Shown piece by piece: positions 1 through 52,533 of a DNA stretch of 52,533 bases (its first letter is position 1; each line of letters starts with the position of its first letter). The stretch is taken from IMG/VR virus record IMGVR_UViG_3300021602_000010, positions 1-52,533 of that record. The stretch is one strand, 5' to 3'. A model generated the notes under the pieces. That model was not told the origin of the DNA, searched no databases, and saw only the letters and a program-made list of their open reading frames with translations. The translations under genes and the position numbers were made by a program. The stretch comes from a virus.

Positions 1-561
1 ATCATGTATGTCTATCCATTTTGAAAGGTGAATACTATCTAACTTGATATTAGGAATAAAATTTAAAAACTTTTTAAAAGTATTAAGTGTCCCGATATAC
101 AACACATCAGTAGTTAATTTAGTATCTGCTATTTTCCAGTTATTAGTAATTGTATGTATAATATTATCATACTTAACATTATCTACAATATGATTTACCA
201 AATCATATGACGGAAATAATGTAAAAATTAAATCCGGTCTTATAACAATAACAATATCATACTCAATGTTTTCAGCTACTACCTCAATGAGACCTCGTAT
301 TTTGTAAAGATATAGATGTATTCCACATGCTTCCGTCGTTGGTAAATCTTCAATTATTATTTTTTTAAAGTTCAATGATTTTTCAAGACTATCCCTATCA
401 ACAACTTCAGTTATTTTTTCATTATTGACGGGGTCGTCTTTGATACTTGTACTCCAAGTAGACATATAGATATCTAGATTGGGGATGTTTAAAAAGGGCC
501 AAAAGTTTTTAGCTATATTGAATTCTCGTAATTCACCTGCAATTAATAAAGCAATCTTCAT
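1..561 (-). CDS. Partial glycosyltransferase-like protein, C-terminus beyond the left edge
   Basis: An ATG at 561 opens a frame that runs without a stop for 187 codons to base 1, so the 3' end is missing. The start (MKIALLIAGELREF) resembles that of the 261-residue protein at 2496-3281 (MKIAICLSGQFRTG). Both also carry a Y-D-hydrophobic stretch ending in R-x-D (here R108-P-D110; there R127-Y-D129), which could serve as the DxD-like nucleotide-sugar/metal site of a GT-A fold. The ATG follows the stop of the upstream radical SAM gene by three bases (TAA at 565-567), so the two are translationally coupled. Family assignment rests on the paralogy and the general look of small phage glycosyltransferases. 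Substrate unknown. The region is strongly A+T-rich. Confidence 0.6.
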   Translation of the reverse strand, partial: MKIALLIAGELREFNIAKNFWPFLNIPNLDIYMSTWSTSIKDDPVNNEKITEVVDRDSLEKSLNFKKIIIEDLPTTEACGIHLYLYKIRGLIEVVAENIEYDIVIVIRPDLIFTLFPSYDLVNHIVDNVKYDNIIHTITNNWKIADTKLTTDVLYIGTLNTFKKFLNFIPNIKLDSIHLSKWIDIHD

Positions 562-564
562 ATA

Positions 565-1770
565 TTATTCGAAACTATGTATGTATAATCTATCTAATTC
601 ATTACTATCGGTTCCGCACATTTCCGCACAGTATGCCATTTTCCCATGTCTTATTGATTCTTTATCCCAAGACTTGGTAAATAATTCTTCTAATATACCT
701 GACTCGATAATGGTAAGTAAGTCACGTGAATTAAGGTCTAATTCTTTTATTTTAGCATTGACTTTATTTTTTATTTGTCTTACCTGAAAACTATCTATTC
801 CACTATCAAATTGTGTTCCAACATAACAACAAGGTAACAGTATTCCCTCAGCATTTACATAAATTTCTGAAAAATCATCATAAAGACTTTTACATTTAAT
901 ATTCTTTTTATTCAATGTTTCTTCATAGGTTCCCAACTCAACAGCCTCAATAGTTTCATCAAACTGATCTACTTTATTTTTTAATCTTGGGAAAAATTTT
1001 AATTTCTTAGCTTCATTAAGTTCAGTAACATCTATATTATAATCTCGGTCTTTGAATTCTAATCTTGAGCTAGAAATATGATATTGTTCCTGAGTAGGGG
1101 GCAATATCTTATATTGTGTTATTCCGTTTTTATCAAATGCCATTCTTGGTTTCAAATTGTTGTTTATTGGATCATCAAAGCCAAAAGCTCGTTTAGGCAA
1201 AAACAATTTAAATCCCATATCATATGCTAGTTTTTTTGCTTCTGATATTTGATGTTCATTATGCCTAAATACTAAGAACTCCCATGTGGCATTTCCGCCA
1301 GCACTAATAAAAGTTTTTACGTTAGTTATCAGAGTATTCCAATCAACATTTCTTCTATATAAATGATTGGTATCTTCCAACCCATCAATTGAAAATACCA
1401 ACCTCATGTTATTGTGTTTAAATAACTTACCCATATTTGTCCAAAACTCAGCATTCCTAATTCCACCGTTTGTATGTACAGTTTGATTACAGTTTGAATT
1501 TAGTTTATGTACATATTCAAATATGTCAAAGCAGTCTTTGGCCATTAATGGATCACCCATTGTGCCACAATATAATATTCTAGTAAATTCTTTTATACTA
1601 TCAACAGTGAAATAATTTTTAAATTTATCTAATGTGATTTGTGTTAGTTTTAAATCCGGTCGTACTACATCAGTGCCTTCATAAAATCTAGGGCACATTG
1701 GACAGGCAGCATTACAGAATGTTGAGAGTTCTATGTGCAATAATTTTGGTGTTAATTGTTTCCAGGTCAT
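565..1770 (-). CDS. Radical SAM protein with C-terminal twitch/SPASM-like cysteines
   Basis: 401 residues. The radical SAM [4Fe-4S] motif CX3CX2C is at C19, C23 and C26, just after a first beta strand (LLHIELSTFC). This is the usual place for the cluster that cleaves S-adenosylmethionine to a 5'-deoxyadenosyl radical. The C-terminal quarter has further cysteines (an isolated CK, then LPCCYVG after a GILLP strand, then CAEMC), the layout of an auxiliary-cluster twitch or SPASM domain. Such enzymes usually modify peptides or sugars; the substrate here cannot be read. The stop codon is directly followed by the next gene of the operon, and the start ATG abuts the stop of the SGNH gene (TAA-ATG at 1771). 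It is not a close copy of the two radical SAM genes at 3904-6793, which carry their extra cysteines at the N-terminus. Confidence 0.85.
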   Translation of the reverse strand: MTWKQLTPKLLHIELSTFCNAACPMCPRFYEGTDVVRPDLKLTQITLDKFKNYFTVDSIKEFTRILYCGTMGDPLMAKDCFDIFEYVHKLNSNCNQTVHTNGGIRNAEFWTNMGKLFKHNNMRLVFSIDGLEDTNHLYRRNVDWNTLITNVKTFISAGGNATWEFLVFRHNEHQISEAKKLAYDMGFKLFLPKRAFGFDDPINNNLKPRMAFDKNGITQYKILPPTQEQYHISSSRLEFKDRDYNIDVTELNEAKKLKFFPRLKNKVDQFDETIEAVELGTYEETLNKKNIKCKSLYDDFSEIYVNAEGILLPCCYVGTQFDSGIDSFQVRQIKNKVNAKIKELDLNSRDLLTIIESGILEELFTKSWDKESIRHGKMAYCAEMCGTDSNELDRLYIHSFE

Positions 1771-2499
1771 TTATAAATCCATATTCTGTAACAGGTCATT
1801 TTTTTCAATATATTCTAATAAGAAACGGGCCCATTGTTGATGACCTTCTTCTAATGGGTGATTATTAGGGCCGACACTTAATGAGTTATTTAATACAAAT
1901 CCCATAAATGATTCTTCTCTATAAATTCTAGGAGTATCATATAATAACAACTTTTGCTCTGGATTTATATGAGTAGCTTCAATATCTTTTTCCCATGATG
2001 ATAACATTGAATAGGTGATCAAATATGGTATTTTTAATTGCCTTAGGAAATTTTGAATTCCTAAAGTAATCATAAAATTATATGTATATATCGCACAATC
2101 ATGGCTAAAATCTTTAGTTAAAATTTCCCATAACTTATTCATATGTACATAGCCGTTTGGTGGAGCAGGTTGGTGATGCGCCATGAACAGCATGTAGTTT
2201 CCGTGATTATCACAAAATTCTCTCCTAATAGCAGAACTTAATGTTACTGTACAAAAAATTTCTTCAGGTTTGTATGTTGTTAATAATTTTGGAATATCGG
2301 TAATTAAACATCTATACACACGTTCGTTACTTCCGCCTTGCATGGAGTTATTCTGGTATTCTTCAATTTTTAACTTATCAGTTATTATACTAGAATAGCA
2401 ATGTTTTCTTCGGTAATCATCAAAAACGCTATGGTGTGCAGTTCCCAATTCTGCCCCGAACCCATAACTGTCTCCGTTAGCATATAAAAATTTAATCAT
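1771..2499 (-). CDS. SGNH/GDSL-hydrolase-like protein
   Basis: 242 residues. It begins MIKFLYANGDSYGFG, which places a block-I GDS (G9-D10-S11, nucleophile Ser11) after the first strand. A block-III-like GGSN lies at 55-58 and a C-terminal N-H-P-L-E-E-G-H (H214, H220) could supply the catalytic His of block V. This order is that of SGNH hydrolases, which in phages and surface-polysaccharide loci often add or remove acetyl groups on sugars. The block-V Asp is not obvious, so activity is not assured. It overlaps the upstream gene by ATGA (2496-2499). Placement among transferase and radical SAM genes fits a glycan-modifying esterase; this is inference. Confidence 0.65.
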   Translation of the reverse strand: MIKFLYANGDSYGFGAELGTAHHSVFDDYRRKHCYSSIITDKLKIEEYQNNSMQGGSNERVYRCLITDIPKLLTTYKPEEIFCTVTLSSAIRREFCDNHGNYMLFMAHHQPAPPNGYVHMNKLWEILTKDFSHDCAIYTYNFMITLGIQNFLRQLKIPYLITYSMLSSWEKDIEATHINPEQKLLLYDTPRIYREESFMGFVLNNSLSVGPNNHPLEEGHQQWARFLLEYIEKNDLLQNMDL

Positions 2500-3281
2500 T
2501 TATACATCTCTCTATTTAACTCACTTAACCTATGATAGTCTTTAACCACATCTAGTCCTATTCCTGCATGTCTATAAATTACTTCCTGCATTCCTGCACT
2601 AGAAATACGCATATTATGTTTGGCAGAAAATTCGGACATTAAACAGCCAGGGCCCGGGCTATCAAAATCATATATGTTTACACCCAAATTTCTATAGTTC
2701 AGGTATCTATATAGATCACACATGATATCCATGGCAGTAGTATTGCCATAGAAAAAAGTATCAGATACATTAATCCTGCTATATTCCATATTCATTCTAT
2801 TGCTGCCATTGGTAAAAATTTCTAAATGGTCAGTCAATGGTTCATATTGGAGTTGAGAGATTGGATTAAAAGTTGATTCCGGGTAATAAACAAAATCATA
2901 TCGTGTTTTTACTACAAGATCATATTTGAAATTATTTTCAACTTCATATTCTTTCTTTAACCAATTTGCCATCATAAGGCTGTAGAACAATTCACTCCAA
3001 GGACCAACGTATTTTGCATCCTTGTGTGAATTTTCTTCTATGACTATTTTTTTTGGTTTTAATAATTCTTGAAGTGTAGATTCAATATAGTCTTTGTCAA
3101 ATTTACTATCAATAGTGTCTAATGATTTTCTATGCCTGTCAGGCGTAGCTAATCTCAGATTATTGTCTTGCCATGAATGACAAAAATAATCACAGTCGTG
3201 TCCTTGAAAAAAATTTAAAAGGGACGGCAAGGCATACTCACCTGTTCTGAACTGTCCTGATAAACAAATTGCTATTTTCAT
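2496..3281 (-). CDS. Glycosyltransferase-like protein (MKIAICLSGQ family)
   Basis: 261 residues. The N-terminus MKIAICLSGQFRTG is a Rossmann-type strand-loop. At 120-130 the sequence KYDLVVKTRYDF places an R-x-D after a hydrophobic strand, in the position of the DxD of GT-A glycosyltransferases. The same two signatures occur in the partial gene at 1-561, so these are paralogues. No transmembrane segment or signal peptide is visible, so it is probably cytoplasmic. It overlaps both neighbours by ATGA (2496-2499 and 3278-3281). Function is inferred only from the family appearance and the locus. Confidence 0.6.
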   Translation of the reverse strand: MKIAICLSGQFRTGEYALPSLLNFFQGHDCDYFCHSWQDNNLRLATPDRHRKSLDTIDSKFDKDYIESTLQELLKPKKIVIEENSHKDAKYVGPWSELFYSLMMANWLKKEYEVENNFKYDLVVKTRYDFVYYPESTFNPISQLQYEPLTDHLEIFTNGSNRMNMEYSRINVSDTFFYGNTTAMDIMCDLYRYLNYRNLGVNIYDFDSPGPGCLMSEFSAKHNMRISSAGMQEVIYRHAGIGLDVVKDYHRLSELNREMYK

Positions 3282-3889
3282 TCTGTAATTTCTTTAAATT
3301 TATATATTCCCGGAATCATTTGTATAGCACAATATGTCTTTAAATTTAATGTTTTTAAATAATAATAAAATGCATGGCCCGGTGTTCTATCACCAAAAGC
3401 TTTATCATCAGATGCCAATTTTTCAATTTTTTCTTTAACGTTTACAAAATTTGAAGCTAAATCAAATATTCTTGACATACAATAAAACCCTGAGTTATCA
3501 ATTGAAGTTTTCCAGCTACTTTTATTAAAGAATCCTGAAAAGTAATGTAGAGAAAAGTCAGCACATTTAATATTATTAAATTTTAAATTCTCAATTGATG
3601 AGGTAATGTTTCCCACGTTAATTGCAATTACATAATGAAATTCTTTTTTACTATCTATTTCAAATTTTCTTTTTTTAAATGCAACTTGATATAAATTATC
3701 CCAAACTGACGTATTTGTTATTTCATAAAAATATGTAACATTGATGTGAGATTTAAATTTTTCATTGCATATTTCTAAAGAATGGGATATCAGTTCTGCA
3801 TTGATATTATCTCCATATAACACTATTGCAATTTTAGAATCATAATTTAACATGCCACTAGGATTATCATAATCTATATTATAAATCAT
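3278..3889 (-). CDS. Unknown protein, possible degenerate relative of the neighbouring transferases
   Basis: 203 residues, not recognised. A strand-loop start near residue 18 (SKIAIVLYGDNINAELIS) resembles the MKIAICLSGQ start of the next gene, and the HYVIAINVG segment sits where the R-x-D stretch occurs in the paralogues, but the R-x-D itself is missing. It could therefore be a diverged, catalytically inactive paralogue or a binding protein. The frame is intact, with an ATGA overlap with the downstream gene and a 14-base A/T-rich gap to the upstream one. Base composition is very A+T-rich, like 1-3300. Confidence 0.5.
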   Translation of the reverse strand: MIYNIDYDNPSGMLNYDSKIAIVLYGDNINAELISHSLEICNEKFKSHINVTYFYEITNTSVWDNLYQVAFKKRKFEIDSKKEFHYVIAINVGNITSSIENLKFNNIKCADFSLHYFSGFFNKSSWKTSIDNSGFYCMSRIFDLASNFVNVKEKIEKLASDDKAFGDRTPGHAFYYYLKTLNLKTYCAIQMIPGIYKFKEITE

Positions 3890-3903
3890 TATATATTTTT
3901 TAT

Positions 3904-5337
3904 TTAAGGTTGGTACTCTTCCGTCTCATAATTACGAATTCCTTCATTAGTTAAGGGTTTAATTGTAAATACTTTATGAACAGTAATTGTATCATACCAT
4001 TCAGCAAGTTCTGGAAATGTTTCTATTAAGTTTTTATTTCTTCTTTCATCATACTGAGTAAAAAAACTTTTAAAATCAACAAATAATAAATTCTTATCTG
4101 TTGGGGCAAATACATGCCCACGGTCTAATACTTCAACATAATCTAGTAAGCGTTTAATCTGACTCATTTCACCTTCTACAAATAAAGGTGAATCTTTGTT
4201 CTTATCATACCATTTTTGTAATTTAGCATGAACTTGTGCTTTTATATTGTCCGGTAATGTTAGTGGGCTCATAAAACTAGGCCATCTCAACATATTCAAT
4301 GATAAGTTAGGCCTATGATGTCCATATTTGGCTTTTAATTCCATCATGTCATCAAAGAAATCAGTAATGCTGAATAGGCACAAATTATTGATAGTCATCA
4401 TTATAGTACATGCTCTAAACTTAGCATTTTCTAAGAACATAACTAAATTATTTCTCCATATATCATATTTTAAACCGTCTCTAATATATTCGGCATGAGC
4501 ACCAAAACTTTCATTACTAGTATAAAGGTCAAACTCTCTGATAGGCAATGTATGTGTTATTCCTATTAATTTTTCCATGGCCTTTTCGCTTGATCCTAAA
4601 TTACTATTAACAGCAAATCTAAGGTTAGAACAATCGCTAGCATGTAGTATATCTACAAATCTCCAAAAGTTTTGACTGACACTAGCTTCTCCACCAGTAA
4701 CTCTTATCTCATCTAAAGACTTTGATAATTCCGGCCACCAAGCAAAGAAAGCATCCATATATGGATTATTTTCTAAATGTCTTCCATTAACTTCAGCCCA
4801 ACTTCCGTCAGATTGATATGCACCGCCACCGCCTCCCGGAGCAATAAAATTTTGATAGGCTCCATTTTTTTCTACGTCTTGTGCCCAAGTTGAACTATAC
4901 CCTGCATTGCAATAGCTACAAGCAAAATTACATTGACGATCAAAACTTATTTCTAAAGTCTTTAGTGCTACATCGGCATCCCAAGGAAGGTCTTTTAATT
5001 TTCTAATATCTTCTGGTTTATAAATTTCACTTTTATAAATCCTATCACTAGGATTGTCTCTACCAATACCTTCTACTTTCCAACAGTAAGAACACTCTGC
5101 TGGCTTTTTACCCTCAAGCATCATTTTTCGCATTTGCTTTTTATGGTCAGTATTATGTATAGCAGATGGATTATTTTTAATTTGTTCAGGGTTAATAGGG
5201 TGCGGTAGCGGTAAATGACAACTCATTGTTTCTCCACTACCCAGATGTATACTTGCATTATACCATTTAGCCGCACAAAAACTAGGGCTAATAGAATTTA
5301 AATGCTTTTCTCTCCATTGAATTAAATGTTCACTCAT
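3904..5337 (-). CDS. Radical SAM protein with N-terminal twitch-like domain (copy 2)
   Basis: 477 residues from the ATG at 5337, chosen because it lies one base past the stop of the upstream gene and makes the N-terminus match its paralogue; an in-frame start at 5403 would overlap that gene by 65 bases. The radical SAM motif is CNFACSYC (C136, C140, C143). An N-terminal region of about 100 residues carries SFCAAKW, MSCH and ECSYCW (C21, C40, C82, C85), the spacing of a twitch/SPASM auxiliary domain placed before the barrel. The tandem paralogue at 5339-6793 has every one of these positions. A V-T-G-G-E motif follows, typical of the SAM-binding GGE strand. The substrate is not known; a peptide or sugar is likely for this group. 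Confidence 0.85.
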   Translation of the reverse strand: MSEHLIQWREKHLNSISPSFCAAKWYNASIHLGSGETMSCHLPLPHPINPEQIKNNPSAIHNTDHKKQMRKMMLEGKKPAECSYCWKVEGIGRDNPSDRIYKSEIYKPEDIRKLKDLPWDADVALKTLEISFDRQCNFACSYCNAGYSSTWAQDVEKNGAYQNFIAPGGGGGAYQSDGSWAEVNGRHLENNPYMDAFFAWWPELSKSLDEIRVTGGEASVSQNFWRFVDILHASDCSNLRFAVNSNLGSSEKAMEKLIGITHTLPIREFDLYTSNESFGAHAEYIRDGLKYDIWRNNLVMFLENAKFRACTIMMTINNLCLFSITDFFDDMMELKAKYGHHRPNLSLNMLRWPSFMSPLTLPDNIKAQVHAKLQKWYDKNKDSPLFVEGEMSQIKRLLDYVEVLDRGHVFAPTDKNLLFVDFKSFFTQYDERRNKNLIETFPELAEWYDTITVHKVFTIKPLTNEGIRNYETEEYQP

Positions 5338-5338
5338 G

Positions 5339-6793
5339 TCAATAAGGTCCTTGTGTTTGCCATCTGATAGTACACATTTTACATTGTGTAAAGAATTCTT
5401 CAAATTCTGGGAATGTTTCTAAGAAATTAGTGCCGCGGCGTGCATCATACTCAACTATGTATTCCGCAAACTGACCTCTTAAATGATTAAGTTTAGTTGA
5501 ATTTTTACCTAAAGAAATCATCTCATCTCTGATTACATAGAATAATCTTTCAAATCTGTTTACTTCATAATCAAAGAATCCTTTTCCACATAACGGGGGC
5601 CAATTCATTTGATGTATGTTTTTAAACATGTGTGTTACTGAATTTTCTACGTAGGGTAAAAAATCAGCAGAAGCTACCCATGGTGCTAAAAACTCAGGCC
5701 AACGTACATAAGGTACATCCAATGACACTGGGTTTTTGCGAATAGGTTGAATAGTATACTGATGTTTCATTTGAATGATATCATCCATTAACAATTTAAA
5801 ACTAGGTATGCTTAAAATATTATATGCGGCCATAACTGTAAGAAAACTATCAGGAATTTCCGAAAGAACACGATGACAATTATTCAACCATCTGTCATAG
5901 TTTAAGCCAAATCTAATATATTCTGCTTGTTTTCCGTGTGCTTCATTACTAGTATAGAGTTTAAAAGATTTAACCGCTTTTTTATCCTGAATAATTTGCA
6001 TCTTTTCAATGAACTTATTCATTAAGTCTAGTGGTACATCTAAATTAGAATTGATATTAAATTCCATTTGCGGTTGAGGATTTTCAATTAGGTAATCCAA
6101 TACCCTAAATACTTGTTTACTCATTAATGGTTCACCGCCGGTAATTCGGAACACATGCAAATCTTTAACTGCATCAGGCCACCATTTCCAAAAAGCCTCA
6201 ATATATGGATTGTGTTTTGTTATGGGCATAGGCATAGTATCAGTTTTAATCAAATAGTCTAAACTATGCAATGTCATATCTTGTAACTGATATGGTCCAT
6301 GCTGTTCTATCTCTTGTCTCCATGATGAAGAATACGACGGAGAACAGTATGCACATTTAAAATTACAAGTAGTATCAAATGATACTTCTAAATAAGTTGG
6401 ATTAACATCCGCATCCCATGGTCTTTTCTTTATATCATCTAGATAGGGTCTGGCCCAGTCCTCAGCACTTTTTGTAATTCTATCACTAAAAATAATACTT
6501 TCATTAGACTTGGTTAGTGCATCTTCTGCTCTCCAGCAATAATTACATTCTTGTGGTCTCTTACCTTCTAACATCATTTTTCGTTGCTGTTTTTTAAAAT
6601 CAGTATTATGCAATGCACTCGGAGATATTACAAGCTCCTCAATTGGAATTTTATGAGGTGATGGGTGATGACAACTATGTGTTGTTCCTGCACCCAAATG
6701 CATAGATACTTGATTCCATTTTGCTAAACAAAAACTAGGACTCACTGTGTCGAGTGAGTTTTTTGTATGTTGAAATTCATTATAATTATCCAT
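5339..6793 (-). CDS. Radical SAM protein with N-terminal twitch-like domain (copy 1)
   Basis: 484 residues from the ATG at 6793, which overlaps the upstream stop as TAATG; another in-frame start two codons earlier is possible. Radical SAM motif CNFKCAYC (C143, C147, C150), followed by the GGE-type strand F-R-I-T-G-G-E-P. The N-terminal twitch-like region has SFCLAKW, HSCH and ECNYCW (C22, C41, C83, C86). It aligns along its length with the next gene: SPSFC, LHNTD, KMMLEGK, SSSW and LYTSNE are shared. This indicates tandem duplication followed by strong divergence, so the two enzymes may act on different substrates or as a pair. Expected to be cytoplasmic and oxygen-sensitive. Confidence 0.85.
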   Translation of the reverse strand: MDNYNEFQHTKNSLDTVSPSFCLAKWNQVSMHLGAGTTHSCHHPSPHKIPIEELVISPSALHNTDFKKQQRKMMLEGKRPQECNYCWRAEDALTKSNESIIFSDRITKSAEDWARPYLDDIKKRPWDADVNPTYLEVSFDTTCNFKCAYCSPSYSSSWRQEIEQHGPYQLQDMTLHSLDYLIKTDTMPMPITKHNPYIEAFWKWWPDAVKDLHVFRITGGEPLMSKQVFRVLDYLIENPQPQMEFNINSNLDVPLDLMNKFIEKMQIIQDKKAVKSFKLYTSNEAHGKQAEYIRFGLNYDRWLNNCHRVLSEIPDSFLTVMAAYNILSIPSFKLLMDDIIQMKHQYTIQPIRKNPVSLDVPYVRWPEFLAPWVASADFLPYVENSVTHMFKNIHQMNWPPLCGKGFFDYEVNRFERLFYVIRDEMISLGKNSTKLNHLRGQFAEYIVEYDARRGTNFLETFPEFEEFFTQCKMCTIRWQTQGPY

Positions 6794-7743
6794 TACCAAC
6801 CTTCAATCTTTCTGATTACATCCATCTCTTTTACTAATGGACCTATGTTATACTTATCTGCATTATAATGTCTCTTAAAGAATTTACTTTGTTCAGTGTT
6901 TAATGTACACATTGGTAGTCCAAGTTTATTATTCAATGTCGTTCCCAAAAGTTCTGATTCAGTTGCAGGGTCTCTATGCTCATGTTCTTCCCAAAGAACT
7001 GTATAATTATCAAACCATTGTACGTTAGCAGGATCCCATTCAGTAAGCATAGTCATGTATGTACCAAGTCGTGCTCCATATATGGCCCATATACCATTTT
7101 CAACATCACTACCTACATTATGCCATATAGTTAAATTATTTAAGTTTCGACTTGCAACAGTTTCTTTAAATACATCCACTGTAGGTTTTGATCCACGGTC
7201 AAGAACCATTTTTACTCCTTCTCGGAATCCAGCTCGCCACGCTTGAAACGGAGTATAATTAGGATAAGTAGTAGAGTAGCAATCATGCATTGCCCAGTAT
7301 AAGTTATCTTTGCTGTCTAAACAAAAGTCAGCTATACGTGAAATATCCCCGTCAGTTTGATGCTCATGTGTTTTCATTTCACGCACATAAGTTTTTGTCC
7401 AAGAACTCATTCCACCATTGCCATAGCGTAATCCATTAATATTATTGATAGCTTTCCAACGATATTGCGCTAGTTTATAATTATCATCTTTTCCAGTGAA
7501 GTCAAGTTGGATGTTGAAGAAGGATTCTTCAGGCATGTTGTCACCGTCGATCAGAATAAAACGTTCTGTGTCACTTGCTTCACCTGCGGCTTTATGTGCG
7601 GCATCTGAACCTTTAACGTTGTCAACTCGTTTTGCCCAAGGAACCATGTTCTTTATTTTCAGCCAGAATTCTTCTTTTTGCGGTTCATCATAGCTTAGAT
7701 ATACGCAAGCTAAATCAGCCACATCAATTATATCAGAGTTCAT
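6793..7743 (-). CDS. GT-A-like glycosyltransferase
   Basis: 316 residues. A hydrophobic strand runs into FILIDGDNMP, giving a classic DxD (D66-G-D68) that would bind the metal and nucleotide sugar. The upstream part (N-term to GEASDTERF) fits the nucleotide-binding half of a GT-A fold. The C-terminal half has many Trp/Tyr residues (WRAGFREG, WAIYGARLG), common in acceptor-binding regions. Donor and acceptor are not identifiable. The stop overlaps the next ATG (TAATG) and the start overlaps the upstream small gene by 11 bases, so it belongs to the same operon. Confidence 0.7.
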   Translation of the reverse strand: MNSDIIDVADLACVYLSYDEPQKEEFWLKIKNMVPWAKRVDNVKGSDAAHKAAGEASDTERFILIDGDNMPEESFFNIQLDFTGKDDNYKLAQYRWKAINNINGLRYGNGGMSSWTKTYVREMKTHEHQTDGDISRIADFCLDSKDNLYWAMHDCYSTTYPNYTPFQAWRAGFREGVKMVLDRGSKPTVDVFKETVASRNLNNLTIWHNVGSDVENGIWAIYGARLGTYMTMLTEWDPANVQWFDNYTVLWEEHEHRDPATESELLGTTLNNKLGLPMCTLNTEQSKFFKRHYNADKYNIGPLVKEMDVIRKIEGW

Positions 7744-8080
7744 ACGTGTTTAGTTTCCATGTCATTGTTTCTCCTTGATAGTCATCATCGACCACAATAT
7801 TAAAATCTTCTGCTGCACACCGAATACCCGGACCCGGAACTAATCTGGAGACGACAACTGCTGAGATGCCCTCTACTAGTTTACCATTGACCACTCGCAG
7901 ATCAGGGCGACTTTGGGCAAAAGTTGAGGCATCCACAATGACGAAGTTACCGGGCAACGTGGTGTCACACGTATAACAAATCACCTTACCGACTTCGTCG
8001 TAGTATAAACGAAACTCAGGCTTGACCAGTTTAGGTGCCTCCCAGATTAGAGTAAAGTTTTTATCGTCCATATGCATCAC
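7733..8080 (-). CDS. Small phage protein of unknown function
   Basis: 115 residues, not recognised as a named family. The sequence is acidic and beta-rich (FRLYYDEVGKVICYTCD, GNFVIVDAS, LRVVNGKLV), with no catalytic motif, signal peptide or membrane segment. It overlaps the upstream GT8-like gene by 20 bases and the downstream one by 11, so it is embedded in the glycosyltransferase block. The start could also be the ATG at 8071. It might be a small accessory or substrate protein; nothing in the sequence decides this. Confidence 0.6.
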   Translation of the reverse strand: MMHMDDKNFTLIWEAPKLVKPEFRLYYDEVGKVICYTCDTTLPGNFVIVDASTFAQSRPDLRVVNGKLVEGISAVVVSRLVPGPGIRCAAEDFNIVVDDDYQGETMTWKLNTYEL

Positions 8081-8855
8081 TTATTGTATCAGAAAACGAT
8101 TTCAAATGATAGTGAAACGGGTATGATTGGACATATGAATTGACGCGCATCGGACGAAACTCAGTCACTAACACCTTAGTCCAGTCTTCGTGTGGCAGAC
8201 CGTTAACGTATTGCTTCATATGAACCATGCTCATTTCCGTGAAAGTTGGCAACATTGTTTTCTCCATACCCATTATGTGGCAGGCGATGGCGTATACCCA
8301 ATCAGTAGTGGCTTCTTCTTGTGAGGAACATTTCATCAAGGCACGATAGTCCGCCCAGTTTTCAAATATATCACGCACAATTTCAAAGAACTGCTTGGCC
8401 ACATCTGACTTTTTGAAGTATGTTATGGAGTTATACGCATCAGGTAGTTTATTATCATAGATGAATCGCCTATAAACTCTACAATCTGATATCTCTCCTT
8501 TAAAGTTTCTTATGACGGAACTCACTACCAGATCACGCGCACATAAAACGTCCCACCAGTATTCAATGGATTGTGGGATAATCATGTCAGCTTCAAGTTT
8601 GATTGTGTGATCATATGGGCTGGCTTCATATACCTGCCAGTCGTTAATGAGTTTCCATGTGCTCTTTGGGGCAAGATCACCATACGGCAATGGTACCACG
8701 TTATCAAACATTTCATCAGATTCGGCATGGTCAGATATGAGCGTAATGGATTCCTTCGGCATACAAGTACGAATTGACTTGGCCAACGTTCGGGCGCACT
8801 TCATGTAGTCAGTGCCATCGGCGTCTACTGCCAGAATAACAAAACCCCGGGTCAT
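8061..8855 (-). CDS. GT8-like glycosyltransferase (EAD variant)
   Basis: 264 residues. It starts MTRGFVILAVDADG, a nucleotide-sugar-binding strand, and has HTIKLEADMIIP at 83-94. Here E88-A-D90 stands in place of the DxD of GT-A/GT8 enzymes. It is a paralogue of the next upstream gene (8852-9649): MxRGxxxxA start, a Y-D-x-T-I-x-L-(E/D)-x-D strand and similar length. Replacement of the first Asp by Glu is tolerated in some transferases but could change metal use. ATGA overlap with the upstream gene. A role in decorating a phage or host glycan is inference. Confidence 0.7.
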   Translation of the reverse strand: MTRGFVILAVDADGTDYMKCARTLAKSIRTCMPKESITLISDHAESDEMFDNVVPLPYGDLAPKSTWKLINDWQVYEASPYDHTIKLEADMIIPQSIEYWWDVLCARDLVVSSVIRNFKGEISDCRVYRRFIYDNKLPDAYNSITYFKKSDVAKQFFEIVRDIFENWADYRALMKCSSQEEATTDWVYAIACHIMGMEKTMLPTFTEMSMVHMKQYVNGLPHEDWTKVLVTEFRPMRVNSYVQSYPFHYHLKSFSDTISDAYGR

Positions 8856-9649
8856 ATCAACTCCATAAAGTTAGCCTTGTTCATACAATGGAAGTCCATA
8901 TCCTTCAAGGTGATGTACTCCTTCTTTATCTTAGCTCGTTTCCAGCTGTCAAAAATTACTGTGTACTCAGTGTTGAGGTCATCATCAGAATTTCTAAATA
9001 TTGAAGTGTTCTTGCCGACATGAACAAGGTTCCAAGGAATGATATCCTGTGGATTAAAGGAGTGTCCGTTGGCTATCCGAAGGGCCAAGGTCAGAGCATA
9101 GTCGTTACGAAATACGCCACCGACGAAGTTATGTATGTTGGCGTAATGGTCATAGTTCTTTTGTACCATTTCCAGACAACCAAATATTTGTTCAGCCCTT
9201 CTTGTTTTCCTAAAAGTTACCACAGTTGCCCAAAGTGTCGTGAGAGAGTAGGCACTAAGAACTTCTTGAGGAACACCGGGGTGCATCAGAAAACTCGTGG
9301 TATCATGACAACAGAAGTCATCACAGAAGTCAAATGTTTTGAGCAGTGTATCTGAGTTGATCATGTAGTCAGTATCCAACAGAATGGTGTCGTCATATGG
9401 ACTAAGAGCATATGCACGATAACGGCCCTTATTGATCCAGGACGAATAGTCCCGTCGGTTACTCTTGTCGGCCGGTACCAATAACGTCTGATCAAAAACC
9501 GGATCGCATCGGCGCGATGACTCTGTATCCGTCACTATTGTAACAGGCAGATTAAGAAAGTGGGTTACTCGCTTCGCAGTTGCCACGGCCATGTCATAGT
9601 AGTTGAACTTTTCGTTGTTAAACGCAAAAAGCAGGACTCCTCGACTCAT
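8852..9649 (-). CDS. GT8-like glycosyltransferase (DTD)
   Basis: 265 residues. N-terminus MSRGVLLFAFNNEKFNYYDM, then VTIVTD, then YDDTILLDTDYMI with the DxD at D92-T-D94. This series is that of small GT-A/GT8-type transferases carried by large phages. Paralogous to the EAD protein downstream, so the pair probably arose by duplication. It overlaps both neighbours by ATGA. From here to the left the operon is continuous, and base composition is nearer to the structural genes than in 1-7000. Confidence 0.7.
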   Translation of the reverse strand: MSRGVLLFAFNNEKFNYYDMAVATAKRVTHFLNLPVTIVTDTESSRRCDPVFDQTLLVPADKSNRRDYSSWINKGRYRAYALSPYDDTILLDTDYMINSDTLLKTFDFCDDFCCHDTTSFLMHPGVPQEVLSAYSLTTLWATVVTFRKTRRAEQIFGCLEMVQKNYDHYANIHNFVGGVFRNDYALTLALRIANGHSFNPQDIIPWNLVHVGKNTSIFRNSDDDLNTEYTVIFDSWKRAKIKKEYITLKDMDFHCMNKANFMELI

Positions 9650-9963
9650 CTCTTGCTCTCAAGTTCTTTCCATTCTGCATACCAGGCGTTCATCACCGTG
9701 TTATACGTTTTCTGAAGAACTGCCAATAGAGCCGGGCCCTTAACCTGTACTGGATTATCAAAATTATCAATGACAATTATGGTGTCATCTATTGTGGAGT
9801 CGCTCTGGGCAATCAGAAATGAAATCAGTTGAGGACTGGCAGTCCATAATCCACCCTGTTCGGCAACTATTAGCTTGCTGGCGTATTTGTCTTTGAGGTA
9901 TGCTTTGGCTGAGTTGTGGGCGAAACGCGCCTTCACATCAGCAATTAATTGTGTGGTATCCAT
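9646..9963 (-). CDS. Conserved small phage protein following the tail fibres
   Basis: 105 residues, mainly helical at both ends (MDTTQLIADVKARFAHNSAK; NAWYAEWKELESKR) with a central segment rich in Asp and Val. I recognise the general type from T4-like phages of aquatic bacteria, where it lies near tail fibres, but no function can be assigned from motifs. A good Shine-Dalgarno (AGGAG) precedes the ATG, and a late-promoter-like octamer (9980-9987) lies just upstream, so this gene probably opens the accessory operon. It could be a fibre chaperone or a minor virion protein; both are guesses. Confidence 0.6.
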   Translation of the reverse strand: MDTTQLIADVKARFAHNSAKAYLKDKYASKLIVAEQGGLWTASPQLISFLIAQSDSTIDDTIIVIDNFDNPVQVKGPALLAVLQKTYNTVMNAWYAEWKELESKR

Positions 9964-9979
9964 CTATCACTCCTATGAG

Positions 9980-9987
9980 TATTTAGA
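9980..9987 (-). promoter_or_regulatory. Late-promoter-like octamer TCTAAATA
   Basis: On the minus strand TCTAAATA lies 16 bases upstream of the ATG at 9963, with AGGAG in between. It matches 6 of 8 positions of the T4 late consensus TATAAATA and shares xTAAATA with the other sites of the window. It would drive the sugar/radical SAM operon. Confidence 0.4.
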
Positions 9988-10011
9988 TGGATTTGAGAGG
10001 GGCGAAATTAA

Positions 10012-10983
10012 TTAACTGCCCGAAACCGAGCCGGCTAGGGTGATGGTTCCCCAAGTATTTGCAAGATATGTCAGTTCCGGTGGTTTCACCGTAAGTGTAG
10101 TCGCCGAACCCGACGATACAGTAAGGCCGTTTGGAATTTCATCCCAAACAGTATAGAAGGTAATGACGCTGCCAGCGTCTCCATTAGATCCCTGTGTACC
10201 ATTGGATTTAGTAAGCACATTAATAAAGGTACCTAGATAGCCAGATGGGCCCGTTGATGCAGTCTGGAAGTATACGTTGGCATTCGTAATTGTCTGAGCG
10301 AAGTATCCGGATCCAGTGACATACACTGTCGGAGCAGTACCACCGCCCCCGACTCTAGTTAGTCCGGTGTATGAGCTACCAACTACAGTAATAGTCTCAG
10401 AAGTGGGGGCGCTCATAGTAAGTGTGCCGATATTAGATGCCAAACCATTTAGTAACAAGTTTATCCCGGTGCCGGCTGGGTGTGAACACGTCAGTGATAG
10501 TTGACCACCTGAATTAAAGAAATACCGAGCAGCATCGCCGTTGGCAAATGACGCTGTGTGAACGAAAGTAATCGCATTCACCCAAGTAGAACCATATGTC
10601 GCCGTGTTAGAAGAGGTGGTTCCTTGTGTAGCAGCATTGAGTTTGTTTGAATAAATTGTATTTAGGTTGGTCTGAATGTTAGCCTGATATGTAACTGAGC
10701 CGCCTACTACTGCACTTACCACACTACTCAGTGATGATCCTTGGTGGGAACCGCAGTTAGCAGTTTTCCCCATCAAACCAGTGAAAGCAGCAACGTTTCC
10801 CCACTCAGTGGCGCTGACAGATTGCCCTGTGATAACTGTGGCCAGCGGGGACTGGCCGTACCCATTTTTTGTACCGCCAGTGGCCCAAACTGTGTTTAGC
10901 ACATTGGTCGCTGTCGTCGGGTTTGTGCCGACCATTGTGTTATAGTCTGTAGCTTGTACTAATCCATATTGTGCCCAAGTCAT
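10012..10983 (-). CDS. Tail fibre / virion surface protein
   Basis: 323 residues, rich in Ser, Thr, Gly, Asn and Val, with no cysteine-based or catalytic motif. The N-terminal part (MTWAQYGLVQATDYNTMVG, then NVLNTVWATGG) looks like a conserved attachment domain. The rest is a repetitive beta-structured shaft (SGGQLSLTCSHPAGTG, TVVGSSYTGLTRVGGGG), the usual composition of fibres. It sits three bases after the other fibre gene with an AGGAT ribosome site. A role in host recognition is inferred from composition and position at the end of the baseplate operon. Confidence 0.65.
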   Translation of the reverse strand: MTWAQYGLVQATDYNTMVGTNPTTATNVLNTVWATGGTKNGYGQSPLATVITGQSVSATEWGNVAAFTGLMGKTANCGSHQGSSLSSVVSAVVGGSVTYQANIQTNLNTIYSNKLNAATQGTTSSNTATYGSTWVNAITFVHTASFANGDAARYFFNSGGQLSLTCSHPAGTGINLLLNGLASNIGTLTMSAPTSETITVVGSSYTGLTRVGGGGTAPTVYVTGSGYFAQTITNANVYFQTASTGPSGYLGTFINVLTKSNGTQGSNGDAGSVITFYTVWDEIPNGLTVSSGSATTLTVKPPELTYLANTWGTITLAGSVSGS

Positions 10984-10986
10984 TTT

Positions 10987-12189
10987 TTATCCTTTAATTG
11001 TTACGATTGATTCAACGGTGCCAAGATCAGTTGTGAACTTATCTACGAGTGATCGCCCAATTGTATTAAACGCATTTGCCTCACCTTCACCGGCGGCCCT
11101 TGCAACACCATCTCCGGCACTAACTAATCTGTCACCTTTTCTTACCAGTCCAAATACCTTTACTGGCACCCGTCCGCCAATTGCCACTGCCGGATGAGTT
11201 TTATCATCCCCGGCGGCGGCATTCATTAGATATGCAGCATTTGTGCTGATGACACCGAGCACATTCTCACTCAATGCATTCTTCACTGCGGTAATTTCTG
11301 CTGAACCACCGATTTCAACAACAGTTCCTGCTTCATATTCAGCATCCGCAGCGAAGCGTTCAGCTAAGTCAGCGTAAGTTGCATTAAATTTTGATCCGGC
11401 AGTTAACGTCCAGTTACCAGTAATGGCACCTACGTTGGCGGTGCCACCAGCTGTTAAGTTACCTCCCCTGAAGATGACTACACCTGATGCTGCTCCAACT
11501 GTGCCGGTGTAGGTTGGTAGATACGCGCCTACATTTGCATCATTGTACGTTCCAGCGAATGAGACCGGATCTCCGTTTGCATAGAAATAGTTGTCAGTTC
11601 TGATACCAACTGTACTAAGGTTACCACCGGCAACAGTAAACGCATTTCCTGTTCCAGTTACTGTCCATGTTCCAGTCATGGCACCAGTTGTTCCTGCGGC
11701 GCCAGTGGTAATAATGCGAGTGTTTGCAGTTCCTACATTGAGCGTGGTGACATTTGCAGTGGCAATAGTTGCTACTGCGGTCACAGATAAATTAGTAAAG
11801 GTGCCATTGGCACCAGATACGTTGTTAGTGGCAATGACGTTATTTGCCTGAAGATCACCGGTTACTGTAACTGCACCGAATGTAGTTGTCCCTGAACTAC
11901 CAGACTGAGCCAGAGTCAGCCAAGAAGCGGGATTAGTGGTGCCGTCAGCAGGACAAACACATAGCGCATTGGCGTTTGTATTATACCATAATTGACCGCG
12001 AATTGGATTTGCCGGAGGCGAAGTGTAGGCAAAGTTTTCAAGTTGGTGAACAATGTTAGTGTCCAATGTGGCCCCGTAACCTGCATAATTTCTACCCGGA
12101 AGTCCCTGAGTTGTGCTAGTGGTGTTAATAGTACCATCTGCGATAGTAGTCAGTACTGTTCCGTCACTTTTAACAATTGTATATGCCAT
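10987..12189 (-). CDS. Tail fibre protein with C-terminal peptidase-G2/chaperone-like domain
   Basis: 400 residues. The N-terminus (MAYTIVKSDGTVLTTIADG, then NPIRGQLWYNT near 83) matches fibre proteins of T4-like aquatic phages. A Thr/Ala/Val-rich shaft with TGDLQANN and TVTGTGNAF repeats follows. From residue 272 a globular domain begins YADLAERFAADAEYEAGTVV and continues VLGVISTNAAYLMN and GRVPVKVFG. I recognise this as the type related to the peptidase G2 intramolecular-chaperone domain, which trimerises fibres and may cleave itself; whether cleavage occurs here is unknown. Preceded by a GATAAATA octamer and a GGAAAG ribosome site. Confidence 0.8.
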   Translation of the reverse strand: MAYTIVKSDGTVLTTIADGTINTTSTTQGLPGRNYAGYGATLDTNIVHQLENFAYTSPPANPIRGQLWYNTNANALCVCPADGTTNPASWLTLAQSGSSGTTTFGAVTVTGDLQANNVIATNNVSGANGTFTNLSVTAVATIATANVTTLNVGTANTRIITTGAAGTTGAMTGTWTVTGTGNAFTVAGGNLSTVGIRTDNYFYANGDPVSFAGTYNDANVGAYLPTYTGTVGAASGVVIFRGGNLTAGGTANVGAITGNWTLTAGSKFNATYADLAERFAADAEYEAGTVVEIGGSAEITAVKNALSENVLGVISTNAAYLMNAAAGDDKTHPAVAIGGRVPVKVFGLVRKGDRLVSAGDGVARAAGEGEANAFNTIGRSLVDKFTTDLGTVESIVTIKG

Positions 12190-12208
12190 TTTATTCTTTC
12201 CGATATTG

Positions 12209-12216
12209 TATTTATC
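12209..12216 (-). promoter_or_regulatory. Late-promoter-like octamer GATAAATA for the fibre genes
   Basis: GATAAATA on the minus strand matches TATAAATA at 7 of 8 positions. It overlaps the stop codon of the upstream 205-residue gene and lies 19 bases before the fibre ATG at 12189, leaving room for a CGGAAAG ribosome site in the leader. Confidence 0.55.
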
Positions 12217-12833
12217 TAGATAGTAACCATATTAGTTAACGCCTGGATACGCACAGTATAATCTATCTGGATCTGCCTGTTCAGACTCTTTTGAACAGGG
12301 TGAAAAATAACGTGGGTGAGCAGCCGGGTTATGATGTTACCGCTAGAATCAGTGCCGTAGTTCGCCAGAAGCCCTAGTTCATCAAAAACATACGTGGAAT
12401 CGGTATGGGTGCTGTTATCAAACGCTGCCTGCCCCGACGGTTCACCATAATCTAACAGACATTGGACCAGAATATCAGTATAAACCTTGCTTGTGGTATG
12501 TGTCACTGTCATCTTATTTCTAGTAGGATCCAGGTTAAAAACGCTGGTGTCATCTACGATTTTTTCATAGGTTTGGTTGTAAAGGGCGGCGTTTTGACCA
12601 GTGGTATTCGGAGGCAGATATGTAATGACGCCCGTTTCTGAAACTGAAGCACCCCCATTACCGAATGCCATTTGGTAAATTTCTCCGTAACCACGACTGC
12701 TTAGTGTATCGGCTAATGCTTCGGACATTGTTTCGTAGTTAATCTGGTTATCTTTATCAACAAAGATTTCCTTAGTAATTGGGTCAAATATTTTAATATG
12801 ACCTTTAACACCAATTGTAATAATCTGCTCCAT
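12216..12833 (-). CDS. Conserved virion structural protein (GHIKIFDP family)
   Basis: 205 residues. The start MEQIITIGVKGHIKIFDPIT followed by V-D-K-D-N-Q-I-N-Y-E-T-M-S and MAFGNGG is a pattern I associate with a conserved structural protein of T4-like phages, found between the wedge genes and the fibres. No enzymatic motif. The C-terminal half is beta-rich with repeated T/V strands. Its ATG overlaps the stop of the upstream homing endonuclease gene (TAATG), so the endonuclease has slotted into this operon without breaking it. The 43-residue protein at 13503-13634 shares its K-I-x-D-P-x-T-K-E-I motif. Confidence 0.65.
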   Translation of the reverse strand: MEQIITIGVKGHIKIFDPITKEIFVDKDNQINYETMSEALADTLSSRGYGEIYQMAFGNGGASVSETGVITYLPPNTTGQNAALYNQTYEKIVDDTSVFNLDPTRNKMTVTHTTSKVYTDILVQCLLDYGEPSGQAAFDNSTHTDSTYVFDELGLLANYGTDSSGNIITRLLTHVIFHPVQKSLNRQIQIDYTVRIQALTNMVTI

Positions 12834-13498
12834 TATACTTCCTTATCCCTTTTGCTGGCATTGCAGCCTGTGCCATGTCTAATTGCTGTCCATCCGTTTC
12901 TACTATTGTAAATTTCACTGAAATTTAGTTGCGAATCTCTTACCCACTTCCTAAGTGCTGTTATTTGCAGTGCGGTTCCATCCGGTGTTATTACGGTCCA
13001 GGAAAGTGCGTTATGATTTTTTTCACCTGTACGCTGCTCTGTCATTAATTTCTTTGTTGATTCTTTGGCTTTCGTACCTAGTTTTTTGTTACGCATTAAT
13101 TGCCGTGCGGCTGGACTCTTAACACTCCCGGTTCTATGCTCTGCTATCTTTTTGCAATGTTCCTCGCTGCGAGGGCGCTTGTGCTTTACTCCCAACGGAG
13201 ATCCGCCTGGCCCATAATGATCTGTTTTGTTATAATAGCTAGGATCAGTTTTAACATTATTGGGTTTTAGATATTGCTTCGCTTCTATTGTTCTAAGTTC
13301 TTTATTTTCGATATCACCGCAGTCTTCTATAACAATCTTAATAAACACGGCGACCCCTAATATTTCAATATCTCTCCTAAGGTCGCGACTTGAACCAAAA
13401 TACTTTGGATTGTTATTTTGGTCACTGCCAAGGTATCGCCAGGGGCAAATGCCTTGTTCTTTGTTATGTAAATTAATTGTCTCGTAAATTATCGCCAT
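12833..13498 (-). CDS. GIY-YIG-like homing endonuclease with NUMOD3-type repeats
   Basis: 221 residues. The N-terminal part has RYLGSDQNNNPKYFGSSRDL and a helix ending in I-E-A-K-Q-Y-L, resembling the GIY-YIG core in degenerate form (Y-L-G in place of G-I-Y, Y-F-G in place of Y-I-G, and a conserved Glu). Next come GVKHKRPRSEEHCKKIAEHR and two further Lys/Arg-Ser-rich segments typical of DNA-binding NUMOD3 modules. The C-terminus (WTVITPDGTALQI, then NGWTAIRHG) is the modular tail seen in phage homing enzymes. It lies between the small 43-codon gene and the 205-residue structural gene, with TAATG coupling to the latter. Whether it is active is uncertain because the catalytic Arg/Tyr set cannot be fixed by eye. 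Confidence 0.65.
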   Translation of the reverse strand: MAIIYETINLHNKEQGICPWRYLGSDQNNNPKYFGSSRDLRRDIEILGVAVFIKIVIEDCGDIENKELRTIEAKQYLKPNNVKTDPSYYNKTDHYGPGGSPLGVKHKRPRSEEHCKKIAEHRTGSVKSPAARQLMRNKKLGTKAKESTKKLMTEQRTGEKNHNALSWTVITPDGTALQITALRKWVRDSQLNFSEIYNSRNGWTAIRHGTGCNASKRDKEV

Positions 13499-13502
13499 AT
13501 CA

Positions 13503-13634
13503 TTAATCGCCCCGTGTTTGTACTAAAATTTCTTTGGTTTCAGGATCAGTAATCTTCAGAAAAGACGAAAAGTAAAATCCACCAGATTCATCCGGGGTCA
13601 CTTCTGGCTTCTCTTTAGGCTCATCCGTATTCAT
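13503..13634 (-). CDS. 43-residue protein with KIxDPxTKEI motif
   Basis: A short intact frame (ATG 13634, TAA 13503-13505) fills the gap between the giant gene and the endonuclease. The N-terminal 17 residues are acidic and Pro-rich; the second half, GGFYFSSFLKITDPETKEIL, resembles residues 11-25 of the 205-residue structural protein (GHIKIFDPITKEIFV). The shared motif, the lack of alternatives and a GATAAATA octamer five bases before the ATG support expression. No Shine-Dalgarno is visible; a transcript from that octamer would start at or very near the ATG. Probably a minor virion or assembly protein; function unknown. Confidence 0.6.
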   Translation of the reverse strand: MNTDEPKEKPEVTPDESGGFYFSSFLKITDPETKEILVQTRGD

Positions 13635-13639
13635 ATCTT

Positions 13640-13647
13640 TATTTATC
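13640..13647 (-). promoter_or_regulatory. Late-promoter-like octamer GATAAATA abutting a start codon
   Basis: GATAAATA on the minus strand, overlapping the stop codon of the giant gene (13646-13648) and separated from the ATG at 13634 by five bases. If it works like a T4 late promoter (octamer at about -13 to -6) the first transcribed base would be the A of the ATG. Confidence 0.45.
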
Positions 13648-16600
13648 ATTGGTTATTACTCGTTCTTAGGAAAACGGCTCCGGTTGTATCGCTGATTTGC
13701 AGTGGCAACGCTGACTCACCAGATATGAAGTTCCATGAACTGTCGTAAATAGGAGTTGCCATTCTATTCTCGGAAAGTACTCCATAAACTTCTGTGTACT
13801 TAGGAATCAGGGCGCGAACACCGGTTCCATTGGTACCTCTTTGAAGCCCACTGATTGAATTTGCACTAAAATCAACTATAGTGAACCTGATTTGTTCCCC
13901 GAACACATAAATCAGATTGCCCTCAATCGTGGTGATGGTCAATGAGTCACCAGTAGACACCTCAACAGTAATATTAACGACTGGGGCAGTATCTACAGTT
14001 CCCACAAAGTAACTTGTCGGATTCAGTGTTGTACTAGTTGTATTATTGTACACGATGACTTGAGAAATGATGCGCTTATCAGCCAGTAAACCAATAGTCC
14101 TGTTTCCATATAGACCAATGGCAGGTGCCGTAGCATTTTGCACAATGGTGTTGGTGATCTTAGATAGATCATCCACGTAAATGACTTCATCAGTAAAGAC
14201 AAGTGGTTCAACTAACCAGGTCCGTGACTCCGGTCCTGCTCTAAAGACCGACCCGGTGCTGGATTTGTTGACATTCTGAATATACACAAGTTCATTTGGT
14301 GTTGCACTTGGCATCATTCTCGTAATTGTCACTGTATCCAACGGGTTAATCTCTGTTAATATGCTTAGGTTGTTTTCAGGATTAATGCGAAGCGATGACG
14401 ATGGTACCCGATATCCATTCACAGTAACCCATAGACGATCCACATTCGTTTGTTCCCATTGTGTGAGGCTCATGCTACCCGAGTCTGTCGTCGGAACAAA
14501 CTCCGCACCCTGGTATGTCTCAGAGATAGTAATCTCAGATGCTCCTACGTTAATAGCTAGAATGTAGTAAGTTCTCCCGGATTCTATTGTACCAAAGGTA
14601 TTACCGGAGAATACGACAGGGGTGTCAATGATTAGATCCACTATACTATTACATTTGATGGGACCACTGGCGTATGTATCAGTGACGAGTGTGTTTATCA
14701 TGGTGAAAGTGCCTGCGAGCCATGCGTAACCACCACCGCCCCAGGTATTAATATCTGTCACCGGGTAGTTTATAGAGCCGAACTCAGGGTAATACCAGTC
14801 AGAATACAGATCAAACGACACATCAGTAATTTTCTTGGCATAGAATACATTGTTATTCAGTTGAAGTGATCCAATGGTACCGTCTATCATAACGCGGTCG
14901 TTATCAACGAAGCCGTGCGGAATGCCCGTGGTGATTCTTACTGCAGGAGTTCCGCCGACTGTAGCAACCATTGGTGTTGCACTATTTGATAGTGCAAATA
15001 CAGCACCGCCCAAGGTGTCGGATATGGTAAACGTGTTAATGGATGCAACGTTCTTCACGTAATAGACAGTCCCGGTGACATCAATGTTACCTATAGTCGG
15101 TCCACCTGCAACCACCTGGAAGATAACCGTTTGATCAGCAATGAACCCGGTGGTGCTATCACATGTTATCAAATTGGTACCGACGGCAGTTGAGATTACA
15201 TTAGTTCTGGCAATTGGCAGAGTAATCATATTGCTGACATTGGTAAGCCCTGCAACAATCTTACCAGCGATGCCATAGTCAGTATATAGATACTGGCGAG
15301 CAGTCAGATTGTAAGTAGTTATGGCAATCAGGTCAGTACCAGCTGGTGCTCCTGAGAACGTGATTGTATTAAGTGCAGGATCAATGGTATATCCGCTTTC
15401 CAATCGGAGTCCGTTCATCTCAACAATGGCATTCGTTGGGTTATCCCCATCAACGTATCCGCTTATCGGGAATACCAATGACACGTTATCACCATAGAAA
15501 GTTTGTGTCTCTGGCAGAGTGTATCCATACTGAGCCGGTGTTGTTTCGCCGAATACCGTGTATGTCAGATAATCTGTTTGATCATATGAGGCAGCAAAGA
15601 TTATCTTGGCTGATATTCCATTATCGGCAATGCCGAAAGCGTAATCATTCACAATGACCAGAGCACCTCCCCATGCATTTGTTAATGGCAATTCAAAGCC
15701 AGGGTTTAGCGGATCCTCAAGAGTGAACTCGTTGACATCAAATATACTAAGCACAGTATAAACAGTATTCGGTTCAATCACACCACCAAACATACTAGCA
15801 TCAAATACCACCGAGCAACCAACAACCATACCTGCAGTGGTATTACATGTCACGGCATTGTTTGATGCCTTAGTCTGTGTAACTGTGCTGTAGGAGCCGA
15901 ATAACAATGGTGTTCCGTTGCAATGGACAATAGGTGTCGTCCACGGAGTGCCTTCTCCTATTTGGATGATAACGCTCATGCTGCCTATGTCAGCAGTCAG
16001 AACAAAAGTTGATCCTGCTATACCCGATACTTGAGTAGCGGATATCGTAATCTTGTGTGTGACCAAACTAATGGTCTTCACGTAGTAAGTCGTATCCTCA
16101 GCAACTCCACCGAACACAGCGCCTTGGAAAGACACAGGCCCGTTTAGAATAAACTTCTCAATGCCAGTACATGTAATGGTGTTATCCGGACTAGCATCAG
16201 TCTCAGTTGCCAACACTTGAATTGGATCTGACCCCTGCATGATTACTCCGGATCCGGATGCTATAGGTGCAGAATAGTTACAGTTCAACACCACTTCATT
16301 GAAGCCCGTTAGAGTGTTCATCATTAGTGGATCAATCTGTGTATTTGACTTTTCAAGTTGGTCGCCGTTACCAACTTCATACACATCAAGTCGTAGACTT
16401 TCCGTACCATACGTCAATGGTGTGTTCAGCACGACAATCTTATTGATCCAGTCAACTGAGTAATCCATGGAGTAGAGAGAGGTTGCAAGACCAGTTGCAC
16501 GATTGATGATGGCAAGCGCAACCTGAGCAGGAACCTGAACGACATTGACAAAACTATATGAAGTTTGTAATGCTGTAGTCGGAACCAGTTCATTGGATAC

Positions 16601-19600
16601 AACGTTGTATCCGACATGTGCATATTGCTGTGCAGACCAACTTGTCCCTGGCCGTGTAGTCACAACCATAGACAGGTTATCACTGATTACCCCGGGAACA
16701 AGTTCTTCCGGTCCATAACCAGATGTGAACGTGTCGCCTTGGATGACATATTCAGCGGATCCCAACGTGGTAAACGGCTGATCCTGTAAAATCGTATCCA
16801 GAGTAAACTCGTCATTAGGATCAAACGCATTACCATAGTAGGTACCGTTAGGATACGTGACTCCGTTGACCAGTTGTGTGAAGTCAAGCCCCGGCATATT
16901 CACCGTTGGCTGATAGTAACCAAATATACGATCCAAGGCATTGATCTTTATATTCTCACTCAACAGAAGTTCCCACTTACCAAAGACAAATGTCGGGTCA
17001 TTATTGCTGATGATACATTGATAAAGTTGATGATTATATCTGACAATGCTCTGATCAAAGTAGAACGGTTCAGGTAGAACAACGTAGTCGCCAACCTTAG
17101 CCATGGTGCATGAGCCTATCTCGTCGGACACCGCCACAATTGAACTAGGTGTGTTGATAGCAGTTAGAATATTCATGGTGTTCAGGAAATAGTCAATGTT
17201 GTATGTATAATAAACCTTTCCGACTTCTATTCCACCGAATACATCTCCTGTAAATAAGACCGGATCATTATCGCTGAATTCACTAAGATCAGCAAAGGAC
17301 AAGGTAAATGGCGATGAAGTGTTTTCCAATGTAGCAGATGTAATTCCCTTATATATGAATGAATCTACATTCACTGGTTGAGTCATTAATGGATCAGTGA
17401 AAACTTCGCACTCGGTTGCTGCTACTACCTTTAAGTAGTATTGGGTGACGATTTCATTTGGTGTTCCTGATGCGGCCGCCATGTACAACTTACCAATGCC
17501 ATTGTCAGTAACCGTCATGTATCCAGTATCGTCGGTCAGAGTTATCGTTGGGTCACCACGTACCTCAGAGATGGCGATTGTGTTCGTAGATAGAACGGTA
17601 ACATAATAAACTTGCCCTATTACGATACTACCAAATGATGTCCCACTGAATGTAATCGGATCATCGTTTTCAAGACCGAGTGTGGTGTCACATGTAATTT
17701 CACCAGCGGCGGTAGAGGTGGATGCATATACAATGACACTTATGTTATTTACAGTGAGGACCAGATCATTATCAGGAGATACACCGTCTAAATCAGTACC
17801 CGGTATTGTTAAGGTATTGCCCACAGCGAACCCGCTACCAGGATTGGTGATCATTGTGCGATATCCACCGCGGATCCAGCTTACATCAAACCGTGCTGCG
17901 ACAGCTGGGTCAGCTACCTGAGTTATCGCTGTTTGTGCCGAGTCATCTGAAAGAGCGATAACGGCTCCACCGACGGCAGCAGATACTTTAATGTAGGTCT
18001 CACCAGTAACTGTCATTCTCAGTGGTCCTACGTATGATGCCGGCGTAAATCCAATAACAGTGAAGGTAAAGCTGTCAACAACTGCTGCAACAATATACGA
18101 AACGTTCAGTTGGGTTCCACCCAATGATGTTCCACTGAATGTAACAGGCATCCCGGCGTAGAATCCCGCAGTGCTTGGGCAAGTGAAGCCAGATACTCCG
18201 GTTGCAGAAACTACAGTACCCACTGTTCCAATTTCTCTGATGTAATAAGTGGTACCGGTTGTCAATCCACCGTAATTATCTGATACCTTCACCGGCATAT
18301 TTATGTACGCATCAGATAGCCATCTGCTATCAGCCCATACTGATAACTGATTAACAGTTGACAGCGCCGAACGAACAATGCTCGTCACCAGATTACCTAT
18401 TGGCAGTGAAGGTGACAGTCCTGGTTTTTGTGATGATGTTGGGTAGAACGATACTAACTGGCCGTTGACTTGACCTGGACTGATAGGCAGACCAACGTTG
18501 ATCGTCATGCTGCCAGTATCAGTCGTAAGTTGAACGATATCGGCCTGGTTAGTCATATGACATGATCCAGCGTCGGTGCCCGGGTCAAGCACTGACCCGA
18601 AAGGAACGGCCATTAAGGTGAAAAGATTGTAATCATCAATGGAATGAATATAGTATGTGACACCCGAAACAATATTTCCGAACACATTCGCCGGGACCCC
18701 GAGCGAAACCATATTGTTGAAGATGACTGGATCTCCTACTGTCAGTGCCCATGTGCCTTCACCAGTAACTTGATTGGTTCCTGAACTAACTGAAGTAATA
18801 GTAAGTATCGTCGGCGCACTATTCTTTGAGATGGTAATGGTTTGATTATCCACTACTGTGGTAACGTAGTATGGCTCATTTTCAATGATGCCGCCTATCA
18901 TTGTTCCGACGAAGAAGATAGGTAGTCCTGGATAGAACCCAGTGGTTCCGGCGTTACCACTCGGAGTCATTGGGATAGTAAGATAGTTAGTGATGGTAGC
19001 AGAGTTAGTCACCGTTGAAATACCAGGATAATCAATGGTCACGAACGTTCTGTACACCACTTCACCAATATAGCATAACAATCCGGCTACGCTTATTGTC
19101 AAGTCAGATAGTACAACCGGAACACCATTACCATCTACAAGAGTGAAGTCTGTGTCGTTGATAATGGAACCTACGTAGTAGATCGTTTCGTTCACAAGTC
19201 CCGAGGTTCCAACAGCCCCGTCAAAACGGACTGGCATACCAACGTAGAAGCCGAGCGTTGGTCCGAATAACGGTGTCACTTCTGCACCACCTTCAGATGG
19301 GATGATAGTTATTATGTTTCCTGTAGCAGAGGTAGCTGTTACGTTTCTTGTACGGCCTGACCATGTCAACGTATCGGTTCCACGGAAAGATTCTAATTCA
19401 AACGCAGCACCAGAAGCACTGGCCATAACAGAATCTATAACTGGAAATTCACTGTCAAGTAACAGAGAGGAACTGGCTAGAATCGGTCCACTACCAAAAT
19501 CACCGGCGAAGAAAGATCCATAGAACGCAGATTCTTTCCAGTCAACGATCTTTGATCCATAGCTTGTTCGGTCAAACTTTATGGATATCTGATTTTCTCT

Positions 19601-22600
19601 TATCGGAGAAGCGGTAGAAACACATGATGCCCGAGCAGTAACGTTAAGATAACTATCACCGGTTCCAGTAGAGTAAATGATTACTCTATCTGTATCAGTA
19701 AGAGAGTTTGAGTAGTTTGTGTACAGGGCCACGATGAATGTTGGCACTGTTTGTAACACACCAACATAGTAGTATTGATTGTCGTCAAGACCACCTGGTA
19801 TCGTGGTGCCCACTGCCGAGTTGAACTTGATTAGATCACCAGTGGCAAGCAATGGCGTTGAAAGTTCAATGGTGCTTGTCAGAGTATTCACACTTGACGA
19901 TGCAAAGGTAACTACGATAGATGGTTCAATGACGATATCTGGAAGGACCATGTAGCCCTCACCAGGGTCAACCACAGTGACACTCTGTATTGTGTCAAGG
20001 CTCATCACCGGAACTAAAACTGCCTCACGAATCGGCGGTGGATAAAGAGTGGTGTCTATGACTGCTGTAATTCTTGGTGGGTTGCCGTATGCTCTTCCGG
20101 CATCAAGCAGTAATACAGCTGGTAGGTCAATGTAGATAGGCTCATCGGGAAGATGGGTTGTAACGTTAGTTCCATTTACACCACGGGTAAGACCATTGAG
20201 AGTACTCAGTGACCTATTCACATTTGAATAGCCAATCAACTCTGTGCCTATTCTGATGACACCAGATACTGGGAAACCAAATGGATTGTTGACTGCGAAT
20301 GAGGACGAGTTTAACGCAATATACGAAGTGGTAAATGTAATCTGGTAGTTATCGATACCAGTCAGGCTTACACCACGGTTTTGATACCAGGCAGCATATG
20401 GCTGTGTTTGCCAGATTGGATCACCGAGGGCGTACTCACTATCACCACTGGCGTTTGCGTACACTAACTCAGGAGAGATGAACTGATTTACTGACGATGT
20501 CCATTGGGCGGGGATATCAAAGTCGGTTATGTTGCCACCGTAAACTTCTGTCCCGGTATACTTGAACACAAATTCCTTGATGACCACGTGGTATGGCTTG
20601 GTCTCATTGAGATATCCAGTAAGGAAGTCTTGATTATCTGATTGGAAAACAGATATCGGACGCAACTCACGAATCGTATGGTCAACATCAATAAAGGATG
20701 TCTTATTCAACCACGGCAGATAGTTCTGTGTTTCACCGGTCTCGCTCTGGATGTATTCAAACAACAGAACAAGACTCTTATTACGGTGAATTAGCAACTC
20801 ATTAGAATATATTTCTTCATTCAGCGCACGAATAATCTGACGGGTTTCTTCTGATGGGTAAAGATCAAATACAGAGGTGTCAAAGAAGTTATCTCCGAAA
20901 CCAAGGCGATACGTTTCATAATCCCAAAGTGCTGCTTTGAACGCAATCGTCCCGCTTTGCAGACCGATTCTCTCCCATGTTCCGAGAGAAGTATACACGT
21001 ATGTTTCTGACTTACCAACACCATTAGTCTGCACAGATACGATTAGACCAACGGCCGCATTTATGGCGTATAAATCAGCATACACAGGAACCTGAATGGC
21101 CGCTTTAGTATTGTCATCATATCCTGGTGCCCACCAGTTGATGAACTCCCAATATTTCATGGTATCAAAGAATATCTCTGATGAGCCAATCCATGCGGGG
21201 TTACTAAGAGTTGACGGGTTCACATCTCCGACTGTCTTAAGGAAGAATGCCGGGCGTGATTCAGCAATAGGATATTGTGCCAGCACTTCATTGGCATACG
21301 TCAGATAGTTTTTCAAAGCACCGAATCGGTTGTAGAAGAAACTTTGACGAGGGCGCGATTGAATACCAGTTTGAACCATCAAAGGCAGATACGGATCAGG
21401 AACTACTGAGCCTGCATCATCAACGCCGCACAAGCTGTCAAGCATCTTGATGTACAAAGATTCTGGTATGGTAATGGATGATGTGTTCGGTAGTCCTGGC
21501 AAGAAGTCATCAGCATAATCAGTTCTGATTAAATTGAACAGGGAGTGAGATACGTCATCGTTGGTACCAGTTAGATATCCGATATGAAGCACTGAGTCGT
21601 TAGCATTTATATTCTCACCGGAGTTATACATTGCAAACACATTCTGACGCACGGGTGCAAAGTAACTTATACCGGTGTTTTGTGGATACGTAATGTATGA
21701 CTCAAGTACGGTATCAGAAAGAGTTTTTCCAATAGCAGTAAACACCACGTTGGTGTTACGCACCCAATAGAAATATTGTGGTACTAATTGACCAGCAGGA
21801 TTTAGTATTTGTTCGGTTGAGTACGAGGTAACGTCATATGGTGTACCTGGACCCGGATACTGACTTGGTAGGTAGTTGCTTACTACCCAGCTATAGATTG
21901 ACACATTGCTACCAGGAAACACCGTTCCCCAATATCTGCTGTCATACACTACATCACCTTGGTGATAGTTAACAAAGCGAGTGTTCGTGGTGTTAAACCA
22001 AAGTTGACCAACTTTATCTGAACCCCATACTAAGCCGCCACGCGAATATCCAGCAGGATCAACATTTGAGATGACATCAATATTTTCTCTGATGGCGCCA
22101 AGCAGTTTACCTTGTAACGGATCCATGAAGTCAAGGTTGTCCAGTGTGGTGTTAGTCAATGCACTGAACAACTGAATGTCCTGTATACGTGCCACATCAA
22201 CGATCGGACCTGATTGTCTATGGACTGCCCAATCTGTTCCGATAGTAGTTGTGTACTTAGTCACTTGACCATTGATGTCACCTGGCCTGAATCCGGGTGT
22301 ACCAATCATAACAACGTTGCTATTGAACTCCAATGCATGTCCATACATCGGTTGTGCGCCGTAATTAGCGTTAATGTCATTGATGCTTTGTGCATACACG
22401 AAGTTACCAATGTTTGTCAGACTTTCTGCATAGTTACCAAGATAATCAAACATGTATACAGCACCGGCATTGGCAAACGTATCAACCCACTGGGTGGTAT
22501 TGTTGTCAAATACAGTATCGTTATCGTTTTCATCATCGGTGAAGTCAAACGTTGTTGCTTCAAATCGGGTCCCAGACGGAGCAGATGCTACGAATGAGCC

Positions 22601-25600
22601 GAATTCGTTAAACTTAACTGTGGAGCCGAACTGACTAGTTTTCTCTGTGTGAGGAGCCATAATCAACTGAGTTTGAGTGTATACTTGAATACCAGTTTGA
22701 GCTAACACACCAGTGTCATTTGCAGTCAGCGTAAGTTTATTATTTGGAATGGCCAGTGACTGATTGATCAACTGAATGATCAGCTTGTTGTTAGATACCG
22801 CCGCCTGAATGTTAGTGATGCCGGCACCATTTATTGCGGCCGCTGCTGCTGTGGCATTGCCGATTGGCAGAGTCACTGCATATCCATTGAGCAGAATAGT
22901 CACAGGTGAAACAATGGTGCAATCTTCAGTGCCGATGATCATGCCGTATTTGCATCCGGCGTTGGTAAATCTGAACACGGCACCTTCAATCTGTTGTGTG
23001 TCAAGTTCAAACGGAGCGCCAACTATAATTTCGCTGGCATATCGCGTGGTGTCATTTGAGTTTCCGAACTTCACGCCGATTCTCGGAGTCGTTTCAGTGG
23101 TGAGTGTTTGTTCCAGAACGAAATCAGATGTTCCGACATTTACGATATCACCCGCAGTTAGTCCACCGACATACACAAATATGTTATTGACCACGGCATA
23201 CTTGTTGTCAGCAACGGTCGTTCCATTTACATTTACCTGCAGTGGAGTTTGAAAATTACTTGTCATTGTGCCAGAAGCAGTTAGCAGAGATATTGGACCT
23301 ACTGCACCCCTTGTCAATGCAATGGAAAAGTGGTATGTATCGGTTATGGAATGAACATAATAAACAACGTTAGGTGAGATGTTGCTGAATATCGCGCCTG
23401 CGCCCGCAGAGAACATCACAGGATCTCCGATGTTATATGTCACTGGTTCGTCCCAACCTATTATCTGTAGGTTGTTAGTCACCGAAGAAGTTGACTCAAT
23501 CGTGTTGGTGTGCGTTCCAGGAGATAGGATCCACGCAGGAGTGAATACCTGTTGTTGTGCCTGCGGGCTTGTGTATGTTGCTTCCCAATTTTGGGTGCCG
23601 CGAACGAACACATAAGTATAACCCCAGTTTTCAAGTGAGCCACTGTTTTGATCAGGTGCGCCAACTACCAGAGTATCGCCGTAGTAATCAGTTGACAGAG
23701 AGTAACCGAAGTTATCATCCGCCCCAGTGACACCGTAATCCCAACCATTTATGATCGTGGCATATTCGTATTGAGAGGTAATGGCAGACCAACGGTAAAC
23801 ATAAACTATGTTATTGGCAATATCAGATACATACAACCAGTTCTTATCACCAGAGATGGCAGTTGCACTTCCCCAAGATGTTATACCGATACTTGGTGCC
23901 TCTATAGTTTGCACCAACTGAAGTTCATTGGTAAGAATAGTGGTGATCAGTTCATACACGTAAACTTTTCTGTCAGTATAGGCAGCACCAGTGGGCTGCG
24001 ATACGACAAAGATGTTATCAGCATGGGATATAGTAGAGCCGAACGATGCACCTTGTGGTAACTCCTGGCTCAACTCATATTCTTTGCTTAGGGCATTGTA
24101 GATGTATCTGTACGCTTTACCAGCATCAGCATCACCAATCAGGTAGCCTAACTTATCAGTAAACGCCACGGCTGATCCAAACGAAAGTGAACCGGCTTTT
24201 GTGACTTCCGGAGTATGGGCATAGTTGATGCTCTTACGATACACAGCCCACTCACCGTCAGTATTTGTATCAACCCACACGGTGTTCTTGGTGAACTCGC
24301 TATCAAGCAACGGCAGATTGATGATGTCGCTCGGTTGATCCACTCGTTGCGATTGGAAACGGAAGCCGATACCGATGCCACTAATATTAGCAATCGTCGG
24401 ATTTAGTATCAGGTTGATGGTAATTCTAAACGGGTCAACAATTGTAGCTGCGATGTAGTAGCCGTCAACATCCGAGTTGAAGTTCGTGATGGCAAGCGAT
24501 TGATACTTCGTCAGATTATGCAGTTGATCAAAAGTTATCGTTACTGTGCCATTGCGATTATTAGCAGCATTTGTGATTTGTCCCAGTGACACCGGGGTGT
24601 ATGTCTGCCAAGTTCCTAACTGATTGGCAATCCACACATAATCCCTGACATAAAGATCATTCAACGGAACAATGACTCCTGAGGAATCAACTGCGGTTGT
24701 CATACCTGAATAGAAGTAAGATGACATCTTCACATCATTGAAGTTGACATATCCCGCATCAGGGAAAAGCATAGATGGCGCATGACCATTAAGCAATGGT
24801 AAGACATCGGGTGAGGTGATTGCTCTGCCGTAGTTGAACAGTGAGTACGTTTGTATCTCTTGTTGGACGCCGGCAGTCGGGGCACCACGGGTCAACCCAA
24901 CAATACTTGGATTACCAGTTAGATCACCTTCATTCAACCGCAGTTCAATGAAGTTGCTATTAAGGGTGCCGCCGTACTCAGCAGATTTGATGGCCCAGTT
25001 TTCATAGATGTTATAGTCAATACCACCTTGAGAAAGGGTGGCGCCCTTAAAGGCGTTCACGGCATTTCTGGTGCCCTTGTTCTTGATCATGTTTCGGTAA
25101 ACATTGATCTGAGTGATATCAGTCAGATCAGCCACTGCCAGATAGTCGCGCGGTCGGAAACCAATGAGAGAGAAGCTCAACAGGTCTGCGTCTTTTTCCA
25201 GATTGGCAGTGTTGATGTCATAGTATAGAGTACTCTCATATGAGCGTGTACTGGAGTTAGGCAACAGTCCCTTTTGTATCTCGTTGTAGTCAGTGCGTTT
25301 CCATTGCGTTTCATCAAACTTCTCTTGTGCCTGAACAATCTCAATGGCAATCCAGTATTTGTTCTTGTATTTTACAATGGAACCAGTAGTATACTTAACG
25401 GTGTTGCTCCAATCAGCGATGTTGTCCTGATTCAGGATGAAGCCTTGGGCATCAATAACACCGGTCCAATCAGCAGTCTTGCTACCACGAACCACAATAC
25501 GATCCTGACGCAAACCTGTAGTCAGATTATAGATGACATCATTGAAAACGGTGACGTTATCAAAAACAATACCATGTTCAATATTACTGATGTTGAAGGT

Positions 25601-28600
25601 ACCATAGGAAATGGTATCGCCCTCGTTCAATGGTTCAGTAGAGAACAGAGTCCCGTCTCGTACCACAGCAAGATCAATTGATTGAATCGGATACAGATTT
25701 TGATTCAACACAAAGTTCTGTTGTTGCAGAGTCAGCGGCTGAACAATATTACTGTCCTTGTTAATGGTCAGAAGTTTAGCAGCCGGATTGACATTGATGA
25801 TGCTGCCGGCTTCCCAACCAGTTTGTGCCCAGTATAGAAACTCGGAAACCATTTGAACCCATGTAATCTCCAGCCCATTCTCAATCTTGTCAAAGACCAT
25901 ACCCTGAGATTGGAGATATCGTCCATAACTTGCCAGGAACTGGGCAACCTCTTGGACAGAGTAAAACTCTGTGCCGTACGGTATTACCATTTCTGTGTCA
26001 TAATAGTCGTTTGCCACCTGAACACTAAGATTGTCAATCTGGACCCGTTCATAGTTTCCATTGATCTTGGGTTTAATCACTGAAAAGTATGCATTAGTTT
26101 GTGAGTTACCAAAAATCTTGTATCCACCACGTGGGATAATCTGGATGGCAACACTGCTGTAAACAACACGGTCAAACGGTTGGTTATCGTAGAGCAGCAC
26201 GGCGTAACTTTCGTCAGGGATCAGCAGTGAACTATTGTTGCTATTCGGCGTTCCCTTCTCCACATAGAACTTCAGCATGTTCTTATCACTGAACCCGGCG
26301 GCACGATAGACCAACCTGACATCAAGATTGCTCAACAGGTCAGTGATTTGTTGAGTGGCGTCAATTCCAAGTTGTTTCTCATAATCAACGATCCAGTTGA
26401 TGTAACTTGTTTTTGGTGTACCGGATCCATATATTTCAACGTCACTGATTACAAGGTGACTACGACCATTTACAAGATACTGGTTGAACTCGGTATTGTA
26501 CTTGTAGTTGTCAACATCTACACCGAGGTTAAAGAACTCTGCTGGTTTGGTCAACGCCAGAATACGCATCAGGTCAAACGGCCAAGAACTACTGCGACGA
26601 TAGCTGAACTCTGCCGGGCCAACATCACCGACTGCCCAATCGTGGATGAATGTCTGGTTGATGTAGTTACCAACTAACGAGACAAATGGAGAAACAAGAT
26701 TACCCGCGGTGTCAACTGGCAGAACCCGCAGTAACTCAGGACGTACTGCCTGAGGAATCACCACCGGGTCGCCGTTGTTCCAGTTTATACCTTGGGCAAG
26801 GTCGCCCCATAGAACCAAGTTATCACTGGTGTATGGCATCGGGCCATAGCGAGTTTCCCACCATGATGGCTGGCTGGTGAAGCCAAGCATTTCCCAAGGC
26901 GTTAACTCAGGAGAACTTGTGTCGTAAAAATACTCATATGCGCCGCGCCAAAAACCTTGCTCAATCGGGGCGTTGTTTATCTTGTTGCCGGAGTTACGGT
27001 AGTTATACGTGAACTCATCGTTGGCCATGTAGTGCTGAGTTTTGTAATCAATCCTGTTTTGACCGACCCAGTTTAGGAAACTCTCTGAGTAAATCTGTAG
27101 GATTTCCGAGTAACTATATCCGGTATCACGGAAGAATCCAGGCAAGACCTCATATTCCTGAATAGGTATGACATTGCTCAGTTTCAGGTTGTTATAGATG
27201 CGCTTCTCAAACTCCAATAGAACTTGGTCCTTGAAGTCCATAAGTCGTCCGGTAATTTCGTCATAGTCACCGTATAACTTATTGTAAGATCCGTCGTGAC
27301 CGACGATGAAGTAGGTCGGGGTAGAATATGAGGTATCCAAATAAACTGTAGGAATTGTTGCAGGATATAGTCCTAATTTTGTAGGGGTATTAGGAACATA
27401 GCTGCCATATGTTTGTGTGTATTCTTTAATTACAATCTCGTCACCAGGGGCCAGAGCAAGAGTTATTGTTAGAGACGGGGTATCAGTTGACACGGAATAA
27501 TCAGTTCCTTTAATTAGCTGAATTGTCTGTAGGAACCCGTCAATGGTCCTTTTCAAGTAGACAAGAACACCGTAGTAGTTGGCCTTGGTAAAGTCATATA
27601 TTCTGCTAAGAGGGTAGATACTTACATCAAGCGAGTTTGAAAATAGATATGTGTTTGATATATAGGATGCCTTAGCCGGAAGCATGTCACTCCAGAAGAA
27701 GGTATCGGTTCCTGACTTTACTGCCGTGATCTGATCAAACGCATCATCAAGCATTGATGCTGCTGATTGGAACACCGAGTATTCAGTATTATTAATGGTA
27801 TCAACTAATAATGTCTTGAATGTGACATACTCTCTGCTATTGAACATCAACGCATTGAATAGATTATGGTTTTGCTTACGAAGGAACGTTCCCGGAAGTA
27901 CCAGTGATGCGCTATTTTGAATAATTGAAGAACCGTAAGAAACAAGATCACCGGAGTCTCGGTAGTTGTTAGATCCGAATACTAAGCCAGTAAGTCCCGG
28001 GGCATTGTAGAAGATACTCTGATACTGTCCACGAATGTCACCGATGTTTACCACGGTAACATCTGCGTTGAATGGATTGTTACTTAGATTGATAGGAAGA
28101 GTGTAGTAGGCATTGGCACTTACTTGATCACTCAGCAGCAGAATCTGGATTACGTTGTCAATCAATGGTTCAGGGTTTATAAAAGTGACTGTGGTGACAT
28201 CTGTTACTGCGACAGTGTAGGCCGAATCTACCTGGAACACGTTGTTCAGGTATACCTGTACTGACGGCCAAGAGTTAGTACTCTGTGGTGTCATTGGAAT
28301 ATCGCACACATACGTTGTTGTTGGTGCAGTGACCGAATAAGCAAATTCAAATGCCTGGTACTGGACGCTCGGTGCAATAGCAGTCTGCCAACCTAACTGA
28401 CGAATATGGTCTGACGGAGATGAATAGTTGAAAACAAACCCGGTGTTAACCTTCTTTGTTTCAGGTGTTGTCCCCGATACATACGAGAATGAATCAAGGT
28501 TGATACTCACATCAAAACTGATATCACCAATATTATCAACTGAACTGTATCTAACAGGGAAACCTAATACGGTGTCGTTAATCCCGGAACCAATTCCATA

Positions 28601-31069
28601 AGAAAATAACTTGGTACCCTTAAATGAAGAACCAAGATATAACGTCTGGTCGGCAAAACTAATGTTGTGGTCATCAAATACATCAAACAATGGTGGTTGA
28701 TTTACGCTTATCTTCTGTTGACCGTATTCCCATGAGAGCCCGTTGAAGAAGAATGTTTCCCCGGCATAATGGTATCCACGATACGCCACTGTTTGTTCGT
28801 TGGCAAGTACGGCACCGTCTTCTGCCTCTGACAGAGTGATAACAGGTGTTGTTCCTGAAACAGTTGAGAAGTTTGCCACGAAAATCTTATTCCTCACGGC
28901 GAGGGTTGTGTCACTTGCAAATACTACTCGGGCTCCGTCAAAAAGAGCGTAGTTATCCACAGTAGTAGTTGTCGCAACTAAGGAAACCCCTGTTGTTCCC
29001 GAAAGGGTTACTGCACCATCCCATGTCAGCCAGATAGTCTGCGTGGTTCCTATTGTTGTAATATCAGTGATATAAGTATTTTCAGGAAGAACAAACGCGG
29101 TGTCTGAAACATATTGCCCAATAGCTAGGGTGCCGTTAATGGCAGAGGTTTCAAACACCATAGTCGTTGTTGTTCCGGTGGTAACGGGAGCAATTACACC
29201 AGTATAGTCCGTGTACACTTCAACGTCGGGATAGTATTGTTGTTGTCCGGCGACATAAGTGAGGGCATCGGTTGTCCTAAAGTCAAAGAAATCAATTGGG
29301 TTCTTTCCAAACGTACCGGCATCAAACATAGCAAGGTTGGGATAGAACTCAATAATCGGACGCTTCGCCTTGTTTTCATGTGTGGCAACATTTGCCAAAT
29401 CAGGATCATTGTTGTAAACTGCCGTGGCATTGATCACATCAATGTGGAACCATCGGTTACTTCTGGACCATGCATTTTTGTTAATGGCGTTTCGTGAGAT
29501 TGTTATATAGTCTTGATCAACGGGCACGTATAGTTGACTGTCAAAGTTACCAATATCATACCCAGTTGAATCATACGGAATGTACGCGCCGGACGAAAAT
29601 AGTTCTGGAACAATAAGATCATTCACAAGAATTAGTTCAATGGCACTTCCAACTCCCTCAACATAGTATTCATTGTTTTTGAAACTAGTTGGGTAGATAG
29701 CACCTTGGAACATAACCTTTAGCCCGTTGGTGAACACAACGCCGCTCGGTGAGGTGTAGGTCTTTTTGCCTAAAATATCTAATATATTAAGGGTGTTTGT
29801 GGTGTTGCTCTCAATCAACTTAATAACACCAACTTTATTACCTGTGGTGCCGTCTTGGTAGTAGAGTGTATTCAGTGGAGCACTGATATACGGAATCAGT
29901 TCAATGTATCCGTACGTGTCTCTAAAGAAATTTCTATTTACCCATTGAGTACCATACACTGCTGTAATCTTTTCATCAGTGGGAATGGATGACACAGGAA
30001 TGAGTTGAATGATTGGATCGCTTGGATCAACTGGATTCGGCAGAAAGTGTATTTGAAAGAACCAACTACTCACCGGTTGGTAAATCATTCCATCGTCATC
30101 AAAACTCACATTCATCAAAATGTTGCTCTGATCAAATTCTTGTACATCGTATGCACCGAAATTAGCAATTTCATCTGCCAGCCCATTATAGAACATCAGT
30201 GTTAGTCCATCTAAAGAGGTGATGCCGTCTATATTCCCACCTATCTCAGATAGGCGGCGACCGTTGATCTGTCCAAAACCTAATGTAGTTACTACGTCAA
30301 CAGGGTTATTTCCTGGAAAGTTGTAGTAGTCCTGAGCCGTTTTGCTCGGAACAGTAAACGTGACAACCCCAGTCTCTGCGCCATTATTTGATACACCATA
30401 GACATCTCTTGTCTGCATATTAGGTTGCGAGTTCGAGAACCCCGTGACACCAGGCTCGCCCTGAATCCAGAACTGACTATTCTGATTTACGGAGAACGTG
30501 TATGTGCCTCCGCGCAACAGAGTAAGAGTAGGATTGGTGGAGCCATGTGAGCCAGTACCGGAATAAATGTTATACCCATTTACCACACTGTCAACAATGT
30601 AATCTGTGGCAGAATACACCGTAGCGGCATCAATGATCACGGCCCTAGGACCAGTTGGTAACCAGTAGTATTGGTTGAAGTTTATGATCTTATCAAGATT
30701 TGTAAAAGAGTCCCATGAATAAAACTCACTTGAAAATAATCGTGAGTTGTCATTAGTTAGGCCACCTTCTACTTTTAGGGCATCAATGATACCAGGATAA
30801 CTGATGAAGTCTTGAGCGGTGCTTGTGTTATTTTTCAGGAAGGCAACACCTGGTGCCAGTTGATAATCCGTGCGAACCTTAGTTGGTTCGGTTACATACT
30901 TGTCCTTGGCATTAATACCGTACCCTAACTTGCTACCTATGTATCCCTCAACTCGTTGAATGTTAGGTTGGTCAACAACCTGATCCAATGTTGCGCGTAG
31001 GAATTGCGAGTTTGTCGGTGTTCTGAATATATCCGGAAGAAAGTTTAATGTCCTAATTCTTGGTGCCAT
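13646..31069 (-). CDS. Giant 5807-residue baseplate/tail structural protein
   Basis: An uninterrupted frame of 17.4 kb directly after the gp6 homologue (7-base gap), the place of gp7 in T4-like wedge operons. The N-terminus (MAPRIRTLNFLPDIFRTPTN) and the first about 2000 residues are Tyr/Asn/Phe-rich beta structure. Roughly residues 2290-2940 contain FG-GAP-like repeats (FGYSLSTDYYGDTLVVGAP, FGSTVKFNEFGSFVASAPSG), suggesting a beta-propeller. Residues about 3740-5540 hold at least ten degenerate modules of the form V-x-F-x-G-x-x-F-G-G-I-x-x-x-x-x-Y-Y-V followed by a F-T-I-S strand. GLxRGxNGT motifs occur near 3627 and 5744. No signal peptide or enzyme motif. Likely an extended wedge, gp7/gp10-like or receptor-contacting part. 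No frameshift is needed to read it. Function is inferred from position. Confidence 0.8.
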   Translation of the reverse strand: MAPRIRTLNFLPDIFRTPTNSQFLRATLDQVVDQPNIQRVEGYIGSKLGYGINAKDKYVTEPTKVRTDYQLAPGVAFLKNNTSTAQDFISYPGIIDALKVEGGLTNDNSRLFSSEFYSWDSFTNLDKIINFNQYYWLPTGPRAVIIDAATVYSATDYIVDSVVNGYNIYSGTGSHGSTNPTLTLLRGGTYTFSVNQNSQFWIQGEPGVTGFSNSQPNMQTRDVYGVSNNGAETGVVTFTVPSKTAQDYYNFPGNNPVDVVTTLGFGQINGRRLSEIGGNIDGITSLDGLTLMFYNGLADEIANFGAYDVQEFDQSNILMNVSFDDDGMIYQPVSSWFFQIHFLPNPVDPSDPIIQLIPVSSIPTDEKITAVYGTQWVNRNFFRDTYGYIELIPYISAPLNTLYYQDGTTGNKVGVIKLIESNTTNTLNILDILGKKTYTSPSGVVFTNGLKVMFQGAIYPTSFKNNEYYVEGVGSAIELILVNDLIVPELFSSGAYIPYDSTGYDIGNFDSQLYVPVDQDYITISRNAINKNAWSRSNRWFHIDVINATAVYNNDPDLANVATHENKAKRPIIEFYPNLAMFDAGTFGKNPIDFFDFRTTDALTYVAGQQQYYPDVEVYTDYTGVIAPVTTGTTTTMVFETSAINGTLAIGQYVSDTAFVLPENTYITDITTIGTTQTIWLTWDGAVTLSGTTGVSLVATTTTVDNYALFDGARVVFASDTTLAVRNKIFVANFSTVSGTTPVITLSEAEDGAVLANEQTVAYRGYHYAGETFFFNGLSWEYGQQKISVNQPPLFDVFDDHNISFADQTLYLGSSFKGTKLFSYGIGSGINDTVLGFPVRYSSVDNIGDISFDVSINLDSFSYVSGTTPETKKVNTGFVFNYSSPSDHIRQLGWQTAIAPSVQYQAFEFAYSVTAPTTTYVCDIPMTPQSTNSWPSVQVYLNNVFQVDSAYTVAVTDVTTVTFINPEPLIDNVIQILLLSDQVSANAYYTLPINLSNNPFNADVTVVNIGDIRGQYQSIFYNAPGLTGLVFGSNNYRDSGDLVSYGSSIIQNSASLVLPGTFLRKQNHNLFNALMFNSREYVTFKTLLVDTINNTEYSVFQSAASMLDDAFDQITAVKSGTDTFFWSDMLPAKASYISNTYLFSNSLDVSIYPLSRIYDFTKANYYGVLVYLKRTIDGFLQTIQLIKGTDYSVSTDTPSLTITLALAPGDEIVIKEYTQTYGSYVPNTPTKLGLYPATIPTVYLDTSYSTPTYFIVGHDGSYNKLYGDYDEITGRLMDFKDQVLLEFEKRIYNNLKLSNVIPIQEYEVLPGFFRDTGYSYSEILQIYSESFLNWVGQNRIDYKTQHYMANDEFTYNYRNSGNKINNAPIEQGFWRGAYEYFYDTSSPELTPWEMLGFTSQPSWWETRYGPMPYTSDNLVLWGDLAQGINWNNGDPVVIPQAVRPELLRVLPVDTAGNLVSPFVSLVGNYINQTFIHDWAVGDVGPAEFSYRRSSSWPFDLMRILALTKPAEFFNLGVDVDNYKYNTEFNQYLVNGRSHLVISDVEIYGSGTPKTSYINWIVDYEKQLGIDATQQITDLLSNLDVRLVYRAAGFSDKNMLKFYVEKGTPNSNNSSLLIPDESYAVLLYDNQPFDRVVYSSVAIQIIPRGGYKIFGNSQTNAYFSVIKPKINGNYERVQIDNLSVQVANDYYDTEMVIPYGTEFYSVQEVAQFLASYGRYLQSQGMVFDKIENGLEITWVQMVSEFLYWAQTGWEAGSIINVNPAAKLLTINKDSNIVQPLTLQQQNFVLNQNLYPIQSIDLAVVRDGTLFSTEPLNEGDTISYGTFNISNIEHGIVFDNVTVFNDVIYNLTTGLRQDRIVVRGSKTADWTGVIDAQGFILNQDNIADWSNTVKYTTGSIVKYKNKYWIAIEIVQAQEKFDETQWKRTDYNEIQKGLLPNSSTRSYESTLYYDINTANLEKDADLLSFSLIGFRPRDYLAVADLTDITQINVYRNMIKNKGTRNAVNAFKGATLSQGGIDYNIYENWAIKSAEYGGTLNSNFIELRLNEGDLTGNPSIVGLTRGAPTAGVQQEIQTYSLFNYGRAITSPDVLPLLNGHAPSMLFPDAGYVNFNDVKMSSYFYSGMTTAVDSSGVIVPLNDLYVRDYVWIANQLGTWQTYTPVSLGQITNAANNRNGTVTITFDQLHNLTKYQSLAITNFNSDVDGYYIAATIVDPFRITINLILNPTIANISGIGIGFRFQSQRVDQPSDIINLPLLDSEFTKNTVWVDTNTDGEWAVYRKSINYAHTPEVTKAGSLSFGSAVAFTDKLGYLIGDADAGKAYRYIYNALSKEYELSQELPQGASFGSTISHADNIFVVSQPTGAAYTDRKVYVYELITTILTNELQLVQTIEAPSIGITSWGSATAISGDKNWLYVSDIANNIVYVYRWSAITSQYEYATIINGWDYGVTGADDNFGYSLSTDYYGDTLVVGAPDQNSGSLENWGYTYVFVRGTQNWEATYTSPQAQQQVFTPAWILSPGTHTNTIESTSSVTNNLQIIGWDEPVTYNIGDPVMFSAGAGAIFSNISPNVVYYVHSITDTYHFSIALTRGAVGPISLLTASGTMTSNFQTPLQVNVNGTTVADNKYAVVNNIFVYVGGLTAGDIVNVGTSDFVLEQTLTTETTPRIGVKFGNSNDTTRYASEIIVGAPFELDTQQIEGAVFRFTNAGCKYGMIIGTEDCTIVSPVTILLNGYAVTLPIGNATAAAAAINGAGITNIQAAVSNNKLIIQLINQSLAIPNNKLTLTANDTGVLAQTGIQVYTQTQLIMAPHTEKTSQFGSTVKFNEFGSFVASAPSGTRFEATTFDFTDDENDNDTVFDNNTTQWVDTFANAGAVYMFDYLGNYAESLTNIGNFVYAQSINDINANYGAQPMYGHALEFNSNVVMIGTPGFRPGDINGQVTKYTTTIGTDWAVHRQSGPIVDVARIQDIQLFSALTNTTLDNLDFMDPLQGKLLGAIRENIDVISNVDPAGYSRGGLVWGSDKVGQLWFNTTNTRFVNYHQGDVVYDSRYWGTVFPGSNVSIYSWVVSNYLPSQYPGPGTPYDVTSYSTEQILNPAGQLVPQYFYWVRNTNVVFTAIGKTLSDTVLESYITYPQNTGISYFAPVRQNVFAMYNSGENINANDSVLHIGYLTGTNDDVSHSLFNLIRTDYADDFLPGLPNTSSITIPESLYIKMLDSLCGVDDAGSVVPDPYLPLMVQTGIQSRPRQSFFYNRFGALKNYLTYANEVLAQYPIAESRPAFFLKTVGDVNPSTLSNPAWIGSSEIFFDTMKYWEFINWWAPGYDDNTKAAIQVPVYADLYAINAAVGLIVSVQTNGVGKSETYVYTSLGTWERIGLQSGTIAFKAALWDYETYRLGFGDNFFDTSVFDLYPSEETRQIIRALNEEIYSNELLIHRNKSLVLLFEYIQSETGETQNYLPWLNKTSFIDVDHTIRELRPISVFQSDNQDFLTGYLNETKPYHVVIKEFVFKYTGTEVYGGNITDFDIPAQWTSSVNQFISPELVYANASGDSEYALGDPIWQTQPYAAWYQNRGVSLTGIDNYQITFTTSYIALNSSSFAVNNPFGFPVSGVIRIGTELIGYSNVNRSLSTLNGLTRGVNGTNVTTHLPDEPIYIDLPAVLLLDAGRAYGNPPRITAVIDTTLYPPPIREAVLVPVMSLDTIQSVTVVDPGEGYMVLPDIVIEPSIVVTFASSSVNTLTSTIELSTPLLATGDLIKFNSAVGTTIPGGLDDNQYYYVGVLQTVPTFIVALYTNYSNSLTDTDRVIIYSTGTGDSYLNVTARASCVSTASPIRENQISIKFDRTSYGSKIVDWKESAFYGSFFAGDFGSGPILASSSLLLDSEFPVIDSVMASASGAAFELESFRGTDTLTWSGRTRNVTATSATGNIITIIPSEGGAEVTPLFGPTLGFYVGMPVRFDGAVGTSGLVNETIYYVGSIINDTDFTLVDGNGVPVVLSDLTISVAGLLCYIGEVVYRTFVTIDYPGISTVTNSATITNYLTIPMTPSGNAGTTGFYPGLPIFFVGTMIGGIIENEPYYVTTVVDNQTITISKNSAPTILTITSVSSGTNQVTGEGTWALTVGDPVIFNNMVSLGVPANVFGNIVSGVTYYIHSIDDYNLFTLMAVPFGSVLDPGTDAGSCHMTNQADIVQLTTDTGSMTINVGLPISPGQVNGQLVSFYPTSSQKPGLSPSLPIGNLVTSIVRSALSTVNQLSVWADSRWLSDAYINMPVKVSDNYGGLTTGTTYYIREIGTVGTVVSATGVSGFTCPSTAGFYAGMPVTFSGTSLGGTQLNVSYIVAAVVDSFTFTVIGFTPASYVGPLRMTVTGETYIKVSAAVGGAVIALSDDSAQTAITQVADPAVAARFDVSWIRGGYRTMITNPGSGFAVGNTLTIPGTDLDGVSPDNDLVLTVNNISVIVYASTSTAAGEITCDTTLGLENDDPITFSGTSFGSIVIGQVYYVTVLSTNTIAISEVRGDPTITLTDDTGYMTVTDNGIGKLYMAAASGTPNEIVTQYYLKVVAATECEVFTDPLMTQPVNVDSFIYKGITSATLENTSSPFTLSFADLSEFSDNDPVLFTGDVFGGIEVGKVYYTYNIDYFLNTMNILTAINTPSSIVAVSDEIGSCTMAKVGDYVVLPEPFYFDQSIVRYNHQLYQCIISNNDPTFVFGKWELLLSENIKINALDRIFGYYQPTVNMPGLDFTQLVNGVTYPNGTYYGNAFDPNDEFTLDTILQDQPFTTLGSAEYVIQGDTFTSGYGPEELVPGVISDNLSMVVTTRPGTSWSAQQYAHVGYNVVSNELVPTTALQTSYSFVNVVQVPAQVALAIINRATGLATSLYSMDYSVDWINKIVVLNTPLTYGTESLRLDVYEVGNGDQLEKSNTQIDPLMMNTLTGFNEVVLNCNYSAPIASGSGVIMQGSDPIQVLATETDASPDNTITCTGIEKFILNGPVSFQGAVFGGVAEDTTYYVKTISLVTHKITISATQVSGIAGSTFVLTADIGSMSVIIQIGEGTPWTTPIVHCNGTPLLFGSYSTVTQTKASNNAVTCNTTAGMVVGCSVVFDASMFGGVIEPNTVYTVLSIFDVNEFTLEDPLNPGFELPLTNAWGGALVIVNDYAFGIADNGISAKIIFAASYDQTDYLTYTVFGETTPAQYGYTLPETQTFYGDNVSLVFPISGYVDGDNPTNAIVEMNGLRLESGYTIDPALNTITFSGAPAGTDLIAITTYNLTARQYLYTDYGIAGKIVAGLTNVSNMITLPIARTNVISTAVGTNLITCDSTTGFIADQTVIFQVVAGGPTIGNIDVTGTVYYVKNVASINTFTISDTLGGAVFALSNSATPMVATVGGTPAVRITTGIPHGFVDNDRVMIDGTIGSLQLNNNVFYAKKITDVSFDLYSDWYYPEFGSINYPVTDINTWGGGGYAWLAGTFTMINTLVTDTYASGPIKCNSIVDLIIDTPVVFSGNTFGTIESGRTYYILAINVGASEITISETYQGAEFVPTTDSGSMSLTQWEQTNVDRLWVTVNGYRVPSSSLRINPENNLSILTEINPLDTVTITRMMPSATPNELVYIQNVNKSSTGSVFRAGPESRTWLVEPLVFTDEVIYVDDLSKITNTIVQNATAPAIGLYGNRTIGLLADKRIISQVIVYNNTTSTTLNPTSYFVGTVDTAPVVNITVEVSTGDSLTITTIEGNLIYVFGEQIRFTIVDFSANSISGLQRGTNGTGVRALIPKYTEVYGVLSENRMATPIYDSSWNFISGESALPLQISDTTGAVFLRTSNNQ

Positions 31070-31076
31070 GTTTATC

Positions 31077-34000
31077 TCATCTTATTTGTAGTTCGACCGG
31101 TGTTAACGCTGCAATTACAACAATATTTGCTGCTGTGGCTCCGTTAACGAATATTTCATATGGAGACGATTTTATTTCGTACAGATCACCGAACGACATT
31201 GTAGGATCGTTTGGTACCAATACAACTGAACTGACGAGTTCACCCACCTGATCGTGTAGGTATGCGCTAAGTTCGGAGAAGTAAAAAGTATCTCCGAAGT
31301 TCCAGTTATTGATGTCAAAATAAGTATTAATTGCTGTCAGTGTGGCGCTTCGTATTTCACTGTCGCTGGCATCAGTCTTCTGAGCCTTAATGACTTTGAT
31401 GGTGGCACGAAGAGCCGGGTCTGCTTTATTGCCGAACAATGGCTTAAACGTCACACTATTTAGAATGACAGAATCACTCAACATCTTATAGTCTTGTACT
31501 TTGCTATATGCCTGATTCAACTCGTTTATCGTTGGACGATTCGGTTTAACCACTGTATTTGTTGTATCCTGAATCCAGTTACGGTAAGCGGTATAGTATG
31601 CTTGGGTAACAACATACAAATCAATGATGTTCGTAGTCGCCGGGTCAATACGAGTTGTATTATTTGAATTGTGTCTGTATTGGAACGCCAAACCTTGACG
31701 GCCCGGCTTCATTGAGTACTGTAACTGCTCTACTAAAGTATAGTATGGAGTAAGCACTGTATGATCCTGCACTGAGGTATAAAACTTATTATCAGAATAG
31801 GCATAGAATAGCTGCCCCACTGGATAATCATATTTCACCACTTCTATTTGGTTTGATGTGGCGTATTGATAACTAACTGACGAAGATGCAATCAGTTGTT
31901 CTCTTGTGAGGTTAATGGCATCTTCTATTGTTATGAAGAAGGTGTATATACCAATGTTTGTGTTACCAACTTGATACCCGGTGATTACTTTAAAGAAGTC
32001 TGGATTAGTCACTACAGTTCGGTCATTGACATCAATGCTGGCAATCTCAACTTGGAAGTCATTTACATACCCATCAGCTTCAACAGTCTGACCAATGATA
32101 CTTGCTGTTATATCAGAACTCATTGGATAGTTGGTAGCGGGCTGTGTATTTGAAGTAAGTACCTTGACGAAGTCCTGTAGGATTCGTCCGCTCACCGGGT
32201 CAAATACAAGTTTACCGGTTTCAAAGGAGAACCGTGTGTCGGCAACACTACCAAAGAAATATGCCAAGCTGCGATAATATATGGTGTATTCATTGGTACC
32301 CGACTTAGCCTGGAAGTTTACGAACCACCCAGCGGCGTCATACGCATCTATGCTCCAACGGTCTTGTGCAATAGTCAGGGAGTTGTTGAATAGCAGAGAG
32401 AAGTTCTGTTGAAGTTCCATTCTGGTTACACATTCCTCTATCAAAGAGTTCGGCAGAGTATTATCAAACGACGGAATAACCTGAGTAAGGATAGCACCAG
32501 TGGGTACGTACCCATTGAGAGTTATTGGGCCGGTGCCATTAGTAAATGCCCCGTCACCATTATTATAACCATCTCCGATTACATTTAACACTGTGATCCA
32601 AATGAGTGTGGTGTCTGACGGAGAGGCAATCCCGGACACCAGACGATTATTCTTGTCAAAGTACTTTCCGGGTGGCGCCTCAAACTTTATCAGAGCACCT
32701 TTCGTAAGATACTTGATGTTATGCGTGGAAAACACACCAGTGGCGATAGGAACGTTTCCACTGATATTAGTATTGTAGAAGTATCCAGTCAGGCTATTGG
32801 CATCTACTGTACACCCTTGCCAATATACTGTGCCATCTCCGGATGCAGTGTTGATGCTATATCTCGGGAAGTTCTGTAGATAGTATTGCGTGGCTCTGTT
32901 ACCCCCGAGGATAACAGTTAGCTTGTCTGACAGAAAGGCGCGGATATCTCCGCTGCTTGTGACTCTCAGAAGTTCTGTTCCGGCAGCACCGTTCTGATAT
33001 ATGCCGCCATCGTTAGCAAACGAATTAGTGCTGGAATACTTACCAGTTGGATCAAGCAGGTCAAAGTTCCTGGAGACACCAACAGAACTACGGTTCACTG
33101 CCTTACTCTTGATAATGGAACTATAAAGGGTATACGGAAAGTTGTTATAATCTTCGCCGTTGACCATACGGTTTTGTGTATAGTAACGAGTCGGTGCGCG
33201 TTGCTTAATGTCAGCAATTGATTCTCTGGCAAGGGCGTTTGAAACCGGTGAAGTCAGAGCAAGAGTCATCGTCAGTGTTTCTTGACGACCAACTCGGCTG
33301 ATGTATGGAATGTTGACACTGATGCCCTGCATCTCACTAGGATCAATGGTGTATGTCAGGGCATTACCAGCGCGAACATACGCTCGGAAGGTACCAACTG
33401 GGATGACTGAGAATACCCCGTCACCAAATGTGTAACTTACTTGATCGTTGAATCTGGAAACTACTGAGAAGATTCTACGGATACTTGATTCTGTTTGTAG
33501 ATAGGCATCGGCATATACGTTCTCAACTTGCTTCCATAGAGTCGGTGCGCCGTTGGAAGAACTGAGTTGATATAACCAAGTATCAGTGTTGTTGATGCCC
33601 TGAATATCAATGTCAACAACCTGGTTGGAGATTTGCTGTGCCAGATTGAATGTGTAGTTCTGTAACTGACCCTGCTTGAAGTAGAAGAAGAAGCCGGTAT
33701 TGGGGCTGCCGTATCCTAACTTGTCGTTACGATAGAGCATGTTGAACTGACTTGTTGGTCCTGGTGGTAGTTCATATACATAGTCAGTTCCTACACTGGT
33801 CACACTACATAACTCAAAGTTCATCGTGGTGCCGTTAATTGAGGATGTGAATGGTACAACTGGTTGTGTAGTTGACGGGATGCTGATGGCATACTCATCG
33901 GTCTTGATTCCAAGAAGTTGCGCTGAGTTACCTGGATGACCAACACGCTGAGTATTTGTCAGCGCGGCGTTAACAACTGTGTTGTATTGTGCAAGCCAGT

Positions 34001-34451
34001 TAGGGTTAGCAGGATCGTTCCAAAGAATAGGGAGATTTGACAGGTTCAATCCATTGAGGTCATTGATGTTCTGTGTTGTCTTTATGCTGGTGACCTTTAA
34101 GTAGCCTTGCCCTGCAAGATTTCTCTTGGAAGTGTAACTTACAAGATTGGCCAGCTTGACAACTGAATCTCGGCGTTCCGCAGTATCAATGAAATTTTCA
34201 CGGGTGTTCAGGTCGTTTCTGAAGGCAAGTCCCTGACCCATGAAGGCCATGACATCAAGCAGGGCAATGAACTCCGAACTTTCAATGTAGTCATTGAATG
34301 TCTCTGGATAATAAGCACGAAGATAGTCAATGAAACTCTTACGCAGTGTTTCGTAGTCATACGACCGAAAATCTGCTTCACGAAACGTCTGGTAAATGGC
34401 CTTCCAGTCATTTACACCGAATAATGAGGATTGACGGGATGATGTTGCCAT
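31077..34451 (-). CDS. 6: Baseplate wedge protein, gp6 family
   Basis: 1124 residues, against about 660 in T4. The N-terminus (LFGVNDWKAIYQTFREADF, then ESSEFIALLDVMAFMGQGLAFRN, split over 59-81) is the conserved start of gp6 homologues, and the order gp25-gp6 is that of T4-like phages. In T4 two gp6 chains clamp around gp7 and tie the wedges into the ring of the baseplate. The long middle part (about 120-1000) is beta-rich and probably holds extra surface domains. The C-terminus near FYFSELSAYLHDQVGELV resembles the conserved gp6 tail. A perfect TATAAATA lies 20 bases upstream of the ATG, so this gene starts its own late transcript. Confidence 0.85.
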   Translation of the reverse strand: MATSSRQSSLFGVNDWKAIYQTFREADFRSYDYETLRKSFIDYLRAYYPETFNDYIESSEFIALLDVMAFMGQGLAFRNDLNTRENFIDTAERRDSVVKLANLVSYTSKRNLAGQGYLKVTSIKTTQNINDLNGLNLSNLPILWNDPANPNWLAQYNTVVNAALTNTQRVGHPGNSAQLLGIKTDEYAISIPSTTQPVVPFTSSINGTTMNFELCSVTSVGTDYVYELPPGPTSQFNMLYRNDKLGYGSPNTGFFFYFKQGQLQNYTFNLAQQISNQVVDIDIQGINNTDTWLYQLSSSNGAPTLWKQVENVYADAYLQTESSIRRIFSVVSRFNDQVSYTFGDGVFSVIPVGTFRAYVRAGNALTYTIDPSEMQGISVNIPYISRVGRQETLTMTLALTSPVSNALARESIADIKQRAPTRYYTQNRMVNGEDYNNFPYTLYSSIIKSKAVNRSSVGVSRNFDLLDPTGKYSSTNSFANDGGIYQNGAAGTELLRVTSSGDIRAFLSDKLTVILGGNRATQYYLQNFPRYSINTASGDGTVYWQGCTVDANSLTGYFYNTNISGNVPIATGVFSTHNIKYLTKGALIKFEAPPGKYFDKNNRLVSGIASPSDTTLIWITVLNVIGDGYNNGDGAFTNGTGPITLNGYVPTGAILTQVIPSFDNTLPNSLIEECVTRMELQQNFSLLFNNSLTIAQDRWSIDAYDAAGWFVNFQAKSGTNEYTIYYRSLAYFFGSVADTRFSFETGKLVFDPVSGRILQDFVKVLTSNTQPATNYPMSSDITASIIGQTVEADGYVNDFQVEIASIDVNDRTVVTNPDFFKVITGYQVGNTNIGIYTFFITIEDAINLTREQLIASSSVSYQYATSNQIEVVKYDYPVGQLFYAYSDNKFYTSVQDHTVLTPYYTLVEQLQYSMKPGRQGLAFQYRHNSNNTTRIDPATTNIIDLYVVTQAYYTAYRNWIQDTTNTVVKPNRPTINELNQAYSKVQDYKMLSDSVILNSVTFKPLFGNKADPALRATIKVIKAQKTDASDSEIRSATLTAINTYFDINNWNFGDTFYFSELSAYLHDQVGELVSSVVLVPNDPTMSFGDLYEIKSSPYEIFVNGATAANIVVIAALTPVELQIR

Positions 34452-34471
34452 AGTATTCTCTTGTAATAGAG

Positions 34472-34479
34472 TATTTATA
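34472..34479 (-). promoter_or_regulatory. Late promoter TATAAATA for gp6 and the giant gene
   Basis: Perfect match to the T4 late consensus on the minus strand, 20 bases from the gp6 ATG (34451). A start about six bases past the octamer would give a leader of about 15 bases containing AAGAGA as a weak ribosome site. Confidence 0.75.
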
Positions 34480-34501
34480 CTAAACCGAAAACCCCGTTTG
34501 G

Positions 34502-34951
34502 TTATTGAATGGAGGCTGTGTTATTGAAATTGTTGAAGAAAATACTCACTGACTGAGCATTATTGAAGGGCGACACTGCCAGTTCTACCTCAAGTAGAAT
34601 GCCGTTTTCCCGTGGATATACATTGATGGAATTTACGATAAGTCGGGTATCAAGGTTTGCTACGCGGCGCAATTCATTCTCAAGTTGAAACTGAACATCA
34701 GCAGTATTAGGTTCAAATACAAACGTCCAAAGAGTGGTGCCGTATGCCGGATTACCCACCTTTTGCCCCTGTGGTATATTTAGCGCATTGAGGAAATCCT
34801 GGATTACTAGTTTCTCATCTACCAGAGTGGTCTTTTTGCCATAGATTATAGGCGCTACAACACTACCAGTACCACCAGCGGGACCTGGTTGAAGATAAGT
34901 TGAACGCGGTTTGTTGGCGTTGATTGTAGAAAATCCAATAAATGTAGGCAT
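34502..34951 (-). CDS. 25: Baseplate wedge protein gp25
   Basis: 149 residues from the ATG at 34951 (MPTFIGFSTINANKPRS). An in-frame start at 34993 would add 14 basic residues and overlap the upstream gene, and is less likely because gp25 homologues begin with the PTFIGFS segment. Hallmarks: LNIPQGQKVGNPAYGTTLW, QLENELRRVANLDTR and ENGILLEVELAVSPFNNAQ. This is the gp25/lysozyme-like fold shared with type VI TssE, in which a conserved Glu-Pro-Arg-like core joins wedge to sheath. It is not an active lysozyme. A CATAAATA octamer lies four bases before the ATG. Confidence 0.9.
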   Translation of the reverse strand: MPTFIGFSTINANKPRSTYLQPGPAGGTGSVVAPIIYGKKTTLVDEKLVIQDFLNALNIPQGQKVGNPAYGTTLWTFVFEPNTADVQFQLENELRRVANLDTRLIVNSINVYPRENGILLEVELAVSPFNNAQSVSIFFNNFNNTASIQ

Positions 34952-34955
34952 ATGG

Positions 34956-34963
34956 TATTTATG
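34956..34963 (-). promoter_or_regulatory. Late-promoter-like octamer CATAAATA abutting the gp25 start
   Basis: Minus-strand CATAAATA (7 of 8 to TATAAATA) overlaps the stop of the upstream gene and ends four bases before the ATG. ATAAAT (34962-34957) can pair with ATTTAT in the first codons (34943-34938), a weak 6-bp version of the start-site hairpin seen at the endonuclease genes. Confidence 0.4.
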
Positions 34964-36056
34964 CTGCTCGTAAACCAGCAACCTTCTTCTCAAGGGCAGT
35001 TAGTTTTGCCATTTCTGCTAACCAAGTTTCTTTAGCACATTCAATCTGTGCATCTCCTTGTGGGAGTTCGTTCTTTGCCTTCTCGTATGCCGCAAGAGCA
35101 TTACGCATCACCACGGACTGAGCAAAAGAATCATCAGTTGCCTGGGCAATGAGTTCTTTGTTCTCGTTATACTTCTTGGTTTCCTCGTCTGACGGCATTT
35201 TCATGAACGTAGCCGGATTACCAGAGTAGTTAGGCACCTGAATACCCGGACCTAACTGACCTCCCATAGCGGCTGCTATGGCTCCCCTAGTTGTCACGGT
35301 ATCAAATGCAGTCACAGGTAGCCCAATTGAACCCGAACTCCCAAATGATGCCGTTAACGCTGTCATGGCTGAGGCTGACATACCTTGTGGCAGACCCTGA
35401 GATAGGTTAGGAAGAGACGGTAAAGAAAACTTACCTGTTAGTGCCGTTGCTGATAATGTGCTTCCACTTGCCTTAACACTAGCCAACAGGCTAGCTGTCG
35501 CTGCAGGATTACCAATGGCAGCAGTTATTCCGGCTGTTCCTGGTATTTTATTAAGAGCACCAGTGGCATTATTAACTACAGTGGATATAGCTTGCTGCCC
35601 ACCGGGGATAACATTTACTCCACTGGCGATTCCCGAAGCGAATGAAGCGGCTGATTTTACCGCACTAGCAACTCCGCCAACTGTGGTATCAGTCTCTTTC
35701 ACTACCTTTTCGGCCGCTACTTTTTCTAGATCCTGGACTACCCCCGGTTTAAACTCTCCCCACCCATTTAAAATTGATGAAAATGCTGCCCCAGTTACTC
35801 CTTTTTTCAGATCAATCGTTGGGACAGCCGGAAGACTAGGAATACTCGGTAATACTGGCAACCCTGGTAGAGTCGGTAATCCTGGCAGGGATGGTAACCC
35901 CGGAAGAGATGGAACTTTTGGCAAAGAGTTAAGGGCGCCAACTCCTGCCGCAATAGAACTTACACCACCTGTGGCAAGTGCGGCTACACTGCTTGCGTAT
36001 GAGCCAGAAGAAATGGCAGTTGCTGCGCTACCGACTAATGAGTTAAGTGTTGGCAT
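34959..36056 (-). CDS. Virion structural protein with Leu-Pro-Gly repeat
   Basis: 365 residues. Residues about 45-80 are a run of LPxLPGLP units (about 12 bases per unit, DNA 35817-35924), likely a stiff extended linker. The N-terminus and middle are Ala/Ser/Gly-rich (VASAVKSAASFASGIASG) with little sign of a globular fold. The C-terminal 80 residues are helical and charged (AAYEKAKNELPQGDAQIE, then WLAEMAKLTALEKKVAGLRAA) and may form a coiled coil. It lies between gp5 and gp25 genes, so a baseplate-hub or needle-associated role is likely. Family not recognised by name. Confidence 0.6.
   Translation of the reverse strand: MPTLNSLVGSAATAISSGSYASSVAALATGGVSSIAAGVGALNSLPKVPSLPGLPSLPGLPTLPGLPVLPSIPSLPAVPTIDLKKGVTGAAFSSILNGWGEFKPGVVQDLEKVAAEKVVKETDTTVGGVASAVKSAASFASGIASGVNVIPGGQQAISTVVNNATGALNKIPGTAGITAAIGNPAATASLLASVKASGSTLSATALTGKFSLPSLPNLSQGLPQGMSASAMTALTASFGSSGSIGLPVTAFDTVTTRGAIAAAMGGQLGPGIQVPNYSGNPATFMKMPSDEETKKYNENKELIAQATDDSFAQSVVMRNALAAYEKAKNELPQGDAQIECAKETWLAEMAKLTALEKKVAGLRAA
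35817..35924 (-). repeat. Leu-Pro-Gly coding repeat
   Basis: About nine units of roughly 12 bases coding LPxLPGLP-like steps inside the structural gene at 34959-36056. The units are degenerate at the DNA level, so the peptide pattern rather than the DNA seems to be selected. Confidence 0.7.
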
Positions 36057-36628
36057 TAGATCCTCCTAGAGTTCTTGACGAAATCAACAGTGGCAGCAAC
36101 ACCAACGGTGGCACCGGACATTACCAATCCGGATATTTGTGTCGGATCCTCTTTCCCGGTTAGTACACCGGCAGCGGCAAGCGCCGACTGTGACTGCCTA
36201 AGGTTTGCCACCATAACCATCGTTTGTGCCGATATACTATTGACAAGAGCCGGAAGGGAATGCACCCCGCCTCTTCCCGTGAACAGATTAGGCGTCATCA
36301 CTTTGTCAACCGCTTTTCCGGCATTCACCAACTTTATAATAAGAGCGGCTGATCCGAACTTTAGAATACCGGCATTTTCAAGTTGTGCCGGACTCAGTCC
36401 GAACTTACCAACTACTACGGTATATGGAGGTCGGCCTGATCCATTAAGAGATATGGTTTGATATCCCAGATTTTGCCAGTTTGGATACTGTGTAGTAAGC
36501 AATGGATTTTGCCCGATGATAGACGACACCGTTGCCACTAATGCTGATGTAGTATTTCGGTCAATTGAATTGCTCACTGGCTCCGCCGGCGGAGCAGTGG
36601 CAATTACAGCAGTTGTTACACGGGTCAT
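36056..36628 (-). CDS. Virion protein downstream of gp5, unknown family
   Basis: 190 residues. Alternating polar and Ala/Val-rich segments, with GKFGLSPAQLENAGILKFGS near 73-92 and FTGRGGVHSLPALVNSISAQ near 116-135. The first resembles the L-x-x-x-G-x-L-K-P/F-G segments of small repeat modules found in phage hub proteins, but I cannot name the family. ATGA overlap with the gp5 gene upstream and one-base overlap with the gene downstream imply coupled synthesis with the needle. Confidence 0.55.
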   Translation of the reverse strand: MTRVTTAVIATAPPAEPVSNSIDRNTTSALVATVSSIIGQNPLLTTQYPNWQNLGYQTISLNGSGRPPYTVVVGKFGLSPAQLENAGILKFGSAALIIKLVNAGKAVDKVMTPNLFTGRGGVHSLPALVNSISAQTMVMVANLRQSQSALAAAGVLTGKEDPTQISGLVMSGATVGVAATVDFVKNSRRI

Positions 36629-38127
36629 AGACCTGCCGCCTTGTTCGCATCTACTGTCGCCGGAGATGGTTCACCGGGGAGAGAATCACCAGAACTGAAG
36701 TTAACTTTGACATCCACTCCCTGACCGGCGCTTGCCCATGGAGAATGAGCAGGTGCTCTGGATACGATACTCTTTAACTTACCTGGTGCCGCAGCAAATC
36801 CTTTGGCGTCATCGTATAGGGTGTCGGTATGGGCCAGTATTTTTATGGGTTTTACATCTTGTGGGACAAGTCCGGCGGCGCCAGTATTTAGATTGACATT
36901 AGAGCCGTTGATGTACGTAGTGGAATTACTAAGATATGATGCCTCGCCGGACGAGGCCATGCTCATTCCGGCTCCTACCTTGACTGTGTATTTCCCAATA
37001 GAATATAAGCTAAAGTCAGTACCTACTTTTTGTGTAGTTTCTTTTGTTGACTCAATCCTAATGCTTTCAGCAGATACGTTCAGCCCTTTAGCAGCATTTA
37101 TGTTTATATTGTTGTCGGCATGAAGATTCAGATCACCCTGTGTTCTGATGTTGACGCTGTTGCTGGCATACATGTCAATGGTGCCTTCTTTACCAAGTTC
37201 AATCCAGGTCTGACCATTGGCATGAGCAATGAAAAGGCACTGTCCGTCATCACTCATCAATATTTGATGGCCAAGTGAGGTGCGTATTCTGATGAGTTGG
37301 TCTCGCCCCTGTACGTCGCCGTCGTCCATAACTAGAGTGTGTCCTGCCCGGCGAGAGACGACTGCAAGGTCGGAGTCAGGCGCAGTAGCAGCAGAACTTA
37401 GAATTGATTCATCAGTGAACCCACCTTGATAAATTGGTCTACCCGGGGTACTAACTCCCCAACCCACTCTTGACGGAGATTCGCGCTGAGATGAACTTCC
37501 GATTACACCACGAATCGGGTCTCTTATAAGTCCTTGTTGTGCAAGGGCAGCAGCAACATAACTATGAACTGGCTTTGGAGTTTTGAGGAACTCTGATGAA
37601 TTTGCCTTGGACAAGTTATTGGTGTTCATGTTAGTCACTGGCAGCACTGTTGCTCCTCCGTAACTCTTTGCTTCACCTTGGTTCATAGTGACTTTAGTAC
37701 TGCCACCGATAGCAGGAACCATATGTAGAGCCTCTGCCTCTGGAATACATCCGATGTAGTAACCATAGTTAGGGTCACCCTTAATGAAAAGACAGATTAC
37801 TTGAGTTCCGATATCAGGAGGGCTGGTCCACATTCCATACGACACCGGATTCTTTTTATAGTCTCCATAGGAATCAGACGAGGATGGACCGGTTGCTTTT
37901 GTAAGTCCATAGAAAGGACTCATGTAACTCACTGGCGTCCATGATCTACTATCATTTGGATCTTTACCGCCGAATTCAGATAGATATACCCAGATTCTTC
38001 CTGCACGTATAGGATCAATATTGTCCTTGACAATACCGATCAGCGGGGCCATGCGTGGGTTTGCGCCGCCTGCTTCTGGTGTGAAGGCTTTCGGGACGCC
38101 TTGTGGTTTAATTAGATTAATTGCCAT
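36625..38127 (-). CDS. 5: Baseplate hub / central needle protein, gp5-like without lysozyme domain
   Basis: 500 residues. The N-terminus has GIVKDNIDPIRAGRIWVYL (about 31-49), the OB-fold start of gp5/VgrG proteins that binds the gp27-type hub. From about 270 (HTLVMDDGD, then LGHQILMSDDG) to about 425 the sequence becomes short repeats (SVNIRTQGDLNLHADNNINI), the gp5C/VgrG triple beta-helix of the needle. T4 gp5 carries a lysozyme domain between these parts; here the intervening about 130 residues show no lysozyme-like E-x8-D/C-x5-T pattern. Wall digestion must come from elsewhere or is not needed. Start ATG agrees with the 3-base gap to the upstream gene. Confidence 0.8.
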   Translation of the reverse strand: MAINLIKPQGVPKAFTPEAGGANPRMAPLIGIVKDNIDPIRAGRIWVYLSEFGGKDPNDSRSWTPVSYMSPFYGLTKATGPSSSDSYGDYKKNPVSYGMWTSPPDIGTQVICLFIKGDPNYGYYIGCIPEAEALHMVPAIGGSTKVTMNQGEAKSYGGATVLPVTNMNTNNLSKANSSEFLKTPKPVHSYVAAALAQQGLIRDPIRGVIGSSSQRESPSRVGWGVSTPGRPIYQGGFTDESILSSAATAPDSDLAVVSRRAGHTLVMDDGDVQGRDQLIRIRTSLGHQILMSDDGQCLFIAHANGQTWIELGKEGTIDMYASNSVNIRTQGDLNLHADNNININAAKGLNVSAESIRIESTKETTQKVGTDFSLYSIGKYTVKVGAGMSMASSGEASYLSNSTTYINGSNVNLNTGAAGLVPQDVKPIKILAHTDTLYDDAKGFAAAPGKLKSIVSRAPAHSPWASAGQGVDVKVNFSSGDSLPGEPSPATVDANKAAGL

Positions 38128-38130
38128 TCA

Positions 38131-40434
38131 TTATGCTCCGGATGCTTTATCTGTTTGTGATAGTGCAGCATCATCGTCTGTAACTGGGCCGGTCGGCGTC
38201 GATACTGTTATCTGGGTTGCACCTAGTTTTCTATACTTTGCTGATGCATTGGGATTACCAAAGGCGGCGCCACCACCACCAAGGGCAATAGCCGATTCGG
38301 CTCCGCCGGCAGCAACCCATCCATTGGATGCCGCATTAGCTTGTTCAGCAGTGGCGCCACCTTGACCACCACGACCAGCACCAGGGCCAGTAGCACTAGG
38401 TGTAGTAACTGTAGCGTTGGGAAATGTATTAATTGCAGTGGTCAGATCCTGAGTGAATGACCCTTTGGCGAACGTGCTTACTACGCTTACCAGCAAGTAA
38501 CTCATTGCCCCATTTAGTTTTTTGCGAACATCGTCCGGATATGGGAAAAATTCAATATTACCGTTAACTTTCAAAGTTCCCGTGCTGTTCATATAATCCT
38601 GCGCCTCCTTATATGAAACTTCAATGAACGGCTGTCCACCGGTTGGATTAAGGGTATAACCATCAGCAGTATAATAACCAGAGGACTGCGATGAGTCAGG
38701 CATCAGATAATCAGGGTCGCCTAGAATTTGTATCTTTGTTTTGGTGTAGGCATTAGGGTCTCTCAGCCTTGTTATAGTTGCATCTACGTTTACGGTTCCG
38801 ACTCCCTCTCTGCCCTGTTGCTCCACGTTAGTTTTAAAGTTTGGGTTATTCGGTACACCATCTGTACCAGACCCCATATACATAGTGTTAAAATAAGCAT
38901 AATCAAATTGCTGTTCAATTTTTATCACTTCAGAATTTTTTCCGGTTAGCCAATAGTCATACCTCTTGTATGCCCCGTAATATTTTTTAGGCGCTTCAGA
39001 GAATGAGGTTGCCGTTGCCGGAATGGAATACGGCCCGATAATGTAAGTTATTTTATAGGCGAAATCATTTTGTTGATCATTCCATCCGATTATCTCAACA
39101 TCAGAACTGATATTAAACCACCTGTACTCTGCACTTGCAGTGACCGTTATAGCATTTTCAGTTTCATCATCTGGTTCTGGCTTGCTGGCCTGTATAATCT
39201 TTAAAGAATCCTCAACCCAAGAACTAAACTTCATAATCTGCGTTATTGCTGTGATAATAGAGGTTCCGCTTCTGATCATGACGTTCTTAACATTGACATT
39301 CAGTATGGCCTTTTGTGCTGCTTTTTCTGTGGAGCCCGACGAGTCGCTAATCGTGACCCCAGGTGAATTATCTTTAGAGGTGTCTGCTAAACTTTTTAGT
39401 CTGGCTTTTTTAAACGTTTCCTGATCAGTGTCACTACCGACCCACTTAACCTTATACACATTGGGGTAAGCCAATCGGGGTTTAGCAGCCTCGGACGCTT
39501 GATTCTTTACATCTACTGGCGGATGCGCCAGTTTTTTCTGAGCATCATTGATCTGTGTCAGCAACCCATGTATTCCTGGTGGATCATTATCTGAATCTAT
39601 ATCTCCACCAATGGCGTCAGCAACATACTCAGCAACAACCGTGATATCTTCGGCCACGGTTCCTCTATTAATACCAAACGAAGTCGTAGGTGCCAGTGTT
39701 GCTGCACTAATATCATACCTTGTTTCTCTGCCATCTAACTTGAACTTCAATGAGGTAATAATTATTTCATAGAAGTGATCAAACACTTCTCCTGATTCAG
39801 TAGTTAGTGCGTTTTGACTGGCAATGTCTGAACTGGTCATGACCTTACCATTGGAGTCATATCCTCTGAAACCAACTGACAGAATGAAGAACTGCCGTGT
39901 CGGATTAAATGTGGCAGTTGAGGTGCTATATCCTGGGATCGTTGAAACGCTACGGATTGTGTTCAGTGCCTGATTTAACTTGGTGATGAATGAGAACCCA
40001 TACGGTTCAGTAATGCTAAATGATAAAGCAGTTGTTGTAGGGCTTGCTGCCGGAAGAACCGTGGTGATTTTTAGATTATCAATGAAGAAATCTAATTCAA
40101 ATCCGTCTGCTCTTGTAGTTGGGACTGAGTTTGGTGTGCCGCCACTCTGGGCAATGATATATGCCCCGGGTGTCTTTGCGTTTATATTCTTTCTGCCAGA
40201 TTGAACAAAGGCATTATATGCATCAGGTGACACCATGTATAAAGTCAGATGATAAGTAGAACTGGAGAAATTACTAAGGGGATTGTTTGGTCGTTTGGGC
40301 AACCTCTTGCCCACGATAGTCACAGGGGCAAACTCTGTTGTGCCAGTTACAGGTGTTACATTGGTGGTAAAGGCGCTCCCACCTTTATCCCCGCCTTTAT
40401 CCCCGTCTGCTGCACCGATGATTTGATCAGGCAT
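38131..40434 (-). CDS. Large virion protein, probable baseplate hub component
   Basis: 767 residues. A Gly/Asp/Lys-rich N-terminus (GDKGGDKGG) precedes a beta-rich body with FELDFFIDNLKITTVLP and FSITEPYGFSFITKLNQAL, which reads like the tail-tube-like fold shared by hub proteins. A central helical region (NVKNVMIRSGTSIITAITQI, about 380-420) and a second domain with FKLYTSN-free beta strands follow; the C-terminal 90 residues are low complexity (GAGRGGQGGATAEQANAAS). Sitting between gp53 and gp5 genes it may be the gp27 functional equivalent that anchors gp5. That assignment is a guess from position; no gp27 similarity is obvious by eye. Confidence 0.55.
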   Translation of the reverse strand: MPDQIIGAADGDKGGDKGGSAFTTNVTPVTGTTEFAPVTIVGKRLPKRPNNPLSNFSSSTYHLTLYMVSPDAYNAFVQSGRKNINAKTPGAYIIAQSGGTPNSVPTTRADGFELDFFIDNLKITTVLPAASPTTTALSFSITEPYGFSFITKLNQALNTIRSVSTIPGYSTSTATFNPTRQFFILSVGFRGYDSNGKVMTSSDIASQNALTTESGEVFDHFYEIIITSLKFKLDGRETRYDISAATLAPTTSFGINRGTVAEDITVVAEYVADAIGGDIDSDNDPPGIHGLLTQINDAQKKLAHPPVDVKNQASEAAKPRLAYPNVYKVKWVGSDTDQETFKKARLKSLADTSKDNSPGVTISDSSGSTEKAAQKAILNVNVKNVMIRSGTSIITAITQIMKFSSWVEDSLKIIQASKPEPDDETENAITVTASAEYRWFNISSDVEIIGWNDQQNDFAYKITYIIGPYSIPATATSFSEAPKKYYGAYKRYDYWLTGKNSEVIKIEQQFDYAYFNTMYMGSGTDGVPNNPNFKTNVEQQGREGVGTVNVDATITRLRDPNAYTKTKIQILGDPDYLMPDSSQSSGYYTADGYTLNPTGGQPFIEVSYKEAQDYMNSTGTLKVNGNIEFFPYPDDVRKKLNGAMSYLLVSVVSTFAKGSFTQDLTTAINTFPNATVTTPSATGPGAGRGGQGGATAEQANAASNGWVAAGGAESAIALGGGGAAFGNPNASAKYRKLGATQITVSTPTGPVTDDDAALSQTDKASGA

Positions 40435-40435
40435 T

Positions 40436-40735
40436 TTAGAATCCTAATGCGGTCTGAAGTGTGGTAGCAGTGGGCAGATAAATGCCGACTCCGGTAACAA
40501 AATCAAAAAACGGATCTGCAAGCCTGTTCGGATTTCTGCTGCCAAACACCCACCAGAGCCTGGAATCTGTATATAGATCATACGCCAACAGATCAGGTCG
40601 CAGATTATAAACTGGAGTAATTTCCCAGTATACATCTCCTGGTTGGCTTGGGATCAGACGATTCTGCATGACATCTAAATAGTTGCCATTGGTTACATCA
40701 GTGAGATAATACGGACTTGTTGCTGGATATGACAT
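40436..40735 (-). CDS. 53: Baseplate wedge protein gp53
   Basis: 99 residues from the ATG at 40735, chosen because it overlaps the upstream stop as TAATG and follows a strong GGAGG; an in-frame TTG two codons earlier is less likely. The signature YNLRPDLLAYDLYTDSRLWW, then VFGSRNPNRLADPFFDF and GIYLP, is that of gp53, which completes the wedge and joins wedges into the hexagonal baseplate in T4. The length is short but usual for homologues in cyanophage-like genomes, which keep only the core of the T4 protein (about 196 residues). Confidence 0.85.
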   Translation of the reverse strand: MSYPATSPYYLTDVTNGNYLDVMQNRLIPSQPGDVYWEITPVYNLRPDLLAYDLYTDSRLWWVFGSRNPNRLADPFFDFVTGVGIYLPTATTLQTALGF

Positions 40736-42465
40736 TACCAAATACCTCCACCTTTACGTTTTGTGCCTTGTAGTAACTCACCTGTGGCATATTTCGTCAG
40801 GCTAAAGTTATTGCTGATGTCGCTTCGCGTTACGACTGGGTATGCTGTGATAGCTATTTGCATTTTAGTCGGGACATAAGTTGGCTTGGTGTAAGGAGTT
40901 GATGAACTAAACGCTGGTGGGGCCGAAAGCCCACCGGGTGTTAGCCCTGGACCAAGCCGGGTAGTTGATGCCGTAAGATTATTACCTTTAGCTTGTGATC
41001 CGATACTACCAACACCCGCCCTCACATAATCAACATCAGTTGGCAGGGTGTAGTTAAAAGATGTAATGACCAACGGGTGAGCATCAAATTGATATTCACC
41101 CAGACCTGATAGATAACATAGAGGCGGAGGGGTTCCATTCAATGGATCCTGATCGTTTCCATAGAACATCTTAGTCACTGATCTGAAAAAGTGAATTACT
41201 GCCAGCAGATAGTTTGCCTCAAATGTATCCTGAGCAGTAAATTCTGCTGTGATCGTCACAATATCTACACTACTTGAACCATATTGAAATATCTTATAGT
41301 TGGAATGGGTAAGGGTAGTCGGCTCGTAGTGAGCGGCGTACGCCACTGTAATATTAGGAGTATACGGGAAGATGACACCGTCAGTGGCAACTAGCGGTAA
41401 CAGTATTCCTTCAGCGCCCTTCGCCTTATACAGATAGTTTGCACCTGGTGATAAACTCAGACGAACTCGCCAGTCTTCTTTTGCCTGGAAGTTAGTGGCA
41501 TCTTGTGCGTTCGCAGTTTCCTGAGTTACTGCCTTTTCAGCAGTTAATCCGCGACGACTTTCTCTGAGTAATTCAGCTTCGGCTTCTCTAGCTGCCTGTT
41601 CATCTGCTGCTATCTGATCCGCTTCTATTTGATCAAGAGCCTGTTGATTCTCAGCATCTTTTTGATCTTGAACGTTATTGTATCCAGTACTAAAGGCATA
41701 ATCTTGATCTGCTTCCTGTTGGGCTTGAATGGCGTCTGCCATCAAATCCGGTGGTGTCTCTAAATTTTGTTCTGATAGGGCAGCAACCTGATCGGCAATT
41801 ACTGCATCAGCAGCGGCGTTTGCGGCGATTTGTTCATCAATTCCAGTTACGTCAATTGATTGTATAATACCAACGTTGGCTGCGGCCTCTGCTTCTCCGG
41901 CGTTTCCTTCATTTACTAATGGAACAACTTGAGCGGCAGCTATTTCGTTGGAATCCGGAGGTGTCGGTTGTCCTGAAGCCGGCTGTTCTGCTGGCGGGGC
42001 CGGTGAGGTTACTACTGGTGTGACTGGTGTTGTTACTGTAGTATTACTTTGACCCGGGGTAACAGTTGCCGGTGGGGTGTTTACTGCTGTAGTAGGAGCG
42101 CCCGATGATGCAGTTGCGGCCTGTGTATCGGCATTCTTTATAGTTGCCTGTAATGTTTGCACCTGTGATACTACTTGATTATAATTACCGGTTGCCTGAC
42201 TAAAGGCTTCTTGGGCAGCATAATAGGTACTTCTTGCTGCTTGCCATTCAGTGTATCCGGGAGAGGAGGGGTCAACTCCATTTAATCCAGGAAACAAGGT
42301 CATCCAATAAGTTATTGAATATTGACTTTTTGTTTTTGTTACAGCAAACTGGGCAGCAGTAACGTCAGCCAGTGCTGCATTTTGTGCCGCAATTGCGGCA
42401 GGCAACTGCGCTGCGGCATTACTTGATACTTGTTGCCATTCTGCTGCTGTTGTTGGGTCTGCCAT
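40735..42465 (-). CDS. Virion protein with coiled-coil N-terminus and tube-cap-like C-terminal domain
   Basis: 576 residues. The first about 120 are Ala/Gln-rich helices, followed by a Pro/Thr linker (about 125-170: TPPATVTPGQSNTTVTTPVT) and a long Glu/Gln/Ala-rich coiled coil (about 205-330: QALDQIEADQIAADEQAARE). The C-terminal domain (about 330-530) has ITVAYAAHYEPTTLTHSNYK, AEFTAQDTFEANYLLAVIHF and later ITSFNYTLPTDVDYV. This ordering recalls the tube-cap/tube-initiator proteins gp48/gp54, but the match is loose. As the first gene of the leftward operon, behind a GATAAATA octamer, it is probably a baseplate or tube-associated protein. Family unproven. Confidence 0.55.
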   Translation of the reverse strand: MADPTTAAEWQQVSSNAAAQLPAAIAAQNAALADVTAAQFAVTKTKSQYSITYWMTLFPGLNGVDPSSPGYTEWQAARSTYYAAQEAFSQATGNYNQVVSQVQTLQATIKNADTQAATASSGAPTTAVNTPPATVTPGQSNTTVTTPVTPVVTSPAPPAEQPASGQPTPPDSNEIAAAQVVPLVNEGNAGEAEAAANVGIIQSIDVTGIDEQIAANAAADAVIADQVAALSEQNLETPPDLMADAIQAQQEADQDYAFSTGYNNVQDQKDAENQQALDQIEADQIAADEQAAREAEAELLRESRRGLTAEKAVTQETANAQDATNFQAKEDWRVRLSLSPGANYLYKAKGAEGILLPLVATDGVIFPYTPNITVAYAAHYEPTTLTHSNYKIFQYGSSSVDIVTITAEFTAQDTFEANYLLAVIHFFRSVTKMFYGNDQDPLNGTPPPLCYLSGLGEYQFDAHPLVITSFNYTLPTDVDYVRAGVGSIGSQAKGNNLTASTTRLGPGLTPGGLSAPPAFSSSTPYTKPTYVPTKMQIAITAYPVVTRSDISNNFSLTKYATGELLQGTKRKGGGIW

Positions 42466-42483
42466 GATAGTGTTTCCTATTAG

Positions 42484-42491
42484 TATTTATC
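42484..42491 (-). promoter_or_regulatory. Late-promoter-like octamer GATAAATA heading the baseplate operon
   Basis: Minus-strand GATAAATA (7 of 8) ending 18 bases before the ATG at 42465, with AGGAAA as ribosome site in between. This is the only promoter-like site seen before the leftward run of gp53, gp5 and gp25 genes. Confidence 0.55.
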
Positions 42492-42523
42492 TGTGAAAAA
42501 TCCCACCTTTTTTACTAATATAC

Positions 42524-42552
42524 TTGTTTTCTGCCATTGAATATGTTATAAT
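42524..42552 (+). promoter_or_regulatory. Host-type (sigma-70-like) promoter for gp55
   Basis: TTGTTT (42524-42529), a 17-base spacer and TATAAT (42547-42552) with an extended TGT just before it. Transcription would start near 42559, giving a leader of about 25 bases that contains AAGGAAA seven bases before the ATG at 42584. This is a perfect -10 and gives gp55 expression before late promoters become active. Confidence 0.7.
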
Positions 42553-42583
42553 TACAGAGCATAACAATAAGATAAGGAAAACT

Positions 42584-43489
42584 ATGTCACTACTACCAGC
42601 CCCGAGGAAGCCAGTCAATTATCTGAACAATAGAGACATTCTGAAAGAAATACATACCAGTAAAAATACCTACTGTCATTTCACGGACCCGGAAGTCCAT
42701 CGGTACGATATGATTGTGGATATGCCCCAGGCGCCACTTGATGAAAGTTTGGCGTATGCGTTTCGTCCCGAAAGTATTCAGTTGGCCAAAGAAAATCGGG
42801 CAATCCGTCTGAGCCAGGAAGCCGGAGTCAAAGATTCGGTCAAGGCTGCTGATATCCTAACCACTGACTTAGTATTTAGGGTGATGACTTGGACCCATGT
42901 CCCAGTGGCACCAAAACAACCAAGGAAAACGGTAAAAAAGAAAACGGCCAAGGACATATTTGAGTTCGAGGAAGCCGATCCTGATGAGAAGTTTGCTGAT
43001 CTGGAAGACAACGTGACCAAAGCAGAAGTAGATGACATGGTTCATGTAAAGGTAAACTTCCCACCGTTTCAACACTATAAAATTGACCCAAATAACACAT
43101 TCTTCTGCGTTGGTAAGTCTCACTGGCAGGGTGATTTAGAAAGTGGTGTGTTCAATAAAGACCATGGGCAAGCCACTAACAAACTGGCGCGCATGTATAT
43201 TATGATGTGTGAAAAGTATGCCATGAAGTATAACTGGCGCGGATATACTTATCGTGACGAGATGCAAAACTCAGCTATCCTTCAACTCACCTATGTTGGT
43301 CTCCGATTCAACGAAGCTAAATCCGCAAACCCGTTTGCGTTCTACACCGCAGTCATCACCAACTCATTCTGTCGTGTTCTTAACACTGAAAAACGAAATC
43401 AAAATATTCGGGACGACATACTAGAAATCAACGGCCTCAACCCAAGTTGGTCTCGGTCATCAATTAGTTCAACTCACTTTGACGAGTAA
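42584..43489 (+). CDS. 55: Late-transcription sigma factor gp55 with large N-terminal insertion
   Basis: 301 residues from the ATG at 42584, preceded by AAGGAAA; an in-frame TTG at 42524 lies inside the promoter. The start (KPVNYLNNRDILKEI, 9-23) corresponds to the YNYVNNKELL start of T4 gp55. The sigma-like core is at about 198-275 (LARMYIMMCEKYAMKYNWRG, YRDEMQNSAILQ, NPFAFYTAVITNSFCRVLN). Gp55 binds RNA polymerase and recognises the TATAAATA late promoter. T4 gp55 is 185 residues; here about 150 extra residues (about 30-185) with a Lys-rich stretch and a very acidic stretch separate the two conserved parts. The T4 C-terminal clamp-binding motif (LDFLYE type) is not evident; this protein ends SSISSTHFDE. 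The 3' end overlaps the convergent HNH gene by 26 bases. Confidence 0.85.
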   Translation: MSLLPAPRKPVNYLNNRDILKEIHTSKNTYCHFTDPEVHRYDMIVDMPQAPLDESLAYAFRPESIQLAKENRAIRLSQEAGVKDSVKAADILTTDLVFRVMTWTHVPVAPKQPRKTVKKKTAKDIFEFEEADPDEKFADLEDNVTKAEVDDMVHVKVNFPPFQHYKIDPNNTFFCVGKSHWQGDLESGVFNKDHGQATNKLARMYIMMCEKYAMKYNWRGYTYRDEMQNSAILQLTYVGLRFNEAKSANPFAFYTAVITNSFCRVLNTEKRNQNIRDDILEINGLNPSWSRSSISSTHFDE

Positions 43490-44060
43490 TATATTTCCAG
43501 CCGCGCGTAGTTTTATACTTGCCATTGATTAGTCTACTTGCGCTTCCCTGGTCAACATCCTGGGTGGTGACGAACTCATATTGCGTCATTTGAACCGTTA
43601 CTCCGGTTTCTATGTTGTGAAAAGTATGAATAGTAGGATCATACTTTGAGTTTTTTATGCCTTTGTTTCTACCAGTAAATGGATTTACATATCCCGGTTT
43701 AGAGATTCTATCCTTGGTATGACTTGAACCATCCGCTCGCTTTTGCCACGGATGTGTACCTTTCTCTAATCTATGTAGGTGATTCAATTTAGCGATTTCG
43801 GAAATTTGCTCTGTGGACCATTTCATTTTTGCTGCGATGCGGAGACATGCTGTCCAATCACCCTGTTTATGGTGAACATCGTAGTGATCTTGTATTGAAA
43901 TGGCTATAAGATTTTCAGGATTATTGTTATGGCTATTACCATCCTTGTGGTGGATTTCATATTTTCGTCCCGAATCTTCTCTTGGGATTGGCCCATAATA
44001 TTGCTCGTATAGTTTACGATAGTTAACTTTAGTGCGTCTTTGTTTATTATAAATAGTCAT
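43464..44060 (-). CDS. HNH homing endonuclease, antisense between gp55 and gp47
   Basis: 198 residues from the ATG at 44060, chosen for its AAGGAG ribosome site eight bases upstream; a longer frame to 44234 would run into the gp47 start. The HNH core is YEIHHKDGNSHNNNPENLIA then HYDVHH (about 30-65), with His-His, Asn and final His in the expected places. Downstream are NUMOD-type DNA-binding segments (GYVNPFTGRNKGIKNS; then ATG-like tail G-V-T-V-Q-M-T-Q-Y-E-F and RGWKYIT). It is a free-standing mobile gene that points against gp55 and gp47. The late octamer at 44120-44127 and a start-site inverted repeat (44049-44126) control it. Confidence 0.85.
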   Translation of the reverse strand: MTIYNKQRRTKVNYRKLYEQYYGPIPREDSGRKYEIHHKDGNSHNNNPENLIAISIQDHYDVHHKQGDWTACLRIAAKMKWSTEQISEIAKLNHLHRLEKGTHPWQKRADGSSHTKDRISKPGYVNPFTGRNKGIKNSKYDPTIHTFHNIETGVTVQMTQYEFVTTQDVDQGSASRLINGKYKTTRGWKYITRQSELN

Positions 44061-44126
44061 GCTGGTGCTCCTTTTTAGCGTTAGAGAGGGCGGAGGTCGT
44101 AACTCGTGGCTCTCACTACTATTTAT
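44049..44126 (-). promoter_or_regulatory. Inverted repeat enclosing the HNH ribosome site and start codon
   Basis: ATAAATAGT (minus 44126-44118) and ACTATTTAT (minus 44057-44049) are exact 9-bp complements. They enclose the AGGAG and ATG; the second arm is codons 2-4. The first arm is part of the late octamer, so only transcripts that begin upstream of it can form the stem. Confidence 0.6.
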
Positions 44127-44127
44127 C
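44120..44127 (-). promoter_or_regulatory. Late-promoter-like octamer GATAAATA for the HNH gene
   Basis: Minus-strand GATAAATA, 59 bases before the HNH ATG. A transcript starting about six bases downstream (near 44114) would lack the first arm of the start-site stem. Confidence 0.55.
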
Positions 44128-44143
44128 ATTTTGCCCAAGCATA

Positions 44144-44173
44144 TTGCTTTTGTCGCATCACCTGTAGTACAAT
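44144..44173 (+). promoter_or_regulatory. Possible host-type promoter at the gp47 start
   Basis: TTGCTT (44144-44149), 18-base spacer, TACAAT (44168-44173). The predicted start is at or next to the gp47 ATG (44179), which would leave almost no leader, so the site may be fortuitous or may give a leaderless message. Gp47 otherwise has only AAGAA before its ATG. Confidence 0.35.
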
Positions 44174-44178
44174 AAGAA

Positions 44179-45195
44179 ATGTCTAATCTATTCAAAAAAG
44201 CAGCGGTCCTAACGGATCTACATCTTGGTCTCAAGAGTAACAGTTTGGTTCACAACGAGGATTGCGTGAACTTCGTCACATGGTTTGTGGCTAAGGCCAA
44301 AGAAGAAAAGTGTGATACCGTTATTGTATGTGGAGACTGGCACAACCATCGTGCCAGCATCAACGTGCTGAGTTTACACTACTCCATGAAATGTCTGGAG
44401 ATGCTGAATGCCAACTTCTCTCAGGTATTTTTCATCACAGGTAACCACGATCTTTACTATCGTGAGAAACGGGACATTCATTCGGTTGCTTGGGCAGGAT
44501 ACCTACCCAATGTAACTATTGTCAATGACCCGTTTACTGAAGGCAACGTCACTCTTTGCCCATGGATGGTCGGCGAAGATCATGCCGCAATCAAGAAGAT
44601 CAAGTCCACATACACCTTTGGGCATTTTGAACTGCCCTACTTCCTGATGAATGCCCAGATTGAAATGCCCGATCATGGTCTGATCAGCCTGGATGATTTC
44701 GGGTCTACGGGCACCGTATTCAGTGGACATTTTCACAAACGACAGGCCAAGAAGAACATCTGGTACATCGGCAATGCTTTTCCGCATAACTATGCTGACG
44801 CCGGTGATGATGCCCGCGGTATGATGATACTGGCCTGGGGACAAACTCCCGAGTTCTATTCATGGCCTGGTCAACCCAAGTATCGTGTGCATAAACTGAG
44901 CGACATTCTGGAGAAGACCAAAGAGTTATTGCTGCCTGATTCGCATGTTCGTGTTCATCTAGACATTGACATTTCCTACGAGGAAGCGAACTTCATTCGG
45001 GAAACACTTATCCCTGATTATAATCTTCGGGAGATGGCACTGATTCCTATGCGAGTGGAGCAACAGGCCACTGGTGCTGAATCCGGAGAGATAAAGTTTG
45101 AATCGGTAGATCAAATAGTTTTGGATCAGATTAACTCTATTGAATCAAAGACTTACGACAAGAAAATTCTACTGGAAATCTACAACACTATATGA
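44179..45195 (+). CDS. 47: Recombination endonuclease subunit gp47 (SbcD/Mre11-like)
   Basis: 338 residues with the full metallophosphoesterase set: D13-x-H15 (LTDLHLG), G-D53-W-H (VVCGDWHNH), G-N89-H90-D91 (ITGNHDLYYR), H149 (FGHFELPY) and G-H184-F-H186 (FSGHFHKRQ). This is the nuclease subunit of the gp46/47 complex, which resects DNA ends for recombination-dependent replication and degrades host DNA in T4. The stop overlaps the gp46 ATG by four bases (45192-45195), as expected for a fixed-ratio complex. The HNH gene lies between this gene and gp55 on the other strand. Confidence 0.93.
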   Translation: MSNLFKKAAVLTDLHLGLKSNSLVHNEDCVNFVTWFVAKAKEEKCDTVIVCGDWHNHRASINVLSLHYSMKCLEMLNANFSQVFFITGNHDLYYREKRDIHSVAWAGYLPNVTIVNDPFTEGNVTLCPWMVGEDHAAIKKIKSTYTFGHFELPYFLMNAQIEMPDHGLISLDDFGSTGTVFSGHFHKRQAKKNIWYIGNAFPHNYADAGDDARGMMILAWGQTPEFYSWPGQPKYRVHKLSDILEKTKELLLPDSHVRVHLDIDISYEEANFIRETLIPDYNLREMALIPMRVEQQATGAESGEIKFESVDQIVLDQINSIESKTYDKKILLEIYNTI

Positions 45196-47270
45196 TATTG
45201 CTCAAGGATATTACAATACGCAACTTTTTAAGCGTGGGGGCCTGCACTCAAGCAGTCAACTTTGACCGGACTGACCTGACACTGATTCTCGGAGAGAATC
45301 TTGATCTTGGTGGTGATGGCGCTCGTAACGGCACCGGAAAGACCTCGTTGATCCAAGGTCTTTCTTATGCCTTGTTCGGTGTGCCTATCAATAGCATCCG
45401 AAAAGACAACCTGGTCAATCGCACCAACGGCAAGAACATGCTGGTCACCCTGACTTTCAGTGTTGATGGAGTGGAGTACAAGATTGAGCGAGGACGCAAG
45501 CCTAATCTGTTGAAGTTCTACGTGAACAACACGCTACAGAAGCAACAGGATGATGCCCAAGGAGAGAACAAAGAAACTCAAGCAGCCATTGAGCGAGTAA
45601 TCAACATGTCAGCAGACATGTTCAAGCACATCGTGGCACTGAATACCTACTCTGAACCGTTTCTTGCTCTGAAGAATAGTGATCAACGAGCAATCATTGA
45701 GCAACTACTTGGCATTACCATTCTGAGCGAGAAGGCCGAGAATGTAAAGGAACTGCTTACCACCAGTAAAGATGCCATACGAACCGAAGAGTTCCGTATT
45801 AAGGCAGTTGAAGAGGCTAACAAGCGTATCCTTGAACAGATTGAAGGGCTGAAACGCCGTCAACGACTATGGACAACTAAGAAAGATTCAGACCTTGCCG
45901 CCTATGTGGAATCGTATGATACTCTGTCCAAAATAGATATCGTGGCAGAACTACAAGCGCACAAAGACCTCGTGGTCTACAACAAGAACAAAGAAGTAAA
46001 CCAGAACTACATGTCGTTGACTGCCCGCTCTACCGCATGGTTTGATAAGAATAAACGAGAAGGCGTGGAGTTGCAGAAGGCGTACGACAAAAAGAACTCC
46101 ATTGATATCGTCAAGGAACTACAAAAGCACCGACAGGTCGCCGAGTACAACCAACGAGTCAAGGATAAGGCAACACAAGACGCTGATATCAAGCGGGCAA
46201 CCGGTGATTGTGTCAGGCATGATAAGGAAATCAAAAAACTTGAAGCCGAAATCGCTCAACTTCACGAACACAAGTGTTATGCCTGTGGGCAGGAGTTACA
46301 TGACGAGCAACACACCGTTGTCCTTGATGCGAAAGAAGAGGCGTTAGTTCTGGCAATAAGCAGCCACAACACTTCTCTTGACCTCCTCATTCATCTAAGA
46401 GAAAATAAGATTTCTCTTGGTAAGATGCCATCAACCCTATACAAGACAGAAGAAGAAGCGTTCAAACACTCCAGCGAACTGGAAAGCATCCGTCATAAGA
46501 TCACAGACAAAGAAAACGAAGCTGATCCGTATGCCGAGCAAGCCAATGAACTGCTCAATAGTGTGACCACCTTATCCAAGCCACCAGTTACCGTTTATGA
46601 CACCGAAGCGGAAGCGGTGACGCATAGTTCAACTATGGCCAATCTACTGACACAAATGGAAAGCAAAAGCGAAGAGGTTGATCCGTATGAGGAACAAATC
46701 GTTGATATGGAGCAGAAGGCTCTACAGGTAACGAACTTTGACATGATCAACTCACTGACAAAGACCATGGATCATCAGAAGTTCCTGTTGGAACTGCTCA
46801 CCAGCAAGGATTCGTTTGTTCGTAAGAAGATCATTGATCAAAATCTGGCATTTTTGAATGCCAGGTTGACTCACTATCTTGATAAGATCGGTCTGCCACA
46901 TCAGGTTGTCTTCCAAAACGACCTGAACGTGGAGATTACTGAGTTAGGGCGTGAACTTGACTTTGATAACCTGTCCCGTGGTGAGCGCAACAGGCTGATT
47001 CTTGGTTTGTCGTTTGCTTTCCGTGATGTTTGGGAAAACCTATACAAGCCGGTCAATACCCTGTTCATTGACGAGTTGATTGACTCCGGTCTTGATACCA
47101 TGGGCGTAGAAAACGCCATTGCCATTCTCAAGGACATGAGCCGTCGTCGTCAGAAATCTATTTGGCTTGTCTCTCACAGAGAAGAACTTGCAGGGCGAGT
47201 ACCGAGTGTTCTGAAGGTGGTTAAGACTGGGGGATTCACTGAATATTCCACAGCGACAGACACGGAGTAG
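45192..47270 (+). CDS. 46: Recombination endonuclease ATPase subunit gp46 (SbcC/Rad50-like)
   Basis: 692 residues. Walker A is near residues 34-52 with an inserted loop (GENLDLGGDGARNGTGKTSL). A long coiled coil (about 180-560) is interrupted by a zinc hook, KCYACGQ with C362 and C365, through which two molecules join. The ABC signature LSRGERN is near 592 and Walker B LFIDELID near 625. All parts needed for ATP-driven DNA tethering with gp47 are present. Its stop is directly followed by an in-frame extension region of the GIY-YIG gene (TTG at 47271) and by the hairpin at 47297-47331. Confidence 0.93.
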   Translation: MILLKDITIRNFLSVGACTQAVNFDRTDLTLILGENLDLGGDGARNGTGKTSLIQGLSYALFGVPINSIRKDNLVNRTNGKNMLVTLTFSVDGVEYKIERGRKPNLLKFYVNNTLQKQQDDAQGENKETQAAIERVINMSADMFKHIVALNTYSEPFLALKNSDQRAIIEQLLGITILSEKAENVKELLTTSKDAIRTEEFRIKAVEEANKRILEQIEGLKRRQRLWTTKKDSDLAAYVESYDTLSKIDIVAELQAHKDLVVYNKNKEVNQNYMSLTARSTAWFDKNKREGVELQKAYDKKNSIDIVKELQKHRQVAEYNQRVKDKATQDADIKRATGDCVRHDKEIKKLEAEIAQLHEHKCYACGQELHDEQHTVVLDAKEEALVLAISSHNTSLDLLIHLRENKISLGKMPSTLYKTEEEAFKHSSELESIRHKITDKENEADPYAEQANELLNSVTTLSKPPVTVYDTEAEAVTHSSTMANLLTQMESKSEEVDPYEEQIVDMEQKALQVTNFDMINSLTKTMDHQKFLLELLTSKDSFVRKKIIDQNLAFLNARLTHYLDKIGLPHQVVFQNDLNVEITELGRELDFDNLSRGERNRLILGLSFAFRDVWENLYKPVNTLFIDELIDSGLDTMGVENAIAILKDMSRRRQKSIWLVSHREELAGRVPSVLKVVKTGGFTEYSTATDTE

Positions 47271-47296
47271 TTGAAATATGGATTCACTTGTTATGG

Positions 47297-47304
47297 TATA
47301 AATA
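47297..47304 (+). promoter_or_regulatory. Late promoter TATAAATA at the GIY-YIG gene
   Basis: Perfect TATAAATA, ending exactly five bases before the ATG at 47310. With T4 late geometry the first transcribed base would be the A of that ATG, giving a leaderless message. The octamer also forms part of the left arm of the hairpin at 47297-47331. Confidence 0.65.
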
Positions 47305-47331
47305 GTTATATGAATAACTATTATGTTTATA
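47297..47331 (+). promoter_or_regulatory. Start-codon hairpin of the GIY-YIG endonuclease gene
   Basis: AATAGTTAT (47301-47309) and ATAACTATT (47314-47322) form a perfect 9-bp stem whose four-base loop is ATGA, containing the start codon. TATA (47297-47300) can extend it by pairing with TATA (47328-47331) across a five-base bulge. Read-through RNA from gp46 would hide the start; RNA from the late octamer would lack the left arm. Confidence 0.65.
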
Positions 47332-47984
47332 TGTATACTAGATCCGTTGATTCTCCTACCGCTAAAGCAGGGACACCATATTATATCGGAAAGGGCAGAG
47401 GGAGGAGGCGGTTTGAAAAGCACTCTGTTACCATCCCAAATGATGAGCATAATGTAATAGTGTTTGAAAACTTACTTGAGATGGGAGCATTTATCATTGA
47501 GAGAACTCTCATCAGGTGGTATGGACGTAAGGACTTAACTTACACGGACAGACCACCTGGTATTCTACGAAATATGACTGATGGTGGTGACGGTGGGAGC
47601 GGCAGAAAAGATTCCGACGATACGAAACAGCGTCGAGGTAAGTCAAATACTGGAAAACGACGAACGATTGAGTCAAAGAATAAAATATCGGCGGCAGTTA
47701 AGGCGGCACGGATAAGATTGGGTAACTGGTGGATTGATAAAAAGCACTCGGATGACACGAAGCAGATAATGTCTGCCAAGAAGAAAGGCAAGTCTTACGA
47801 GGAAATTTTTGGACCGCGCGCGGCAGAAATGCGAGAGAGAAGAAGGATAGAATCATCTGGGATACCCAAGGGGCCGCAATGTCAGGTCATATGCCCGCAT
47901 TGCGGCAAGGTGGGCGGGACCGGCATTATGAAACGCTGGCACGGCGATAGGTGTAAGTACAATACTTCTACGGAGATGGACTAA
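47310..47984 (+). CDS. GIY-YIG homing endonuclease with NUMOD3 and zinc finger
   Basis: 224 residues from the ATG at 47310. The same frame is open back to a TTG at 47271, but the domain begins directly at YYVYMYTRS and the ATG fits GIY-YIG lengths. The catalytic module has Y-V-Y-M-Y and P-Y-Y-I-G-K-G (about 4-27), a downstream Arg (GRRRF) and a Glu (F-I-I-E-R). Two Lys/Ser/Thr-rich NUMOD3-like modules ([33 protein letters not shown]) follow. The C-terminus [11 protein letters not shown] ... HGDRC is a Cx2C-HxxxC zinc finger seen in phage homing enzymes. It sits directly after gp46 in the same direction, a typical insertion place for free-standing homing genes. Confidence 0.85.
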
Positions 47985-47986
47985 TG

Positions 47987-47994
47987 GCTAAATA
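47987..47994 (+). promoter_or_regulatory. Weak late-like octamer GCTAAATA before the small nuclease gene
   Basis: GCTAAATA (6 of 8) ends six bases before the ATG at 48001, the same tight spacing as at 47310. No Shine-Dalgarno is seen near the ATG. May be chance in an A+T-rich stretch. Confidence 0.3.
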
Positions 47995-48000
47995 TCTCAC

Positions 48001-48444
48001 ATGGATACAGGTCATTGGGAGTTCCCACACGTTTTTGAAATTGACGACTGGTTCGGTTTTCTTTACCGAATTACAGAGATAAGCACCGGCATGGAATACG
48101 TCGGCAAGAAGCAACTGCATCAGCATCTAAGAAAAACAGTCAAGGGCAGAAAAAATAAGAAGAAGGTGATCAAGGAGTCTGATTGGAAAACCTATATGGG
48201 TTCTTCAGTCAGACTCAACACCTCGATTGCCACTAATGGCAAAGACAACTATCGCTTTGAGATAATTTCCCTGCATAAGACACGCGCATCGCTCGTTTAT
48301 GCGGAAGTAAAACTTCAAATTATGGAAGATGTTCTACGAACAAAACTACCTAACGGCACACGGAAAAGTTACAACGGCCTTATCTCAGGCATCAAGTTTC
48401 TTCCTCCAGAGGAAACGGCCGAAGAGGCAAAAATGAAAAGATAG
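48001..48444 (+). CDS. Small GIY-YIG-like nuclease of T4-like phages
   Basis: 147 residues. FGFLYRITEISTGMEYVGKK (about 18-37) is a G-x-x-Y ... Y-V-G variant of the GIY-YIG core. Next come a basic helix (QHLRKTVKGRKNKKK), DWKTYMGSSVRLN and, near 103, VYAEVKLQ with a candidate catalytic Glu. This compact form without NUMOD tails is common in T4-like phages and may be a resident nuclease rather than a mobile one. The in-frame stop TAA at 47989-47991 fixes 48001 as the first usable ATG. Role unknown (DNA repair, end processing or exclusion of rivals). Confidence 0.7.
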   Translation: MDTGHWEFPHVFEIDDWFGFLYRITEISTGMEYVGKKQLHQHLRKTVKGRKNKKKVIKESDWKTYMGSSVRLNTSIATNGKDNYRFEIISLHKTRASLVYAEVKLQIMEDVLRTKLPNGTRKSYNGLISGIKFLPPEETAEEAKMKR

Positions 48445-48481
48445 TTACCCAAATACAGTATAATTTTCGTACGGAACGTGT

Positions 48482-48496
48482 TATACTTGCTAAATA
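48482..48496 (+). promoter_or_regulatory. Promoter-like cluster before the candidate RNA
   Basis: TATACT (48482-48487, one base from a consensus -10 but with no good -35) and GCTAAATA (48489-48496, late-like) lie side by side. Either would start transcription between about 48494 and 48502, just before the folded region. Confidence 0.35.
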
Positions 48497-49112
48497 AACA
48501 GACACCAGGTCAAATCAAATTCCCCGTCACTAGCCTGACACCAAACACTGGCACAAAGCCTTAGCCTAATTCGTCTAGTCGGGACGCCCGACTCTCCTTG
48601 AGGTTGTACAGATTGTGCTGTGCCGTCAGATACTGGAGTATAGCCTTGGTATTGCGCTAATAATACCAGGGGAATACCGACAGGGCTCTCACCATGGTAG
48701 AAATGTGAACCCTGAATGAGTCTGTGCCTACTTTGTCGTGATGGTACAGAACATGCGTTGCTGGGAGGTATGGTGAAGTTTAAGCCATATTGTCCCAACT
48801 ACAGATCCATAACAACTTTACAGAGCAACCGGTAGCAGATAGTAGTAGACGCCTAATTATCTGGGATAGAGACAACAGAGGGGATAGGGTGAAACTTTCC
48901 ATTTGGTAGTGCTAATTTAGCACTACCATGGCTCCAAGGTGAAGTGGATATCCGATAAGCAAATAGAGAAAAGAAAAGAGTAGAATAAAAAAGAATTAGA
49001 GTGATACCGAGCGAAGCGAAGGGATCAGATGTGCGTAGCACATCTCTAAAGAGAGCAAAATATAAATGACAAATAATGGAATGGAATACCAAAAGAAAAG
49101 ACACCGAAGTGT
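48497..49112 (+). ncRNA. Candidate large structured non-coding RNA
   Basis: No frame on either strand looks like a gene, yet the plus strand is full of nested complementary arms. A multibranch domain is closed by ATTCCCC (48519-48525) with GGGGAAT (48669-48675). Inside are CTGAC/GTCAG plus GGCACA/TGTGCC (48535-48629), AGTCGGG/CCCGACT with a 3-base loop (48577-48593), ATAC/GTAT (48630-48641) and a 7-bp stem (48647-48668). Further stems are CAGGG/CCCTG with TCAC/GTGA (48681-48714), an 8-bp stem (48721-48750), TGGGA+TATGG/CCATA+TCCCA (48762-48797), CAGATA/TATCTG (48836-48863) and a 10-bp stem (48904-48928). Beyond 48930 the sequence is A/G-rich with an 8-bp hairpin (49027-49045). Size and complexity recall the ornate large phage RNAs (GOLLD and ROOL type), but I cannot show homology. 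The 3' end is not defined. Confidence 0.55.
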
Positions 49113-49114
49113 CT
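49090..49114 (-). terminator. UUCG-loop terminator for the gp26-like gene
   Basis: On the minus strand AGACAC-TTCG-GTGTCT (49114-49099), closed by a C-G pair around a UUCG tetraloop, is followed by TTTCTTTT. This is the stable terminator type common in T4. The stem begins within the stop codon of the -1 reading frame (TAG 49113-49115). It would stop leftward transcription before it enters the candidate RNA in antisense. Confidence 0.75.
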
Positions 49115-49343
49115 AAAAGAATGGTAGTTTGCTTTCTTTCGTGGTCTTGAGGTTATCAGATATGATCTGATTTATTTGGTTTCGTTCCTCCATAGACATG
49201 TTCAACACATCCTCATAGGATACTCCACCCCGCATGTACCAAGAGCAAGTAAGAGCATTTTTCTTAATTGCAGTACACTCATCTTCCATATCATCTAATA
49301 GCTTCTGTACACCTTCGGGGTCAAGGTGCAGAAGCCTTACCCG
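49113..49343 (-). CDS. -1 frame extension of the gp26-like protein (76 residues)
   Basis: After the slippery site the -1 frame stays open for 76 codons to TAG at 49113-49115, giving a 350-residue fusion. The segment reads CGG-GTA-AGG ... and contains LLHLDPEGVQKLLDDMEDE, NALTCSWYMRGGVSYEDV and a C-terminal T-K-E-S-K-L-P-F-F. The W-Y-M-R-G-G and M-S-x-E-E-R segments look conserved and protein-like, and I recall similar ends near gp26-type genes of other T4-like phages. No ribosome site precedes the only internal ATG (49289), so frameshifting is the simplest route to its expression. Confidence 0.75.
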   Translation of the reverse strand, partial: RVRLLHLDPEGVQKLLDDMEDECTAIKKNALTCSWYMRGGVSYEDVLNMSMEERNQINQIISDNLKTTKESKLPFF

Positions 49344-49349
49344 AAAAAA
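49301..49349 (-). promoter_or_regulatory. Programmed -1 frameshift signal
   Basis: Slippery heptamer T-TTT-TTC (49349-49343, in the zero frame GAT-TTT-TTC), a 7-base spacer (GGGTAAG, 49342-49336, holding the zero-frame stop), then a 13-bp stem: GCTTCTG+CACCTT (49335-49323), loop GACCCCG, AAGGTG (49315-49310), a TA bulge and CAGAAGC (49307-49301). Slip site, spacing and stem all match known -1 signals. Confidence 0.85.
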
Positions 49350-50164
49350 TCAGCGGCGTTTATTGAGAACGGCTGTGAGTATTCGTGACCGCAACTGATA
49401 CATTTCACCGGAAGTGGTTTTACCTCAGACTTAGTTTTAAGACTGGTATTGTGTGATCTGATTGCTTCAAACATATTCTTGTCACAGTTCTTCAGGAAGT
49501 CAAGAATGAAGTCCTTCTGATCTACGAATGAACTGGGAGTTTTGATATATTCAATGGTCTTAGATAGCAGATTCATTGTGACATCAGTGATAGTTTTCAG
49601 AGCCTCACGCTGCTTAGTTGTCTTTTCAGTGAGATTTTCCAGCGTGTCAATTGCTGCAAACATCTTCTGTAGTTCAAACTGACCAAGACCCACTTCAGTC
49701 ATTTCCTTGTAGGTCAGCGGACGTAGTTTAATCAGCAGATCATTCACAGCAAGTTCAGTGTCATAATCACCCGATTTGATTGAGGTTAATAGTCCTACAA
49801 GATTCACACCATATGTAGATGCTTCTTGGCAAGCCGGGCATGTCGTTTCAATTTCCATGTCATTGCCACCTGAGGCTGACTTGATTGCCAACAGCACAGT
49901 GTCAAGATCAACGCTGGATAGTCTCCACGGATCCTTGATATTCGGTACACAACTTGTGATAATTTCAACGATGGCACTGCCGTTGAATAACGCATCAGGC
50001 GTATTTACTGTGATTTCGTCAATGGCAGTCATCGGGAAGACCGGTAGTTCCCCTGCCTCTGGCACATCAATGACTCCTTCGGGATAATTTTTATACCCGC
50101 TTGGTAGTTTGATATAAATTGATGGGCGGCGAAAATATTGTCTTAGCGGATTGTTTTCAATCAT
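49337..50164 (-). CDS. 26: gp26-like baseplate hub / tail assembly chaperone protein (zero frame)
   Basis: 275 residues. The start (NPLRQYFRRPSIYIKLPSG, then YPEGVIDVPEAGELPVFPMT and TPDALFNG) is a conserved pattern I associate with the T4 gp26-type baseplate family in large phages. Two Cys pairs, C109-P-A-C112 and C255-I-S-C258, could build one zinc site. T4 gp26 (208 residues) takes part in hub assembly. The gene ends ...AADFFG at a slippery site, and the -1 frame gives a 350-residue product, the classical arrangement of tail assembly chaperones that act on the tape measure protein. The tape-measure-like gene starts 98 bases away on the other strand. Preceded by AAGGAAC and an ACTAAATA octamer. 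Confidence 0.75.
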   Translation of the reverse strand: MIENNPLRQYFRRPSIYIKLPSGYKNYPEGVIDVPEAGELPVFPMTAIDEITVNTPDALFNGSAIVEIITSCVPNIKDPWRLSSVDLDTVLLAIKSASGGNDMEIETTCPACQEASTYGVNLVGLLTSIKSGDYDTELAVNDLLIKLRPLTYKEMTEVGLGQFELQKMFAAIDTLENLTEKTTKQREALKTITDVTMNLLSKTIEYIKTPSSFVDQKDFILDFLKNCDKNMFEAIRSHNTSLKTKSEVKPLPVKCISCGHEYSQPFSINAADFFG

Positions 50165-50190
50165 TTTTGTTCCTTGGGTAAACAGTGATG

Positions 50191-50198
50191 TATTTAGT
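50191..50198 (-). promoter_or_regulatory. Late-like octamer ACTAAATA for the gp26-like gene
   Basis: Minus-strand ACTAAATA (6 of 8 to TATAAATA), 26 bases before the ATG at 50164, with AAGGAAC as ribosome site in the leader. Confidence 0.4.
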
Positions 50199-50236
50199 GT
50201 ATGAAAAATAGGGTAAATTTAATGGTATTGTAAATG

Positions 50237-50244
50237 AATAAATA
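50237..50244 (+). promoter_or_regulatory. Late-like octamer AATAAATA for the tape-measure-like gene
   Basis: AATAAATA (7 of 8) ends 17 bases before the ATG at 50262. Together with 50191-50198 it makes a divergent late control region of about 100 bases. Confidence 0.45.
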
Positions 50245-50261
50245 CATGAAAGAGCCCAAAT

Positions 50262-52533
50262 ATGTCAACACCTGAAGAAGTACAAGAACAAATACTGGCA
50301 TCCATACAGAGTATGGCTGATGCCATGTCAAACATCGTTCCTGCATTGACATCTATGGGAACACAAATTCAGCGACAAGCTGACATTACAAAAACCCAAT
50401 ACGATGAAGAAGTTATACGATTAGCGGACCTAAAAAAACAAGCAGACGAACGGAAAACGTTAGAGGGTGATCGACTCAAAGAAGAGGCTCTCAAAAACGG
50501 TCGGATAAAGGCATCGAGTGTAGAAGAGGCTCAGCGTAACAGGGAGCTAAGAAAACAATTCACGAATAGATTAGGGATTGAAGAGGAAATTAATCCTAGA
50601 TTAAAGGCGGTTCTTGACAACCGATCCACCATTGAACAAAAATTAGTTGACGCTGCCAAACGTCAATATGGTGATGACGTTTTTATCTCTGCACAACGAA
50701 ATAAGTTATACAGAGAACAAATAGCACAGTATAGCGCTGGGAATTTGGCATATGGCGGAGTTGTAACTCAGTTTAAAGACCTCAGCAAGGATCAGCAGAA
50801 AGCAATAGTAGACGCTGCCAAAACACAGAAAAAGTTAAAAGAAGAACAAGAAAAGTTCACACAAACTGTTCAAACGTTGGCAAACCCCGGTGAAACATTT
50901 AAAGGCATCACTGGCAAAGTTACATCATTATCAAGCGCATTAGAGTCTGGAAAAGATGGATTAATTAAAATGGCCGGCGGAGGGGTCGGGGCACAAATAG
51001 CATTTGAATCTATAGCAGTCGCCGGGAAGGCACTCGTTGCTTCCTTTATGTCAATGTCAACTGCTCTTTATGCTGGTCAGCGCGGAGCGGCAGTGGGAGT
51101 TAACGCAATGGCTGCTGCTGTAGGCAAGGTTACTCCACTTATGTATGGACTAGCCGGGGCACTATTTATTATGGGTGGTCCGATCCTTAAGATTCTAGGG
51201 GTTGCTGCCCTCGCTGCCACCGCCGCACTTGACCTGTATACTGAATCACAAAAAAAGGGAGCCGAACAGAACGATGCTCTATTCAAATCGTATAATGATC
51301 TGGCTCAAGCCGGTCTTGCCACAGCCGATGGATTAACCGGCTTGTTTGATATGACCCAAAAGTTGGGTCTAACTGTTAAGGAAATTGAAAAACTAGGTCC
51401 ATTACTAAAGGAACATGCCAAAGATTTAGCATTGATGGGAGGAACTGCATCTGAAGGTGCTAAGGCATTCGCTAATGTTGCTACGGAGCTGAAGAGGGCT
51501 GATATAGGAGAACGATTAGAAAGATTAGGTATAACTTCAGACCAACAACGGGAGCATACACTAAGTTACATGGCACAGCAAACAAGAATGGGGACATTAC
51601 TTAATAAGTCCCAAGCTGACCAAATTGCCGGTGCGAAAAATTATATGGAAGAACTGGATAAGATGGCGGCACTTACCGGAGCATCCAGAAAGGAACAAGA
51701 AGAAGCAAGAGAGGCCATGTTAGCGATTGATGCTGCTCGGGCAGGGTTAGATGAAGTTGCAGAACAAGCAAAGGCTGGTGTACCGGGTGCAGAGAAGCGA
51801 TTACAAGAAATGCAAGCTGGTATAAAACTTGCTTCACTGCTCCAAACACAAGGGTTAAACGTATTGGCTAAAGGACAGGCCCAGCTTTCTGGATCTGAAG
51901 GAACTCCGACTACTGCTGAATCAACTGCTGCATTTCAAAGTTTAAGTGGCAGTCACCGTGCGATTAAAGAAGGAAAGGGTGATGCTGAGATAGCGTTAGC
52001 TGCTGGTGTCTCAATGGAACAGGCGTCTAAGTTAATGCGGACTAACGCAAAGTATAACGGGGAAACTAGTGCGTTTCTTGGTGACACGTATGCAAAGGGA
52101 AGAGATTTTCAAATAAAAATGTCTAAGGCAGCGGAGTTGATGAAAAAAACTCCAGGGATGGACATTGACGCAGCACTAAAGCAAACCCAACTTGCAAAAG
52201 AAAACACCCCGGAACCACAATTAGCTGCAAACGTGAGTGCAGGGAGAACGCAACAGGCTGCAGCCATGCTTCAGGACAGTGCAATTAAACACTTTGACCA
52301 ATCAGCAATAATAAACAAAGCGGCCAGTGAGATGTTTGAATCAGCAGTTGTGTCCTTCAATAACACTGTTGGCGCAAAACTTCCGGTTGGTGGTACTCCG
52401 CAAGTAGGAACAAACCCAGGAAAGAAAGAAAACTCAACACCGGCTGCAACACCGATAGCATCAACTACTCCTGCTGTGTCACCAAAACCAACACCGGCTG
52501 CAACACCGATAGCATCAACTACTCCTGCTGTGT
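50262..52533 (+). CDS. Partial tape-measure-like tail protein, C-terminus beyond the right edge
   Basis: An ATG at 50262 opens a frame without a stop for 757 codons to the end of the window. Residues 1-200 are charged helices likely to form coiled coils (VIRLADLKKQADERKTLEGD). Residues about 238-325 are strongly hydrophobic with Gly/Ala and several membrane-like stretches (MYGLAGALFIMGGPILKILG), as in tape measure proteins that insert into the host envelope. Long Ala/Lys/Glu helices follow (LRLGITSDQ-type segments, then KEIEKLGPLLKEHAKDLALM). From about 725 the protein becomes a Thr/Pro/Ala repeat. Adjacent to the frameshifting chaperone gene. A lysozyme or other C-terminal domain could lie outside. 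Other hydrophobic virion proteins remain possible. Confidence 0.7.
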   Translation, partial: MSTPEEVQEQILASIQSMADAMSNIVPALTSMGTQIQRQADITKTQYDEEVIRLADLKKQADERKTLEGDRLKEEALKNGRIKASSVEEAQRNRELRKQFTNRLGIEEEINPRLKAVLDNRSTIEQKLVDAAKRQYGDDVFISAQRNKLYREQIAQYSAGNLAYGGVVTQFKDLSKDQQKAIVDAAKTQKKLKEEQEKFTQTVQTLANPGETFKGITGKVTSLSSALESGKDGLIKMAGGGVGAQIAFESIAVAGKALVASFMSMSTALYAGQRGAAVGVNAMAAAVGKVTPLMYGLAGALFIMGGPILKILGVAALAATAALDLYTESQKKGAEQNDALFKSYNDLAQAGLATADGLTGLFDMTQKLGLTVKEIEKLGPLLKEHAKDLALMGGTASEGAKAFANVATELKRADIGERLERLGITSDQQREHTLSYMAQQTRMGTLLNKSQADQIAGAKNYMEELDKMAALTGASRKEQEEAREAMLAIDAARAGLDEVAEQAKAGVPGAEKRLQEMQAGIKLASLLQTQGLNVLAKGQAQLSGSEGTPTTAESTAAFQSLSGSHRAIKEGKGDAEIALAAGVSMEQASKLMRTNAKYNGETSAFLGDTYAKGRDFQIKMSKAAELMKKTPGMDIDAALKQTQLAKENTPEPQLAANVSAGRTQQAAAMLQDSAIKHFDQSAIINKAASEMFESAVVSFNNTVGAKLPVGGTPQVGTNPGKKENSTPAATPIASTTPAVSPKPTPAATPIASTTPAV
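52435..52533 (+). repeat. 54-base tandem repeat coding for a Thr/Pro/Ala linker
   Basis: Bases 52435-52479 and 52489-52533 are identical over 45 positions at a period of 54 bases (18 codons, reading TPAATPIASTTPAVSPKP). The second copy runs to the window edge, so the array may continue. In-frame repeat inside the tape-measure-like gene, probably a flexible linker whose copy number can vary. Confidence 0.85.

Follow-up and report, generated by a model that had tools for sequence, protein, structure and literature searches.

The late genes of bacteriophage T4 are the textbook system of late expression, in which a promoter is followed by a leader and a Shine–Dalgarno sequence. Hairpin-controlled late expression has been described for I-TevI, I-TevII, I-TevIII and segB of T4 and for mobE of Aeh1 (PMC2988022, PMC3014915). 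In this form of control, the promoter lies beside the start of a homing endonuclease gene. The late RNA begins downstream of the 5′ arm of the hairpin and is therefore unable to form it; the hairpin hides the Shine–Dalgarno sequence and the late RNA keeps its leader. The T4 late promoter box itself spans positions −13 to −6 (PMC1524935, PMC2988020). Phage transcripts are often leaderless according to one paper (PMC5312081); for T4-like phages, no description of leaderless late mRNAs turned up in a search of the open-access literature, a result that argues only weakly for novelty.

The locus described here lies in a T4-like virus record, the whole 52,533-nucleotide stretch of which was analysed and is referred to as the window. 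It encodes a gp55 late sigma factor, gp46, gp47 and baseplate genes, and megablast returned no close isolates of it. Four structural-type genes have NATAAATA boxes 17–20 nt upstream, most of them with a Shine–Dalgarno-like leader; given these boxes and gp55, T4-like late promoters are to be expected. An HNH-like gene between gp55 and gp47, on the opposite strand (43464–44060, minus), has the late box GATAAATA at 44127–44120 and an AAGGAG leader. The features of the gp46 region and of the gp55 gene are as follows.

42524–43489, plus strand: gp55-like late sigma factor (phrog_12791, E = 2.8e-69)
45192–47270, plus strand: gp46-like recombination nuclease subunit, stop codon TAG at 47268–47270
47240–47956, plus strand: about 717 nt inserted in frame within the last gp46 codons, from alignment with the empty site of contig L013
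47279–47289, plus strand: TGGATTCACTT, a copy of gp46 empty-site sequence (11/11 with contig L015, 9/9 with L013)
47310–47984, plus strand: 224-aa homing-endonuclease-like gene of the GIY-YIG/NUMOD3 type; the GIY-YIG signature was recognized by eye
47957–47984, plus strand: old gp46 3′ end, YNTSTEMD*, which now closes the endonuclease frame

The protein encoded at 47310–47984 matches NUMOD3 (PF07460) and the homing endonuclease families phrog_314 and phrog_655. Relatives in three contigs (L009, L011 and L012) start MNNYYVYM at the same place, which supports the start codon at 47310. The empty site is provided by L013, in which gp46 is 96% identical and the endonuclease gene is missing; the insert supplies a new gp46 ending, TEYSTATDTE*. 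Judged from this alignment, the endonuclease gene is a recent in-frame insertion at the 3′ end of gp46. A search for a group I intron around the endonuclease frame gave no Rfam match at E values up to 5 in 46800–49400. Fusion of gp46 to the endonuclease by readthrough of TAG 47268, which is in frame with the endonuclease, found no support; TAG is also the stop codon of two further frames in the window.

The anatomy of the endonuclease gene start can be read directly from the DNA.

47278–47301, plus strand: short open frame MDSLVMV*, 7 codons, which stops at the left arm and might allow translational coupling
47297–47304, plus strand: T4-type late promoter box TATAAATA, for which the T4 spacing of −13 to −6 predicts +1 at 47310
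47301–47309, plus strand: hairpin left arm AATAGTTAT, sharing the final four bases of the promoter box
47310–47313, plus strand: loop ATGA with the start codon, where the late RNA is predicted to begin
47314–47322, plus strand: hairpin right arm ATAACTATT, codons for NNYY

The perfect 9-bp stem, 47301–47309 with 47314–47322, presenting the start codon in an ATGA loop, is exactly as a preliminary description of this DNA had reported, and the overlap of the late box with the left arm, also claimed there, is evident from the coordinates. With the T4 box at −13 to −6, +1 falls on the A of the ATG at 47310, and the arms therefore flank the predicted start site, the 5′ arm upstream and the 3′ arm downstream. 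There is no Shine–Dalgarno sequence ahead of 47310, and the AUG is unpaired in the loop. Exact copies of TATAAATA are found in the window at chance level (3 versus 3.2 expected); the box is meaningful because of its position and because of the NATAAATA boxes ahead of structural genes. Folded alone, the 35-nt stretch with the hairpin has an energy of −6.3 kcal/mol (z = −2.1). The window has perfect stems of at least 9 bp with loops of 3–8 nt at four places, where 1.1 would be expected; shuffling the local 76 nt produces one in 1.3% of cases; and, if the box and the coding right arm are taken as given, the remaining 5 nt fit by chance in about 0.4% of cases. The stem is thus unusual, yet not overwhelmingly so given some 50 genes. 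Another perfect stem in the window, of 11 bp (TGGTAGTGCTA/TAGCACTACCA) with a 3-nt loop, lies at 48904–48928, where there is no clear gene. The 21-nt start TATAAATAGTTATATGAACAA is copied exactly elsewhere once, at 5658–5678 on the minus strand of the 6.8-kb contig L113, at a gene judged HNH-like by eye; this copy is without the 9-bp stem.

The short spacing between box and ATG recurs close to gp46 in relatives. The distance from ATAAATA to ATG was measured in 12 related contigs, the window included, for the 256 boxes with a gene start within 40 nt. The boxes fall into two groups with few between: 78 of the 256, a count that takes in orthologs and frames called mechanically, lie 4–5 nt from the ATG, and 129 lie at 15–27 nt. 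Shine–Dalgarno pairing of −4 kcal/mol or better precedes the start in just one of the 78 near cases (1%) against 56% of the far group. Control heptamers do not give the two-group pattern, a small peak at 5 nt being seen for the variant ATAAGTA only. The pattern NATAARTA-N5-ATG occurs 94 times in 14 contigs against 29 for the reversed pattern. T4 has no box at 4–5 nt among 30 (Fisher p = 5e-5), S-PM2 has one box at 5 nt and PA5oct has two. We interpret the boxes of the near group as promoters joined directly to the start codon, and from this spacing the lineage probably has a class of leaderless late genes to which the GIY-YIG gene belongs.

The clearest case in the class is a gp25-like baseplate gene, which provides the second start of this type in the window.

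34949–34963, minus strand: CATAAATA-CCAT-ATG, leaderless-type start of the gp25-like baseplate gene at 34502–34951

The arrangement of a box 4 or 5 nt before the ATG is found at this gene in six contigs (the window, G013, G004, G005, G006 and G007), and the spacer letters vary; in G001, G003 and G008 the box is farther upstream and is accompanied by a Shine–Dalgarno-like AGGA or AAGGA. From these comparisons, gp25-like orthologs swap between putatively leaderless and Shine–Dalgarno layouts. That CATAAATACCATATG at the gp25-like gene is a stop-codon coincidence was considered and set aside, since the orthologs show a conserved layout. In the cultured phage PA5oct (MK797984, 144972–145854), EST35_0222 has TATAAATA-N5-ATG; its annotation describes a structural protein, carries an ESI-MS/MS note and places the start at that ATG (144985). 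A gene family beginning M(T/P/S)S(P)..K, mostly located just 3′ of gp46 and possibly, by eye, encoding a Holliday-junction-resolvase-like protein, starts with NATAAGTA-N5-ATG, with variable N5 and without a Shine–Dalgarno sequence (contigs L018, L020–L024, L027, L028, L030, L032, L041, L042, L054, L056, L063, L065, L068 and L077); NATAAGTA is perhaps a variant late box.

In the explanation that we favour, a late promoter dependent on gp55 would here be fused with the start codon, such that the 5′ end of the late mRNA is the AUG itself, and this leaderless mRNA would be translated through recognition of its 5′-terminal AUG. In RNA reading through from gp46, the AUG would be internal, without a Shine–Dalgarno sequence, and able to sit in the hairpin. 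The left arm derives from promoter DNA and would be missing from the late RNA, so that the endonuclease would remain off until late transcription begins. The anatomy, the spacing across the class, the missing Shine–Dalgarno sequence and the recent insertion are visible in the sequence; the actual 5′ end, translation from it and the effect of the hairpin are what we infer. That the late RNA starts leaderless at the AUG, as the preliminary description had predicted from the promoter spacing, is very probable, now that boxes at 4–5 nt without a Shine–Dalgarno sequence appear as a class in the lineage, with 5′ ends predicted. The explanation as a whole, with fused promoter, leaderless mRNA and hairpin-assisted silence before late transcription, we consider somewhat better than even.

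The contribution of the hairpin is less secure. In RNA running from 47240–47250 to past about 47345, its probability is about 0.1–0.3 and longer-range pairing wins; it rises to about 0.5–0.8 when the stretch before about 47286 is missing from the RNA or is occupied. Conservation of the hairpin was not found among relatives of the window endonuclease gene, many of which have late boxes with longer leaders. Over all 78 near starts there is no excess folding (mean z −0.16), and yet 9-bp stems occur at two of them against about 0.1 expected: that of the window gene and that of an HNH-type homing endonuclease gene in G008 (L219). The next longest, of 7 bp, is at an HNH-type gene in G005 (L211), so that the three longest stems of the 78 are all at endonuclease genes, a pattern of three cases noticed post hoc. 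The G008 and G005 stems each have −9.1 kcal/mol and are gone in RNA starting at the AUG. A different GIY-YIG gene following gp46 in the near-identical contigs L035, L037 and L038 has an 11-bp stem with the late box GATAAATA in the loop and a Shine–Dalgarno sequence at the base, an arrangement with a related form in L007. The on/off hairpin of the preliminary description is accordingly plausible from the T4 and Aeh1 precedents and from these stronger versions in relatives; against it stand the weakness of the stem, the competing fold, the lack of a Shine–Dalgarno sequence to be hidden and the location of the AUG in the loop. That the hairpin helps to silence read-through RNA has, in our estimate, slightly less than an even chance; the missing Shine–Dalgarno sequence may alone keep that RNA silent.

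The principal rival accepts the leaderless promoter and regards the hairpin as a by-product of an AT-rich promoter that happens to be complementary to the MNNYY codons, silence coming from the missing Shine–Dalgarno sequence. The conserved protein start fixes the right arm, the class shows no excess folding, and a chance of about 1% per site is not rare over many starts. The concentration of the longest stems at endonuclease genes and the T4 and Aeh1 precedents count against a by-product, leaving it a serious contender of about one chance in three. A more radical rival denies the promoter, taking ATAAATA 4–5 nt before the ATG as a translation signal or as the product of stop-codon packing. The motif does include TAA, and in nine of the 78 near boxes this TAA is the stop of an upstream frame 60 or more codons long; the other 69 are not such stops, other TAA-containing heptamers show no comparable peak, the same ATAAATA is the late box found before Shine–Dalgarno leaders, and the gp25-like orthologs change layouts. 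We consider stop-codon packing ruled out as the source of the 4–5 nt peak by the control heptamers, the 69 non-stops and the layout swaps, and this rival as a whole highly unlikely.

Two further possibilities concern what else the upstream DNA might do. Ribosomes ending the 47278–47301 frame or gp46 might open the hairpin and restart at 47310, in which case the gene would also be made from read-through RNA. GGAG at 47264–47267, 10 nt ahead of the ATG at 47278, and the stop of the short frame at the left arm would suit such coupling; it would, however, counteract keeping the endonuclease late, and we think it improbable. Added autorepression, which is compatible with the fused-promoter explanation, would have the endonuclease bind the target-like 47279–47289 beside the promoter; I-TevI is a precedent, acting as its own repressor at an operator that resembles its homing site and overlaps its late promoter (PMC2988022). 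TGGATTCACTT, just upstream of the promoter, matches the empty site in relatives and could be such an operator or else a relic of insertion. Its match score was reached by 37 of 5000 shuffles, a significance of just about 1%; the cleavage sites of free-standing enzymes are often distant from the gene that encodes the enzyme (PMC2988022), and the target here is putative, so that we hold autorepression to be unlikely.

The proposal extends beyond this gene. We would give an even chance to the wider reading of these sequences, in which leaderless mRNAs, made at promoters fused to the start codon, serve for the translation of many late genes throughout a T4-like lineage (some 30% of the late boxes that have a gene nearby), and mobile endonucleases add promoter-split hairpins so that only the late RNA is translated. 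Against the T4 background, a related lineage appears to omit the leader in roughly a third of its box-linked late genes while keeping leaders elsewhere, and single orthologs switch; nature has thereby set up a comparison in which leaderless translation in infected cells can be tested. The lineage would also provide a pared-down version of the T4 principle by which the late RNA of a gene is the only one from which it is translated, and the class is a caution to gene-finders that start codons may come without a Shine–Dalgarno sequence.

The locus can be compared with several known systems. It shares with T4 and Aeh1 hairpin control the homing endonuclease, the promoter beside the start and a 5′ arm that precedes the late start site, but here there is no Shine–Dalgarno sequence to hide, the AUG lies in the loop, and the predicted late RNA begins at the AUG. 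With T4 late promoters (PMC2988020, PMC1524935) it has in common the box TATAAATA at −13 to −6, gp55 and boxes at structural genes; the 4–5 nt spacing, found at none of the 30 T4 boxes, accounts for about 30% in this lineage. Leaderless mRNAs such as that of lambda cI (PMC9031893) resemble it in their 5′-end AUG, predicted here, and lack of a Shine–Dalgarno sequence, whereas in this lineage the arrangement is linked to a phage late sigma factor and to many genes, with 5′ ends that are predicted. Finally, like free-standing homing endonuclease insertions in T4-like phages, the GIY-YIG gene lies beside a recombination gene and has an empty site in a close relative; it differs from them in that the insert is in frame and replaces the gp46 ending, while the former ending now serves as the 3′ end of the endonuclease gene.
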